64,000 bases of DNA. It comes from Halobacteriales archaeon QS_6_64_34. Lineage in GTDB: Archaea; Halobacteriota; Halobacteria; Halobacteriales; Haloarculaceae. The stretch lies in the NCBI GenBank assembly GCA_003020925.1, contig PXRT01000013.1:351269-415268 (forward strand), written 5' to 3'. This document shows positions 1 through 64,000 of this stretch, one piece after another. The position numbers and the translations under genes are program-made. The number at the start of each line of letters is the position of its first letter. The first letter of the stretch is position 1. The notes below the pieces were generated by a model, which worked only from the letters and a program-made list of their open reading frames with translations, was not told the DNA's origin and did no database searches.

Positions 1-66
1 GACCGCAACGTAGTGAGGACCGCAGCGAGGCCCCCGACTGGAGCCAGCCGGGGCTTTCTGGCTGTT
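1..66 (+). repeat. family S copy C, 3' half (truncated by window edge)
   Basis: CGCAACGTAGTGAGGACCGCAGCGAG...CCGGGGCTTTCTGGCTGTT matches the 3' half of copies A/B. Confidence 0.6.
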
Positions 67-148
67 TGCCATCGCTGTCGATTAACTAAACACTGCCCTG
101 AACGGCGTCACTACACTTATCTCCCCGGGAACACAAGTCCACTATAGC

Positions 149-316
149 ATGGAACACGGTCGCATCGCGATGCTCGTCGCCGTCGGCTTCTTTCTGCTGA
201 CCGGTGCCTACTTGAGCTACAGCGGCCAGTTGCTGTTCGCGGGCGTCGCCGCGCTGAACGCGCTGATCGCCGCAGTCATGTTCCACCGTCTGCGGGACGC
301 CCCACGTGCGGTCTGA
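149..316 (+). CDS. small hydrophobic (membrane) protein, 55 aa
   Basis: ATG at 149, TGA at 314-316: MEHGRIAMLVAVGFFLLTGAYLSYSGQLLFAGVAALNALIAAVMFHRLRDAPRAV; two hydrophobic segments. Confidence 0.6.
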   Translation: MEHGRIAMLVAVGFFLLTGAYLSYSGQLLFAGVAALNALIAAVMFHRLRDAPRAV

Positions 317-317
317 G

Positions 318-1049
318 TCACTCGTCCTGCAGTTCCGCTTCGACCAGCGCCTCGTTCAAGTCCGCCCGGACGTGTTCGCCGAGTTCGCGGTCGCCCGCCG
401 TCGTCACCACGCGGTTCTCCTGGACGCTGGAGCCGTCCCGAATCAGCACGCGGACGTTGCCGTTGGCGTCGGCACGGGTCGCCTTCGCCCGCACGCCCGT
501 CGGCGAGGAGGCGCCGCCGGCGTCGATGGGCCCCGGAATGACCTTCTTGACGTGGGGGTGGCCGGCGACGGTGTAGATGACCCGCTTTCCCGCCCGGCCG
601 CCGATGAGCGTCGAGTGGCTCCCGCCCAGTTTCGACTCGGGGGCCGCCTCGACCACTTCGAGCGCGGGCTCGCCCTGCCGGTCGATGACCCGCTGGATGG
701 GGTCGTCGCCCTCGACGCGGAAGAACTCGTGGTGCAGTTGCCCCCGGACCGCGCTGATGACTGCTCGGTCGCCGGTGACGTACACCTCTTCGGGCCGCTT
801 GCGCTGTACCTCGTCGGCGACGAGGCCGGCGAAGTTCCGTAACTCGACGACCGCGTGCTGGTCGCTCCCCGACCCCTCGGGCGTGGTCGTCACCGTCCGT
901 GCGCCGACGACCTCGCCGTCCAGCAGCGACGTGACCGTCGCCCGCTCGCGTGCCAGTTCCAGCACGACCGCGTCCGCGTTGGCAGTGCGACAGACCAGGC
1001 AGTAATCGCCCGGGCGGTCGAGTTCGCTCGCACACTGCCGGCAGTCCAT
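318..1049 (-). CDS. DUF2103-like conserved archaeal protein with N-terminal zinc ribbon
   Basis: Start MDCRQCASELDRPGDYCLVCRTAN (CxxC...CxxC) and the KLGGSHSTLIGGR motif; DUF2103 assignment from memory. Confidence 0.75.
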   Translation of the reverse strand: MDCRQCASELDRPGDYCLVCRTANADAVVLELARERATVTSLLDGEVVGARTVTTTPEGSGSDQHAVVELRNFAGLVADEVQRKRPEEVYVTGDRAVISAVRGQLHHEFFRVEGDDPIQRVIDRQGEPALEVVEAAPESKLGGSHSTLIGGRAGKRVIYTVAGHPHVKKVIPGPIDAGGASSPTGVRAKATRADANGNVRVLIRDGSSVQENRVVTTAGDRELGEHVRADLNEALVEAELQDE

Positions 1050-1256
1050 ACCGATTGGTAGGTGCTCTGTGGCGGATAAGCGAGGCGGTTCTCCGACGCA
1101 GCAACAGTCAGCTACGGGAGCGTTGCAACGGACAGCCAGAAAGCTCCGGCGGGCTACACTCGGGGGTGCCGAGGCGCGTAGTGCCTCGCGCCTTACGTCG
1201 TCCACCTTCGTGTAACTCGCCGCCTCTTTCATCCCTGCCCGTAGCCAGTTGACCAG

Positions 1257-1384
1257 CCGGCATGGGCGGGACTGAAAGGGGCCGTGCGCTCAACGAACCT
1301 CGACGACGTAAGCACTGGAACGAACGCAGTGAGTGAAGCGCACAACGAGTCGCGGGAGTTGAGCGCACGGGGGCTTTCTGGCTG
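1257..1384 (+). repeat. structured dispersed element, family S copy A
   Basis: CCGGCATGGGCGGGACTGAAAGGGGCCGTGCGCTCAAC...GTTGAGCGCACGGGGGCTTTCTGGCTG; near-ungapped alignment to 29072-29198 (reverse complement). Confidence 0.88.
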
Positions 1385-1467
1385 TTGGCAGTGTCGTTGT
1401 CCACTGCTAGTGGGGCTTTCTGGCTCTCGCGGACCGTAGCTGTCCGAGTTCGTCAAAAACCGACAGT

Positions 1468-2850
1468 TCATGCAGCAGGGTCGTTCTTGCGGAACTCCCG
1501 CAGCAGCACCGTCGCGTAGCTACCCTTCGGAAGCGCAACGTCGAACGTCAGGTCGTCACCGTCTCGAGCAACGTCTAGCTCCGTCCGAACCTGAATCGCC
1601 CGCCGCGTCCCCGGACTGTCGAACTCCCCGGGCAGGTCGAAATCGCCCGGCTCCAGCCCCACGTCATCGAGCACCTCGCGCTCTATCTCGCCGGGTTCAC
1701 CGTCAGCCAGTTCCGTCTCGGTGCCGACCAGCGACGCGGTGACGAAGGCCCGGCCCCGCTCGCAGTGGCGCTTGACGGTCCCAAGGCGTTTCCCGGTCAC
1801 CCGCTGGCTGCGGCCGATGTCGGGCAGCGGGAGGTCGCCCGGCGCCTCGCTGTCCCTGAAACACACCACGTCGCCCTCGACCGGGCGGTCGAAAGGCAGT
1901 CCCCGCTCTAGCCGCTGTGAGAGAATTCTGTTGAAGACGTACGACTGGGCAGCGTTGACAAAGAGGGTCTGGAGATTCGTCGGGAGGGTCTCGACGGCCT
2001 CGCGGAAGTCCGCCGACCGCTCGCCGCCGTTCTCTACCAGCGTGTGACACATCGACCGCTCGTAGCCCAGCGCCCGGGGTAGCCGGTCCAGCGCGCCCTG
2101 CCAGTCCTCGGTCTCGTCCACGTACGCGCGGGCGGTCTGTGTGTCCTCGGGCTCGCGCTCGTGTGGATTACCCACGTAGGCGAGCACGGCTTCTTTCCAC
2201 GCCTCGCTGACGATAGCCAGGCCGACATCGTGGGTGACCGGCCGGCGCGAGCCAAAGCGCTGCTGGCCGAAGTAGTTCGGGACGGCGACGGTGACTGGCC
2301 CCTCGGGGAGTTCGGCGCCGCCGTCGGTCCCCTCTCGCGGTTCGACTCTCTCACCGCCCGCGAACCGCCGCAGGTCGTCGGCGACGGCGGCGGCGTTCTC
2401 GACTGCCCCGCAGTTCCGAACCGCGATTTCGAAGGCGTTGCCCGCGAGGTCGCCAAAGAGGATGGGGCGGCCAGCGCGACCGACGACCGCGACGTCGGCG
2501 CCGCCGAGGTCGGGTAGGTCCTCGGGGTCGATACCTTTCACCGAGAACAGCTGACGGGTGACCGCGCGCTTGTCCTTCGTCCCGGCCCAGGAGACCCGTT
2601 CACGGGAGATGCCGAGTTTGTCCGAGAGCGCGCTCGCGAAGTCGTTGGTATCCCAGTCGTGGAGTTCGACCCGGAGGACGAGATGGGGATAGCCGCCCGT
2701 CTCGGCGTCGACAGGCGCAGTGTCGAACGACTCCAGTTCGGTGACACGGAAGTCCTCGGGGCTCGCCCGTAGGTGGCCGCCCACGCCGTCGGCGTCGCTG
2801 ACGTAGTACTCCATGCCGACCGCTCGCTCTATCGGGTGGGCCTCGCGCAT
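1468..2850 (-). CDS. truD: tRNA pseudouridine(13) synthase TruD
   Basis: 460 aa; [18 protein letters not shown] and [14 protein letters not shown] motifs typical of TruD. Confidence 0.95.
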
Positions 2851-2898
2851 TGTCTGAGTGTACGCGGGTCAGCGTTTAGGGTTGGCGTTCTGGTCGGT

Positions 2899-4245
2899 CT
2901 ACTCGTACGGCTCGAACTCCCGTCCGAAGGCGACGAAGTACGCGACGCCGACGACGCCGACGACAGTCGCCACGGCGAAGGCCAGTCGTGGCCCGGCCTG
3001 GAGCGTCACAGCGCCGAAATCGAGCGCCCAGTCGGCGCCGTAGAGCCACCCGCCCAGTGTGGCGCTTGGAATCACGAGCGTGTTCCGGACGAGGTAGTAG
3101 CTCCCGGTGACGCGGCCGCCGGCGTCGGCCGCTGCGGGACCGACGATGAGCGCCTTGTGGGCCGGCAGGCCGGCGAATCTGAGGCCGGAGTAGGCAAACA
3201 GCAGGAGGAGCACCCACTGATTCGCGGGGGCGAAGATGAGCAAGAGCGGAAAGAGGGCATAGACCGAAAAGCCCAGCGCGACTGCGGGCTTGAGCCCGGC
3301 GTACTCGGCGAGTTTCGAGACGGGCGCCATCGAGAGGATGGCGACCACCATCTCCACGCCCAGCAAGACGCCGAAGAAGGCGTCGGGACGCAGGGAGAGT
3401 CCGAAGCCGGTGAATCCCACGGCGAGGAAATCCGTGACGACGATGACGAAGAAGACGTACACCATCCCGTTGGCAAAGCGCACGAGCGTGTCGGCGACCA
3501 GCAGCGGCCACAGCGTCGCGGGCATCTCCCGGAGGTCCGTGAGGACCTGCGAGATACCTTCGAAGGATTTTCCGATGGTGTCCTCGCTCGCGTCGTAGAG
3601 GAAATGCTGGGCAACGGTGGCGACGGCGCCAAAGGCAATCGCGACGAGCAACACGGCCTGGAAGCCGCCGACGAAGGTGGCGGTGGCGGCGAGCAGGCCT
3701 GCGGCGATGAGCGGACCGACCAGAAAACCCAGCCGGCGGAACACCTCGGTGCTGGCAAACCCCATCGCCAGCCTATCGGGCGGGACGGACTGCTTGACGA
3801 TGGCGAAGGTCGCACCGAGCCCGAAGGATTTCCAGGCCTGTGCCAGAAAGAGGCCGACGAAGACGAACAGCCAGGCCGGCAGCGAGACCCGGCCTACGGT
3901 AGTCGTGCCGACGACGGCAGCGAGATACCACACGCCAAAGCCCACCGTCGCAAGGACCCCGAAGGCCGTCAGTGCAAACCGGGAGCCGAGTCGGTCCGAG
4001 ACGGCGCCGCCCGGATAGGGGTAGACGGCGCTGATGAGGTTGCCCACGCTGCCGTAGAGCCCGATGACACCCGCGCTCGCACCAAGAACGCGCATGTACT
4101 CCGGCAGGTAGCGACTCGTCATCTGGAATGCAAGGGAGAACGCGAGCATCGACAGCGAGAGGACCAGCACGTCCCGTTCCAGTGCGAAGAACTGGCGGAA
4201 CGAGTCGAAGGGGTCGACCTCCTCGTCGGCGCTGTCGGCGGCCAT
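2899..4245 (-). CDS. MFS transporter
   Basis: ~448 aa with about 12 hydrophobic segments; MFS-like RYLPEYMRVLGASAGVIGLYGSVGNL...PYPGGAVSDRLGSR; start at MAADSADEE. Confidence 0.85.
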   Translation of the reverse strand: MAADSADEEVDPFDSFRQFFALERDVLVLSLSMLAFSLAFQMTSRYLPEYMRVLGASAGVIGLYGSVGNLISAVYPYPGGAVSDRLGSRFALTAFGVLATVGFGVWYLAAVVGTTTVGRVSLPAWLFVFVGLFLAQAWKSFGLGATFAIVKQSVPPDRLAMGFASTEVFRRLGFLVGPLIAAGLLAATATFVGGFQAVLLVAIAFGAVATVAQHFLYDASEDTIGKSFEGISQVLTDLREMPATLWPLLVADTLVRFANGMVYVFFVIVVTDFLAVGFTGFGLSLRPDAFFGVLLGVEMVVAILSMAPVSKLAEYAGLKPAVALGFSVYALFPLLLIFAPANQWVLLLLFAYSGLRFAGLPAHKALIVGPAAADAGGRVTGSYYLVRNTLVIPSATLGGWLYGADWALDFGAVTLQAGPRLAFAVATVVGVVGVAYFVAFGREFEPYE

Positions 4246-4401
4246 ACTCGGACAGAGCGACGCCCAGTATTTATATCCACGAACGACGCCGTCCACACCG
4301 CTATAGGGGGGTTATAGTGGAGTACGGAGCCGGTGGCTACTCTGTTTAGGCGGCCGATAACGAGGATGACCCCACAGCGACTCTCCCACAGGTGCCGTTA
4401 C

Positions 4402-4557
4402 ATGGTCGAACACGACGCACAGCACGACGAGTGTGGGCCGACCGATTGGTGGGAGCGGACGGAGGTCGAGATAGAGGAGTTCGACGATATCAAAGTCGCG
4501 TATCTCCCGGAGGCCGACGACGCGTGGATATCGGGTTGGGTCGACGTCCCCCGGTGA
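4402..4557 (+). CDS. small acidic hypothetical protein
   Basis: MVEHDAQHDECGPTDWWERTEVEIEEFDDIKVAYLPEADDAWISGWVDVPR; in-frame upstream starts are also possible (ORF 4333-4557). Confidence 0.55.
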   Translation: MVEHDAQHDECGPTDWWERTEVEIEEFDDIKVAYLPEADDAWISGWVDVPR

Positions 4558-4570
4558 ACGCGGCGACCGG

Positions 4571-5263
4571 TTATTCCGCCGAGTCGTAGTCGTCGAAGCG
4601 GTCGATGTCGACGCCCTCGCCGGTGATTTCCGCGAGGACGATACCGTTGCCCGACCCGGTGTCGCGCTCGGCCGCCGCCCGAACTGCGCGGATGGCCAGC
4701 GCGCGGGCCTCCCCGATGCTCATCTCGGGGTCGTAGTTGCCCTCGATGGTACCCGTGGCGACCATCGTCCCCGAGCCCGTCACCGTGTAGTCGTCCTGCA
4801 GGACGCCGCCGGCCGGGTCAACGCTGTAGACGTGGCTCCCCTCCTCGTCGACCCCGCCGATGATGGGGTTGATGGCGAAGAAGGGGCCGCCGCGGGCGAA
4901 GTTACCCGCAAGCGTCGCTAGCGCGTGAATCGACAGGGGCTCGTCGCGGCGGACCTCGTACAGATTGGCCTCCGAGCGCAGCGAGCGGATGAACGACTGG
5001 GCGCCGCCGACGCTGCCGACCAGCGTCATCGCCGCAGTCGGGTGAATCTGCTCGACCTTGGTCACGGACTTGTTCGAGACGAATCGGCCCCCCAGTGAGG
5101 CCCGTCGGTCCGTCGCGATGACGACGCCGCCCTCGGTGGCGATACCGACCGTGGTCGTCCCGGTTTTGATCACGTTCTCCTCGTCGCGGCCCTCGTCGTC
5201 CGAGGGGATAGTACCGACCTCGGGCTCGTAGGCGTCGGTGAGTCGGTTCTCCGGGTCGTGCAT
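4571..5263 (-). CDS. psmB: archaeal proteasome beta subunit
   Basis: KTGTTTVGIATEGGVVIATDRRAS: processed N-terminal Thr motif; adjacent to psmA. Confidence 0.95.
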   Translation of the reverse strand: MHDPENRLTDAYEPEVGTIPSDDEGRDEENVIKTGTTTVGIATEGGVVIATDRRASLGGRFVSNKSVTKVEQIHPTAAMTLVGSVGGAQSFIRSLRSEANLYEVRRDEPLSIHALATLAGNFARGGPFFAINPIIGGVDEEGSHVYSVDPAGGVLQDDYTVTGSGTMVATGTIEGNYDPEMSIGEARALAIRAVRAAAERDTGSGNGIVLAEITGEGVDIDRFDDYDSAE

Positions 5264-5997
5264 TATTCGTCACCTCCGAGTTCGAACTCGGTCAGCCGCT
5301 CGGCGATGTCGTCCTCCGAGAGCTTGCTGAACTGCTGGTGTTCGACGTCGATGGTGGCGATGTCGACGCCCGTCGCGTCGAGACCGTCCTCGTTGACCGA
5401 GGCAAGGGCTCGAAGGGCCAGTTCGACGCCGGCTTCGAGGTCCATCTCCTCGGCGTACTCGTCTTCGAGATGCGTCTGAATCTCCTCGCGGGAGCCACCG
5501 ATGGCGACGGCCTGCCACTCGTAGGGGGTCCCCGAGGGGTCCGTCTCGAAGAGACGGGGCTGGCCGTCCTCGATACCGGCCACCAGCAAGGCGACGCCAA
5601 AGGGGCGCGCGCCCCCGGTCTGGGTGTACTGCTGGATGTAGTCGGTGACCTCCTTGGTCAGCGACTCGACGCTTGCGGGCTCGTCGTAGCGCAGGCGGTT
5701 GACCTGGGCCTGTCGACGCGCCACGTCGATGAGCTGGCGGGCGTCGGCGACGTGGCCGGCGCTCGCGACGCCGACGTGGTCGTCGATTTCGTGAATCTTC
5801 TCGATGCTGTCGCGCTCGATGAGCGGCGACCGGGCGTGGCGGTCGGCTGCCAACACCACGCCGTCGGCGGTCCGGACGCCGACGCTCGCGGTGCCGCGTT
5901 TGACTGCTTCGCGCGCGTACTCGACCTGATAGAGGCGTCCGTCCGGCGAGAAGATGGTTATCCCGCGGTCGTAGGCCTGCTGTTCGTTTCCTTGCAT
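5263..5997 (-). CDS. psmA: archaeal proteasome alpha subunit
   Basis: MQGNEQQAYDRGITIFSPDGRLYQVEYAREAVKRGTASVG signature. Confidence 0.97.
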   Translation of the reverse strand: MQGNEQQAYDRGITIFSPDGRLYQVEYAREAVKRGTASVGVRTADGVVLAADRHARSPLIERDSIEKIHEIDDHVGVASAGHVADARQLIDVARRQAQVNRLRYDEPASVESLTKEVTDYIQQYTQTGGARPFGVALLVAGIEDGQPRLFETDPSGTPYEWQAVAIGGSREEIQTHLEDEYAEEMDLEAGVELALRALASVNEDGLDATGVDIATIDVEHQQFSKLSEDDIAERLTEFELGGDE

Positions 5998-6063
5998 TGT
6001 GTTCTCTTGTTCACCTGAGGTTAGTGCTTCTATTATATATTTGCTTCGCTCATCTCGGTGCCC

Positions 6064-6402
6064 TCAGTACAGCGAGAGGTCGCCAGTGATTCGGTCGACC
6101 ACGTCTTCCTCGCCCGGTCCGACCGCGAGTGCGGTGACGGTGCCGGGCTCCAGTTGGGTGTGGCCGGCGTCTCTGACGACGGCATGTGGCAGGCCAGTGC
6201 GCTCGGCCGCGTCGGCGAGTTCGAACAGCTCGGACTCGCTCGACGCTTTGAGGACGACCTTCTTCTGGCCCGAGCCCTTCCAGGCTTTCCGGGCCCGTCG
6301 GCCGGTGTCCTCGTAGGCCGACAGCGAGGCGTGGGCGACCTGGGCGGCGAGTTTCCCCTCGCCCATCCCGATGTCGGCCCGCGCAACGATGGCCTGCTTC
6401 AT
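6064..6402 (-). CDS. pth2: peptidyl-tRNA hydrolase, Pth2 family
   Basis: [30 protein letters not shown]...[12 protein letters not shown]...[19 protein letters not shown]. Confidence 0.95.
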
Positions 6403-6604
6403 ACCCCGTACATAGCGACCGGTACATAAACCCCCGTCGGAGTCCCGTCGCGGTTGCACGTACCACAGGGCACTTATCGGTTGGGCGCGGAGTCGGACTC
6501 CCGACATCAACTTTGTGGGCCGACCGTGGGGACGGACCGAGAACCGGATGGCCACCGCCACCGAGACAGGATACTTTAGGTCCCCCACGCCGGTACCTCG
6601 TGTA

Positions 6605-7192
6605 ATGATACTCTCCGATGTGGACATCCTGCGCCGACTGGAGGACGGCGACCTCGTCGTCGAGCCCCTCGATGACCCCGACATCCAGATTCAGCCCGCA
6701 AGCGTCGACCTGCGCCTGGGCCGGGAGTTCCTGGAGTTCCAACACGCCAACATCCCCTGTATCCACCCCAACGCCGAGGCGGAGGTCGACGACTACGTCG
6801 AACTGACCGAGGTCGAGGCGGGCGGCGAGTACATCCTCCACCCCGGCGACTTCGTGCTCGGGACCACCCACGAGCGCGTCGAGATTCCCGACGACCTCAT
6901 CGCCCACGTCGAGGGGCGGTCGTCGCTCGGCAGGCTGGCGATTGTGGTGCACGCAACTGCGGGCTTGGCAGACCCCGGCTACAAGGGCCAGATAACACTC
7001 GAACTGTCGAATCTCGGCACCGCGCCGGTCGCGCTCACGCCCGGAATGCGAATCTCACAGCTCACCTTCACGGAGCTGAAGACGCCTGCGGACCGCCCCT
7101 ACGGCGCCGAGCGCGGCTCGAAATATCAGGACCAGTCGGGGCCGCAGGCGAGCAAGATACAGGGGGACCGCGAGTTCGGAGGCGACCAGTGA
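6605..7192 (+). CDS. dcd: dCTP deaminase
   Basis: [39 protein letters not shown]...[35 protein letters not shown]. Confidence 0.95.
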
Positions 7193-7272
7193 TGACCGCT
7201 CCGCGTGTCAGAACGATATCGGCGAGAAACTCGGTGGAGTTCGGAGGCGACCAATGAGCCGACTACGTAGGG

Positions 7273-8181
7273 GTGACTGATACCATGCGATTCATCGAGG
7301 AGGTCGTCGTCGACGAGTTCCTACCGACCTTTCGCTCGCTGCTGGCCGAGGCCCTGCGAGAGCACGGTCTCACCCAGTCAGCGGTCGCCGAGTTGCTGGG
7401 TATCAGCCAGAGCGCCGTCTCGAAGTACGTCCACGGCGAGGTCGAGCGCAACGACCAGCTACTCGACCATCGCGGGCTGGCCGAACTCGTCGACCGCATC
7501 GCCGAGGGGCTGGCCAGCGGGGAGATGAGCCCCGTCCAGGCGCTGGTCGAGACGGAGGTGTTCGTCCGCGAACTCGAACAGGGCGGTGTGCTCGCCCGAC
7601 TCCACGAGGCGGCCGTCCCGGAGCTTTCGGACTACGACGGCGAGTTCGCGGTCCACGACCCCGACTCGCGGCTCCGGGCCGCCGAGCGGACGCTGTCGTC
7701 GGTCCGGCGGGGGCTCAGAGTCATAGAAAACACCGGCGGCTTCGCGACGCTCATCCCGGCGGTGGGCTCGAACCTCGTCCAGACCCTGCCCGACGGCGAG
7801 GGTATCGACGACGTGGCCGCCGTCCCGGGCCGGATTCTGGACGTGAAGGGCCGGGCGACCATCCCGGCCGAGCCGGAGTTCGGCGTAAGCGAACACGTCG
7901 CGTCGGTGGTGCTGGCCGCCCGCGAGACAGGGAGTCCGGCGCTTGCAGCCCTGAACGTCCGCTACGACGAGTCCGTCGTCGAATCGCTCGAAGCGGCGGG
8001 CCACACCGCCGTCGAGTTCGACGTAGAGCGCGCCCTCGAACCGGCCATCGCTGCGGCGCTTGCCGACGACCCCGACGCCGACGTCGTCTACCAGACCGGC
8101 GGGATGGGCGTCGAGCCGGTCGTCTACCTGCTCGGCCCGGACGCGGTGACGGTCGCCGAGCGGACCCGGGACAGCCTGTGA
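7273..8181 (+). CDS. thiR: ThiR-like regulator: HTH domain fused to a ThiN (thiamine-phosphate synthase-like) domain
   Basis: N-terminal HTH LTQSAVAELLGISQSAVSKYVHG; C-terminal ThiN-type region ending GGMGVEPVVYLLGPDAVTVAERT; GTG 7273 or ATG 7285 start. Confidence 0.8.
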   Translation: MTDTMRFIEEVVVDEFLPTFRSLLAEALREHGLTQSAVAELLGISQSAVSKYVHGEVERNDQLLDHRGLAELVDRIAEGLASGEMSPVQALVETEVFVRELEQGGVLARLHEAAVPELSDYDGEFAVHDPDSRLRAAERTLSSVRRGLRVIENTGGFATLIPAVGSNLVQTLPDGEGIDDVAAVPGRILDVKGRATIPAEPEFGVSEHVASVVLAARETGSPALAALNVRYDESVVESLEAAGHTAVEFDVERALEPAIAAALADDPDADVVYQTGGMGVEPVVYLLGPDAVTVAERTRDSL

Positions 8182-8191
8182 GCGAGCGCCG

Positions 8192-8848
8192 ATGAGCGGG
8201 GAGTTCTACGAGCGGTGGGCGACCGTCTACGACCGGGTGGCCAGGCTCCCCGGCCTGCGCTCGTGGCGGGCCGGGGCGGTCGATGCCCTCGACCTCTCGC
8301 CGGGCGATACCGTCGTCGAGATGGGGTGTGGAACGGGGGCGAACGTCCCCGAACTGCGGGAGGGGGTCGGCCCCGACGGCCGGGTCGTCGGCCTGGACAT
8401 CACCGCCGAGATGCTCCGAGCAGCGCGGCGACACGCCGACCGCACCGGGCCCGGCATCGACTACTTGCTTGCCGACGCCACCCGGCCGCCAGTGTGGGAC
8501 GTCGATGCCGCGCTCGGGACCTTTGTGGCCGGACTCTTCCCGGACCCCGTCGCGGCCGTCGACGCCTGGTGTGACTGCGTGGTCCCGGGCGGTCGCATTG
8601 CGCTGTTGAACTTCCAGCGCAGCGGCGAGCCACTCGCCGCGCCACTGGATATCGCCTTCGAGGGGTTCGTCCGGCTGTCGGCGCCGGGCGCCCGACTCTC
8701 GCGGGGGTCACACGCCGCCGCCTTCGAACGGCGTGTCGCGGCGGCTCGCCGACGGCTCACCGAGCGGACGGTGGCGCGGCGGTACGACACCTTCGGCGGT
8801 GGCTACCTTGGAGTGGTGTCCGGAACCGTTCCCGACGACTCCGAATAG
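8192..8848 (+). CDS. class I SAM-dependent methyltransferase
   Basis: VVEMGCGTGANVPELREGVGPDGRVVGLDITAEML (motif I). Confidence 0.85.
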   Translation: MSGEFYERWATVYDRVARLPGLRSWRAGAVDALDLSPGDTVVEMGCGTGANVPELREGVGPDGRVVGLDITAEMLRAARRHADRTGPGIDYLLADATRPPVWDVDAALGTFVAGLFPDPVAAVDAWCDCVVPGGRIALLNFQRSGEPLAAPLDIAFEGFVRLSAPGARLSRGSHAAAFERRVAAARRRLTERTVARRYDTFGGGYLGVVSGTVPDDSE

Positions 8849-8883
8849 TAACCACTTTGTAGTACCTGTCAGTCGGATATCGT

Positions 8884-10164
8884 ATGTCTCCCCGGAGGTC
8901 CGTGTCCACGCTAGCGGTCGTCGCCCTCCTCGTGCTCGCCGGCTGTGCCAGCGGTCCGGCGGGCCAATCGAGCAACCCGACTGCATCGCCGACGAGTGGG
9001 ACCGATGAGTCACAGGGCGCCACAGCAACGCCGACAGCCCCAGACGGCCCGGGCACACCGAACGTGTCGTCTTCGGTGACAATCGACGACACCGTCACCG
9101 TCGAGAACGGGACGCTGCCGGTCGACGCGACGCCGGCGTTCAACCGCGTCGAGGCGCTGACCGGCACGGACATCGACCCCTGGTCGGTGCGAGTACGGAA
9201 TCTGAGCGAGTGGCGGTCCGGCCTCCAGCGGGTCGGTGCCATCCCGCTGAACCGGGCGCTGGGCTTTGAAAACGTCTCGACGGACTGGAGCGAGCCGACC
9301 GGCATCACCACCCATGGGACGGTGTACATCCACCCGGGTAACGGGTCTCCCGCCGAGACCGAGCGCGTCCTCGCCCACGAGTACGCCCACGTCGTCCAGT
9401 ACCGGACGGCAATGTTGCCCTGGCGGGGGCGCCTGAGCCAGTCCGAGCTGACGACTGACCGCATCAACGCCCGCCGGTCGCTGGTCGAAGGCGGCGCCGT
9501 CTTCGTCGCCGACGCCTACGCCGAGGAGTATCCCGACATCCGGACCAACTCGGCGTACGCCCGCGCGCTCTACCGCAACGGCTCCGCAACGACCCGGTCC
9601 GCGCTGGCGCCCTACGTCTTCGGGAGCCAGTACGTCGAGTCCCGCATCGACGACCCGGCGAATCTCTCCGTGGCCTACGAGAACTATCCACGAACGACCG
9701 AGCAGGTCATCCACAACGAGACGCCGACCGAGGAGCCCCCGGCAAATCTGACGGTGACGGTCGAACCGGCCGACGACAGCGGCTGGGAGCGAGCCCGGGC
9801 GGACACCCTCGGCGAGATGACCACACGCGCCACCCTGGAGACCGAACTCGACCGCGAGCGGGCGGCCACGGCGGCGGCCGGCTGGGGCAACGACCGCCTG
9901 GTCAGCTTCCAGCACACCACGAACGAGAGCCGCTACGGCTGGGCGTGGGTCATACGCCCGGACAACGAAAGCGAGACCGACGACCTCGAAACCGCGCTCT
10001 CGTCGTTTGCCGAGGCCCGCGAGGGGAACTCGTCGTTGGCGTTCCGCGTCGACACCATCGATACCGAGACCGCAGCGCTCGTGTTCGGTGACCCCGACTT
10101 CGTCGAGGGCACCGCCGTCGCCGGAACCGACGGTAACGTGACCGTCACGCCGTCGCCCGATTAA
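8884..10164 (+). CDS. Hvo_1808-like surface lipoprotein with HExxH motif
   Basis: Lipobox VLAGCASG after a hydrophobic signal; Thr/Ser-rich linker; HEYAHVVQ. Confidence 0.7.
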   Translation: MSPRRSVSTLAVVALLVLAGCASGPAGQSSNPTASPTSGTDESQGATATPTAPDGPGTPNVSSSVTIDDTVTVENGTLPVDATPAFNRVEALTGTDIDPWSVRVRNLSEWRSGLQRVGAIPLNRALGFENVSTDWSEPTGITTHGTVYIHPGNGSPAETERVLAHEYAHVVQYRTAMLPWRGRLSQSELTTDRINARRSLVEGGAVFVADAYAEEYPDIRTNSAYARALYRNGSATTRSALAPYVFGSQYVESRIDDPANLSVAYENYPRTTEQVIHNETPTEEPPANLTVTVEPADDSGWERARADTLGEMTTRATLETELDRERAATAAAGWGNDRLVSFQHTTNESRYGWAWVIRPDNESETDDLETALSSFAEAREGNSSLAFRVDTIDTETAALVFGDPDFVEGTAVAGTDGNVTVTPSPD

Positions 10165-10679
10165 CCCGTCGGACGTTTCGTCGCCGGCAACACGGCGCTT
10201 GTCTCTGCCCCCGTCGGCGAGCGCTCCTCGCCGGCCTCCAGCGCGTCGAGGAACTCCGGAATCGTCCAGGTGTCGGTCCCGTCGGTACAGGGGTAGATAC
10301 CGACCAGGTCACCGCCCTCGTAGGCGGCCGCGAGCAACATCGGCGTCGTCAGCACGTCCTCGCTGTCCCCGACCAGCAGCGAGGCCGTCCGCGTCTCAAA
10401 GGGGGGCCGCAGGCTCAGCCCCCGGTCGGCGGCCCAGTCCTCGAAGCCCTCGATGGTGTCCAGAAGGTCTTCCTGACGGTTGTCGCCAGTGAGCGGGAGT
10501 TCCTCCGGCCAGGTGGTCACGTTGAAATCGTCGAGCACACCGGCCGTCCGCAGCGCGCTCAGCCGGTCGAGAACCGTCGTTCGCGGCCCACACACCGGCC
10601 GCCTGACCCACAGGTCGACGGTGAGACTACCGGTCACACGCGAGTCGTGGTCAGTCATCTGTTCGGTTTCGTTCGACAT
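10161..10679 (-). CDS. haloarchaeal hypothetical protein
   Basis: 172 aa ORF; acidic haloarchaeal composition; overlaps the preceding CDS end by 4 bp. Confidence 0.65.
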   Translation of the reverse strand: MSNETEQMTDHDSRVTGSLTVDLWVRRPVCGPRTTVLDRLSALRTAGVLDDFNVTTWPEELPLTGDNRQEDLLDTIEGFEDWAADRGLSLRPPFETRTASLLVGDSEDVLTTPMLLAAAYEGGDLVGIYPCTDGTDTWTIPEFLDALEAGEERSPTGAETSAVLPATKRPTG

Positions 10680-10772
10680 AGTCCGATAATCACATACTTA
10701 TATTCCCGCTGGCCTCAAAGACGTATGTATAATCGTGATATAAGTGTTTCAACGGAAATAATGGATTCTACG

Positions 10773-10802
10773 ATACTGGTAAATCGCTACACGAATCAGT
10801 AT
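10773..10802. repeat. 30 bp short relative of palindrome family P
   Basis: ATACTGGTAAATCGCTACACGAATCAGTAT; ATACTG/CAGTAT ends; abuts thi4 stop. Confidence 0.7.
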
Positions 10803-11725
10803 CAGTCGTCAGCGGGCGCGGGCCCACTCGCCGACAGCGTGACGTCGGGCGCGTCGACCTGCAGCTCGTCCAGGGCGGCCTGGGCGGCCTTCTTGCCCGA
10901 AACGAGCATGGCGCCGAAGGTCGGACCCATGCGCGGGAGGCCGTGGGTCGTCGCGGTCGCCATGCCGGTCGCGATGAGGCCGTCGTGGACCTTCCCAGTG
11001 TGTTCGACGACGGCGTCCTCGCTCTCGCCGACCCACATCGAGTCGTGGCCCGGCGAGTCGTGGCCCGGCGCGCCGTAGGTGTCGCCGCCGGTCCCGTCCA
11101 TTCCGGTGTCGCCGGCTTCGGGCCCCTCGCCCTCGAGGACGCCGCGCTCGTCGAGCTTCTTGACGGCCATCGCGTCGTGGCCCGTCGCGTCGATGACGAT
11201 GTCGGATTCGACGGCGATGGGGTCGACGCAGGTAATCTCGCGGGGCAGCGCGTGGACCGGCGTCCAGTTCATCACGATGCCGCCGACGCGGTGGTCCTCG
11301 CGGATGACGATATCGGTGAACTCGGTCATGTTCTGCATCTTCGCGCCCGCGTCGCAGGCGGCCTTGATGAGCCCCGAACACGCCTCGGGGCCGTTGGCGA
11401 CGTACAGTCCGTCGCTCTCCTCGGACTGGAGGTAGTCCACGTCGAGGTCCACGAGTATTTCCTGGGCCGGGTCCCGCACCGTGACCTTGTTCATCAGGAA
11501 GCCACCGAGCCAGAAGCCGCCGCCGAGGTAGTTGTTCTTCTCGACGACCATCACTTCGACGCCGCGTTCGGAGAGTTCCTTCGCGGCCATCAGTCCCGAG
11601 GGGCCGCCGCCGATGATGATGACTTCCGTGTCGGAGTAATCCATGAACTCCTCGGTCCACTCCTTGCCGATAGCGCGGGTCACTTCCGCCTCGCCGACGT
11701 CGCTGAACTGGTCGAAGTCCTGCAT
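10802..11725 (-). CDS. thi4: thiazole biosynthesis protein, Thi4 family
   Basis: [40 protein letters not shown] (FAD-type glycine motif), [31 protein letters not shown]. Confidence 0.93.
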
Positions 11726-11740
11726 ACCACCTAGTGGTAT
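11724..11740. promoter_or_regulatory. operator-like inverted repeat over the thi4 start codon
   Basis: ATACCAC-CTA-GTGGTAT perfect 7 bp arms; TATA-like ATAAATAG just upstream for the minus-strand gene. Confidence 0.6.
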
Positions 11741-11783
11741 TCCCCAGTGATAAATAGTCGTTGCGGTGTCGGGACCCGGCTCG

Positions 11784-14700
11784 CTACGACGGCGTTTCGG
11801 TCGAGAGCAACGCGTCGAAGACTTCCGCCTCGGCCTTCCGTAAGTGCTGATGGAACGTCGGGGTCGCCACCCCCAGCGAGTCGGCGATGTCCTCGCCCAC
11901 GGCGTCTCGTGGCCACTCGAAGAAGCCCTTGTGATAGGCCGCCTCGAGTGCGCCCCGCTGTTTCTCGGTCAGCCTGGATAGGAGCTCCCGCTGTATCCGC
12001 TGTGGGTCGGCGGCAGCGCGCGTCACCTGCCGGCGCCGGCGGAGTTCGGCGGTGGGGTACGCTGCCTCGACGGCATCCACGACTCGTCGGACGTCGACGC
12101 TCGGGGCGAGGTGTATCCGAAGGTCGATGTCGCCATCCACGACCACGGCCTCTTCGACGTACCCGCCAAGGGAGGCGACCGTCGACAGTATCGGCGGGTC
12201 ACTCATGCGGATTTCGAACCGCTGGGGGTCACCGTTGTCGCGGACCTCGACGGCCTCCCAGTGGTCGAGGGCGTCGCTGATGTCATGGACGGCCTCGACG
12301 GCACCCGGCGTCGCCGTCCCGTAGACGAGGAACTCGTCGTCACTCCCCGGGACCGCTTTCTCGAATGTGATGCGTTCGTCGGCCGGCATCGACACGCCGA
12401 GTTCGTCGAGAAACCGGTCCATGTGGAAGTCGAGTTCGACGAGTTCGTCGCTCATCAGGGCCTGTTTGCGTTCGGCGGCGGCGATGACGTGGCCCACAAT
12501 CTCGCCTAGTTGGGCAATCAGGTCTTGCTCGTCGCCGCCAAAGGCCTCCGGCCGGTCGGCGTAGACGTTGAGGGCCCCATAAACGGTGTCCTCGTGGACA
12601 ATCGGAATCGCCGCACTCGATTTGAACCCGTACTGCTCGGTATGTTCTCGCCACGGGTCGTGGTGGTCCGCGACCCGAATGTCGTTCGTGACCTGGAGGC
12701 GTCCCGTGCGCAGTGCGCGCCCGGTCGGGCCCTGGCCGCGTTCGTCGTCGGGGTCGACGGAAATCGTGATGTCGTCGAGATACCCGTCGACGCCGGCCTC
12801 GGCTCGCATGGTAACCGTCCCGGTAGCGGTGTCGACGTCGCCTATCCAGGCAAACGTGTACGACTCCGAACGGGCGAGGTAGTCACAGACGGTCTGTTCG
12901 ATTTCGTCGCGGGTCGACTGCTCGATTGCGGCCGTCGTGAGTTCCCGACTGACCTCGTTGAGGTCGTTCAGCGCCGCCAGTCGCTCCCGTTGGATGCGTA
13001 GGGTCTGTTCGTCCTGTTGTCGACGGATTGTGGGTGCGAGGATGTTCGCGACGGACTCGACGAACGCGACGTCCTGCTGGCTGAACTCCTTCGGTTCGGT
13101 GTCGTGTGTGCCGAGAATGCCCCAGGGGTCATCGACTGAGCCGATAATCGTACTGATTCCGCTTCGCACATCGTGGTCGGTCAACAGGTCCGGTCCGCTG
13201 AAACGCTCTTCCGTCGCGAGGTCATCGACCCGGACGGGGTCCGCCGAGGCGAGCGTGTAGGCCGCCTGGGAATCGTTCTCGGTAGCCGACACGGTGGCGC
13301 TGCCAACGATGCCGTCGGTCCAGCCGACGCCCTGGCGGAGGCGCAACTCCTGGCCGTCGGGAGCGAGGTCGAGAACCTTGGAGTAGTCGTTGTCGAGGAC
13401 GTCCGCCACGAGGCGGGCAGTGTCGGCCATCAACTCGTCGAGGTCCTCGGTTTCGAGCGCCTGCCGGCCGAGCGTCGCGACGGCCTCTTGCTGGCGGATA
13501 CGCCGCTGGAGCTGTTGTTCGTATTCCTTCCGTTCGGTAATCTCCTGTGACATGCCCAGTGCGGCAAAGACCGCCCCGTCGTCGTCGCGGACCGGGACGA
13601 TTTCGAAGCGATAACACCCCCCGTCGAGGGTGGCTTCGAACGAACTTGCCTCGCCGGCCAGTGCAGCCTCGTACCGCGGAATCAGCAGTTCGGAGAGATC
13701 TGGGGGCAGAATTTCCTCGAGCGCTGTACCGTTGATATCAGCAGGGATGTCAACCCCCACATCGTGGGGCGTGCCGCCAACGGTCACGTACTGCAGGTCC
13801 TCGTCGACGAGCGTGACCGCCCCGTTCGGGAAGTTGTCTATCAGCGTCTGGTAGCGTCGTCGCGACTCCTCGAGTTCCTGTTCCCGGGCGACGCGGTCAC
13901 TGACGTCGCGGAAGTACACCGACAGGCCGTCCGCCGACGGGTAGAGCCGAATCTCGACCCACATCTCCAGCGGGTCCGAATAGAACTCGAACTCGGTCGA
14001 CTCGCCCGTTTCCATCGCCCGCTCTGCCCTCTCTCGCGGGAGCCCCTCTGTAATCCGGGGAAATGCGTCCCAGAGGCATGCACCGAGCATCTCGGCGGTC
14101 GACCGTCCGACCAGGTCCGCTGCGGTGTCGTTCACGTAGGTGAACCGCCAGTCGTCGTCGACGGCAAAGAACGCGTCGTCGACCCGCTCGAAGATGGCGT
14201 CGAGTTCACTGCTGGCCTGGTTGCGTTCGCGCTCTAAGCGCTCGGCCTGGTGTTTGAGCTGGGAGATGTCCTCGATGGTGACGAGGACCCGCTCGACGGC
14301 GCCGTCCTCGGCCGTCAGCGGCTCGGCGTTGACGGCGACCCACCGGTGGTCACCGTCCCCAGTCGGCACGTGCAACTGCTCGCCCCGCACTGGCTCGCCG
14401 GTGTCGAACACCCGCATGTACGGCCGCTCGGACGGGGCGAGCGGGTCGCCGTTTTCGTCGCGCACCTCGTTGCCGTCGATGTCGTGTGGCTCGTCGTCGA
14501 GGCCGAGGAGTTCGTCTGCCCGTTGGTTCGCCGACGTGAACGTCCCGTCTTCCTGAAACAGCACGACGCCAACTGGCGCCGTGTTCAGGACCCATTGGGT
14601 GAAATCGTGCTCCTGGCGCAGTTGCTCCTCGTGGGTGTGCCGTTCGGTCATGTCCCGGGTGACCTCCGCGAAGCCGGTGAGTTCTCCGTCGTCGTCACGA

Positions 14701-15230
14701 ATCGCCGTGATTGTCACGTCGGCCCAGAAACGGGAGCCGTCCGCCCGCACCCGCCACCCCTCGTCCTTGACCTCCCCCGCCTGTGTGGCGGCCCGGAGGT
14801 TCCGCTGGGGCGCATCATCGTCGCAGTCCGCAGCGGTGTAGAACGTCGAGACGTGCTGGCCGACGATTTCGGCTTCCGTGTAGCCAATGATTCGGTGCGC
14901 ACCGGAGTTCCACGTCCGGACGTGGCCGTCGGGGTCCAAAAGGAAGATGGCGTACTCCTCGACGGGGTCCACGAGCGAATCGAACTCGGTATGTCCGTCT
15001 CGGTCACCGGTGTCGTCAGTAGCCGGTGGTCGCCACCAGACACGGCCGTTTGCGCCCACCTTCTTCGTGCGTAAGCGGTCCTGCTCGACCAGCCGCTCGA
15101 GGCGGTCGTAGGTGCTCCGGCGACCCAGGTCCAGTTCACTGGCAATCTCCGACGTCGTCCAAGGTGCCACTGGGCTGTCGAAGAGGGCGAGCGTCTCCCG
15201 GAGCGTGCCGGTCAGCGAGTTGGTTGCCAT
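11784..15230 (-). CDS. Bat-like sensor-regulator: N-terminal HTH, multiple PAS, GAF domains, BAT domain, C-terminal HTH_10
   Basis: 1148 aa; PAS motifs, [13 protein letters not shown] linkers, C-terminal [48 protein letters not shown]. Confidence 0.88.
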
Positions 15231-15470
15231 TATCGCCCACAGCTAGCCGAACATTATGAACACTCCGCCGTTGGAGGGGATTTGAGAGTTGCCACTCAAA
15301 ATTACCAGGTGTAGAGTACAACTATCGGGTACGAAACCAGTTAGAAATGGATAGCAACTGAATTCGATTTACCGGTGTGATTGCCTTACAAAATAGGCGC
15401 CGGGACTACCAAGCGGGAGGGGCTGGTGTGTGATAGACCGGTGGAGGCCGGTTCGCCTAAGAGAACCACT

Positions 15471-15785
15471 ATGAGCCAGACAGTACAACGCGATACAGAG
15501 ACGTACGTGGGGACAGAGTCGCTGACCGACGGCGAATATTATCGACTGATGGCAGTACGGCAGCGTCGAACGACGCTCGCTGCCCTGGCAGAGTTGGGCG
15601 CCCCCGTCGACCTCGACGAACTCGCGACCGCTGTCAGCAAACGAGAGCGGGAGTCGCCTGTGGCGGACGAGGCGACTATCGACCGAATCGCGGTGCGACT
15701 GCATCACCTCCATCTGCCGAAAATGGATGCGCTCGGTGTACTCGACTACGACCATGAGGCCAACCGGGTCATCGCCGCTGATTAG
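15471..15785 (+). CDS. DUF7344-like HTH protein
   Basis: MSQTVQRDTETYVGTESLTDGEYYRLMAVRQRRTTLAALAELG...RIAVRLHHLHLPKMDALGVLDYD, a recurrent haloarchaeal family. Confidence 0.75.
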   Translation: MSQTVQRDTETYVGTESLTDGEYYRLMAVRQRRTTLAALAELGAPVDLDELATAVSKRERESPVADEATIDRIAVRLHHLHLPKMDALGVLDYDHEANRVIAAD

Positions 15786-15897
15786 GAACGGGTCACTCGC
15801 CGTCGACTCGGTGTCAGAGCAAGCCCCGTCGAACCGTCCCTGGTGTGTGCCCCGGAGAGTGGCAGTCTGTAACTTCGACCCTGCTGTACTGGTCGTC

Positions 15898-16692
15898 CTA
15901 CGCCCAGGCGTGTAGGCCGGCCTCGGTCAGGATATCCGCGCCGCCGTCGGGCTGACAGACGGCCCACCGCGAGCGGTCGGCGCCCTCGGGCAACAGGTGT
16001 TCGGGGACGATGGGCATCGGCACGGGTGCGTAACCGCCCCGGCGCATCGCCGTCGGGCCGGGGAACCGCTCGACGACCGCGCCGTTCTCGGTTACCTCGA
16101 AGCGGCCGTCGTCGGCCCGCCGGTAGGCGAACTGGAAGGCGTGGCGTTCCGGCGCGGCCAGCGCGTCAACGTGTTCGAAGACGGCCACGATTTCGGTGCC
16201 GACGCTCAGTTCGAGCCGGGGCCGGCCCTCGTCGACGCGGACCTCGCGCCACTGGAGGTCCGACGCGGGGGCACGGGCGCAAGCGTAACTACCATCGGAG
16301 AGGGGCACCCGGTCGGGCCCCGTGTAGAACTGCCGCCCGTCGGGCTCGTCGGCGGCGACACACGCTGGCTCGCCCAAGACGGTAGCGGCGACCTGTGTGA
16401 GCGTCGTCCCGGTGTCTTCGGTCGAAGGGACGACGAAGAGGCAGTCACGGTCCTCGCGGAGCGCATCGGCAAAGCGGGGCACCAGCCCCGAGGGGCCGAT
16501 GTCGGCTTCGGTCAGCGGTTCGATAGCGACGGGGCGAAGCTGTTCGGGGGCGACGAGACCGACGGCCTCACTCGTGGGTTCGGCCAGCGCCGGCGGGCCG
16601 TCGAGGCTCGATTCGGGTCTGACCGTCACGTCGTAACCGGCCCGCTCGCACAGGGCGACGGCGTGGTCGCGGACCGAGGGATAGACTGGCAT
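15898..16692 (-). CDS. conserved haloarchaeal hypothetical protein
   Basis: Start MPVYPSVRDHAVALCERAGYDV; ~264 aa long ORF. Confidence 0.65.
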   Translation of the reverse strand: MPVYPSVRDHAVALCERAGYDVTVRPESSLDGPPALAEPTSEAVGLVAPEQLRPVAIEPLTEADIGPSGLVPRFADALREDRDCLFVVPSTEDTGTTLTQVAATVLGEPACVAADEPDGRQFYTGPDRVPLSDGSYACARAPASDLQWREVRVDEGRPRLELSVGTEIVAVFEHVDALAAPERHAFQFAYRRADDGRFEVTENGAVVERFPGPTAMRRGGYAPVPMPIVPEHLLPEGADRSRWAVCQPDGGADILTEAGLHAWA

Positions 16693-16743
16693 TACCTCGA
16701 TGGAGGGCGCCAGCGGCAAAGAAGCCTCCCCCGGGGCACAACG

Positions 16744-16911
16744 GTGAAGACCCATCTCGTCAACGGCATCGTCTCGCTCGCAATCAGCGTCGCTATCACG
16801 GTCCGGATGGCCGGCGACGACGACGGTCCGTGGGACCTCTCGGATATGGCCCTGGCCGCCGGCATCTCCGGGTTCTTCTCGGAGTTGTTTACCAGCTACT
16901 TCGCCGAGTAG
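16744..16911 (+). CDS. small membrane protein
   Basis: GTG start: VKTHLVNGIVSLAISVAITVRMAGDDDGPWDLSDMALAAGISGFFSELFTSYFAE. Confidence 0.5.
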   Translation: MKTHLVNGIVSLAISVAITVRMAGDDDGPWDLSDMALAAGISGFFSELFTSYFAE

Positions 16912-16956
16912 GCGGGGCGGCTGTAACTTATCTTGCTCGCCGCCCTAGCCGGGGCG

Positions 16957-17973
16957 ATGACAGCGAGCGAGCGGGTCGTCGAAGAGACGGTCGAATCCCG
17001 TTCCGACGCGTCGACGGGCGAGCCGGCGGTCGCCATCGACGGCCTCAGGAAGACGTTCGGGAGCGGTCCCGAGGCGGTGACGGCGGTCGACGGCGTCTCC
17101 GTCGGTATCGAACGGGGGTCGGTGGTCGGGCTGCTCGGGCCGAACGGAGCCGGGAAGACGACGCTCATCAAATCGGTTCTGGGGATGGTCGTCCCGGACG
17201 AGGGCGACGTACACATCGGCGGTGTCGACGCCCGGGCGTCGCCACGGGCCGCCTACGCCGACGTTGACGCGATGCTCGAGGGCGCGCGCAACGACTACTG
17301 GCGGCTGACCGTCCGGGAGAATCTGCGCTATTTCGCGACAATCAGCGGCGTCGACCCCGACTCCGTGGCCGCTCGCCACGACCGCCTGCTCGACCGGCTG
17401 GACCTCACGGCGAAGGCCGACGTGGCGGTCCGTGACCTCTCGCGGGGGATGAAACAGAAGGTGTCGCTCGCGAGCGTACTCGCCGGCGGGGCCAGCGTGG
17501 TCTTTCTCGACGAGCCGACGCTGGGACTGGACGTGGAGAGTTCCCGAACGCTCCAGCGGGAACTGCGCCGGCTCGTCGCCGAGGAAGACCTCACCGTGAT
17601 TCTCAGCAGTCACGACATGGACGTCGTCGAGCGGGTTTGTGACCGGGTCATCATCATGGCCGACGGCCGGGTCGTCGCCGACGACAGCGTCGACGCGCTG
17701 TTGGGGGTCGACGACACCCATCGGCTCGAACTCACCAGCGCCGACTTCGACGGCGACCTGCTCGCGGCGCTGTCCCAGCGAGCGGCGGTCGTCGACACCG
17801 AGGGACTCGACCGTGGCGGCCGCGTCGCTGTCGACGCCGACAGCGACGACCTCTACTCGTTGATGGGAGCGCTCGAGGACCGGGGCGTCACCCTCGAGAG
17901 CGTCCAGAGCGTCGACCGGGACCTCGAAGCGGCCTTCGTCGACCTCACCGGGACGGAGGGGGCCGACCCATGA
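16957..17973 (+). CDS. ABC transporter ATP-binding protein
   Basis: Walker A GPNGAGKTT; signature LSRGMKQKVSLA; VVFLDEPTLGLD. Confidence 0.93.
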   Translation: MTASERVVEETVESRSDASTGEPAVAIDGLRKTFGSGPEAVTAVDGVSVGIERGSVVGLLGPNGAGKTTLIKSVLGMVVPDEGDVHIGGVDARASPRAAYADVDAMLEGARNDYWRLTVRENLRYFATISGVDPDSVAARHDRLLDRLDLTAKADVAVRDLSRGMKQKVSLASVLAGGASVVFLDEPTLGLDVESSRTLQRELRRLVAEEDLTVILSSHDMDVVERVCDRVIIMADGRVVADDSVDALLGVDDTHRLELTSADFDGDLLAALSQRAAVVDTEGLDRGGRVAVDADSDDLYSLMGALEDRGVTLESVQSVDRDLEAAFVDLTGTEGADP

Positions 17974-18782
17974 CCACCGACGAGACGGGAGCGGCCGACG
18001 TGGCCCGCCCTGCGGGCTACCGGCAACTGATTCGGGCGGTCCTCTACCGGGAGTATCTCGTCTTCGTCCGCTACCCGGCCAACGCCATTGGCGGTATCGT
18101 CGTCGCGCTGTTTTTCTTCGGCGTGCTGTTCTACGGCGGCCGGATGATTGCGGGGCGGGCGCTGACCGACTCCATCGAGGGCATCATCGTCGGCTACTTC
18201 CTCTGGACGCTGTCGGTGGGGGCCTACTCCGCCATCTCCAACGACATCGGGAGCGAAGTCCAGTGGGGGACCCTGGAGCGCCACGTGATGACGCCCTTTG
18301 GCTTCGCGCCCGTCGCGCTGCTGAAAGGCGTCGCGAAGCTCGTTCGAACGTTCCTCACCTCGGCGTTCGTTCTCGCCGTGATGCTCGTGATGACGGGGAC
18401 GACGCTCAGTCTGAACGTCCTCACCGTCGTCACCGTGGCCACGCTCACCGTGGTGTCGGTGCTCGGGTTGGGCTTTGCCGCCGGCGGGATTACCGTCCTC
18501 TACAAGCGGGTGGGCAACTGGCTGAACCTGCTGCAGTTCGGCTTCATCGTGCTCATCTCCGCGCCCGCGTTCGACCTCCGGTGGACCCGACTGCTGCCCC
18601 TGGCCCACGGCAGCGCGCTCCTCCAGCGGGCGATGGTCGACGGCACTCGCCTCTGGGAGTTCTCTGCACCTGCCCTCGCGCTGCTGGTCGGGGTCGCCGT
18701 GGGCTATCTCGCGGGGGGCTACCTCGTTTTCCAGGTCGCGACGCGGCGGGCGCGGAAACTGGGCGTACTCGGGGATTACTGA
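17970..18782 (+). CDS. ABC-2 type transporter permease
   Basis: ATGA overlap with the ATPase; about 6 TM segments. Confidence 0.9.
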   Translation: MTTDETGAADVARPAGYRQLIRAVLYREYLVFVRYPANAIGGIVVALFFFGVLFYGGRMIAGRALTDSIEGIIVGYFLWTLSVGAYSAISNDIGSEVQWGTLERHVMTPFGFAPVALLKGVAKLVRTFLTSAFVLAVMLVMTGTTLSLNVLTVVTVATLTVVSVLGLGFAAGGITVLYKRVGNWLNLLQFGFIVLISAPAFDLRWTRLLPLAHGSALLQRAMVDGTRLWEFSAPALALLVGVAVGYLAGGYLVFQVATRRARKLGVLGDY

Positions 18783-18922
18783 CGGCCGAGCTTCGAAGTA
18801 AGGTCGTCCTCGGCCAGCAAGACGTTCGCCGTCGTACCTCGCTACTCGCGGTGCTCCTCGATGCGTCGCGGGAAGCGACTCGGCATCGTCGGTCGGCGTA
18901 GATGTACGGAGCGAGCCCCATC

Positions 18923-19666
18923 TCAGGTGCCTCCCCGGATGGTTTCCTCGGCGTCGGTCAGGGCCGCGTCGGCGTCGAAGTTCTCGATGACTGCCCGTTG
19001 TGCGTCCGCGTCGTCGGCGAGGTCGCGGGCGTGGTCGGTGATGTTCGGGATTGCCCGGATGATGTTGTCCACGATGGGGACCGTCGCGACCTGTGCCGAC
19101 CGCGAGAGCGGGTTGAGGTCGACGACGAGTTCGGTCTTGCCCATCTCGCCCAAGGCCTCGGCGCGGTCGCCGTCCTCCAGGGGGACCAACACTACGTCGG
19201 CGTCGCCGATGCCGTCGGCGTCGACCTTCGCGCGCTCGTGGTCCAGCCCCGGAATCCGACCGTCGGCGGTCAGCCCCTTGACCTCGCTCGCGCCGTGTTC
19301 GCGGAGGTGGTCGGCGATGCGCTCGATGCGCTCCTCGGTCCGATTGAACAGGTTTACCTCGAGGGCGGCCCCGGTCACCTCGGCCAGTTCGACTAGTTCG
19401 CCCGGCACGAGTGCCGCCGCGTTGCCGTTGACCGAGATGACCGCATGCTCCGCCGAGAGGAGAGAGGCGGCGGCGGCCCGTTCGGCCCGGTCGGCGCTCT
19501 CGATGGTCTCCTCGCCCAGCAGATAGTCGTACGCTTCGCCCCGCCCCTGTGCGATGAGCCCCTGTCGGGAGGTGATGCCCTTATCGACTCCCGCCTCGAT
19601 ACGGTGGCGTGTCAACAGTGACTCGTACCGTGGGTGGCTCTCCGGTACGTCGACGTCGTCGCTCAT
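18923..19666 (-). CDS. 4-phosphopantoate--beta-alanine ligase (archaeal phosphopantothenate synthetase)
   Basis: HPRYESLLTRHRIEAGVDKGITSRQGLIAQGRGEAYDYLLGE...VDLNPLSRSA; adjacent to pantoate kinase. Confidence 0.9.
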   Translation of the reverse strand: MSDDVDVPESHPRYESLLTRHRIEAGVDKGITSRQGLIAQGRGEAYDYLLGEETIESADRAERAAAASLLSAEHAVISVNGNAAALVPGELVELAEVTGAALEVNLFNRTEERIERIADHLREHGASEVKGLTADGRIPGLDHERAKVDADGIGDADVVLVPLEDGDRAEALGEMGKTELVVDLNPLSRSAQVATVPIVDNIIRAIPNITDHARDLADDADAQRAVIENFDADAALTDAEETIRGGT

Positions 19667-19727
19667 ATCTTGCCTTCTTATGCACGTGTAGAAAAGCCCT
19701 CCGTCCCTGCGTTATCGACTCCCATAC

Positions 19728-20558
19728 CTAACTGTCGAGCGTCGCGCCGGCTGGATACGTCGCACACGACCGGGCGTCGTAGCCAGCGTCGGTCAGTCCG
19801 GTCCCGAGCGCGAACACCGTCTCGCCGAGCATCGCCATCGCCGCGTCGCCGCCGGCCTCGATGACGTCCGCGACGACCGCCTCCACGTCGTCGGTCAGTA
19901 GCGCCGCCTCGCGGGAGAACTGCCGGGACGCTCGCAGAACCGTCGGCAGCGTCGGCTCCTTGACCACCATCGAGAGCGCGCGCTCGCCGGCGGTCGTCAG
20001 CGCCTCCGTGTCGCCCCCGACCACGTCCGGCGTCGATAGCTCCCCCAGCGTGTGGTACTCCACGCGGGCCCGCTCGGGGACGGCGTCGACGTAGTTGTAC
20101 TGCGGGCCGCCGGGTTCCAGCCGCAGCGGGATACCGCCCCGCGCCTGTGCGACCACGTCGCCGAGTCCGGTGCCGGCCTGGACCTCGGCGCCGTGTGCGA
20201 TGGTCACGAGTTCGTTGTACGAGAGGCCCCGCTCCAGGGCGGCGTTGGTCGCCAGCGCCGTCCCGAGTGCCGTGGCGCCGGAGACGCCGAAGCCGGCGCC
20301 CAGCGGCAGCGGCGTCTCGGCGGTGACCCGCGCCTCCGCGCGTAACGCCGAGAGCACGCGCTCGACGGCGTCCATCTCGACCGCCTCGCCGTTGAGTTCG
20401 ACTGTGGACTCCCCGGCCGGTTCGACCGTCACCGAGACGCCGTCCGAGAGCGCGATGCCGCCGCCCCGGGAGCCCGCTTTCGTCGGGTCCTCGTCCCCGT
20501 CCACGGTGAAAAACCCGGTCACGTGACCGGGGACAAACGCCTGTGCGTCGTCGCTCAT
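19728..20558 (-). CDS. pantoate kinase (GHMP family)
   Basis: AFVPGHVTGFF...PLPLGAGFGVSGATALGTALATN (GHMP motif). Confidence 0.9.
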   Translation of the reverse strand: MSDDAQAFVPGHVTGFFTVDGDEDPTKAGSRGGGIALSDGVSVTVEPAGESTVELNGEAVEMDAVERVLSALRAEARVTAETPLPLGAGFGVSGATALGTALATNAALERGLSYNELVTIAHGAEVQAGTGLGDVVAQARGGIPLRLEPGGPQYNYVDAVPERARVEYHTLGELSTPDVVGGDTEALTTAGERALSMVVKEPTLPTVLRASRQFSREAALLTDDVEAVVADVIEAGGDAAMAMLGETVFALGTGLTDAGYDARSCATYPAGATLDS

Positions 20559-20839
20559 TGCAACTGATGGGGGACGCCGAGGGCTAAGGGTTGGCGGTTC
20601 GGGGTGGCGGCCTCGGTTGCGGACTCATGTCGTCAGTCGTGCGCTCACATCCGGTACAGACGTACGTCCCGTACCTCAACGGCGGGGTCAGACGGTTATC
20701 GCGGGGGTGCTCGCCAACCGGGACCAGCGAGACCGGTCGGCCGCCGCCGTCGTCTCCGAGGACCGCACCGTCCGGTACGGGATGCACCTGACCGGGGCGC
20801 TTCGGGAGAGCGGTGGGAGAGGTAGCGGAGTCAGCTACC

Positions 20840-21063
20840 AACGGCTGAAGCCGTTGGCTTGTCGGTGGGCTCCCGCACTTCGCGCTCCCACAGGAAAGCC
20901 CCACGCTCCTTCCTTTCTAAGAAGGGGCTTTCTCAGGTGGCTTTCAGCACGGGAGTCGGAGCGGCGCGTTCCACGTCCCCGACTTCGGGGCTCGCTGTTA
21001 CCACTGTGACAGCCCTGCCTTCGTCGTGGAGTCACGACCTGGAACCGATAGTCGTGAAAGCGT
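20840..21063 (-). mobile_element. relic right end of an IS200/IS605 (IS1341-type, TnpB) element
   Basis: Minus-strand frame reads ...DEGRAVTVVTASPEVGDVERAAPTPVLKAT*, resembling a haloarchaeal TnpB C-terminal tail; followed by hairpins GAAAGCCCC...GGGGCTTTC and CCAACGGCTgaAGCCGTTGG. Confidence 0.45.
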
Positions 21064-21096
21064 GGGTTTAACACTGCGGGTCCCGACCGGGCGAGT

Positions 21097-21471
21097 ATGC
21101 AGGGTAATCTTCCGCCGGAAGCACAGGAGAAGCTCGAGGAGCTACAGGACCTTCAGGAGACCGCACAGCAGGTCGCGACACAGAAACAGCAGGCCGAGTC
21201 GACGCTGCAGGAATCCGAGACGGCGCTGGACGAACTCGACGACGTCGACGCTGACACCACGATGTATCGGGAGGTCGGCGAGCTGCTCGTCAAGACCGGA
21301 CTCGACGAGGCCCGCGAGGACCTCGAAGAGAAGGTCAGCAACCTCGAGGTCCGCGTCGAGACCCTCGAGAAGCAAGAAGAGCGCGTCCAAGAGCAGTTCG
21401 AGGAGCTCCAGAGCGAGCTACAGCAGATGCTCGGTGGCGGCCCGGCAGGCGGCCCCGGCGCCGGCGCGTAA
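21097..21471 (+). CDS. pfdB: prefoldin subunit beta
   Basis: [34 protein letters not shown]...[13 protein letters not shown]. Confidence 0.95.
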
Positions 21472-21522
21472 TAGTGAACACTGTGGATTATCTCCGGATA
21501 GCGCCGACCCCGGGGTCGGCGT

Positions 21523-21550
21523 CCCGGTAAATCGCTACGAGAGTCAGTAT
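21523..21550. repeat. short relative of palindrome family P (decayed)
   Basis: CCGGTAAATCGCTACGAGAGTCAGTAT. Confidence 0.6.
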
Positions 21551-21556
21551 AAGCCG

Positions 21557-21793
21557 ATGCCGACGGACGACGAAGTCGTGGAGACGGCCGCCGACGCGGC
21601 CGAAGACGTCATTTTCGCGCGCTACAGCGTGAGCGAAGTCGCGGACTACGACGTGACGGTCACCTTCGAGGAGCAGGTACTCGACGTGGACGTCTACGTC
21701 GAGGCGCCCGACGCGAGCGCGGACGAAGAACGGGTCGCCGAGGACGCGGCGCTGGCGGCACGCGGTGCCGTCGACGGGCTGTTCGACAGCTAG
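21557..21793 (+). CDS. DUF3194 family protein
   Basis: MPTDDEVVETAADAAEDVIFARYSVSEVADYDVTVTFEEQVLDVDVYVEAP; typical position after pfdB. Confidence 0.8.
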   Translation: MPTDDEVVETAADAAEDVIFARYSVSEVADYDVTVTFEEQVLDVDVYVEAPDASADEERVAEDAALAARGAVDGLFDS

Positions 21794-21841
21794 GTGTGGC
21801 TGCGATGCCAAAGTGCGTGCGGGCAGCGCGTCTCCCGACCG

Positions 21842-22120
21842 TCAGGTCCGGTCGCTCGCGAAGCCGGTTCGAAAGGCAATCCAGCCCAGTACGCTGACGA
21901 ACAGAATCGGGGGCAGAATCATAAAGCCCCACAGCGGGTCCAGTCCCCACCCGAGCAGGAGAAAGAGGTCGAACAGGCCGATGGCGACGAAGGGAGCGAT
22001 GTACAGCGTGGCCTTCTTGCGGGTCATCCCCTCGACGAGGCCCTCCTCGTCGTCTTCCAGCAGGTCCGCCGTGGTCCGCTCCGTGGACTGGTCGAGGCCG
22101 GACTCAGCGGTGTCGTCCAT
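21842..22120 (-). CDS. small membrane protein
   Basis: MDDTAESGLDQ...two TM segments (YIAPFVAIGLFDLFLLLG, MILPPILFVSVLGWIAF). Confidence 0.65.
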   Translation of the reverse strand: MDDTAESGLDQSTERTTADLLEDDEEGLVEGMTRKKATLYIAPFVAIGLFDLFLLLGWGLDPLWGFMILPPILFVSVLGWIAFRTGFASDRT

Positions 22121-22245
22121 ACCGGAACTGAGAGTGCCACGGGCAAAAGCATCGCGTTCGCGTCGTCGGTCACAGCGCGACGAACGGGAGTCCGTCAAAA
22201 CGACAGCGGGCTAGTTTTTCATACCTACGCGCCGAACCGGTTTTC

Positions 22246-22686
22246 ATGGAACACGAGGCCACGGTCGAGGGGGTCGGTGTCGGTGTCAACGAAGAGGGGT
22301 CGGGAACGCCGGTGGTGCTCCTGCGTGCGCGCGAGGAAATCGTCCCGATATTCGTCAGCAGCGACCAGGCCCAGTCGATGCAACTGGCTATCGACGGCGA
22401 GCCCTTCGAGCGGCCGCTGACACACGACCTGCTGGTCGAGATGGTCGCGGAGTTCGGCGGGGCCATCGACCGTGTGCGCATCGACGACCTCACCGACGGC
22501 ACCTTCTACGCGAAGATAAACACGGAACAGTACCTCGAAGACCGGCGCAAGGAGATGGTGTTCGACGCCCGGCCCTCCGACGGCATCGCGGTCGCTCTCC
22601 GGGTGGACTGCCCGCTGGTCGTCTCCGACGAGGTGGTCGATGCGGCCGGCCGCTCACCCGAGGAGTTCGACACCGAGGAGCCCTGA
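22246..22686 (+). CDS. bifunctional nuclease family protein (DUF151/BFN)
   Basis: VPIFVSSDQAQSMQLAIDGEPFERPLTHDLLVEMVAEFGGAIDRVRIDDLTDGTFYAKI...DARPSDGIAVALRVDCPL. Confidence 0.9.
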   Translation: MEHEATVEGVGVGVNEEGSGTPVVLLRAREEIVPIFVSSDQAQSMQLAIDGEPFERPLTHDLLVEMVAEFGGAIDRVRIDDLTDGTFYAKINTEQYLEDRRKEMVFDARPSDGIAVALRVDCPLVVSDEVVDAAGRSPEEFDTEEP

Positions 22687-22828
22687 GATGGTCTGTTGGA
22701 AGCCACGCGAAAGCATCAGTCGCTACAACCGGCCGTAGAGCCGACTGGGACGTAACTAGGTCCCGCCTGTCGGTACGTGGTGAGTACGTCGAAAGCAGCC
22801 TTTCAAATCTCAACGACTAGACCGAAGT

Positions 22829-25189
22829 ATGGACCAATCCGTAGGTGGGCCCGGGGGGGACGACCACGACGGAACGGACGAGCAGCGCGAACCGCGGTCT
22901 TTCTTTAATGGACTCGTCGCCCGGCTCCCGGACCCGGCGGTCGTCACCGACGCCGACCTGACGGTGCTTGCCGCGAACGAATCGCTGTGTGACATCTTCG
23001 AGCACCCCCTGGAGGCGGTCGTCGGCGAGACCCTGACCGAGCTGTGTCCGGACCTCACACCCTCGGCTATCGCGGCTATCTCCGACTCGTCGAGCGCGCG
23101 GGTGAGTACGCAGACGGCCGGGGGCGACCGCGTACTCAAGTTCGCCTTTCAGCGACAGGACGCTGCGGGGGAGACGGTGTATCTGGGCACCGCACGGGAC
23201 ACGACGGCTCCACACCGGCGCAAGGAGCGCCTCGACCAGTACGACCGCATCTTCGAGACCATCGAGGACGGTATCTTCACCCTCGACGAGACGTTTACCA
23301 TCGGCTCTATCAACAGCGCAATCAAGTCACTGACCGGCTACACCGAGTCGGAGCTGGTCGGGTCGCCGGCGACGATGCTCACCGACGAATCCACAATCGA
23401 CGAGGCCGTCGAGCTGAGCAGACAGCTCCAGGAGGGCGACCGGGAGGTGGGGACGCTGACGACGAACCTGGAAACCGCCGACGGCGACAGTCTCCCCATC
23501 GAAACACGGTTCTCGCCGTACACACACGCCGACGGGACCACCGGGCAGGTTGGCGTAGTTCGGGACATCTCGGACCGGCGCCGGTTCGCCCGGATGCTCG
23601 CCGACCTGCATGATTCGACCCGGCGGCTACTCCGAGCCGGGACGCGTACGGAGGTCGCGGAAATAATCGACGAGACGGCCACCGACGTCCTCGAACTCCC
23701 CACAGCGTCCATCTACCTCTTCGACCGGTCGGCAAACGAACTCCGGCCGATGGGCAACTCGGGCGAGCCGGTCGGGCCCAACGACGGGCCGGTCTGGGAC
23801 GTGTTCGTCGGCACGGACGAGGTGGACTGCGAGGAGGGGGAACACTGGACGCTGTCGGACCACGGCGTCTTCTACGCCGAGTTCGACGAACACGACAAGC
23901 GGACCCACGAACTCATCGAGCTCCTGGTCAGCAGCGCGGAAGCCGCCCTCGAGCGGGTCGACCGCGAGAGCGCACTCAGAGAGCGCGAAGACGAGTACCG
24001 CCAGCAAAACAAGCAGCTCAGACGGCTGAAACAGGTCAACGAGATAATCAGGCGGGTCGACCGCGTGCTCGTCCAGGCCGACACGGCGGCGGAGATAGAA
24101 CAGACCGTCTGTGAGGAGCTGACCCGCTCCCGGTGGTTCTCCTTTGCGTGGCTGGGACGGCACAACGGGTCGGCACTGGAGGTGGGGCCGGGGGCCGGTC
24201 GCGGGTCGGGTTATCTCGACGCAATCGACATGTCGACGACCGGTGAGGGGGGCCACCCGGCCGTCCGGACGGCCCAATCCGGCGAGCCGACGGTCGTCGA
24301 CGCCATCAGCGAGGACCTCCTCGACGAGCGGTGGCGCACCGAGGCCGTCTCCAGGGAGTTCCAGTCGGTCATCAGCGTCCCATTGGCCCACGATGGGTTC
24401 CTCTATGGCGTCCTCACGGTGTACGCCGACGAGGTCGGTCGCTTCGACAAGACGCTGGAGTCCGTCTTCGTCGAACTCGGCGAGAGCATCGCGAACGCCA
24501 TCCAGGAAATACAGTCGCGCCACCGCCAGCCGACCGGGAGCGTCCTGGAGCTAAAGCTTTCGATTACCGCACCGGAGCTGCTGCTCTCGGAGCTTGCCAG
24601 GCGGCTCGACGTGACCGTCACCTGCATGGGCGGTGTGCCAAGCGAGGGCGGGACGACCCGGCTGTTCGTCCAGCTCCAGGACTGTGACCCCGAGGACGTC
24701 CACGCCAGAGTCGAGTCGATGAGCCGGGTGGCGTCGGTCGCGGCGGTGTCGGACGACGACCGATACGAAATCGTCGTCCACGGCCCCACGCTCGTCCGGA
24801 CGCTCATCGACCAGGGCGCGCGCCTGCAGGAAGTCGTCTCGACTGCGACCGGTGCAGAGGCGACCGTCCAGGTGGCCACGGCGACGGACGTTCGGGTGTT
24901 TGTAAACCAGCTGTCGAGTCACCACGAGGGCGTCTCGCTGCAGGCCAAACGGGAGACGGAGACACACTCCCAGTACGGCGACAGCATGCGGTCGGCTCTC
25001 GAGGAGAGTCTGACTGACAGACAAGTGGAGGTGCTACAGACGGCGTATCTCAGCGGATTCTTCGAGTGGCCCCGGGAGACGACCGGCGAGGAGGTCGCGG
25101 AGACGCTCGATATCACCCAGCCGACCGTCAACCGTCATCTGCGGGTGAGCGAGCGAAAGCTGCTCGAACTTCTCTTCGAGAACGGGTGA
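22829..25189 (+). CDS. Bat-like PAS/GAF/HTH_10 regulator
   Basis: PAS domains, GAF, C-terminal LTDRQVEVLQTAYLSGFFEWPRETTGEEVAETLDITQPTVNRHLRVSERKL. Confidence 0.88.
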   Translation: MDQSVGGPGGDDHDGTDEQREPRSFFNGLVARLPDPAVVTDADLTVLAANESLCDIFEHPLEAVVGETLTELCPDLTPSAIAAISDSSSARVSTQTAGGDRVLKFAFQRQDAAGETVYLGTARDTTAPHRRKERLDQYDRIFETIEDGIFTLDETFTIGSINSAIKSLTGYTESELVGSPATMLTDESTIDEAVELSRQLQEGDREVGTLTTNLETADGDSLPIETRFSPYTHADGTTGQVGVVRDISDRRRFARMLADLHDSTRRLLRAGTRTEVAEIIDETATDVLELPTASIYLFDRSANELRPMGNSGEPVGPNDGPVWDVFVGTDEVDCEEGEHWTLSDHGVFYAEFDEHDKRTHELIELLVSSAEAALERVDRESALREREDEYRQQNKQLRRLKQVNEIIRRVDRVLVQADTAAEIEQTVCEELTRSRWFSFAWLGRHNGSALEVGPGAGRGSGYLDAIDMSTTGEGGHPAVRTAQSGEPTVVDAISEDLLDERWRTEAVSREFQSVISVPLAHDGFLYGVLTVYADEVGRFDKTLESVFVELGESIANAIQEIQSRHRQPTGSVLELKLSITAPELLLSELARRLDVTVTCMGGVPSEGGTTRLFVQLQDCDPEDVHARVESMSRVASVAAVSDDDRYEIVVHGPTLVRTLIDQGARLQEVVSTATGAEATVQVATATDVRVFVNQLSSHHEGVSLQAKRETETHSQYGDSMRSALEESLTDRQVEVLQTAYLSGFFEWPRETTGEEVAETLDITQPTVNRHLRVSERKLLELLFENG

Positions 25190-25285
25190 CACTACACACG
25201 TAGTACCCCTCGCCGAGCGGTGCAACAGACGTAGCCAGAAGCCGCTTTGTACAACAGCCGGTATCGATAGACAGCGGACCAAGAT

Positions 25286-25567
25286 ATGACACGAGAACAC
25301 ATTTACACACCGTCGGCCGCCGAACAGTTGAGCGAAACAATCGTCTTCGCCGTCGCGGAGACGAAAGGCGTCGACCCGCTGGAACTCAACGAGCGGCTGT
25401 ACGACTGCATCAACCCGGACGCGCTCGACAGACTGTTCGCACCCGTGAAAGGCGATTCGGCCGGGTCGGTCGTGTTCAGGATGGCCGGCTGCCGCGTGAC
25501 CGTCGAGAGCGGCCGGACGGTCGTCGTCAGAGACGAAGAGTCAAGCCAGGTCGAAGCGTTCACGTAG
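25286..25567 (+). CDS. HalOD1 output domain protein
   Basis: 93 aa; SETIVFAVAETKGVDPLELNERLYDCINPDALDRLF...VVFRMAGCRVTVESGRTVVV. Confidence 0.85.
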   Translation: MTREHIYTPSAAEQLSETIVFAVAETKGVDPLELNERLYDCINPDALDRLFAPVKGDSAGSVVFRMAGCRVTVESGRTVVVRDEESSQVEAFT

Positions 25568-25908
25568 TTCTTTTCGGACGACAAGTCCACCGCAGGTAGC
25601 TTTCGCTCCGAGTAACGCCCGTTAGGAAGAACATACTCCACAGCCGCGAATATCCCGGCTGGAATAACGCCCTTAATGATAATCGAATTACATAATTTCA
25701 CGTCATGTAGAGTGGTAAGTACCTGATACAGAGCCTGTCCCCGGCTGATGACTGTCCACTGGCAATCTGTCACAATCGTTTTACAAGTAAGTCAATCATT
25801 CTATGGTATGGCAGATATAAGGACTCACCTAACAGCCGACGACACGGTTCGACCTGCAAGTGCCTCGGGTTACAGTATTCTAGCCGATATTTTCGGCGGA
25901 GGGAAACG

Positions 25909-26880
25909 ATGAGCACCGGCACGGAATCGACGAGCAACGAGCAGTTCCTCAAGCGAATCAACCGTATCGAACTCCCCGAGCGGATTGTCGAACTCGTCAA
26001 CGAGTACGAGAGCCTCTGTGGGGAACGTGACCGGTTCCTCTGGCAATGGATATACTCGCTGTTCCCGGCCTTTACCCTCTCGTCGGTCGACAGCGAGCAC
26101 CGCGAGCACGTCCGGACACAGAAGATGGTCCTGACGATGTTCGTCACGGTGCTCGATGACCTCGTGGAGAATCACAACGACCGTGAGACGTTCGAACAGG
26201 CACGGCGGCTCGTCCAGGACCCCGACTCCGTGGACCGGAGCCGTGTGGCGGTAAGTGACGAATACTTCGACTTCATCGAGCGGTTATGGTACTCTTTCGA
26301 GGACGGTCTGGAGGACGCCCCGCGCCGCGAGGAGTTCGTCGACGTCTTCGATTACGACTGCCGGCAGACGCTCAACGCGATGGACTACAGCGCCGTGGTC
26401 AACGACAACCCGGACATCGCTAACCTCGGCGGGGCCAAACACTACGACGCCCACAACATGGTGATGTTCCCCTACGCCGACGTGGACCTGATGTACTCCT
26501 CCGAGTTCGAGATAGCCGACTTCGGAACGGTCCGTGACCTCCTCTGGGACCTCCAGGAGATGGCCCGCATCGGCAACTGGCTCACCACCTGGGAACGGGA
26601 GATAGCCGAGGGCGACTACTCGGCCGGCATCGTCGTCCTCGCCCTACAGGAGGGTATCGTCACGCCGGCGGAACTCACGGCCGCCGAGTCCGAGGACGCG
26701 GCGGTCATCCAGCGAATCAGGGACGCCGACATCGAACGGCTGTTCCGTGACCGGTGGACCGAGCGCTACCGCGCCGTCAGGGAGCGGGAGTTCGACACCG
26801 AGAGCGTGGACCTCGACGAACTCGTCGACGGGATGGAGACTGTCTTCCAGTACCACGAAGCCAGTCGCGGCCACAAGTAA
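25909..26880 (+). CDS. putative class I terpene synthase-like protein
   Basis: 323 aa; D83DLVE87, N223WLTTWERE231 (NSE-like), R286Y287; SD-like GGAGG upstream. Confidence 0.65.
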   Translation: MSTGTESTSNEQFLKRINRIELPERIVELVNEYESLCGERDRFLWQWIYSLFPAFTLSSVDSEHREHVRTQKMVLTMFVTVLDDLVENHNDRETFEQARRLVQDPDSVDRSRVAVSDEYFDFIERLWYSFEDGLEDAPRREEFVDVFDYDCRQTLNAMDYSAVVNDNPDIANLGGAKHYDAHNMVMFPYADVDLMYSSEFEIADFGTVRDLLWDLQEMARIGNWLTTWEREIAEGDYSAGIVVLALQEGIVTPAELTAAESEDAAVIQRIRDADIERLFRDRWTERYRAVREREFDTESVDLDELVDGMETVFQYHEASRGHK

Positions 26881-26910
26881 CCGTTCGTAAATCGCTACAC
26901 GAATCACTAT
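26881..26910. repeat. short relative of palindrome family P (decayed left end)
   Basis: CGTAAATCGCTACACGAATCACTAT, one mismatch over 24 bp to the 10773 copy; fills the whole gap between two convergent genes. Confidence 0.7.
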
Positions 26911-28490
26911 CAGTCGTCGGCGACGAGGCGCTCGTCGTCGTCGGCGATGAGGCGGTCCATCGCGTCGACCATCGCCCGCACCGAGGCACGGGTGATGTCC
27001 GAGTCGCTGGCCGAGACGGCGACGCTGTCGTCGCCACGGGACATCTCTATCTCGACGGTGACGATGGCGTCGGTGCCGCCGGTGATGGCGTCGACGTGAT
27101 AATCCTCGAGCGTGGCGTTGGCGGTGTGAGAGAGCGCGTCCTCGGTGGCGTTCATCGCGGCGTCGACCGGCCCCGAGCCCACCGCCGCTTCTTTGCGCTC
27201 CTCGCCGTCGACCGAGAGACGCACACTCGCCGTCGGGGTATCGGAGCCGGAGACAGCGGTCAGTCCCAGCAACTCGACCCGGCGGTCCCCCGCCTGGCCC
27301 GTGACCTCGTCGGCGATAGCCAGCAGGTCGGCGTCGGTGACCCGTTTCCCACGGTCGCCAAGCTCCTTGACGCGGCCGACAATCTCGTCGAGTTGCTCGT
27401 CGGTCGCCTCGACGTCGTGCTCGTCGAGGGCGGCCTCGACGCCGGCCCGACCGGCGTGTTTGCCCAGCGCGAGACGCCGTTCCCGACCGACCTTCTCGGG
27501 CGGGTAGGGCTCGTACATCGCGTCGTCCTTGAGAGTGCCGTCCGTGTGGATGCCCGACTCGTGGGTAAAGGCGTTCTGGCCCACCACTGACTTGTTCGGG
27601 GCCAGCTGGATGCCGGTGCGGTTGGCGATGAGCTTCGCGAGGTCATACACCTGGGTCAGGTCAATCGATTCGACGCCGTAGCCGTGGTCTAAGGCGATGG
27701 CGACCTCTTCGAGGGCGACGTTGCCGGCCCGCTCGCCGATGCCGTTAATGGTGCCATGCACCAGGTCCGCGCCCGCAGCCACGGAGACGAGGGCGTTCAT
27801 CACGGCCAGCCCCAGGTCGTCGTGGGTGTGGGTACTAACCGAGCCCAGGTCCGAGAGCCGGGAGACACACTCCAGGGCGCGGTCCGGCGTCGCGTGGCCG
27901 ACGGTGTCGGCCCAGCAGATGCGGTCCGCGCCGGCCTCGAGCGACGCCGCGAGCAGCTCCTCGAGGTAGTCGAGGTCCGCACGGGAGCCGTCCTCGCCGA
28001 TTACCTCGACCCACAGCCCGTGGTCTTTGGCGTACTCGACGAGTTCGACCGTCGAGGCGACGTTGCCCTCGCGGGAGGTCCCGACCTTGTCCTCGACGTG
28101 GCGGTCACTGGCCGGGACGACGAGGTCGATGCCGTCGACGCCACACTCCAGTGCGAGGTCGATATCGTGCTGAATCCCACGACAGAAGCTCGTCACCGTC
28201 GCATCGAGGTCCAGTTCGGCGACCCGCGAGATCGTCTCGCGCTCGCCGGGCCCGGTACAGGCGCTGCCGGCCTCGATGACGGCGATGTCGGCCGTATCGA
28301 GCTTGCGGGCGATGGCGGCCTTGTCGTCGGGCGTCAGCGAGACGCCGGGGGCCTGCTCGCCGTCGCGCAGCGTCGTATCGAGGAACTGTACGCCGTCTAC
28401 CTCGTCGAGGGGACGCGTCGCTGGGTGGTCCCCGAACAGTGTGTGGTGGCTCACAGAAGATTCACTTCCATCACTCGGGGCGAATTTCAC
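26910..28490 (-). CDS. LeuA-family synthase, (R)-citramalate or 2-isopropylmalate synthase
   Basis: FLDTTLRDGEQAPGVSLTPDDKAAIARKLD...HTHDDLGLAVMNALVSVAAGADLVHGTINGIGERAGN; C-terminal regulatory domain. Confidence 0.88.
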   Translation of the reverse strand: MKFAPSDGSESSVSHHTLFGDHPATRPLDEVDGVQFLDTTLRDGEQAPGVSLTPDDKAAIARKLDTADIAVIEAGSACTGPGERETISRVAELDLDATVTSFCRGIQHDIDLALECGVDGIDLVVPASDRHVEDKVGTSREGNVASTVELVEYAKDHGLWVEVIGEDGSRADLDYLEELLAASLEAGADRICWADTVGHATPDRALECVSRLSDLGSVSTHTHDDLGLAVMNALVSVAAGADLVHGTINGIGERAGNVALEEVAIALDHGYGVESIDLTQVYDLAKLIANRTGIQLAPNKSVVGQNAFTHESGIHTDGTLKDDAMYEPYPPEKVGRERRLALGKHAGRAGVEAALDEHDVEATDEQLDEIVGRVKELGDRGKRVTDADLLAIADEVTGQAGDRRVELLGLTAVSGSDTPTASVRLSVDGEERKEAAVGSGPVDAAMNATEDALSHTANATLEDYHVDAITGGTDAIVTVEIEMSRGDDSVAVSASDSDITRASVRAMVDAMDRLIADDDERLVADD

Positions 28491-28625
28491 ACCCAGCCGC
28501 CTCGCGGCGACTTCCTCTATCCTCCGTCGGGTGTTCCGACATAGTACCGGGTACTGGGACGTTCATGGTCTTTAGTCTGTTGGATGCGCGCCGGCAGTGA
28601 CTCTCCGAGGGCGACGAGAGCGCTA

Positions 28626-28991
28626 TCAGGACTCCACGACCACGGTATCGCCCACTTCGACGTCGTCGGCTGTCCCGGCCGGGAACTCGATGACGGTGTC
28701 GGCTTTCGCGGAGCCTATCGAGCGCCACGGCTGCATCGTTTTGACCTTTCGGACCTCGCTCTCCGCCAGCCAGACCACGTCGGTGGGGAACTTGACGAAC
28801 AGCATGTGGATGACCCGGCGCCGTACCGAACCGAAGGGCCAGGACGGCTCGAACCGGAAGACGAGCGCGTAGTCGTCGGGAATCGTCCGACAGAACATCA
28901 GCCCCTTGGACTTTTCCAGCATCGAGTCAGCCGTGTGGACGTTGGTGGCGAGGACGCGGCTTGCCCCGTCAGGGTCGTGGACGACGCGCAT
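28626..28991 (-). CDS. DUF192 family protein
   Basis: MRVVHDPDGASRVLATNVHTADSMLEKSKGLMFCRTIPDDYALVFRF...IHMLFVKFPTDVVWL. Confidence 0.88.
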   Translation of the reverse strand: MRVVHDPDGASRVLATNVHTADSMLEKSKGLMFCRTIPDDYALVFRFEPSWPFGSVRRRVIHMLFVKFPTDVVWLAESEVRKVKTMQPWRSIGSAKADTVIEFPAGTADDVEVGDTVVVES

Positions 28992-29071
28992 ACGTGGGCC
29001 ACCGGGTGTGTCGGCAAAAACGTTCCGTCGAGCGGGTCGGCAGTGTTTAGTTAGGCGATTCAGACTGTCAC

Positions 29072-29198
29072 CAGCCAGAAAGCCCCCGACCGCTCGACTA
29101 CTGCGACTCGCTGCGCGCTCCACTCACTCCGTTCGTTGCAGTGCTTGCTTCGCCTCGTACGTCGAGCGGTCGGCCCCTTTCAGTCCCGCCCATGCCGG
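29072..29198 (-). repeat. structured dispersed element, family S copy B
   Basis: Minus strand CCGGCATGGGCGGGACTGAAAGGGGCCGACCGCTCGAC...GTCGAGCGGTCGGGGGCTTTCTGGCTG. Confidence 0.88.
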
Positions 29199-29377
29199 TT
29201 GGGTGACGTCCCGATACGCGTCCAGCACAGCTCGGATTTGCTCGGGTAACTCCGACCGGGTCAGATACTCTTGACCGCTGCCATCACGCTGCTGGATTTC
29301 GAGGTCTTCGGTGGTCGGATAGCTTTCCTGTTCCCGTTTATCTATCGCCCGTATCTTCGAGATTGCTTTGGTAAGGG

Positions 29378-29971
29378 ATGGACAGCTTCAGGTGCCCGCC
29401 GGACGTACCTGACGCCATGGAGAAGGCCCCGGGCGGGACGAGTGTCGGCGTCTCCGACCCCTACGACCACGTCGACCGGTGTGACTTCGTGACCGACGAG
29501 GGGAAGTGCCGGTGGGCGCGCGAACACGGCCACCACGACCCGGAGTTTGCGGACGCCCGCAGCGCCGAGGACTTTCGCTGTCCGGCGGCGGTCGGGACCG
29601 ATGGGACGCCCGAAGACGCGGAGTGGGCGTGGGCTGACTGTCCGCATTTCCGCTGTCGGAACCGCGACCGCGAGTGCCGCCGGTGTGGGCTCGAAGAGCG
29701 CCACAACGCCCACGACGACTCGCGGCCGCTGCTGGAGGAACACCACCTCGCCTACAGCGACGCGGCAAGCGGTGACGAGCTGGGCCACGAGATTACCGTC
29801 TTCCTCTGTCGGTGGTGTCACGCGAAGGTCCACAACGCCTGGGCGCACGTCGACGACGACGTCGGCCCGGACCCGGAGGCCATCGCCGAACAGGAGGGAC
29901 GAAAGAGCCAGGAGCGGTCGGAACTCGGGTTCGAATCCGCCGCCGACCGGTACGACACTGACGGCGGGTAG
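29378..29971 (+). CDS. conserved haloarchaeal Cys/His-rich (HNH-like) protein
   Basis: CRRCGLEERHNAHDDSRPLLEEHHLAYSD...FLCRWCHAKVHNAW; CxxC pairs plus HH resembling an HNH/zinc-binding fold. Confidence 0.65.
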   Translation: MDSFRCPPDVPDAMEKAPGGTSVGVSDPYDHVDRCDFVTDEGKCRWAREHGHHDPEFADARSAEDFRCPAAVGTDGTPEDAEWAWADCPHFRCRNRDRECRRCGLEERHNAHDDSRPLLEEHHLAYSDAASGDELGHEITVFLCRWCHAKVHNAWAHVDDDVGPDPEAIAEQEGRKSQERSELGFESAADRYDTDGG

Positions 29972-30231
29972 CCTCGCTGTCTCCGGGCGTCACCCGATCG
30001 GTCGCACACGTCCTTACCGTCCCGCCGGATTCGGTCGAGGAACTGGGATTTCGCCGGACGGCACGGCTCGCCGGACTGGAGGGACTCGGCGACATCGCCG
30101 TCGACGACTACGCGCGACACCCGCTCATCGAGAAGACCCAGCCCACGCACTGAGGCTGCCGGCCCCAACAGTACGAAGAGTCCGAGGAGCTATCAGGAGA
30201 TATATACGCCCAGCTAGCCTTCCGGCTACCA

Positions 30232-30801
30232 ATGACCCACATCGTCGTCATCGACAATCACGGCCAGTTCACCCACCTGGAACAGCGGACGCTCCGGGAC
30301 ATGGGCGTCAACGTGGAACTGCTCGACAACGACACACCGCCCGAAGACATCGACGCCGACGGCGTCGTCCTCTCGGGTGGCCCCGACATGGCCGACATCG
30401 GCAACTGCCCGGCGTACCTCGACCTCGATGTCCCGGTGCTTGGCATCTGTCTGGGGATGCAACTCATCGCCGACCAACTGGGCGGCACGGTCGGCGGCGG
30501 CGAGTACGGCGGCTACGCCGACGTGACCGTCGAGATTCTGGACGAGGACGACCCCCTCATCGGCTCGCTCGCGCCCGAGACCCGCGTCTGGGCGAGCCAC
30601 GCCGACGAGGTCAAGGAAGTCCCCGACGGCTTTGCCCGCACTGCGACCTCCGACATCTGTGGCGTCGAGGCGATGAGCGACACCGACCGAAATCTCTACG
30701 GTGTCCAGTGGCACCCGGAGGTCGCCCACACCGAGGAGGGCGAGGCCGTCTTCGAGAACTTCCTCGCGGTCTGTGACCAGCAATCCGCGCCCCGACAGTA
30801 G
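30232..30801 (+). CDS. guaAA: GMP synthase subunit A (glutamine amidotransferase)
   Basis: VLSGGPDMADIG...VLGICLGMQLIADQLGGTVGGGEYGGYADV...GVQWHPEVAHTEEGEAVFENF. Confidence 0.95.
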   Translation: MTHIVVIDNHGQFTHLEQRTLRDMGVNVELLDNDTPPEDIDADGVVLSGGPDMADIGNCPAYLDLDVPVLGICLGMQLIADQLGGTVGGGEYGGYADVTVEILDEDDPLIGSLAPETRVWASHADEVKEVPDGFARTATSDICGVEAMSDTDRNLYGVQWHPEVAHTEEGEAVFENFLAVCDQQSAPRQ

Positions 30802-30874
30802 GCGCGGAGTGTCGTCCGGATACCGGCGTCGCGAGCGGCTGGATTTATATACTATGGCGAGATGTGATGAATAA

Positions 30875-32737
30875 ATGACTGCGACACAGGGGAATCTTGC
30901 GAGCCTCTCCCGGTTCATCTTCCGGGCGCCGAACTGGTACGCCAGTCTCGCCTTCGCCCTGTTCATCGCCGCGTTGACCGGCGTCGCGGCCTTCGATTCG
31001 CGGTTCGTCCTCGACGACGCCTGGCAGGGCATCTTCTTCATCGGACTCCCGACGGCTATCGCGGGCGCGGTGACACCGTGGGTCGACCGACGGATGGGCG
31101 GCCAGCTCACGCCAAACAGGGCCTCGCTGCTCGCGCTCATCTGTGAGCTCATCACCATCGCCTTCCTGACGGCGGCGGGCGTCATCGCCCTCGTCAGCTC
31201 GCGGCTCGGGGCGAACTTCGTCTTCGACGTGCTGTTGGTGGCACTGGCGTCTATCTTCGCCTTCCGGCTGCTCATCCTGCTTGCCGTCTCCCGGTACAGC
31301 TTCGCGCGCGCGGTGGTTCCGGCGGGCGTCCAGACCGCCGCAGCGGCTGGGATGCTCGCCGTCTACGGCGGGACGACGACGTACATCCTCGACGACCCCC
31401 AGCTCCAGGACCTGCTGGCCCGGACGGAGCAGGCGCCGCCCGCGCTACAGGGGTTTATCCCCGCTGACTTCGTCCTGCTTGCGGTCATCTGTCTGCTCTA
31501 TGCGGGGGCCGTCTGGGTGTTCCTGGTCGCCATCGACCGCCCGTGGCGCTCCTCTCTTGGCGTCTCGGCGCTGGATTTCCTGCGGGGCTTTGTCGGCTAC
31601 CTCGCGGAGGGGTCGGACGAACTGGAGACGTTCTTCGAGGACATCGGCGAGGAGGCCATCGTCCCCGTCACCGTCCTGGCGGTCCGGCGGCCCGACGGCG
31701 AGGAGAAAGCCCGCTTCGTCCTGCCGATGATACACCCCGGGCCGATGGGTGAAATCGGCGGCGGCAACCTCCCTAAACGTGTCGCCGAAGTCGCCGACGG
31801 GGTCGCCTTCCCGCCACATGCCACCGCCGGCCACGACTTCAACCTCGTCACCGAGAGCGAGGTCGGCACCATCCTCGACGCCGCCGAGACCGCATTCGAG
31901 AACATCGATTACACCGCCGAGGCGACGGCGGGCCAGCGCCACGAGGAGGGCGAAGCGACCCTGTTGGGGCAGGCCTTCGGCGACGACGCGATGGTCGTGA
32001 CCACGTACGCGCCGGGCTATGCCGACGACGTGGACTACGCGGTCGGGCTCTCGGCGATGGCCGAGGCCCGGCGCGGCGGTCTCGGCGACGTCTTGCTCGT
32101 CGACGCCCACAACTGCAACGACGGGCTCGGGGGCGAGGACCTGGGCCATGTCGTCCCCGGGAGCAAGCGCTCGTTCGACATGATACACGGGGCTGGCCGG
32201 CTCGGCGAGCGTCTCGCCGGGGCCCAGCGGGGCCAGCTGCGCTGTGGGGTCGCCTGGGCGGGGACGGACTGGGTCCCCGAGGAGGGTATCGGCCCGCTGG
32301 GCATCCGGGTCGCCGTCTTCGAGGTGGCAGGCGAGCGGACGGCCTACGTCCTCGTCGACGGGAACAATATGGAACCGGGGCTGCGCGAGCGGATTCTCGA
32401 CGCCGTCGAGGGCGCGGGCGCGGTGGAGGTCATGACCAGCGACACCCACATCGTCAACACGATGGAGGCCGAGAACCAGGTCGGCGATGCAATCCCCGAG
32501 GACGAGGTCGTCGAACAGATTTCGGGGCTGGTCGATGACGCCATCGCCGACCTCGAACCGGTCGAGGCCGGGATGGCGAGCGAACGGGCCGAAGTCACGG
32601 TGTTCGGCAACGACCGCACCGAGACGCTGGCCTCGACGGCCAACGCGATGGTGTCGCTGGGTGGCGCGCTGGCGGCGGCGTTCGTGCTCGCGGTGATGGC
32701 CGTCAGCGTCCTCATCTTCCTCGTCGCCGGCGTGTAG
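30875..32737 (+). CDS. DUF2070 family membrane protein
   Basis: 620 aa; N-terminal TM bundle, then soluble domain with PMIHPGPMGEIGGGNLPKRVAE...DAHNCNDG. Confidence 0.88.
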   Translation: MTATQGNLASLSRFIFRAPNWYASLAFALFIAALTGVAAFDSRFVLDDAWQGIFFIGLPTAIAGAVTPWVDRRMGGQLTPNRASLLALICELITIAFLTAAGVIALVSSRLGANFVFDVLLVALASIFAFRLLILLAVSRYSFARAVVPAGVQTAAAAGMLAVYGGTTTYILDDPQLQDLLARTEQAPPALQGFIPADFVLLAVICLLYAGAVWVFLVAIDRPWRSSLGVSALDFLRGFVGYLAEGSDELETFFEDIGEEAIVPVTVLAVRRPDGEEKARFVLPMIHPGPMGEIGGGNLPKRVAEVADGVAFPPHATAGHDFNLVTESEVGTILDAAETAFENIDYTAEATAGQRHEEGEATLLGQAFGDDAMVVTTYAPGYADDVDYAVGLSAMAEARRGGLGDVLLVDAHNCNDGLGGEDLGHVVPGSKRSFDMIHGAGRLGERLAGAQRGQLRCGVAWAGTDWVPEEGIGPLGIRVAVFEVAGERTAYVLVDGNNMEPGLRERILDAVEGAGAVEVMTSDTHIVNTMEAENQVGDAIPEDEVVEQISGLVDDAIADLEPVEAGMASERAEVTVFGNDRTETLASTANAMVSLGGALAAAFVLAVMAVSVLIFLVAGV

Positions 32738-32811
32738 CCGGCGGTCGATTCTCTCGGCCGTTCGAGACCCCCGAGAGCCGTCGGTCCGCCAGCTATCACC
32801 AACCACTGTGT

Positions 32812-32833
32812 TACTAACAAATACTAGTTAGTA
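32812..32833. promoter_or_regulatory. operator-like inverted repeat upstream of the GMC oxidoreductase operon
   Basis: TACTAAC-AAATACTA-GTTAGTA perfect 7 bp arms, ~10 bp upstream of a TTTATA box at 32843-32848. Confidence 0.5.
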
Positions 32834-32877
32834 GTGAAAATGTTTATAACGATGGCGTTCGCGTGACAGACGTACAC

Positions 32878-33420
32878 ATGAAACTGACACGACGGGACGC
32901 CATCGGGGCGCTCAGCGCGGCCGGCATCGCGGCGATAGCGGGCTGTGAGTCACTCAGCAGCGACGGGACGGGGACCGGAACGGCGACGGGGACGCCCGGC
33001 GAGGGCGGGCTGGCGAGCGAGGGAAGTGCCATGATGGCCCTGGCGGAGGTGCTGTACCCCTCCGATACCGAGGTGACCGAGGAGTATCTCGGGACCTATC
33101 TGTACAGCCGGATGGTCGACGAGGAGTCGTACAGAAATGAGGTCGAGGCCGGCGTCAAGACCCTCGACAGCCTGGCACAGGACGCCCACGGGAGTCCCTT
33201 CACCGAACTGAGCGCCGACCAGCGCGTGCGTCTCATCGAGGACACCGACCTCCGGTCGGGCGACTCCGTGCAGGACGGGACGGATATCGAGCGGATAAAC
33301 TACCACCTCATCGACGAGCTACTCTTTGCGTTCTATGCCTCGCCGACCGGCGGCGAACTGGTGGGCAATCCCAACCCGCGAGGCTGGCCCGGTGGCTACG
33401 GGTACAACGGGAACGCGTGA
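32878..33420 (+). CDS. Tat-type gluconate 2-dehydrogenase subunit 3-like protein
   Basis: MKLTRRDAIGALSAAGIAAIAGCESL (Tat/lipobox); upstream of and coupled to GMC oxidoreductase. Confidence 0.8.
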   Translation: MKLTRRDAIGALSAAGIAAIAGCESLSSDGTGTGTATGTPGEGGLASEGSAMMALAEVLYPSDTEVTEEYLGTYLYSRMVDEESYRNEVEAGVKTLDSLAQDAHGSPFTELSADQRVRLIEDTDLRSGDSVQDGTDIERINYHLIDELLFAFYASPTGGELVGNPNPRGWPGGYGYNGNA

Positions 33421-33422
33421 CG

Positions 33423-35072
33423 ATGAGTGGCGCACAATCCGACGGCAACACGGACAGGACGCCGGTCGAAGGTGCCGATGTCTGCGTGGTCGGTGCCGGG
33501 CCGGCGGGGGCGATGCTCTCGTACTCGCTGGCAAAACGCGGCCACGACGTAGTGATACTCGAAGCCGGCCCGCGGTTCGACAAGGAGGAACGGGTCGACC
33601 GGATGAAGACCCAGCTCCGGCCGGAGCCGAGCGACAACGAGATATGGGACATGGGCGGTGAACGGGACGCGTACTCCGCCTCGGGGGCCCACTCCTGGCT
33701 GGTGAACCAGCGCCGGGTGAAGGGTGTCGGTGGCACGAGCCTCCACTGGGGGGCGGTCGTCCCGCGGCTGTTCGAGAAGGACTTCGAGATGCAGAGCCGC
33801 TACGGACTGGGGCGGGATTGGCCAATCAGCTACGACGACCTCCGGCCCTACTACGCGCGGGCCGAGCAGGAAATCGGCGTCGCCGGCAACGAGGACGCCC
33901 CGTACCAGCCGCCCCGAGAGGAGCCGTTCCCGATGGAACCGTTCGACAAGAGCCGTCCCAGAGAGCTGTTCGAGGAGGCCGGCGAGGCCCTGGACATCAC
34001 GGTCCAGGACATGCCGATGGCCATCAACAACGGCGAGTACGACCGCGACCAGTGTCAGGGGTACGGCACCTGCCAGTTCGTCTGCCCCTCCGGCGGGAAG
34101 TACAGCGCCGACACACACGTCGAGAAGGCCGAAGCCGACGGCGCCACGGTCATCGACCGGGTGCCGGTCCAGCGCCTCAAACACGGCCCCGACGGCGAGG
34201 AGATAACCGAGGCCGTCTACAAGACGCCCGATGGCGAGACCCACAGACAGGAGGCAGACGTGTTCGTCGCCGCGGCCGGGGCCTACGAGACGCCCCGCCT
34301 GCTCCTCCTCTCGGAGTCGTCGCAGTATCCCGACGGGCTGGCAAACTCCAGCGGGACGGTCGGGAAGTACTTCATGGGCCACCCGCCAACCGCCGTCCAG
34401 GGATACCTTCCCGGCGAGGAGACGATGCCTGGTGCGTTCGGCCCGCAGGTCACGACGGCCATCCACCAGTTCTACGACAACAACCCACCGGAGAACGGCT
34501 GCGTCAACATCTTCCCGCTGAACAGCGTCGGCCCAGCCCCGTCGACGATTGCGATGAGACAGGATGGAATCGGCGACGAACTCCTGGAGACGGTTGACAA
34601 CCAGTACGGGAGCCTGCTGGGCTTCAGCATGAGTGTCGAGATGCTCCCCCGCGAGGACAACCGCATCACACTCGACCGGTCCAAGACGGACAACCACGGG
34701 AATCCGGTCCTGGACGTCCAGCTCGAACCCGGCGAGTACGCCAGGAAAGGCCAGGAGACGGGTATCGAGGTCGGCAGCGCTATCATCGAGGAACTGGGGG
34801 GCAACGTGGTCTACGCCGAGGGGACCATGACCACGGAGCACGACGAGATGGCTCCGCTCGCGAAGGGCGGCTACCACCCGATGGGCGGCACCCGGATGGG
34901 CGAAGACCCGGAGGAGAGTGTCGTCGACCCCACCCTACAGACCCACGACCTGGAGAACCTCTACATCTCCGGCGGCGGCGTCTTCGTCACCGGCGGCGCC
35001 TCAAACCCCACGCTGACGATTATGGCCCTCTCGCTGAAGGCGGCCGACCACATCCACGAGAGCGCGCTCTGA
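33423..35072 (+). CDS. GMC family oxidoreductase
   Basis: VCVVGAGPAGAMLSYSLAKRGHDVVILEAG; VGGTSLHWGAVVPR; C-terminal GGVFVTGGASNPTLTIMALSLKAADHI. Confidence 0.92.
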   Translation: MSGAQSDGNTDRTPVEGADVCVVGAGPAGAMLSYSLAKRGHDVVILEAGPRFDKEERVDRMKTQLRPEPSDNEIWDMGGERDAYSASGAHSWLVNQRRVKGVGGTSLHWGAVVPRLFEKDFEMQSRYGLGRDWPISYDDLRPYYARAEQEIGVAGNEDAPYQPPREEPFPMEPFDKSRPRELFEEAGEALDITVQDMPMAINNGEYDRDQCQGYGTCQFVCPSGGKYSADTHVEKAEADGATVIDRVPVQRLKHGPDGEEITEAVYKTPDGETHRQEADVFVAAAGAYETPRLLLLSESSQYPDGLANSSGTVGKYFMGHPPTAVQGYLPGEETMPGAFGPQVTTAIHQFYDNNPPENGCVNIFPLNSVGPAPSTIAMRQDGIGDELLETVDNQYGSLLGFSMSVEMLPREDNRITLDRSKTDNHGNPVLDVQLEPGEYARKGQETGIEVGSAIIEELGGNVVYAEGTMTTEHDEMAPLAKGGYHPMGGTRMGEDPEESVVDPTLQTHDLENLYISGGGVFVTGGASNPTLTIMALSLKAADHIHESAL

Positions 35073-35147
35073 CTGCGTCTTTTCGCTGAATTCGGACCGT
35101 CATCGAAAGCAGTCGACGCTACCGGGACGAGACGACACCGAGCCCTA

Positions 35148-35663
35148 TCAGTTGCTCGGGGTCGGCGTCGGGGTGCCCTGGTTCCGGACGGTCTCCGGAA
35201 TCCAGGCCAGGACCAGCCATTCGCCGTCGGACGGCGCGAGTGTGAACCAGTCCGTCAGGGTGGCCGGTCCGGCCGGCGAGTTGTAGGCGACCGTGGCGTG
35301 GACCTCCGCCTGGCTCTCGGACTGGGAGATGACCTCGGTCGATTCGATGTCCGCAGTGATCGCGTCGACACCGCCGTACTGTTCGAAGTCCTCCGACTTG
35401 AGCTCGGGGGCCTCGCTCTGGGGATGGTAGAGCGCGTTCGTCCCCTCGATGTCGTCGTTCCCGTACAGCGTGTCGTAGAACGTTCTCACCGTGGCTTCCG
35501 GCGAACTGAGGTCGCCGCCTCCACCGTCGCCCATACTCCCCGTCGGGGTTTCGGCTGGCGTCGAAGTCGCGGTTTCGTTGCCGTCCCCACCGGAGTCACT
35601 CGAACAGCCAGCGATGCTTGCGATGCCGATTGCGGTCGCGGTCAGCAGTTTTCTGCGTCGCAT
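35148..35663 (-). CDS. lipoprotein, DUF4878/NTF2-like
   Basis: MRRRKLLTATAIGIASIAGCSSDSGG; SPEATVRTFYDTLYGND. Confidence 0.75.
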   Translation of the reverse strand: MRRRKLLTATAIGIASIAGCSSDSGGDGNETATSTPAETPTGSMGDGGGGDLSSPEATVRTFYDTLYGNDDIEGTNALYHPQSEAPELKSEDFEQYGGVDAITADIESTEVISQSESQAEVHATVAYNSPAGPATLTDWFTLAPSDGEWLVLAWIPETVRNQGTPTPTPSN

Positions 35664-35894
35664 ACGATAACGCTGTTGTGTTAGTGTCTTAGTTCTAGGG
35701 GTAGAGACGTTAGTATCATTAGTGATTTTGCCTTCATCGAGTCCCGGGATTCCTCAGTCGGTAACTGTCTGGCGTTGGCATCCGTCAAAACCGTCGGGGA
35801 ATCGTCGACCTGGCCCCACACATCGTCGCCGTCGGAGACTCACCGACACAAACGGGCGACAGTTACAAATTCGGCGGCCCACTGGTAAGGGGTA

Positions 35895-36737
35895 ATGGAG
35901 GTCACCGACCGGGTCCACGTCGTTGCGCTCGGGTGGGAAGTCGCGCGCATCGTCGACCCGCTGTTCGAACTCAAGGCCGACAAAGTAGTGCTCATCGGGC
36001 CGCTCAGCGACGCCTGGCTCGCGGGGTTCGAAGAGGAAATGATGGCCGACTTAGAGGGGATGGACCGCCTCGAGTCCGAACTCCGCCGGGCCAACCTCTA
36101 TGACTTCGACAGCGCCGTCCAGGCGTTCAGTCAGGCCGTCAAAGACCACGAGGGCGACGACGTGTTCGTCAACGTCTCGACCGGCACCTCGCTCGCGGCT
36201 ATCGCGGGGATGATGGCCGCCCAGACCGCCGACGCGACGCCGTTCTACGTGCGGCCGGGTTTCGAGGACGATACCTCGGTCCCCGAGGACCCCGTCGTCC
36301 TCGAAGCCGGCGAGATAACGGAACTGCCCGTGTTCGAACTTGAGGGCCCCTCGACGGAACAGCTTCGGGTGCTGGCACACCTCCACGGCAAGGAGAGCGC
36401 GACCAAGAAGGAACTCATCCAGTTCGCCGAAGCCAAGGAGCTCCCCTTTATCGCCAACACCGAGGCAAAGTCCGACGAAGGTCGCTACCGGCTGCTGGAG
36501 TCACACGTCATCGACCCGCTCACCGCCGGCGACTACGTCAGCGTCGAGAAGGTCGGCCGCAAGAAGGAGGTCTACCTCGAACAGCGGGGCATCGACGCGC
36601 TGGCTGCCTTCCCGCTGGACTCTGAGACGCTAAAGACGGTCGAGGGAGACGCCGTCAACGGCCGCTCGAACCCGACGACGCCGAGCCGGGAGGCGACGTA
36701 CTCGTCCCAGCATTACGAGAGCCCGGAGACCGAGTGA
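35895..36737 (+). CDS. HFX_2341/DUF6293 family CARF-like wHTH regulator (copy 1)
   Basis: MEVTDRVHVVALGWEVARIVDPLFELKADKVVLIG...VFVNVSTGTSLAAIAGMMAAQ + C-terminal wHTH ESHVIDPLTAGDYVSVEKVGRKKEVYLEQRG. Confidence 0.85.
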   Translation: MEVTDRVHVVALGWEVARIVDPLFELKADKVVLIGPLSDAWLAGFEEEMMADLEGMDRLESELRRANLYDFDSAVQAFSQAVKDHEGDDVFVNVSTGTSLAAIAGMMAAQTADATPFYVRPGFEDDTSVPEDPVVLEAGEITELPVFELEGPSTEQLRVLAHLHGKESATKKELIQFAEAKELPFIANTEAKSDEGRYRLLESHVIDPLTAGDYVSVEKVGRKKEVYLEQRGIDALAAFPLDSETLKTVEGDAVNGRSNPTTPSREATYSSQHYESPETE

Positions 36738-36816
36738 TACTGCCGGCTGTAACGAACTGAAATAATTCGCTACCCCTGGGTGACGAATATTTTTGTGAAC
36801 GTACAGCCGGCAGTAT
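36737..36816. repeat. 80 bp compound palindrome (family P, long copy 1)
   Basis: ATACTGCCGGCTGTA...TACAGCCGGCAGTAT 15 bp outer inverted repeat; inner ATTCGCTACCC/GGGTGACGAAT. Confidence 0.9.
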
Positions 36817-36866
36817 GAGCGCCGGATACCATAGTTACAAACCGGCCGACGTGCTACGGATTCTCA

Positions 36867-37769
36867 ATGGAGGTAACGGACCGGGTCCACATCGTCGCGC
36901 AGGGCTGGGAGACCGCTCGCGTCGTCGAGCCGATATACGACCTCAAAGCCGACAAGGTCGTCATGCTCTTTCGCGAGGGCGTGTTGCCCGACGACGTCCC
37001 CGACTTCGAGCGAGAGATGCTCGACGACCTCGAAGCGACCGAACGCCTCGGGATAGAGATTCGGGAGGCGGACCTCTATGACCTCGACAGCGCCGTCCAG
37101 GCGTTCAGTCAGGCCGTCAAGGACCACGAGGGCGACGACGTCTACATCAACGTCTCCACGGGCAGTCAGATAGCGTCCATCGCCGGGATGATGGCCGCCC
37201 AGACTGCCGACGCCACGCCCTTCTACGTGCGGTCGAGGACGGCCGACCTGGACGCTGCGGAGGTCAGAACCCCTGACGAGCCGGTGTTCCCGGCCGCCGG
37301 CGAGATAACGGAGCTACCGGTGTTCGGGCTTCGGGGCCCCTCGCCCGAACAGCTTCGAATGCTCGCGTATCTCTACGGGGAGGACGGCGCAACCAAGAAA
37401 AAGCTCATCGAGTTCGCACAGGCGGAGGCGCTCCCCTTTATCGCCGACACGGAGGCCAACTCCGACGAGGGACTGTACCGACTGCTCGAATCGCACATCA
37501 TCGACCCGCTCACCGACGGCGGCTACGTCCGTGTCGAGAAAGCCGGCCGCAAGAAGGAGGTCTACCTCGAACAGCGGGGCGTCGACGCGCTGGCCGCGTT
37601 TCCACTGGAAACGGAGACGGTCGAGGCGGTCGCATCCGGAACCGATACCCCGGAGAAGTTCATCGATAAGTGGGGCGGCGGACGGTACGAACGTATCTCG
37701 GTCAACCCGCAGGAAAAAGAAGCGTGGCACCCCTTCGCTGACAGTCTGTACGACAGCGGCGACGAGTGA
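36867..37769 (+). CDS. HFX_2341/DUF6293 family CARF-like wHTH regulator (copy 2)
   Basis: Paralog of 35895-36737: MEVTDRVHIVAQGWETARVVEPIYDLKADKVVML...VYINVSTGSQIASIAGMMAAQ. Confidence 0.85.
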   Translation: MEVTDRVHIVAQGWETARVVEPIYDLKADKVVMLFREGVLPDDVPDFEREMLDDLEATERLGIEIREADLYDLDSAVQAFSQAVKDHEGDDVYINVSTGSQIASIAGMMAAQTADATPFYVRSRTADLDAAEVRTPDEPVFPAAGEITELPVFGLRGPSPEQLRMLAYLYGEDGATKKKLIEFAQAEALPFIADTEANSDEGLYRLLESHIIDPLTDGGYVRVEKAGRKKEVYLEQRGVDALAAFPLETETVEAVASGTDTPEKFIDKWGGGRYERISVNPQEKEAWHPFADSLYDSGDE

Positions 37770-37786
37770 CTCGTCGGTTGTGAGAG

Positions 37787-37808
37787 ACGCCGAGGAGGAG
37801 ATTTGAAC
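37787..37808. repeat. 22 bp direct duplication of the tRNA-Ser 3' end (att-like)
   Basis: ACGCCGAGGAGGAGATTTGAAC identical to 37917-37938. Confidence 0.85.
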
Positions 37809-37917
37809 CACGCCCAGACGTGCTCGTTCCTGCGCGCGACTGTTCTCATTCAAATCTCCACGGTGACGGCACCTGGCGCTGCTGACTCGCTCCGCTCGTC
37901 AGGTTGCGCCAGTAGAA

Positions 37918-38002
37918 CGCCGAGGAGGAGATTTGAACTCCTGAGTCCGTGAGGACAGTTGCTTTCGAGGCAACCGCCTTGGCCAGGCTAGGCTACCTCG
38001 GC
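37918..38002 (-). tRNA. tRNA-Ser (anticodon CGA)
   Basis: GCCGAGGTAGCCTAGCCTGGCCAAGGCGGTTGCCTCGAAAGCAACTGTCCTCACGGACTCAGGAGTTCAAATCTCCTCCTCGGCG: acceptor GCCGAGG/CCTCGGC, long variable arm, anticodon loop CTCGAAA. Confidence 0.95.
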
Positions 38003-38077
38003 TCGGTTCCGACTTTCGCCGTCTGCTCTTTAGGCGTTTCGATTGGCCGAGTGACTCGGTAGCACGCGCCAGCCGTC

Positions 38078-38159
38078 ATACGGTCGGTTGTAACGATTTA
38101 CCGGTGATTTGCCGAGGCGGGGCCGGCAAATCACGGAAATGGCTTCCAACCGACCGTAT
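38078..38159. repeat. 82 bp compound palindrome (variant of the same architecture)
   Basis: ATACGGTCGGTTG...CAACCGACCGTAT 13 bp outer; inner CCGGTGATTTGCCG/CGGCAAATCACGG. Confidence 0.85.
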
Positions 38160-39697
38160 CACTCCTCGGAGTCGCCGTACCCCCCGCCACCGGGCGTCTC
38201 GACGCGAACCGTCGTGCCCGCCTCGACTTCGCGGGTCACCTTCGCCGGGACGGGCTCGCCGTCGATGAGATTCCGACCGCACGTGCCCGCCGAGCCGCCG
38301 GCCAGCCCCCACGGCGCGTGGCGGCGCCGCTCGGTCAGCAGGGAGACGGTTGCGTCGGTCTCGACGGTGAGTTCGCGGACCAACCCGTCACCGCCGGAGT
38401 GTCGGCCCGCACCGCCGCTGTCCCGCCGAAGGCTGTACGTCTCGACACGGAGTGGGTAGGCGACTTCGAGGGCCTCGACGGGCGTGTTCAGGGTGTTCGT
38501 CGTCCCGACCTGCACGCCGCTTGGACCGTCCACACCGCTACTTGCACCCATCCCGCCGCCGATGGTCTCGTAGTAGCTGAAGCCGGCGCCGCCGACGACG
38601 AGGTTGTTCATCGTCCCCTGGCCGGCGGCGGGAACGCGGTCCGGGACCGCCTGGGCGAGCGCCCGGAAGACCACGTCGGCGACGCGCTGGCTCGTCTCGA
38701 CGTTGCCGCCGACGACGGCCGCCGGCGGCTCGGGGTTGAGCAGCGTGCCCGCCGGCGCGTGGACGTCGATCGGGTCGTAACAGCCCGCGTTGGGCGGGAC
38801 GTCGGGGTCGGTCACCGAGCGCACGGCGAAGTACACCGCGCTCTTGGCGACCGACAGCGGCGCGTTGACGTTGCCCGCGACCTGGGGCGCCGTCCCCGAG
38901 AAGTCGACCGACAGTCGGTCGCCGTCGACGGTCACTGTCACCTCGATGGGGATGTCGGCGTCGGTGATGCCGTCGCCCTCCAGCCGGTCGGTCGCGGTGT
39001 AGCTACCGTCCGGGAAGTCGGCCAGTTCCGCCGCGACGCGCTTGCGGGAGTAGTCCCGGACGGCGTCAAAGGCCGCCAGCAGCCGGTCGCCGTGGTCGTC
39101 GAGCAGTTCGCCGACGCGCTCGGCACCGCGCTCGTTGGCGCCCAGTTGGGCCCGCAGGTCCGCTCGGCGCTGGGCCGGGTTGCGGACGTTCGCCGCGATG
39201 AGGTCCCAGACGGCGTCGACGCGCTCGCCGCCGGCCACCAGCCGGGTCGGCGGGATGCGCAGTCCTTCCTGCTGGATGTCCCGAGCCCCGGCGGGCATAC
39301 TGCCGGGAGCCGTCCCGCCCACGTCGGCGTGGTGGGCCCGGGAGACGGCGTAGCCGACGATGCGGTCCTCGGGGACGATAGGTGAGACGAGCGTCACGTC
39401 CGGCAGATGCGTCCCGCCGGCAAAGGGGTCGTTCAGGACGAACACGTCGCCCGGCTCCGGCTTTCGGTCCAGTACGGCATCGACGGCCTCGGGCATCGCG
39501 CCCAGGTGGACCGGGATATGTTCGGCCTGGGCCACGAGCTGTCCCTCGGCGTCGAACAGCGCCGTCGAGCAATCCCGTCGCTCGGTGATGTTCGGCGAGA
39601 ACGCCCCCCGGACGAGGACCTCGCCCATCTCCTCGGCGACGCTCTCCAGTTGGTTGCGCAGGATTTCGAGTTCGATGGCATCTATGTCCGGTGTCAT
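38159..39697 (-). CDS. hyuB: hydantoinase B/oxoprolinase family protein
   Basis: [61 protein letters not shown]...[15 protein letters not shown]. Confidence 0.93.
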
Positions 39698-41676
39698 CGA
39701 CTCGCCTCCAGCCGAAGTGTCCCCCGCTCGTCGACGGTCAGCGACCATCCCGGCGGGACGACGACGGTGCTCTCGCCGCCCGCGACGATGGCCGGGCCGT
39801 CCGCTGTCGCGCCCGCTCCGAGCGACCCCCAGGCTAGCACCGGTGTCTCCCTGAACTCCCCGTCGAAGGAGACGTCCCGAGAGCGTCGGTCGGCGGCCTC
39901 GCCCGCTTCGTGACCGAGAGGCGGTAGCTCGTGGGTCACGGTCGCCGTTGCCCGGAGTGTGACGAGTTCGATGGCGGCGTCCAGCCGATAGCCGTGAGCG
40001 CGCTCGTGGGCGGCGTGGAAGCGAGCTTCGAGGTCGTCGGGGTCGAACGCCCCGATTCCGACACCGAGTTCGTGACTCTGTCCCGCATAGCGACAGTCGG
40101 CCTCGAAGTCGACGGCGGCGGCCCCGGGGTCGGCCGTCTCCTCGAGGACTGTCGCTTCGAGGTCCTCGAGCACGGCCCGAACGGCGTCGGTCTCGGCCGC
40201 CCCGAGCGTCGTCCGATAGGTGCGGATGGCGTCGTGGCGCTCGTCGGCCGCCAAAAGGCCGAGCGCGGAGAGGACGCCACTCGCTCGTGGGACGACCACC
40301 CGACCGACGCCCAGCCTGTCGGCGAGTGCGGCGGCGTGCATCGGCCCGGCACCGCCGAAGGCACAGATACCGAACTCGCGGGGGTCGTGGCCCCGTTCGG
40401 CCGTCACGGCGCGGATGGTCCGTGTCATCGTCGCGTTGGCGACGCGGTACACCCCACGGGCGGCCTCGAAGGGGCCGTCGAGGTCGGCCTCGCGGGCGAG
40501 GTCGGCCAGTGCCTCCCGGGCCGCGTCGGCGTCCAGCTCGACCGAGCCACCGAGCGTCGTCTCGGGGCCGAGATACCCCAGAGCGAGGGCGGCATCGGTC
40601 ACCGTCGGCTCGGTGCCTCCGCGACCGTAACACGCGGGGCCCGGCTCCGCACCGGCCGATTCGGGCCCGACGCGCAGCGCGCCGCCCGAATCGACCCAGG
40701 CGACAGAACCCCCGCCGGCGCCGACGGTCTCGACGTCGACCATCGGTACCCGGACGGGGCGGTCGCCCACGTCGGCGTCGGTCGTCCGCCGGACGTCGCC
40801 GTCCCGAACGAGCGAGACGTCACTGGAGGTCCCACCCATGTCGAAGGTTACGAGGCCGGCGACATCGTCCGGCTCGAACGCGCTGGCGCCGATGACGCCG
40901 GCGGCCGGTCCCGAAAGCGCCGTCGTCACGGCGTTACCCGCGACGGTCTCGATGTCGGCGATACCGCCGTTGGACTGCATGATGCGGGGCGCTGGCAGTC
41001 CCAGCTCGCGGGCCTCGGTCTCGAGCTGGCCGAGATAGGCCGAAAGCACCGGCGTCACGAAGGCGTCGGCCACCGTCGTCGCGGTGCGCTCGTACTCGCG
41101 GAACGCCCCGAGCACCTCGTGGCTGGCCGAGACGGGGGCGTCGAATTCGTCGCGGAGTATTGCCGCTACCTCGGCCTCGTTCTCGGGGTGGGCGTAGGCG
41201 TGCAACAGCGACACTGCGACCGCCTCGGCGTCGATGTCGTCGGCCAGTTCCCGGACCGCCTCGGGGTCGACCGGCCGCTCGATGCCCTCGGGCGTGGCTC
41301 GCTCGTCGAGTTCGTACCGCCGCGCCGCCGGGACGAGCGGGTCGGGCCGCGCGACCGACTGGTCGTAGAGGTCGGGGCGGGCCTGCCGGCCGATGGCGAG
41401 TGTGTCCCCGAAGCCGGCCGTCGTCACCAGTGCCGTCTGTGCGCCGTCGGTCTCCAGTAGCGCGTTCGTCGCGACGGTCATCGCGTGGCGGAACCGGGAG
41501 ACGGCGGCGGGCTCGACGCCGGCCGCCTCACAGGCCGCCTCGATGCCCGCGACGACGCCCTCGTGCTGTGGGGTCGTCGAGGGGACCTTCGCCGTCGTCA
41601 GCCCGCTCGGCCCGACCACCAGTACGTCGGTGAAGGTGCCGCCGACATCGACGCCGACACGTACCGTATCGTCCAT
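39694..41676 (-). CDS. hyuA: hydantoinase A/oxoprolinase family protein
   Basis: VGVDVGGTFTDVLVV...TFDMGGTSSDVSLVRDG; ATGA overlap with hyuB. Confidence 0.93.
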   Translation of the reverse strand: MDDTVRVGVDVGGTFTDVLVVGPSGLTTAKVPSTTPQHEGVVAGIEAACEAAGVEPAAVSRFRHAMTVATNALLETDGAQTALVTTAGFGDTLAIGRQARPDLYDQSVARPDPLVPAARRYELDERATPEGIERPVDPEAVRELADDIDAEAVAVSLLHAYAHPENEAEVAAILRDEFDAPVSASHEVLGAFREYERTATTVADAFVTPVLSAYLGQLETEARELGLPAPRIMQSNGGIADIETVAGNAVTTALSGPAAGVIGASAFEPDDVAGLVTFDMGGTSSDVSLVRDGDVRRTTDADVGDRPVRVPMVDVETVGAGGGSVAWVDSGGALRVGPESAGAEPGPACYGRGGTEPTVTDAALALGYLGPETTLGGSVELDADAAREALADLAREADLDGPFEAARGVYRVANATMTRTIRAVTAERGHDPREFGICAFGGAGPMHAAALADRLGVGRVVVPRASGVLSALGLLAADERHDAIRTYRTTLGAAETDAVRAVLEDLEATVLEETADPGAAAVDFEADCRYAGQSHELGVGIGAFDPDDLEARFHAAHERAHGYRLDAAIELVTLRATATVTHELPPLGHEAGEAADRRSRDVSFDGEFRETPVLAWGSLGAGATADGPAIVAGGESTVVVPPGWSLTVDERGTLRLEASR

Positions 41677-41708
41677 GGCCCGTCTGCGGTCGCCCGCGAC
41701 AAAAACGC

Positions 41709-42119
41709 CTAGTTCCAGGTCCAGGCTGCATCGAGCGCGTACCGGTACAGGCCGGTGACACAGATTGCGACGGCGTTGCCGACCAGATACTCGGCGGTCC
41801 CAAGCGTCACCAGCACGTAGAGGACGCCGAGCTGGAGCGGGATAGCCGTCCCCCGGACGAGGTTCGTCTTGCCAAGTCCCACGGCGTACTCCCGAATCGA
41901 GGTGTGGCGCGACCGGTGAAACGTCCAGGCGTTGTTGAGGACGTACTGGAACAGGATGGTCACCTCGATAGCGACCAGGGCGCCGACGAGATAGTTCACG
42001 CCACCGAGGTCAACGAACAGCCACAGGAGCGCGAGCTGGAGGGTGGCTGCCGTACAGCCCACGAGGAAGAACCGAAGGAGCCGCTCCCGTCGCAGCGACG
42101 TGGCGACGCCAAACGACAT
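41709..42119 (-). CDS. GtrA family membrane protein
   Basis: RFFLVGCTAATLQLALLWLFVDLGGVNYLVGALVAIEVTILFQYVLNNAWTFH; 4 TM. Confidence 0.88.
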   Translation of the reverse strand: MSFGVATSLRRERLLRFFLVGCTAATLQLALLWLFVDLGGVNYLVGALVAIEVTILFQYVLNNAWTFHRSRHTSIREYAVGLGKTNLVRGTAIPLQLGVLYVLVTLGTAEYLVGNAVAICVTGLYRYALDAAWTWN

Positions 42120-42125
42120 GAAAAC

Positions 42126-43538
42126 TCACTTATAACCGAGTGCTTTTAAACGTGCCGTTATTTTGTCAGATTCGTCGGATTCGCGCTCCTGTGTCCCCGA
42201 CGAGGCCGAATCGAGGCGGTCGACGTGGTCCTCCACAGCCGCCGACAGCCGGTCGAGCACCGGTGACGGCGCCGTCTCGTCGGTGTCTTCGGCACAGAGG
42301 TCACGGTGTTCGTCGGGGTCGGTCCGCCGGTCGTAGAGCTCGCTGTGGTCCGATTCCGTGTGTTCGATGTACGTCCAGCGGGCGTCGCGGGCGCTGACGA
42401 GCAGTTCGCCGTCGTCGCGGTGGCGGGGAATCGGCTGGGTGTTGACGCTCTCGCCCCGCACCGCAACGGAGATGACGGGGCCGCGCTCCCCGATTTCCGC
42501 CCCGTCGAGGGCCTGTGTGACGCTCCGGCCCTCCCACTCGGTGGCCGGCTCGACACCCAGCAGGTCACACACCGTCGACGGGATGACGTCCAGCCCGACG
42601 GGCTGGTGGACCGTGCCCGACTCGCCGTCGGGATGGGTGACAAAGAGCGGGACGTCGATGAGTTCGCGGTAAAGCTTGGGATAATGCGAGAGGTGGCCGT
42701 GTTCGAGGAACTCCTCGCCGTGGTCGCCCGCGACGACGACGGCGGTGTCGTCGGCGATGCCCTCGGCCTCGAGTATGTCGAGCAGCCGACCGACGCTGGC
42801 GTCGACCTGCCTGATGGTCCCGTCGTACAGCGTCCGGAGCGTCTTTAGCGTGCGCTCGTCGACGTCCCACCCCATCCCCGTCCGGAAGTGCGAACCCAGC
42901 ATCCGAAAGAGGCCAAAGTGGGTGTCCGAGACCTCCCGGAGGTGTCTCGGTGCCGGGACGTAGGGCGTGTGGGTGTCCATGTAGTGGACCCACAGGAAGA
43001 AGCCGCCGTCGGTCGTCTCGAGGAACTCAGTCGCGTGGTCTTCCAGTTCCCCCATCCGGGAGGCGTCGGCGACGGGCCGGTCGTCGTCGCCACCGCCGAG
43101 GACGCTCGCGGCTCGGCGGAACGGCGAGGTCCCGAGTTGCACCCATCCCTGGATAGTCGGATGCCGTGCGAGAAAGCCGCTGCCGTCGATGAACGGCTCG
43201 AACTCGTCAAACCCCCGGTCGTATCCCCATTGTTCGGTCAGAAACCCGTTGGCGGCGTTGAATCCACCCGTCGTGAGCCCGGCCTCGGAGACCCGCTCGG
43301 CGAGGGTCGGCGAGGAAGCCACGCCGATATCCGGGCCTTCCTCGAAGACCGGGCGGGAGCCGTGGATAGAGGGAAACGAAAAGGGCGTCCAGTTGCCCCG
43401 GGCCATGGCGTTCTCGAAGTCGACCCCACGGGCGGCGAGGTCGTCGAGCACCGGCGAGACGCTGTCCTCACCGCCCAGCGCGTCCCGGCGGAGAGAGTCG
43501 ATAGTGACGAGGACGACGTTGTCCACTGCGGCCGGCAT
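42126..43538 (-). CDS. sulfatase / alkaline phosphatase superfamily
   Basis: NVVLVTIDSLRRDAL...WVHYMDTHTPYVP...VVVAGDHGEEFLEHGHLSHYP. Confidence 0.92.
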   Translation of the reverse strand: MPAAVDNVVLVTIDSLRRDALGGEDSVSPVLDDLAARGVDFENAMARGNWTPFSFPSIHGSRPVFEEGPDIGVASSPTLAERVSEAGLTTGGFNAANGFLTEQWGYDRGFDEFEPFIDGSGFLARHPTIQGWVQLGTSPFRRAASVLGGGDDDRPVADASRMGELEDHATEFLETTDGGFFLWVHYMDTHTPYVPAPRHLREVSDTHFGLFRMLGSHFRTGMGWDVDERTLKTLRTLYDGTIRQVDASVGRLLDILEAEGIADDTAVVVAGDHGEEFLEHGHLSHYPKLYRELIDVPLFVTHPDGESGTVHQPVGLDVIPSTVCDLLGVEPATEWEGRSVTQALDGAEIGERGPVISVAVRGESVNTQPIPRHRDDGELLVSARDARWTYIEHTESDHSELYDRRTDPDEHRDLCAEDTDETAPSPVLDRLSAAVEDHVDRLDSASSGTQERESDESDKITARLKALGYK

Positions 43539-43753
43539 CTAACGTACCTCCGGCCGCTGGCGAGGCGGGCCAACGGGAAGATGAGACGCCGGGTCGCCTC
43601 GCCCGGCACAGCGCGAATCGTTCATACCGTCCTACATTGGACACGCGATACTGAAGCTTCTGGTTGTCCCGGACCGTCGGCGACGAAACAAACCGTCCTG
43701 CGGCCGGTAGCGCAAGGGAGCCGGCGTCTGTGCCGATTTCCGGGCGTGGTGTG

Positions 43754-44656
43754 TCACCGGGAGCCAGGGTCATAGCCCGGGCCGACCCTGAGGTCGAGTG
43801 TCCGCTCGCGTATGTGGATGTCCAGGCGCTCGTGGTCGGCGACCTCGCCGTCGCGACTGAACGCCACTGCTTCGCCGTGACCGTCGACGGACAGCTCCGT
43901 CGCGCGGACGTGGGTGACCCCCTCGGTGTCGGTCGCCAGCAGGCGGTGGCCGATGGCTTCCGTGACGAGGTTGCCCGTCGGCATCCGCTCGACGATGGCG
44001 ACGTCCAGCAGGCCGTCCTCCATGTCGGCTTGCCCGCCCCGTTCGACGAACTTCCGGGCGTTGCCCACGAGCAGACAGGTCGCCGACCCGGACCAGGTGA
44101 CGGGACCGTCCTCGCCGACGGCCTCGACGGTGAGGTCCAGTCCGTCGAACTCGATTGCCTCCTGGGCACCGGTCAGGAGAAACGCCAGCGTCCCGAAGCG
44201 AGCCTTCAGGTCGCCCGAGGCCGCCAGACTGGCATCGGCTGGCAGCCCGGCGATACAGGAGACGAGAAACGGCTCCTCGCCCGCGAGGCCGACGTCGACA
44301 GTCCGAATCTCACCGATGTCGGCGACCTCGACGGCCTGCTGTGGGTCGGTGACACCGATGGTACCGGCAAGCAGATTCGCGGTCCCGGCGGGCACCACCG
44401 AGAGCGTCACCGTGTCGAGGTGGTCGGCCCGGGAGAGCCCCCGGACGACCTCGTTGACCGTCCCGTCGCCGCCCGCGACGGCGACCTCGGCGGCGCCCGC
44501 TTTGCCGGCCGCCCGGCCGAGTTCGAGCGCGTCGCCAGGGTCCTCGGTGCGCGAGACGTCGAACCCCCGAGCCGAGAGCAGCCGCTCGACCAGCTTGGCG
44601 TGGTTCCCGTCGCCGCTTGTTGGGTTGAGGACCGCGCGGCGCGAGCCGACTTGCAT
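43754..44656 (-). CDS. diacylglycerol/lipid kinase (YegS-like)
   Basis: AVLNPTSGDGNHAKLVERLL...VAVAGGDGTVNEVVRGL...LSVVPAGTANLLAGTIG. Confidence 0.9.
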   Translation of the reverse strand: MQVGSRRAVLNPTSGDGNHAKLVERLLSARGFDVSRTEDPGDALELGRAAGKAGAAEVAVAGGDGTVNEVVRGLSRADHLDTVTLSVVPAGTANLLAGTIGVTDPQQAVEVADIGEIRTVDVGLAGEEPFLVSCIAGLPADASLAASGDLKARFGTLAFLLTGAQEAIEFDGLDLTVEAVGEDGPVTWSGSATCLLVGNARKFVERGGQADMEDGLLDVAIVERMPTGNLVTEAIGHRLLATDTEGVTHVRATELSVDGHGEAVAFSRDGEVADHERLDIHIRERTLDLRVGPGYDPGSR

Positions 44657-44684
44657 ACCGCCACACAGTGGGCTCGCGTACTTA

Positions 44685-45038
44685 TCACCACGGCCTCACT
44701 GCTGACCGACAGCGCGAGTTCGTGCGTACCTTCGTCTCGTCGCTGCCGTCGGCGCGGTAGTTCCACAGTTCGACGGTCACCGGTTCCCAGATTTCGACGG
44801 CCTCGGAGAGCGCATCGACGGCGGCCCGCTCGGAGTCCGGGCCCTGGAGCAGACGGAGGTTCTCGCCCCGGACCGCCGACAGCGACGACACGACAGTCGA
44901 TGGGAGGTCGACGAGCGCCGAGAGGGGGCCCTCGGCGCGGTCGACCCGCTCCGGGTCGCCGTCGTGGGCCGCGAGGAACGACCGGGCAGCCGACCGGTCA
45001 CAGGTCAACAGCTCTCGGAGCCGTTCTCTGGTGGCCAT
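44685..45038 (-). CDS. hypothetical protein
   Basis: 117 aa ORF, acidic. Confidence 0.5.
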   Translation of the reverse strand: MATRERLRELLTCDRSAARSFLAAHDGDPERVDRAEGPLSALVDLPSTVVSSLSAVRGENLRLLQGPDSERAAVDALSEAVEIWEPVTVELWNYRADGSDETKVRTNSRCRSAVRPW

Positions 45039-45212
45039 CAGTCCCGAGTAAGGTGAATCCCCACAAACGTCTGTTGGATACCGGCTGCCACTCTCGCGGC
45101 GGTAATATGTCCCTACTCGGCGGACGTGCTATCGTAGGTCGACCCTACCGACTCGCCTGTCGAGCCGTGACCAGGGCGAAGTGTTTTTAGTTGTAGACGC
45201 GGCTGTCGGAAC

Positions 45213-46448
45213 ATGGACAGTCAACGACGCTCGTTTCTCGCAGCGGCGAGTAGCGTCGTGACTGGCGTCCTCGCTGGCTGTCCCGGATTTCTCAGTCCAG
45301 GGGCCGGCCCGAACGACAACAACACGACCCAGCCAGGGGTAGAAGGCGCCGGCGTCCGCATTCCTGACACCGTCGATAGCACGTATCCCCAGTACCAGTA
45401 CGACGGTGCGAACACCGGGACGGTCCCCGAGGTCTCCGGGCCGACAGGGGCTATCACATCGCTGTTCGAGTTCGGGCAGTCAAGCTTTACCCCCAGTCAC
45501 CGGATGGGGTCGCCGTCGCTGCGTGACGGCTGGCTCTACCTGACCGAGGGACGCATCGACAGCGCCGGCAACGGGGAGACGTTCGTCTACGCGATAGATG
45601 CCGTCGATGGGAGCAGACAGTGGGCGACGATGTACCGGGGGACGAACGCCGCCGGCCCGACTGCCGCGACGGAGGAAATAGTCCTGGCAACTATCGGCGA
45701 GGAACTGGTCGGATTGGCCGCCGAGACCGGTATCGAGCAGTGGTCGTTCGCCCCCCCGGTCCAGTCGGGTATCACCGTCGACGGCGACACCGTCTACGTC
45801 GTCAGCCGACAGGACGGCACCGCCACCCTGTATTCGCTCTCGGTCGGCGACGGCTCGCTCGACTGGGCGACGCCGGTCGACGCCGGGTCGGAGCCGGTGA
45901 CGCCCGCCGTCGCCGACGGAACCGTCTACGCGGGCGGGAACTCGCTCCAGTCGTTCGACTCGACTACCGGCGAGGTGGTCTGGAGCGCCGAATACAACCT
46001 GACGGCGCCGCCGACCGCCGTCGGCGAAGACGTGGTCGTCGGCTCCGGGACGGCCGTCCGCGTGTTCGACACCGCCGACGGCACCGAGCGCTGGAGCAAC
46101 GACGTCGAGACGTACGGTAACCGGGAGTCGCCGGCAGTGACCAACCCGCTCGCCGTGACCGGCGACACCATCTACGCCGTCGCCGACAGGGGACTGACGG
46201 CCCTGAGCCTCTCGGGGAGCCAACACCGCTACACCGTCGAGATAGGTATCAACGGGACGCCCATCGTCGCCGACGGCTTCCTCTACCTGTTCGGGCGGGG
46301 GCAACTGGCCTGTCGCTCGGCGGACGACGGCAGTACGGAGTGGACCTACGGGACACGCCAGCGGACCAGTTCGCGGGGTATGGCCCCGGTCGTCGCCGAT
46401 AACGTCGCCTTCTTCCCCGCCGAGCGGCTCTACGCCATCGCGGGCTGA
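45213..46448 (+). CDS. PQQ-like beta-propeller lipoprotein
   Basis: Lipobox VLAGCPGF; repeated W..D.GS..W / VYAGG..L..FD..TG motifs. Confidence 0.85.
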
Positions 46449-46534
46449 CCGACCGCTCGTCTATCGGTCTCGGCGCCCGACTCGGCGTGGGACTCGTCTG
46501 GGTGCCGTCGGGATGGTGGTCGCCCGCCCCTGGG

Positions 46535-46735
46535 CCGGCGCGCTTGGCGAGCAGGCCCTGTCCGAGGGTGTTGTTGAGTTTGTGCGCGCCGCCATGGAGC
46601 AGGTCCTCGTGTTTGCGGTAGATGTCCGCGCCGTGGCGCTCGCTGAGCGTCTTCGCGTGAAACACCGGTGTCGGCCGGCCAGCGAACTGTTCGAGCAGAT
46701 ATTCGAACTCCTCGAAGTCGCCGGGTGATGACCGT
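46535..46735 (-). pseudogene. tryptophan synthase beta-like fragment
   Basis: Minus frame [62 protein letters not shown], then homology stops. Confidence 0.8.
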
Positions 46736-46882
46736 CCTCCTCTGACACAGCAGGGCGTTAAAAACTACTGCCGGGCAGGGAGGGCCGATGGCCGCAGCTT
46801 CCTATTCAACTATCCGGTTTCAGTTTTTATTTAGTTTGACTGAGTAAAAATTTAAATACGGTAAGCTACCCAAATCCGGCAA

Positions 46883-49102
46883 ATGAGTGGACGAGTGACT
46901 GGGGACCGACGGCCGACCGTTCCCGCGCCGGTCCCGCCGGACGACCCCGACGCGTGGTACGCCCCCGACGTGTGCGAACAGGACGAGGTGCACCCGGGCG
47001 TAGTCGTGACCGTCCGGCAGGCCAACGGGTTCCACTACGAGGTCCGCGAACCGGTTCTCTCGCCGGGCGACCGAACCGCCCTCGAAACCGTCCAGTCCCA
47101 CTTCGACGGCGCGAACATCGAGCGGCCCCGCACCCGCGAAGGCGCCGTCGAACGCATGGAACAGGGGTTCAACCCGAAACACCGACGGGTAATCGACCGG
47201 CTGGTCGACTGTTCGCCGGCGGGGCAGCGACGGGTGACCTACCACGCGCTGTGTTCGCTTGCTTGTCTCGGGGAGCTGACCCCCTACGCGCTCGACGACC
47301 GCATCGATGTCGCCGACGTGACCGAGGACAGCGTCGTCGTCCACACCGAGGACTACGCGCCAGCCGGCACGAGCCTTCAAAACCCCGACTACATCGAGCG
47401 GTTCACCAGCGAGCGCGTCGAGCGCCACACCGTTAGCTTCCAGGGGTTCGAGATACCGGTCACCGTCTACCGCGAGCACCTGCTGGGCAGTGACCCCTTT
47501 ACCACGAAGTACGCCGTCCGCGAACCGGACCTGCTTCCCGGCGACGAGGAGCTCATCAGGGTCTGCAAGGAACGGGTGTGGGGGACCAGCGTCGAGGGGG
47601 TCGTCGAGGACCGCGTGGCCTTCGTCCGCGAGCGGGCCGCGTCGCTGCTCGCCCGCCAGCTGACCGTGCGCAACACGACCGAGTGGGTCGACGCGGCCGC
47701 CTACCGACTCCGGTCGGCACTCGCCGAACTCGACCTCGCGGTGCCGCCGCTTGACCAGCGCTTTGCCGACGACCGCCTCGACGACCTACTGTACTACGTG
47801 CTTCGGGACCTGGTGGGGTACGGCAAGCTCACCGTCCCGATTCGGGACCACACGCTCGAAGATATCGAGGCCAACCGCGTCAACGAGCGCGTGAAAGTGC
47901 TCCCGCGAGCGGACCTGGGCCACGACGGCCGCGTCCCGACGAACCTCTCCTTCGAGGACGAGTCGGCTTTCGTCAACGTCGTCACCCAGCTCGCGGCCGA
48001 CGACGGCACTGAACTCAACGCCTCGAACCCGAGTGCGAAAGTCAACATCGACCCCGAGGGCGAGGGCGTCCACGACGCCGAGGAGACTATCCGGTGTGCA
48101 GTCGCCCTTCCCACTATCAGCGAGGACGGCCCCCATATCTCCATCCGCAAGCAGTCCGTGGACGCGATGACGCCCATCGACCTCGTCCAGCGCGAGTCGA
48201 TGCCGACGGAACTGGTCGCGCTGCTCTGGTTGCTGTACGAGTCCCATGGCGTCGTCCTCTTCTCGGGCCCGACCGGGGCGGGTAAAACCACACTCATGAA
48301 CGCTCATATGCCGTTTATCCCCTATCGGGACCGGCCCATCAGCATCGACGAGGGGTCCCGCGAGGTCCGGATTCCACACGAGACGGGCGTCTCGCTCACC
48401 ACGCGAGCACACGAGCGCGACCACCGCCGGGTGACGATGGCCGACCTCATGACGCAGTGCAATTATCTCAATCCCGACGTCGAGGTCATCGCCGAAATCA
48501 ACACACAGGCCTCGTTCGAGACGTTCTCGGAGACGCTCAATACGGGTCATGGGGTGCTCGGAACGACCCACGCCGCCGACGTCGAGACGCTCGTCAACCG
48601 CGTCATCGAGAAGGGCGTCCCGACCTACCTGCTGACGGAAATCGACCTCGTCGTCTTCCCGCGCCACGTCGGCGGCGAGCGCTACGTCGGCGAGGTCGTC
48701 GAGTTCCTCGACGAGCCACTTGAGGACGGACAGGGCGGAACCATCGAGAAGGACGGGGAGCGGATTCATTACAACACGCTCTGTCGGCGCCGCCCCGACG
48801 GCTCGTTCGACATAGCCTACGACCATCCGCAACTGGGTGATGGCCGTCGTCGCGTCGAGACGGGTATCTTCGACCGCCTGGCCCGGCTCCGGGACGAACC
48901 GACCGAGACCGTCGAGGAGACGTTCCACCGCCGCCATCGATACGTCAAATATCTCGTCAGGGAGGGCATCACGGACTTCGAGGCGCTCTTTGGCGTCCTG
49001 GCCGACTTGGAGACCAATGAGGCCGCGACGGTCGAGCGACTCCGGCGGCGGGCCGGCGAGCGGGACCCGCTGCATCTGGAGGTCGAGACCGATGACGACT
49101 GA
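46883..49102 (+). CDS. type II/IV secretion system ATPase (archaeal pilus PilB/TadA-like)
   Basis: Walker A FSGPTGAGKTTLMNA; ISIDEGSREVRIPH; TLNTGHGVLGTTHA. Confidence 0.93.
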   Translation: MSGRVTGDRRPTVPAPVPPDDPDAWYAPDVCEQDEVHPGVVVTVRQANGFHYEVREPVLSPGDRTALETVQSHFDGANIERPRTREGAVERMEQGFNPKHRRVIDRLVDCSPAGQRRVTYHALCSLACLGELTPYALDDRIDVADVTEDSVVVHTEDYAPAGTSLQNPDYIERFTSERVERHTVSFQGFEIPVTVYREHLLGSDPFTTKYAVREPDLLPGDEELIRVCKERVWGTSVEGVVEDRVAFVRERAASLLARQLTVRNTTEWVDAAAYRLRSALAELDLAVPPLDQRFADDRLDDLLYYVLRDLVGYGKLTVPIRDHTLEDIEANRVNERVKVLPRADLGHDGRVPTNLSFEDESAFVNVVTQLAADDGTELNASNPSAKVNIDPEGEGVHDAEETIRCAVALPTISEDGPHISIRKQSVDAMTPIDLVQRESMPTELVALLWLLYESHGVVLFSGPTGAGKTTLMNAHMPFIPYRDRPISIDEGSREVRIPHETGVSLTTRAHERDHRRVTMADLMTQCNYLNPDVEVIAEINTQASFETFSETLNTGHGVLGTTHAADVETLVNRVIEKGVPTYLLTEIDLVVFPRHVGGERYVGEVVEFLDEPLEDGQGGTIEKDGERIHYNTLCRRRPDGSFDIAYDHPQLGDGRRRVETGIFDRLARLRDEPTETVEETFHRRHRYVKYLVREGITDFEALFGVLADLETNEAATVERLRRRAGERDPLHLEVETDDD

Positions 49103-50981
49103 AGGGCTGAGTCTCGGACTGGTCGACCGCGGACTGTACGCCCTCTTTGCCCATCACACGGACGACGACCGCCACACGACGACCAGGGAGCGCTACCGGG
49201 CGGCCCACCCGGAGACCGGGTTCGGGCTGTATCTCGCGCGGGTGTACGGGTTGGCCTGGCTCGCGCTCGTCGGTACGAGCCTGACGACCGGTGGGCTGGC
49301 GCTGGCGCTGCCGGCGAGCACGTTCGACCGCCTCGTGGGGGCGCTCGGCCAGAGCATCCCGGTCCTCAACCAGCTGGCGCTGCCGCCCGTCTCCCGGCTG
49401 GCTCTGGCGCTGGTGCTGTCGGTAGCGGTCGGTGTCGGGTCCCGGTGGCTCGTGCTGGCCCTCGGTAACCATTACCTGTCGTGGGTCGCACGGGCCCGCG
49501 CGGCCGACATTGCGACCACGCTGCCCGGCGCCGTCAGATATCTCCGCGTGCTCGCCTCGGAAACCCACGACCGAACGGAGATGCTCCGGGCCGTCGCCGA
49601 ACAGGAGGCCTACGGGGAGACGGCCGTGGAGTTCCGCCGGGCGCTCAACCGTGGCACCCTCACCGGCAGCCTCGATGTCGGCCTCGAGCAGATAGCGAGC
49701 GAGACGCCCTCACGGGACCTGTTGGCGCCGTTCCTGCTGAAGTTCCGCGAACACGCAAACCAGAGCGCCGACGCGCTTGAGGGGTATCTGGAGATGGAGG
49801 GGCGGTTGCTCTCACATGAGCAGAGCCGCCAGCACGAGCGAGCCACGGGGTATCTCGAACTGCTGGCGGAGCTGTTCGTCGTCCTGCTGGTGATTCCGGC
49901 CCTGGTCGTCCTCATCGTCACCGTGATGGGTGTACTCGCGCCGCGTCTCTCGGCGCCTCTCGCGACGCCGCTTGGACCGACCTCCCTCCGCTCGGTCGTC
50001 GTCTACGCCAGCGCCGTGTTCGTGCTAGGGACCGGGCTCGCCGCCGCCGTAGTCGTTACGAGCCTGCGGCCACGGAACACCGCCGCACCGAGTTACCGGC
50101 TCCCGGGCACCGCCGTCGGCGTCCTCCGGTCAGCCACGTCGAACCCCGCCAGCGCGCTCGCGGTCTGCCTGCCGCTCGGACTGGCACTGGCCGGTGGGCT
50201 CTGGTGGCTAAACTACCGGCCCGTGAACGTCCTCCTGCTGTCGTACGTCGGTGTCACCCTCCCCGTCGGGCTGGTGGCTATCCGCCGCGCTCGACGGGAC
50301 GACGCCAAAGACCGGGAGATACAGGACTTCGTCCACGCCATCGCCGGCCACGTGGCCCTGGGACGGCCGTTCCCCCAGGCCGTGCGACGGGTCGCCGAGG
50401 ACGTGCAACTGGGTGCGCTGGCCGAGGACGTCGAGGCGCTGTCGTTTACGCTCTCGCTGGCCGACAGCCCGAGCGACGCGGCCGACGACCGCCGGGCAGC
50501 GGCCCTGGACCAGTTCGTCGACCGCGTCGGGACGCCGATGGCCGAACAGACAATCGGCCTGGTAGTCGGAGCCCTGGACGCGGGCAGCGACGCCGAGGAC
50601 ATCTTCGAGACGCTCCAGACCGAAATCGGGAAACTCTACCACCAGCGCAAATCGCTGCGGTCGGCACTGTTAGTGTACGTCGCCGTCGGCTGGACGACGG
50701 CGCTGCTGGTCGTCGGTATCACCGTCGCGATGAACGTCTACGTCCTCTCGGAGTTCGCCCAGCTCTCGACGGTCGCAAGCAGCCAGACGGTCGCCTTCGA
50801 CCCGACGGCCATCGACCCCGCCAGGGAGCGATACCGGTTTTACGTCGTGACCCAGGCGACGATGCTCGCCTCGGGCTGGTTCGCCGGGACGGCGAGTCGG
50901 GGGTTCTACGAAGCGCTGTTACACTCGGGCGCGCTGGTACTTGTGGCCTACGCTGTCTACGCGGGGGTGGGGCTGCTGTGA
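49092..50981 (+). CDS. type II secretion system F family protein (PilC/TadC-like)
   Basis: 630 aa; several TM segments with two T2SSF-like halves; translationally coupled to the ATPase. Confidence 0.88.
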   Translation: MTTEGLSLGLVDRGLYALFAHHTDDDRHTTTRERYRAAHPETGFGLYLARVYGLAWLALVGTSLTTGGLALALPASTFDRLVGALGQSIPVLNQLALPPVSRLALALVLSVAVGVGSRWLVLALGNHYLSWVARARAADIATTLPGAVRYLRVLASETHDRTEMLRAVAEQEAYGETAVEFRRALNRGTLTGSLDVGLEQIASETPSRDLLAPFLLKFREHANQSADALEGYLEMEGRLLSHEQSRQHERATGYLELLAELFVVLLVIPALVVLIVTVMGVLAPRLSAPLATPLGPTSLRSVVVYASAVFVLGTGLAAAVVVTSLRPRNTAAPSYRLPGTAVGVLRSATSNPASALAVCLPLGLALAGGLWWLNYRPVNVLLLSYVGVTLPVGLVAIRRARRDDAKDREIQDFVHAIAGHVALGRPFPQAVRRVAEDVQLGALAEDVEALSFTLSLADSPSDAADDRRAAALDQFVDRVGTPMAEQTIGLVVGALDAGSDAEDIFETLQTEIGKLYHQRKSLRSALLVYVAVGWTTALLVVGITVAMNVYVLSEFAQLSTVASSQTVAFDPTAIDPARERYRFYVVTQATMLASGWFAGTASRGFYEALLHSGALVLVAYAVYAGVGLL

Positions 50982-51697
50982 ACGGCCGCGCCCAGTCTCA
51001 CGTCGTCGGCGTCGTCCTCCTGCTCGGTATCACGACAATCGCGCTCGGTGGACTGACGACGGTGGTCGGCGAGATAATCGACGGCCAGACGGCGACGGCC
51101 GACGAGCGCCGCGTCGCGAACGCACTCGACAGTGAGCTCCGTCCCGTAAAGGAGACGGGACCGAACCGAGTCGACGTCCGGTTCAGCGAGGGGCGACTCG
51201 CCACGGTGGAGCGGGAGCTTCGGGTGCTGACCGACAGCGGTGTCCGACGGGAGATAGCTATCGGCGGCCTCGTCTACACGTCGGGAACAAATCGGGTGGG
51301 GTTCGTCGGCGGCGCCATCACCCGGGGCAAGCCCGGCAACGCGTGGCTGGTCCGGGGACCACCGGTGACGGTCACGCGTGACAACGACACCCTGGTTGTC
51401 GGCGCGGTCACGCTGGGCGAGCAGGGCGCCGCCGTGGGCGGGAGCGGCGGTGTCACGGCTCGACTGCGGACGAACGTGACCCACGAGCGGACGGCGCTGC
51501 CCCGAGCCGACTACCGCATCGCCGTCGAGACGGCGACGCCGGAGCCCCTGGCCCGCCACTTGCGCGACCGTGGGCTGGCGACGACGAGGCGGGATATCGA
51601 CGGCGACGGCGTCCCGAGCGTCGTGGCCGGCGTCGAGGGGCAACAGGAGCTCCAGCTCGTAGTCCACCGAACGAACACGGAGGTGGCCGGTGGATAG
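50978..51697 (+). CDS. pilin-like / archaellin-like N-terminal TM protein
   Basis: GTG start: NGRAQSHVVGVVLLLGITTIALGGLTTVVGEIIDG. Confidence 0.75.
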   Translation: MNGRAQSHVVGVVLLLGITTIALGGLTTVVGEIIDGQTATADERRVANALDSELRPVKETGPNRVDVRFSEGRLATVERELRVLTDSGVRREIAIGGLVYTSGTNRVGFVGGAITRGKPGNAWLVRGPPVTVTRDNDTLVVGAVTLGEQGAAVGGSGGVTARLRTNVTHERTALPRADYRIAVETATPEPLARHLRDRGLATTRRDIDGDGVPSVVAGVEGQQELQLVVHRTNTEVAGG

Positions 51698-52136
51698 CCG
51701 CGGACTCAGCACGGTCGTCGAGAAGCTGCTCTCGCTCTCCATCGTGGTGTTGTACATCACGCTGTTGACGACAGTGCTGTACGGTGGCTCGGTCCCGACC
51801 TATCAGGGAGCGGTGGGGGCCGAGCTTGGCGAGCGCACGCTGGCGGAAGCCACCGCAGAGGTCGAGCGGACGGTCCCACCTCGGGGACGGGACGTCGCCG
51901 CGACGCGCCGGGTCGACCTTCCCGCGACCATCGACGGAACCGGCTACCGCATCCGGGCGAACGGGACCCACCTGCTGCTGGACCATCCCCACGACGAGGT
52001 CGGAGGCGCGGCGCGACCGGCCCTGCCCGGCCGGGTCAGCAGCGTTACGGGAGCGTGGGAAAGCGGGGCCGACACCGTCGTCACCGTCACCGGGTCGCGA
52101 GGAAATCTCACCGTCAGACTGGGGGAGCGTCGATGA
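51690..52136 (+). CDS. pilus-locus accessory protein with N-terminal TM
   Basis: MDSRGLSTVVEKLLSLSIVVLYITLLTTVLYGGSVP; overlapping gene order. Confidence 0.75.
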   Translation: MDSRGLSTVVEKLLSLSIVVLYITLLTTVLYGGSVPTYQGAVGAELGERTLAEATAEVERTVPPRGRDVAATRRVDLPATIDGTGYRIRANGTHLLLDHPHDEVGGAARPALPGRVSSVTGAWESGADTVVTVTGSRGNLTVRLGERR

Positions 52137-52813
52137 GACTGCCGAACTCGACCCGGCGGGCCCAGACGACGCTGCCCGCCGTCGCCGTGGCGCTGGTCCT
52201 GCTGACGCTGGTGACGGCGCTCGCGCTGGGGCTGGCCGACTCGACCATTGCGAGCGCCGAACGGACGCCCGACGAGCGCCGGGTCGCTGCGGCCACGGCC
52301 GAGCGGCTCGTCGCTGCGGACGGCCCCATCGCCGAGCGGGCGAACGTCCTGAACGGGTCACGAGTGGACGCCTTCGACGGGACGGCGCTCCGAAACGAGG
52401 TGCCAGCGACGGCGGGCTACGGCGTCGAGGTGACACTGGACGGCGACACCGTGGCGACGACCGGCGACGCGACACGCGGGACCACGATGCGCCGGCTCGT
52501 CCTCGTCGAGTGGACCGACAGACGGACCGTCGACCCCGGGAGCAGGCGGGTCACGCTGCCCCGGCGGGCCACGGGCGTGACCGTCACGTTCTCGCCGAGC
52601 GGGGCGCCTATCCGAACGATGCGGGTCAACGACCAGGTCCGCCTGCACAACGACACCGGGCTACAGGGCACCTACGCGGTCGACCTGACGCCATACAGGA
52701 CGACGCGTATCGAGTTCCAGACGCCGGATACAGTGACGGAGGGCGACGTAACGATAACCTACGAGACACCCCGAACCACCAAGCGGGCGCTTTCGGTGAC
52801 CGTCGATGCCTAG
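52133..52813 (+). CDS. pilus-locus pseudopilin-like protein
   Basis: MRLPNSTRRAQTTLPAVAVALVLLTLVTALALGLADSTIASAERT. Confidence 0.75.
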   Translation: MRLPNSTRRAQTTLPAVAVALVLLTLVTALALGLADSTIASAERTPDERRVAAATAERLVAADGPIAERANVLNGSRVDAFDGTALRNEVPATAGYGVEVTLDGDTVATTGDATRGTTMRRLVLVEWTDRRTVDPGSRRVTLPRRATGVTVTFSPSGAPIRTMRVNDQVRLHNDTGLQGTYAVDLTPYRTTRIEFQTPDTVTEGDVTITYETPRTTKRALSVTVDA

Positions 52814-53210
52814 GGCACAGCTCCCGCTGTCGCTGGTCGAGGTGGCACTGGGCGCGACGCTGATTCTGGGCGTCGCGCTGGGCTTTGCCCTGGCGACGCC
52901 GACACCGGACACGCGGGGGCCACAGCTGTCGGCCTACGCCGAGGACACGGCGACCATCCTGCAGACCGACCCGGCCAGGCACAACGGGACGACCCGGCTG
53001 GGTGAGGTCGTCACTAGCCAGCGGGCCTTCGACCGTGAGCGCGGGGCACTGGAACGGCGCGTCGAGCGCATCCTCCCGGCGAACGTCCTGTTCAACGTCC
53101 GGACACCCTACGGTTCGGTCGGAACGTCGGTGCCAAGGCGGACGACGACGGGGACGGCGACGGTGCCGACCGGCGACGGGACAGTCCGAATCGAGGTGTG
53201 GTACGCGTGA
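52806..53210 (+). CDS. pilus-locus pseudopilin-like protein
   Basis: MPRAQLPLSLVEVALGATLILGVALGFALATPTPD. Confidence 0.75.
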   Translation: MPRAQLPLSLVEVALGATLILGVALGFALATPTPDTRGPQLSAYAEDTATILQTDPARHNGTTRLGEVVTSQRAFDRERGALERRVERILPANVLFNVRTPYGSVGTSVPRRTTTGTATVPTGDGTVRIEVWYA

Positions 53211-53728
53211 CGGGGCGCGGCCAGCTGGTCCTCGTCGCCGCAGTGTTGGTCGCCGTCGCGCTCGCACCGGTCGTGCTCGCCGCCCTCCAGCTGGGGTATC
53301 ACGACGACGTGCGCGCTGCCGGCGCCGTCGACGACCCGACGGCCGACACCGTGCGCGTCCTCGACCGCGCCGTGAGCCGAGAGAGCGAGTCGGTACCCCG
53401 GCGCTACTCGTGGACCGCCCGAAGCGCGGCGGTGACGGCGCTACGAGACGACCTCGGACCGGTCCGGTCGCGGCTCCGGACCGCCGAAATGGAACGGGGG
53501 ACCGTCACCGAGATAGCGTACAACGCGACGGCGGCCCGAGCCTGGCAGTCGACGAACTGCCCGAGCGGGCCGGGACGTGAGTTCGGCCCCTGTCTCACGG
53601 ACCGGGGCGTCGTCGTCCAGGAGCGCGTCGATAGAACGCACGTCCTGGCGGTCGGGTTCGACGTGACGACGACGACCGAGCGCGGCGAGACGGGGGTGAC
53701 GGTGGTCCTCACGGGCGTCGCTGGGTAA
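53207..53728 (+). CDS. pilus-locus pseudopilin-like protein
   Basis: TGRGQLVLVAAVLVAVALAPVVLAALQLGYHDDVRAAG; GTG start overlapping the previous gene. Confidence 0.75.
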   Translation: MTGRGQLVLVAAVLVAVALAPVVLAALQLGYHDDVRAAGAVDDPTADTVRVLDRAVSRESESVPRRYSWTARSAAVTALRDDLGPVRSRLRTAEMERGTVTEIAYNATAARAWQSTNCPSGPGREFGPCLTDRGVVVQERVDRTHVLAVGFDVTTTTERGETGVTVVLTGVAG

Positions 53729-53866
53729 CGGGCACTGGTACGGACCGTCTCGACGGCGTCCTCGACCGCTGGGTTGTCGAGTTCGCCCGGGTGGCCAAGC
53801 GACAGGTCGAACGGCCATGAAGACGAAGCCCAGTTCGGGTGACGGGGATACAGTTCCGGCGCCGGA

Positions 53867-54877
53867 CTACCGCTGTGACTCCCGGAGAATCAGCGGGCCG
53901 ATAGCCAGCGTCCGTTTGGCGACTGTCAGGATGCGAAGCAGATAGGCGACAAAGAGCAGGAAAGGCGTAAGCGTGAACGCGAACGCGGCCCCGACGACCA
54001 GGGTGAGGTTAGCGACGCCGACTGTCCGACCGGCGATAGTCACCGGGTCGACGGTGGCCATCGTGACGCTGGCAACGATGAGGGCGGGAACAGCGGTGTA
54101 CAGCGTCCGCTGTGAGAAGGTGATGAGCTCCCACTGGAAGTACAGCGTCTTGATGTGTTCGCGCGCGGGACCGAACATCGAGAGGGCCGTCTTCAGCTCC
54201 TGGAGTCGCTCTTGGTCGGTCTCGTCGAGGGCGGCGGCGTGGTCGGTACTGATGCGGTCGACCTGGTGGAGCTTCCAGCTGTAGTTGAAGTTCAGCGCGG
54301 CAGACAGCACGTCGAACGTGCCAAAGGACGCCCCATCCAGCTGTTCGGACACCTCTGTGGCGTTCTCGATGACGCTGTCGGTGAACTCCTCGGCCTCCGT
54401 CCGTACCTGTTCGTCGCTGTTGTCAAGCAGCCGGTCGCGGAGCGTACGGGTCCGCTCGGCCGTCAGGTCGACGATACTGCCCAGGAACGCCGAGGGGTCA
54501 GCGGGGGTCGTGCCGCCGATGAGTTCGTCGGTGAACGCCAGGAAGTCGAGCGTGTCACTCATCCGCTGGCGCTGGTCCCCCACCGGGCCGTCCTCCTGGG
54601 AGATGACGAGCTGGCCGATGGAGACGACGAGCGTCGACCCGGTGACGATGACGGTAATCATCGTGGAAAACAGCGTATCGATTACGTCGCCCGACCTGAC
54701 TGTCGTGGCGAACGTCGGCGCCAGGACCGTCACGGCGACGACGAACGCGACGAAGACGGTGAGGACGAGGACGGCCGTGAGGACGAGGCGGTCGAGTTCG
54801 AGCAGGATACGGAACCGAATCCCGGACGTGTCCGCTCGCCCGCGCATCGTGTTCTCCGTCCCGATGTCGTCGCTCAT
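53867..54877 (-). CDS. hypothetical multi-TM membrane protein
   Basis: ~336 aa; N-terminal TM pair (VLVLTVFVAFVVAVTVLAP), coiled middle, C-terminal TM pair. Confidence 0.7.
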   Translation of the reverse strand: MSDDIGTENTMRGRADTSGIRFRILLELDRLVLTAVLVLTVFVAFVVAVTVLAPTFATTVRSGDVIDTLFSTMITVIVTGSTLVVSIGQLVISQEDGPVGDQRQRMSDTLDFLAFTDELIGGTTPADPSAFLGSIVDLTAERTRTLRDRLLDNSDEQVRTEAEEFTDSVIENATEVSEQLDGASFGTFDVLSAALNFNYSWKLHQVDRISTDHAAALDETDQERLQELKTALSMFGPAREHIKTLYFQWELITFSQRTLYTAVPALIVASVTMATVDPVTIAGRTVGVANLTLVVGAAFAFTLTPFLLFVAYLLRILTVAKRTLAIGPLILRESQR

Positions 54878-55080
54878 GCCGACTGCGTCGCTGCCCGGGG
54901 TCGCTTGAACACGAGGAACTTCGTCCCGCCGCCCTCGTAGCTGATCGTCTCGACCAGCTCCCACCCCTCCGCCCCGAGTTCGTTGAGTCGAGGTTTCGGG
55001 TCCACTGCCTCCTTCCTGGTCGCGTCACGGTCGGGCCGGAGCGTCTCGTACTCCCATTCGGTGACGGAGCTATCTATCAT
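54874..55080 (-). CDS. DUF4177-like small protein
   Basis: MIDSSVTEWEYETLRPDRD...LNELGAEGWELVETISYEGGGTKFLVFKRP. Confidence 0.8.
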   Translation of the reverse strand: MIDSSVTEWEYETLRPDRDATRKEAVDPKPRLNELGAEGWELVETISYEGGGTKFLVFKRPRAATQSA

Positions 55081-55157
55081 ATATTCGATAATGCTCGGCC
55101 GCTGTAAAAGGACTGGTGCGTGCCAGACCACGTACACCTGTTTGAACCGAGTCACTA

Positions 55158-55237
55158 ATACTGCCGGCTATAAGTTCGTAAAGATATTCGCTACCCCGGG
55201 GTAGCGAATTCCTTCAGTTTGTTATAGCCGGCAGTAT
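55158..55237. repeat. 80 bp compound palindrome (family P, long copy 2)
   Basis: ATACTGCCGGCTATAA...TTATAGCCGGCAGTAT 16 bp outer inverted repeat; inner ATTCGCTACCCCGGGGTAGCGAAT perfect 24 bp palindrome; reverse complement aligns end-to-end with 36737-36816. Confidence 0.92.
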
Positions 55238-55271
55238 AACAACCCTGGCTGCCAAACACCTGCCCAAAGCG

Positions 55272-56087
55272 ATGCAACCGGACCAGGCGGTGCACGACGA
55301 CGTGCAGTTTCTCACCGGGTCGCCCCACCGCCAGGCTGTGCTGTCCGCACTCTGTGACGAGCCCGCCCGTCCCCACGAGCTCTGTGCCGACATCGACGCC
55401 ACGCGGACGACGATTCAGCGCATCCTCGCCGGCTTTCGCGAGCGACAGTGGGTCGTCAAACACGACGGCGACTACCGGGCGACAGTGACCGGGAGAGGGG
55501 TCTATGAACAGTACGAGAGGCTCCGGGCGGAACTCGCGCGAGCCCGCCGCTTCGGGCCCCTGGCGACCCATCTGGGACCGGTCGCCGACGACCTGCCGGT
55601 GGCGGCACTCGAAAACGGCCGGCTCACGGTCAGCGAGGACGGGAGCCCGCTGGCCGCCCTCAGTCGGTTCACCGAGTGGCTGCAGGGAGTCGAGGGGAAT
55701 ATGCACGCCATCTCGCCCGTCGTGGCCCAGCCGTTCAACGAGATAGGCGCCGAACTGCTGAGCGAGGAGACCGGCATCGAGTTCGTCATCGACTCGGCGG
55801 TGCTGGAGCAGTCGAGAGCGAACTACGAGTCGGACTTACGGCTGGGCGCGAACCACGACCAGATGACGATATACGTCCACGAGTCACCGCTCGCTCTCGG
55901 GATTGCCTACGACGACGAACGCTGCTGTGTGGTCGCCTACGACGACGCCAACAACCTCAAGGCGATGCTCGAAGCCGGCGATGGGGAACTGTACGACTGG
56001 ACCGACGAGGTGTTCGAGCGACATCGCGAGCGGTCGGTCCCGCTGGCCCGGTTGCTTGAGGGCGAGAACGCGGCCGAGAACAGCTGA
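55272..56087 (+). CDS. HTH transcriptional regulator with FilR1 (DUF1724) domain
   Basis: FLTGSPHRQAVLSALCDEPARPHELCADIDATRTTIQRILAGFRERQWVV; C-terminal FilR1-like region. Confidence 0.85.
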   Translation: MQPDQAVHDDVQFLTGSPHRQAVLSALCDEPARPHELCADIDATRTTIQRILAGFRERQWVVKHDGDYRATVTGRGVYEQYERLRAELARARRFGPLATHLGPVADDLPVAALENGRLTVSEDGSPLAALSRFTEWLQGVEGNMHAISPVVAQPFNEIGAELLSEETGIEFVIDSAVLEQSRANYESDLRLGANHDQMTIYVHESPLALGIAYDDERCCVVAYDDANNLKAMLEAGDGELYDWTDEVFERHRERSVPLARLLEGENAAENS

Positions 56088-56370
56088 TGCGGATATCGGG
56101 ACGAAAACGGGCAGCGCGTGGAGGGGAGAGCGCTGCCAGCGGTGGCGGGCCGAAGCGTCGGTGTCGAGACCAGGGTGGGCTCCCCACTGAAGCCATCTGG
56201 CGGGGGCCCCCTATACTTATCCGCTGATAGATGTTACAGGAGCTGTAACAGCTGTCGGCCGTGTTTCGGTCGCCAGCGAGGGCCGGCCGTTTGCAGTACT
56301 ACCTCCCTACCCGCACTCGGCTCAGTCCCGCCGGCCGAAAACTAAGTACCCGGCCCCCGTCGGTTCGGGT

Positions 56371-56604
56371 ATGTCACCGCCCGGGCGCGAAGTCCAGTAC
56401 ACGGAATCCGCCGTCATCGAGGTGTTCAAAAACCGGGACGACTACGCCGAGCCGATGACCGCCAAGGAAATCGCGGACCGGCTGGGCTGTTCGCGGCGAA
56501 CAGCGCTGAACAAGCTCCACGACCTCGAAACGGGAACGGATGTCACGAGCAAGAAAGTCGGCGGCCGCTCGCGGGTGTGGTGGATTCCGGTCCGGACCGA
56601 CTGA
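56371..56604 (+). CDS. small HTH protein
   Basis: AKEIADRLGCSRRTALNKLHDLETGTDVTSKKVGGRSRVWW. Confidence 0.75.
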   Translation: MSPPGREVQYTESAVIEVFKNRDDYAEPMTAKEIADRLGCSRRTALNKLHDLETGTDVTSKKVGGRSRVWWIPVRTD

Positions 56605-56666
56605 GCGACGCCGGCCCGGCGCTCCTTCGAAGTGCATTTGCAATGGCCCGTCCAGAGACGTACTAG

Positions 56667-58352
56667 ATGACCGGCTCGCACGTCGACGGCGGGGGTCGAG
56701 CGGGCATACGAGCGCGTCTGCCAGCGTCGCCCCTCGACGGCGACGACGCCCGCCCGCTCGCCTTGCCCCTCGTCGTCGGGCTGGCCGTCGTCGCCATCTA
56801 CCTCGCGACCAACGACTATCCGGCCTACGGCGCCGGCCTCTACATCGAGACGGCCGACGCTATCCGGACAGCGGGCTACGCGCTGCCCGCGACGGTCCCC
56901 CACTACGGGCCGGAGGGAGTCCCCCTCGCCTATCCGCCGCTCGTGTTCTACGTCCTGGCAGTGCTGCGGGACCTCGGGGCCGGGGCGTTCGCGACGTCGC
57001 TGTATCTCCCGCCCCTCGTCACCGTCGCCGCCGTCGTCCCGGCGTATCTACTCGGTCGAGACATGGTGGGCGACCGCCGGGCCGGGACCGCCACGGCGCT
57101 ACTGGTCGTCCTGAACCCCCAGGTCTTAGAGTGGCACGTCAGCGCCGGCGGCCTCGTCCGCGCGCCGGCTTTCGTCTTCGCGCTGTGGGGGAGCTACGCC
57201 GCCCTTCGAATCTTCCGTGAGGCCGAACGCGAGTGGGTCCTCCCGGGGTTGCTCTCGGTGGCGCTGGTCACACACATCCATCCGACCTACACCATCTTCG
57301 CCGTGGCCACCTATCTCCTCTTCTGGGCGGGCTATGACCGCTCGCCGGGCGGGCTGGTCCGTGGTGCCGTCGTCGGCTTCGGCGCGCTCGCGCTGGCGCT
57401 GCCGTGGCTGGCGACCGTCGTGGGCCACCACGGCATCGGGGTGTTCTCGGGCGCGGCGGGCACGCACGGCGGGCTCTTCGGCGTGGTCTACCGACTCCGC
57501 GAGTGGGGGCCGACCGGCGCCCTCGTCCCGATGGTGACCGCCGTCGGGTTGCTCGGGACGCGCCACCGGGTGGTCGGCGCCTGGACCGCCGCCGTCTGGC
57601 TCCTCTTTGCCCAGCCCCGATTTGCCTACGCGGTCGGCGCCATCGCGATGGTCGCCGCCGTCGTCGAACTCAGCGAGCGGGGGTACACCGGGCGGGTCGT
57701 GGCGCTGCCCTCGCGGGCGTTCGGCCGAGCGGGGGCCGAGCGAGTGGCCGGCGCTGTCGCTGGGCCGGGCGCACTCGCCCGCCTCACCGTCGCCGCTCTC
57801 GTCGTCCTCTCGCTGGTCGGCCTGGGCGGGCTCGGCTACGAGTTCGCGGGGTCGGACGGGACGACCCCGGAGTTCGTCGACGACGACGACACTGCGGCGA
57901 TGGCGTGGGCCACAGAAGAGACGGCCACGGGTGCGACGTTCGTCGTCTTCGGCGACGCCGCCGAGTGGTTCCCGGTCTACACCGACCGGACCATTCTCGT
58001 CTCCCCCTGGGGGGCCGAGTGGCGCGGACCCGACACCTACGGGAGACACCTCGATGCCTTCGTCAACGGCTCGAACTGCGAGAGCCGGCGCTGTGCCGAG
58101 ACCGCGATGGCGACGGTCGACGCCGACCCCGATTACGTCTACCTGCCAAAAGGCGAGTACACGGTTAGGGGAGCGTACGAGCAGGCCAACGGGACCCTCG
58201 TCGCCTCGTTCGCCGAGAGTCCGGGGTACGAGCGGGCCTTCGAGAACGACGGCGTGGTCATCTTCCGCACCGTCAGCGCCAGCGACCGTACAGGGACTGG
58301 AAGCGGCCGACTAGCGACGCCACGCGGTCCGAGGAGACCACCCAGACGCTAA
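56667..58352 (+). CDS. polytopic membrane glycosyltransferase-like protein
   Basis: 561 aa; many TM; early GAGLYIETADAI; C-terminal extracytoplasmic domain. Confidence 0.65.
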   Translation: MTGSHVDGGGRAGIRARLPASPLDGDDARPLALPLVVGLAVVAIYLATNDYPAYGAGLYIETADAIRTAGYALPATVPHYGPEGVPLAYPPLVFYVLAVLRDLGAGAFATSLYLPPLVTVAAVVPAYLLGRDMVGDRRAGTATALLVVLNPQVLEWHVSAGGLVRAPAFVFALWGSYAALRIFREAEREWVLPGLLSVALVTHIHPTYTIFAVATYLLFWAGYDRSPGGLVRGAVVGFGALALALPWLATVVGHHGIGVFSGAAGTHGGLFGVVYRLREWGPTGALVPMVTAVGLLGTRHRVVGAWTAAVWLLFAQPRFAYAVGAIAMVAAVVELSERGYTGRVVALPSRAFGRAGAERVAGAVAGPGALARLTVAALVVLSLVGLGGLGYEFAGSDGTTPEFVDDDDTAAMAWATEETATGATFVVFGDAAEWFPVYTDRTILVSPWGAEWRGPDTYGRHLDAFVNGSNCESRRCAETAMATVDADPDYVYLPKGEYTVRGAYEQANGTLVASFAESPGYERAFENDGVVIFRTVSASDRTGTGSGRLATPRGPRRPPRR

Positions 58353-59103
58353 CGGCCGCGAGCACGGCCCCCGCGACCACGTCGGTCGCCCAGTGGATAC
58401 CCAGTATCATCGTCGAGAGGACGATGCTCACCGCGAGGAAGACGGCGACCGGCGTCCACTTGGGGAAGGTCTCGTGGTCCCGTATCGCAAGCAGGGCGAC
58501 CGTCACCGACAGCGAGGTGTGCAGCGACGGGAAGACGTTCGTGCTCGCGTTGACTTGGCTTGTCAGCAACTGGAATCGGGGGAGCATATCGAACAGGAGC
58601 GGCTCGACGAGTGTGGGCATGTAGTTGCGGGGCCCGTAGGCGATAAAGAGCAGATAACAGCTCATGCCGACGGTGTAGTTGATGGCGTAGGCGAACGCGG
58701 TGTGTCGCAGGTAGCGTCGCTCGGCTGCGAGCATCGCTGCGACCAGCGGGAAGACGAGCAGGAACGCGTAGCCGTAGACGTAGACGTAGCCGAAATACAG
58801 CGTCAGCCAGCCCGGGACGAGCGACTGTATCGTTGCGACGACGGCTCCCTCAAGCGAGTAGATGAACTCCGTGATGTTCGTGCCGATAATCCAGGAGATT
58901 TCGACGCCGATGTTGCGGACGAGGCTGTTTAGCAACAATACGCCAACGAGAAACCCGATAGGTTTGACGGCCATGCGCAGGCGCTCGGGCAGGTCGGTGG
59001 CGGCGGCCCGGAGCCGGTCCGGGCCGACGACGACCGACAGCGAGACCGACAGCATGAGCGAGAGCACCGCGATGACCTCGACGAAGACGGCGACTACCCC
59101 CAT
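58273..59103 (-). CDS. PAP2 superfamily phosphatase / inositolphosphotransferase-like
   Basis: NVFPSLHTSLSVTVALLAI...GIHWATDVVAG. Confidence 0.88.
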   Translation of the reverse strand: MGVVAVFVEVIAVLSLMLSVSLSVVVGPDRLRAAATDLPERLRMAVKPIGFLVGVLLLNSLVRNIGVEISWIIGTNITEFIYSLEGAVVATIQSLVPGWLTLYFGYVYVYGYAFLLVFPLVAAMLAAERRYLRHTAFAYAINYTVGMSCYLLFIAYGPRNYMPTLVEPLLFDMLPRFQLLTSQVNASTNVFPSLHTSLSVTVALLAIRDHETFPKWTPVAVFLAVSIVLSTMILGIHWATDVVAGAVLAAVSVWVVSSDRVASLVGRFQSLYGRWR

Positions 59104-59105
59104 GG

Positions 59106-60905
59106 TCAGGACTGGAGCAGGCGCCCCTGTTCGTTGTATCGGTAGCCGGCCGCCCGGAACGCCTCGTGGGCCCGGTCCGAATCGACGGCCCCGTCCGTCC
59201 CCAGAAACTCGGTGACGGGGTTCGACGGGTCCCAGTCGAGGTCCGGCGGGAGCCAGGCGGTGCCAGCAAGCGGGCTGACCGCCGGGTCGGCGTAGCCGTC
59301 GAACACCGACTCCACGAGCGTTCCGCGGTCGACCAGCCGGGCCACCGTGTTCCGGAATCGGGGGTTCGTCAGCGGCGGCCGGCGGGTGTTGAACCCGGCG
59401 AAGTAAAACGCCCCGCTCCGGTCGATGTTCAGTGAGACGCCGTCGGCGCGACCGATTCTCGACGCGAGGGTCGGCCCCACGCCCAGCGCGGTCACGTCGG
59501 CCTCACCGTCGGCAACGAGGTTGACCGCAGAGGAGTCCGAGCCGACGAACTCGAGTTCGAGCTCCTCGAACGCCGGCCCGTCGGCCAGCTCGCTCGGCAC
59601 CCCCGTCTCCTCGGACGTCTCCAGGAAGTGGTCGTCGAACCGCTCCAGGACCAGCGTCTGTCCCTGCGACACCGAGACGAACTCGAGCGGGCCGCTCCCG
59701 ACCGGCGGGATGTTCGCGTCGACGAGCGCGTCCGTCGTCGTCACGCCGACGTCAACGCCACTGACCGTCGCCCTGTCCGTGCGGTCGGTCCAGATGTGCT
59801 CGGGCAACACGGGGACGGTGAGCAGCTGCCGGGCAGTCTGGCGACTGCAGTCGGTAAACTGTATCCGAACGGTCGTGTCGTCGACGGCGGTCGCGCGCTC
59901 GACGAGCGACGAGCGACCGCGAAAGCGGAATGTCGGGACCGTCTCGGAGAGTGACGCCAAGGAGGTGTCTCGCAACAGCCGGTGTGTGAACGAGACGTCC
60001 GAGGCGGTCAGCTGCTGGCCGTCGTGCCAGGTGAGGCTGTCCCGTAGCGTCACCTCGAGTTCGAGCGGGTCATCGCCGGTCCACTCCCAGTTCGTGGCTG
60101 CCCACGGGTAGAGCGTGTCCCGATAGCGGTACGCGAGTGCGTCGTATAGCAGGTCCGTGATGTCGGAGGGCCCCCGGTAGCTCGACATGAGCGGGTTGAG
60201 ATTCGCCATGGGCCGGTCGTCGGGCGTGGTCGCACGGAGTCGCGTCGCCGACGCCGTGCGGTCCAGTCCCAGCAGGTTCAGCGGCGACGGGTCGAAGGCC
60301 CCGTTCCACCCGGAGAACCGGTCGGTGCGTGCGGCCCGGATGACGTTTGGAAAGCCAAGCACCAGGAAGGGACAGACCTGTATGAGCCGGCGCTGGATGC
60401 GCGAAACCGTCTCGGCCCGCTGGCTGCCGGTCTCCCGGCGCTGTCGCTCCAGCAGGTTGTCCATCAGGAGGTTCGTGTAGCCAAAGGGGTTCTGGGTCCC
60501 GGACTCGACCGAGTACGTGGAGTGCAACAGCGAGTAAAACGCGTCCGGGTCGTTGAACGTCCCCGGGAACTGGCCGACGAACACGTCGAACTCATGGTTG
60601 ACCAGGGTCTGTCGGTAGAGCACCTCCGCGGTAATCGGCTGGATGCTGGCGCGGATGCCGGCCGCCTCGAACCAGGCCGACAGCTGTCGGGCGATAGCAA
60701 TCGCGTACGGGTCCTGGTCGACCGGGAGCGTTTTGATAGAGACTGAGACGGTCGTCGGTTCGTTCCGGCCGACGAGCGCACGGATTCGGCTGAGACAGCC
60801 GCTCGTCGCGGCGAGCCCCCCGGAGAGAGCCGCCAGTGCGGACCGACGGGTAACCCCCACATCACCATCAGGGCGAGACTGCATTACTGTAGGTGTTTCA
60901 CTCAT
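59106..60905 (-). CDS. ABC transporter substrate-binding protein, family 5 (peptide/nickel type)
   Basis: VTRRSALAALSGGLAATSGCLS Tat/lipobox; SLTWHDGQQLTASDVSFTHRLL...RFRNTVARLVDRGTLVESVFDGYADP. Confidence 0.88.
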   Translation of the reverse strand: MSETPTVMQSRPDGDVGVTRRSALAALSGGLAATSGCLSRIRALVGRNEPTTVSVSIKTLPVDQDPYAIAIARQLSAWFEAAGIRASIQPITAEVLYRQTLVNHEFDVFVGQFPGTFNDPDAFYSLLHSTYSVESGTQNPFGYTNLLMDNLLERQRRETGSQRAETVSRIQRRLIQVCPFLVLGFPNVIRAARTDRFSGWNGAFDPSPLNLLGLDRTASATRLRATTPDDRPMANLNPLMSSYRGPSDITDLLYDALAYRYRDTLYPWAATNWEWTGDDPLELEVTLRDSLTWHDGQQLTASDVSFTHRLLRDTSLASLSETVPTFRFRGRSSLVERATAVDDTTVRIQFTDCSRQTARQLLTVPVLPEHIWTDRTDRATVSGVDVGVTTTDALVDANIPPVGSGPLEFVSVSQGQTLVLERFDDHFLETSEETGVPSELADGPAFEELELEFVGSDSSAVNLVADGEADVTALGVGPTLASRIGRADGVSLNIDRSGAFYFAGFNTRRPPLTNPRFRNTVARLVDRGTLVESVFDGYADPAVSPLAGTAWLPPDLDWDPSNPVTEFLGTDGAVDSDRAHEAFRAAGYRYNEQGRLLQS

Positions 60906-61048
60906 AATATAACAGCCCTGTGTTTACAGACGGCACTCACGACCGACCCGTGGGCGTGTTTCCAGCTCGAAACCGAGTTGCTCTCGGCGAGCGCGATTGC
61001 AGAGGAGCGCCCCATTAATCTAGCCGCTACTACTGGGTGCAACGTTAA

Positions 61049-61594
61049 TTACGTATCGTTCAGTTCCCACTCGGCTGCGCGCTGCTTTGCTTCCTGTCGC
61101 GCCTGCTCACGGATGGCCTCGATTTTTTCCTCGTCTTCGAGGAACGCTTCGACGGCGCCGTGGTCGTCAGCCGCCTCGGTCCCGGCGGGGGCGCGCCGCT
61201 CGGGGGGTGCGGCCCGACGGGTGCTGTCGGCAAGCGCTGGGTCGCCCGCGAGCCGTTCGGCCGGCATCCCCGGCGGGACGCGGAGGTCCTCGACGTCGTG
61301 GACCGGCCCGAGGTCGGCCCCGTCGAGTTCGAAGACCGAGACGTGGTACGGGCCGGGGACCGCGAGGTCGGCCAGGGCCGGTGGCCCACCCCTGTCCGTG
61401 CCGGTGTGGTAGGCGACGACCGGGACGCCGTCGACGAACGTGACGACGCCGCGCCCGTCGGCGTCGAGCAGGAGCGAGTCCTGGGGCTCGAAGACGGCGT
61501 AGCCAGTCACCGCTCGGTCAAGCACGTCCGCCAGCGGCTCGCGCGGGTCGGTTACCACGCGGGACTTCCGGAGCCGCCCCTGGGGGAGTTTCAT
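61049..61594 (-). CDS. hypothetical protein, MinD-associated
   Basis: 181 aa; ATGA-type overlap with the downstream-oriented minD-like gene. Confidence 0.65.
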   Translation of the reverse strand: MKLPQGRLRKSRVVTDPREPLADVLDRAVTGYAVFEPQDSLLLDADGRGVVTFVDGVPVVAYHTGTDRGGPPALADLAVPGPYHVSVFELDGADLGPVHDVEDLRVPPGMPAERLAGDPALADSTRRAAPPERRAPAGTEAADDHGAVEAFLEDEEKIEAIREQARQEAKQRAAEWELNDT

Positions 61595-62355
61595 GGTGGC
61601 TCCGGGATGACGGCGCTGCGGAACCGGTCGGCGACCTCGCCCGACTGGCCGTCCCTGACCGACAGCGAGTCCGCCGCCCGGCGGTAGGCCGCCGCCGCGT
61701 CACAGTGGGGGGCGTGTGCCAGCAGCGGTCGGCCCGCCCGTCGGGCCTCGCGGGCGCGCTCGCTTTCGGGGACGGCGCCGAGCGTCGGCCCCTCGAAGTA
61801 GCGCTCGGTCTTCTCGGCGACGCGCTCGATGCCGTCCTCCCGGACCTTGTTGAAGAGGAGACCCGCAACGTCGGTGTCGTAGGAGGTGGCGTACTCCTGG
61901 ACTTTCAGGCCGTCGGAGATGGCGGGGATGGTCGGCTGGAGGACGATAACCGTTCGGTCGGCCATCACCACGGGCAGCACGGCGGCCCGGCTGTCCAGGG
62001 CCGGCGGGGAGTCGAGCAGGATGACGTCGGTGTCGGCGGCGAGCCGTGCGACTACTTCGCGCAGGCGCGACGGGTCGGCGTCGCGAAAGCCGTCGAGGCT
62101 CGTCCCGCAGGGGACGACCGTCATCCCGAACCGCTCGTAGGTCGCCGCCTCGACCGACGCTGACTCGGCCAGCACGTCGTGCAGCGTTGTCTCGGCATCA
62201 GAGAGCCCGGCGTGAAACAGCATGTTGGCCATCCCGGTGTCGGCGTCGACCACGGTGACGTCGTAGCGCTCGGACAGGGCCATCCCCAGCGCGACCGTGC
62301 TGGTGGTCTTGCCCGTTCCACCCTTGCCGCTGGCGACGGCGAACACTTCGACCAT
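61591..62355 (-). CDS. MinD/ParA family ATPase
   Basis: MVEVFAVASGKGGTGKTTSTVALGMAL; VDADTGMANMLFHAGL. Confidence 0.92.
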   Translation of the reverse strand: MVEVFAVASGKGGTGKTTSTVALGMALSERYDVTVVDADTGMANMLFHAGLSDAETTLHDVLAESASVEAATYERFGMTVVPCGTSLDGFRDADPSRLREVVARLAADTDVILLDSPPALDSRAAVLPVVMADRTVIVLQPTIPAISDGLKVQEYATSYDTDVAGLLFNKVREDGIERVAEKTERYFEGPTLGAVPESERAREARRAGRPLLAHAPHCDAAAAYRRAADSLSVRDGQSGEVADRFRSAVIPEPP

Positions 62356-62414
62356 TACTAGTAGTGGCCCACCGATGGCATATAAAGTTCCGGGAAAAGG
62401 AGGCGAAAATAATG

Positions 62415-63890
62415 CTACCAGTCCACCGGCAACGGCTCCGGGTCGACGTGCTCGCCGACCAGCGCGGCGGCCCGGTTGTAGGGGTCGGACTGGCGGTCAC
62501 CGTCAGCCGGCAGCCGCTCAGCGTCGCTCGATTCGAAGATGTTTCTCACGAAGGCATCTCTCGCGACGCGGTTCGTGAAGAGGTCGTGGAGATACGTGCC
62601 GAGTACGTCGTCGCTCGCCGCGCCGGCACCGTCGAACGGTCGGCTCACCCCGCCGGTCGGTTCGGACTCGCCCATATGTATCTCGTACCCCGAGACGGCA
62701 CCGGCTGCACCTGCGAGCGGACCGACGCCGTCGATGTAACGCTCGACGTGTTCGACGGTCTTCTCGGATGAGAACTGCGTTCGAACCGGGAGCAGTCCGA
62801 GCCCGTCGACACGCTCCTGTCCGCCCGTTCCCTCGATAGACGCGTTTGTAACTGTCTCGCCGAGCATCTGATACCCCCCACACAGCCCGACGATGGGGCC
62901 GTCGAAGTCGCGCAGTCGCTCGCCAAAGCCGGCCTCGCGCAACGCCAGCAGGTCGTCGACGGTGTTCTTGCTGCCCGGGAGCACCACGGCGTCGGCGTCG
63001 GCCAGCGAGGCCGAGGGCGGGATGTAGGCGACCCGGACGCCGGGTTCGACAGCAAGGGGCTGGAGGTCGGTGAAGTTCGAGATACGTGGCAGTCGCGGGA
63101 CGGCGACGGTGACGCTGTCGTCGTCGGGGACGCCGTCCGTGGCGCCGCGAACGGCGCGCTGGCCGACCGGCGGGAGCGCGACACTGTCCTCCTCGGGGAG
63201 CCCGGGGTCGTCGTACGGGAGCACGCCAAGGACCGGGACACCGGTGCGCTCCTCGAAGGCGTCGAGACCGGGAGCGAGCAGCGACTCGTCGCCACGGAAC
63301 TTCGTGATGACGGCGCCGGCGATTCGCTCGCGGACGTCCTCGGGTACGAGTTCCAGCGTGCCGACGAGCGAGGCGAAGACGCCGCCCCGTTCGATATCCG
63401 CGACGAGGAGGATATCGGCCTCGGCGAAGCGGGCCGTCTCGACGTTCGCGAGGTCCCGGTGGTGGAGGTTTATCTCGGCGATGGAGCCGGCGCCCTCCGC
63501 GACGACGACGTCGTGGGCGGCGGCGAGTCTGTCGTGAGCTGCTTCGGCGGCCGCCAGCGCGTCGTCCCAGTGCTCGTCGTAGTAGCGCCCCGCAGCGTAG
63601 TTACCGACGGCCTCGCCGTCGACGACCAGCTGTGACTCGCCGTTGCCACGTGGCTTGAGCAGGACGGGGTTGTGCTCGGTCGCGGGCGCGACCCGGGCCG
63701 CGCGGGCCTGGACGTACTGGGAGACGCCGATTTCACCCCCGGGCGTCGCCCTGGCGTTGTTGCTCATGTTCTGGGCTTTGAACGGCGCGACAGAGACGCC
63801 GCAGTCGGCCAGCAGCCGGCAGAGTCCGGCTGCGACCGTGCTCTTGCCAACGTGGGAGGCCGTTCCCGCGACCAGAATCGTCGTCGCCAT
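62415..63890 (-). CDS. cbiP: cobyric acid synthase
   Basis: [71 protein letters not shown]. Confidence 0.96.
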
Positions 63891-63916
63891 CTATCGGGGC
63901 TGGGGGCGCCGCGGAT

Positions 63917-64000
63917 ATGAGTGATGCGGACTGTCGGTTCGACGGCGGCTTTTTCTCGCCGGGCCGTCTCGCCCAGACGCTCGCCCGAGCGAACGCGAAA
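63917..64000 (+). CDS. partial CDS, N-terminus only
   Basis: MSDADCRFDGGFFSPGRLAQTLARANAK, runs off the window. Confidence 0.5.
   Translation, partial: MSDADCRFDGGFFSPGRLAQTLARANAK

Follow-up and report, generated by a model that had tools for sequence, protein, structure and literature searches.

A compound palindrome in a haloarchaeal genome very probably represents a non-autonomous mobile element of the MITE type

In the window (the whole stretch of DNA that was analysed, 64,000 nucleotides), a compound palindrome is found at 55158-55237, 5' of both neighbouring genes. These neighbours had been named in a first-pass annotation as a FilR1-type regulator and a DUF4177 gene; the former is confirmed, but the DUF4177 assignment falls below the Pfam cut-off. 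The palindrome consists of a 16-bp outer inverted repeat and a 24-bp inner palindrome, both perfect, with 12-bp spacers between them, as the annotation had described it. It had also aligned the reverse complement of this sequence with 36737-36816, and the match is indeed gapless and end-to-end, with 84% identity and with the compensated pair in the outer stem that had been pointed out; the inner palindrome is imperfect in that second copy. The focal structure is far beyond chance. Its DNA fold has z = -8.9 and none of 200 shuffles was equally good, while a scan for TNA-flanked TA...TA inverted repeats gave three in the window versus a mean of 0.0 in 30 Markov-shuffled windows. The true element is the 78-bp core listed in Table 1 together with a TAA that is duplicated at its two sides.

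Table 1. Coordinates of the palindromic elements of the window and of their parts (TSD, target duplication)
Feature	Positions	Strand	Evidence
Fourth, diverged B/C-superfamily element	21472..21549	-	R1 33.7 bits, E = 1.7e-6; TSD TAA 21469-21471 / 21550-21552
Second family-A element	36738..36815	-	R2 84.8 bits; TSD TGA 36735-36737 / 36816-36818
Family-B element (TACGGTCGG...CCGACCGTA), 80 bp	38079..38158	+	R1 83.4 bits; TSD TCA 38076-38078 / 38159-38161
Left target duplication TAA, focal element	55156..55158		Identical TAA at 55237-55239; single TAA in relatives
Left arm, outer inverted repeat	55158..55173	+	Sequence; fold
Focal element, family A (TACTG...CAGTA), 78 bp	55159..55236	+	R2 model 100 bits, E = 1.8e-27, the R2 alignment containing this copy itself
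Perfect 24-bp inner palindrome ATTCGCTACCCCGGGGTAGCGAAT	55186..55209		Sequence; inner helix covaries within family
Right arm, outer inverted repeat	55222..55237	-	Sequence
Right target duplication TAA, focal element	55237..55239		Sequence; relatives' comparison

Besides this pair, the window holds two further related elements, at 38079-38158 and 21472-21549. Three of the four lie in stop codons, the focal copy being the only one outside. The left TGA of the element at 36738-36815 is the stop codon of ORF 35895-36737 (HFX_2341_N/DUF6293_C), the right TCA of that at 38079-38158 is the stop codon, on the minus strand, of the hydantoinase B ORF 38159-40633, and the TAA of that at 21472-21549 serves as stop codon for the prefoldin beta ORF 21097-21471. 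The HFX_2341/DUF6293 regulators form a tandem paralogous pair (35895-37769), with the second family-A element between them, and a tRNA gene (Rfam RF00005; 37918-38002, minus strand) is placed between the elements at 36738 and 38079. When the DUF6293 protein was used to look for related loci, the matches came from distant genera only.

The element unit is non-coding and 78-81 bp long, it starts and ends with TA, and its terminal inverted repeats of 14-16 bp surround an inner hairpin. Its flanks follow the pattern C-T-N (ATACTG...CAGTAT) N-A-G. The N to the left and the N to the right are the same base when read on one strand, thus indicating a duplication of TNA, or at least of N, and not a palindromic target; for the same reason a TA-only duplication of the IS630 type was ruled out. 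The first-pass annotation had proposed to look for flanking duplications and for empty orthologous sites, and both were found. Identical TNA flanks 25 of the 27 copies in the own genome, which were picked by match to the element and not by their flanks. The duplication is also exact in 79 of 93 family-A candidates and at 17 of the 21 distant top B/C copies, picked by a covariance model that contains no flank information. Some copies are without an intact target duplication.

As for the empty sites, the joined flanks minus one TNA align across the junction in relatives. The focal site is uninterrupted in close relatives (CACTAACAACC): the loci L114-L116 and L118 have CACTAACAA there, and the relatives read AACCG...CACTAACAACCCTGGCT, in both cases with a single TAA. 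Clean empty junctions were also obtained for the copies L003, L016, and L155, and other element-less loci are diverged at the junction. The element at 36738-36815 is lacking in the relative locus L238, and that at 38079-38158 is missing from L203, L238, and L239. Moreover, elements of family A are nested within family B and vice versa, with TNA duplications (L059 1494-1653; L143 and L151, about 1504-1583).

The palindrome is not part of a local pair but belongs to a mobile family with further copies in related genomes. Family A (TACTG...CAGTA) has about 23 copies in the own genome (24 distinct places at E <= 0.001, one of them partial), as counted in an incomplete assembly, about 80% complete, of which the stretches around copies were analysed. 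It has matches in 23 of 60 relatives, including about 40 exact end pairs in G034, a member of another genus of the same family, and named records with copies comprise Haloarcula rara, H. marina, H. hispanica, Haloarcula sp. CBA1115, and Halomicrobium plasmids. A 72-bp form also exists, with eight bases missing from the element centre. The second family, B, is represented in the window at 38079-38158, and a covariance model of the B/C elements found members in 33 of 99 order-level genomes and 18 of 42 genera, several genomes giving more than 40 matches. The same model picks up the family-A copy at 36738 as well (E = 4e-7), an architectural link between A and B. Copies on plasmids reach Halapricum, Halococcus, Haloterrigena, Natrinema, Natronorubrum, Halomontanus, and Halostella. 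In viral contigs, the end pattern is matched about as often as expected by chance, with no full element, and no match to the element was found in phages.

Insertion takes place mostly in non-coding DNA at TNA, with an extended preference for GACTNAGTC; with the TNA read as a stop, target sites have a GACTGAGTC-like consensus. According to a rough coding score, only 4 of 97 copies interrupt a gene, whereas 48% of the background TNA sites are genic, and in 37 of the 97 the insertion falls precisely on a neighbouring gene's stop codon. This is borne out by independent annotation, which puts CDS ends at the duplication beside an HTH gene and the genes of universal stress proteins, an M48 protease, a dienelactone hydrolase, and a CPBP protease. 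Stop codons account for about 39% of the non-genic insertions versus about 7% expected from the target preference, a value for which background sites were weighted with a target matrix derived from non-stop copies alone, and which may be too low by 2-fold or more. The true enrichment may be as low as about 2-fold, rather than 5-fold, given that the coding score calls only 48% of sites genic, probably too few; orthologous insertions were left unmerged. The TNA duplication restores the stop codon, and reading frames are intact at most sampled copies. We think that this is a clear case of insertion into a stop codon with the stop restored by duplication, a low-cost way of life in gene-dense genomes. 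Haloarchaeal gene ends often carry hairpins of these elements, which bears on the annotation of 3' ends and terminators.

Covariation in the stem, which had been suggested from two copies, holds, with far more strength than could be seen from two copies, the outer stem and the inner hairpin both covarying beyond controls. In 19 diverse A elements, 93% of the cells pair versus 17-56% in slid controls, although the rows were diverse members found by their inverted ends, so that the outer-stem percentage is partly given by construction; the inner helix was no selection criterion. Eleven pairs change on both sides in these elements, with a covariation score of 0.297 versus 0.130 for shuffled alignments. 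Among 21 B/C elements from across the order, there are 18 pairs with changes on both sides, in the outer and in the inner helix, and the score is 0.436, compared with 0.173 for shuffled alignments and no more than 0.178 for slid ones. A two-ended transposase site, or palindrome repair by template switching, would also give covarying outer arms. Covariation of the inner hairpin needs another reason, which can be selection or the template-switch repair of quasi-palindromes.

Several known systems are close to this element. Bacterial MITEs of the Correia/NEMIS, RUP, and ERIC type are about 100-200 bp long, have TIRs, 5'-TA-3' termini, and target duplication, form a long base-paired stem loop, and are dispersed (PMC2229807). 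The haloarchaeal element resembles them in being short and dispersed, with TIRs, TA termini, a target duplication, and a stem loop. In Correia/RUP/ERIC-type elements the target duplication is TA, whereas here TNA is duplicated, the N between T and A included. It also differs from them in being a compound palindrome of nearly fixed length, 78-81 bp, with a covarying inner hairpin and a preference for stop codons. A 3-bp TNA-like target duplication is a property of the IS1031-type members of the IS5 family and of PIF/Harbinger-type elements, whose ends usually begin with G. The haloarchaeal element shares the 3-bp duplication with them; no such IS with TA..G ends was found in the searched genomes. 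Closer in terms of host are the MITEs, SMRs, and PATEs of Haloquadratum walsbyi, which are short repeats without transposase (PMC3119063). Its SMRs have ITRs, with one family of 80 bp, and an enigmatic mobiliser; no target duplications were reported for them, and they insert mainly into other mobile elements (PMC3119063). Its MITEs are related to known transposon ends, and its PATEs are without ITRs (PMC3119063). Going by these descriptions, the present element differs from the SMRs in duplicating TNA. In the open-access literature, no description of families A and B was found for Haloarcula or Halomicrobium; they may have been named before in ISfinder.

Of the candidates in the first-pass annotation, the MITE is borne out: the target is duplicated, some orthologous sites are empty, copies are dispersed, and some insertions are nested in one another. 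That the palindrome represents a non-autonomous mobile element of the MITE type is a reading in which we have high confidence, its mobility being well shown and its mechanism inferred. In the best reading, these are small palindromic MITEs in the Correia/RUP/ERIC style that form a new superfamily and are presumably moved by an enzyme acting in trans. A transposase provided in trans by a sporadic or now absent element would recognise both ends, cut, and then join the ends to a target with a 3-bp stagger, and purifying selection would remove the insertions in genes, so that those in stop codons and spacers remain. An ordinary DDE transposase needs no inner hairpin, thus the covariation of the latter is unexplained by such a model. 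Perhaps the hairpin is kept because it helps to pair the ends of so short an element; alternatively, it might protect or end the transcripts in which the element sits, or hairpin-templated repair might keep re-perfecting it. What began as a curious palindrome appears to represent an abundant and apparently undescribed class of mobile DNA across an archaeal order, and raises two questions: why a covarying inner hairpin persists in an element that should require no more than its ends, and by which enzyme the element is moved.

When searched in 26 genomes (the own genome, G034, and 24 further relatives), the exact end pattern led to no autonomous partner, most of these searches needing nearly exact 14-bp ends, and no matching IS appeared among the inspected unpaired ends or in haloarchaeal plasmids. 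The transposase family examined was DDE_Tnp_1, whose loci in five genomes had no matching TNA-TA ends except for an IS inserted in a copy. An IS-sized end pair of 1,491 bp in G034 (L101 1058-2548) corresponds to an unrelated DDE_Tnp_1 IS, presumably ISH8-like, which has inserted into a family-A element and duplicated 10 bp there, CTTTACGAAC. The other unpaired ends belonged to decayed copies or, in L278 and L284, to coding sequence. The idea that the palindrome is just the terminus of a known IS thus finds no counterpart in the genomes and plasmids searched, where no IS has the element's ends. In H. walsbyi, MITEs can have only a few terminal bases in common with a transposon, and a functional transposase can be absent (PMC3119063).

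The covarying hairpin is where other explanations come in. Template switching in quasi-palindromes could keep the structure by mutation bias only, giving compensated changes without selection. The nearly perfect palindromes with matched variants agree with this, as do the 8-bp central deletion behind the 72-bp form and the chimera-like copies L253 823, L016 500, and L021 528, whose halves come from different subfamilies and are joined near the palindrome centre, which fits recombination or template switching at that point. However, pairing is retained in the arms but the 12-bp spacers remain non-palindromic, and the inner palindrome persists order-wide with changed sequence and a nearly fixed element length, so that we regard mutation bias as the sole cause as doubtful. 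We also consider it unlikely, somewhat more so, that the element, although mobile, has its main present role as a portable RNA structure, that is, as a 3' mRNA hairpin which ends transcription or protects the transcript at stop codons and whose stems covary for this reason. It does fold strongly as RNA, whichever strand is read (z about -6.4 to -10), it is placed directly 3' of stop codons, and its inner helix covaries. Nevertheless, elements at stop codons show no clear preference for one orientation relative to the gene (11 opposite, 7 same). G-U mismatches are about as frequent as A-C ones in the outer stem (6 vs 8), in the inner stem the two differ only mildly, among related copies (25 vs 11), and a consensus scan finds no terminator at the elements. 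No RNA sense was established from these counts and the orientation test, nor did an Rfam search give any match at the elements in 36500-38500 and 54900-55500. The existence of orthologous sites without the element also means that it is not needed there. A structured RNA, another of the original candidates, is hence not supported as the identity of the palindrome, yet a secondary RNA role could accompany mobility.

The dyad regulatory site, to which a host regulator such as the adjacent FilR1-type protein would bind, fares worse as an origin. Upstream of the FilR1-type gene, the focal copy interrupts a conserved stretch (AACCG...CACTAACAACCC), so it could change that promoter, but copies adjoin unrelated genes, often after stop codons, the FilR1 gene has orthologues without the element, and the distribution is patchy, all of which makes this option very improbable. 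Even less credence can be given to a single-strand hairpin element of the REP/RAYT or IS200/IS605 type (PATE-like): hairpins, short length, and intergenic location would suit it, but TNA duplications and true terminal inverted repeats are not expected of IS200/IS605 chemistry. A bolder alternative is an ancient, order-wide Halobacteriales class of about 80 bp that moves via a folded intermediate, cruciform or single-strand, by means of an unrecognised enzyme that has a TNA target and favours stop codons; both stems would coevolve, and the host would gain portable 3' hairpins at its gene ends. We think that this is improbable, although far less so than the regulatory site. The MITE moved in trans is therefore the reading that we prefer.

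Some minor observations accompany these elements. In the own genome (L029 1291-1306; C7:58290) there is a 16-bp remnant, ATACTGCCGGCAGTAT, flanked by CTG/GAG, in which the outer ends are joined and the interior is lost; it may be the scar of an excision or deletion. A different compound palindrome, TATACGGGTCGACAGAA...TTCTGTCGACCCGTATA, 74-84 bp long, occurs in G011 (L060 489-572, L151 1366-1448, L161 396-469, and L165 999-1082); its inner part is family-A-like and its flanks are without TNA duplication. G042 contains a longer relative of 108 bp, TACTGTCGGACACAAGT...ACTTGTGTCCGACAGTA (L159 581-688), with a TGA duplication and adjoining a B-type end. Finally, the sequence TAGTGTTTAGTTTAGTAGAAAACGC...GAGCCAGAAAGCCCC recurs beside several elements (flanks of L025, L026, and L150) and is apparently another dispersed repeat.
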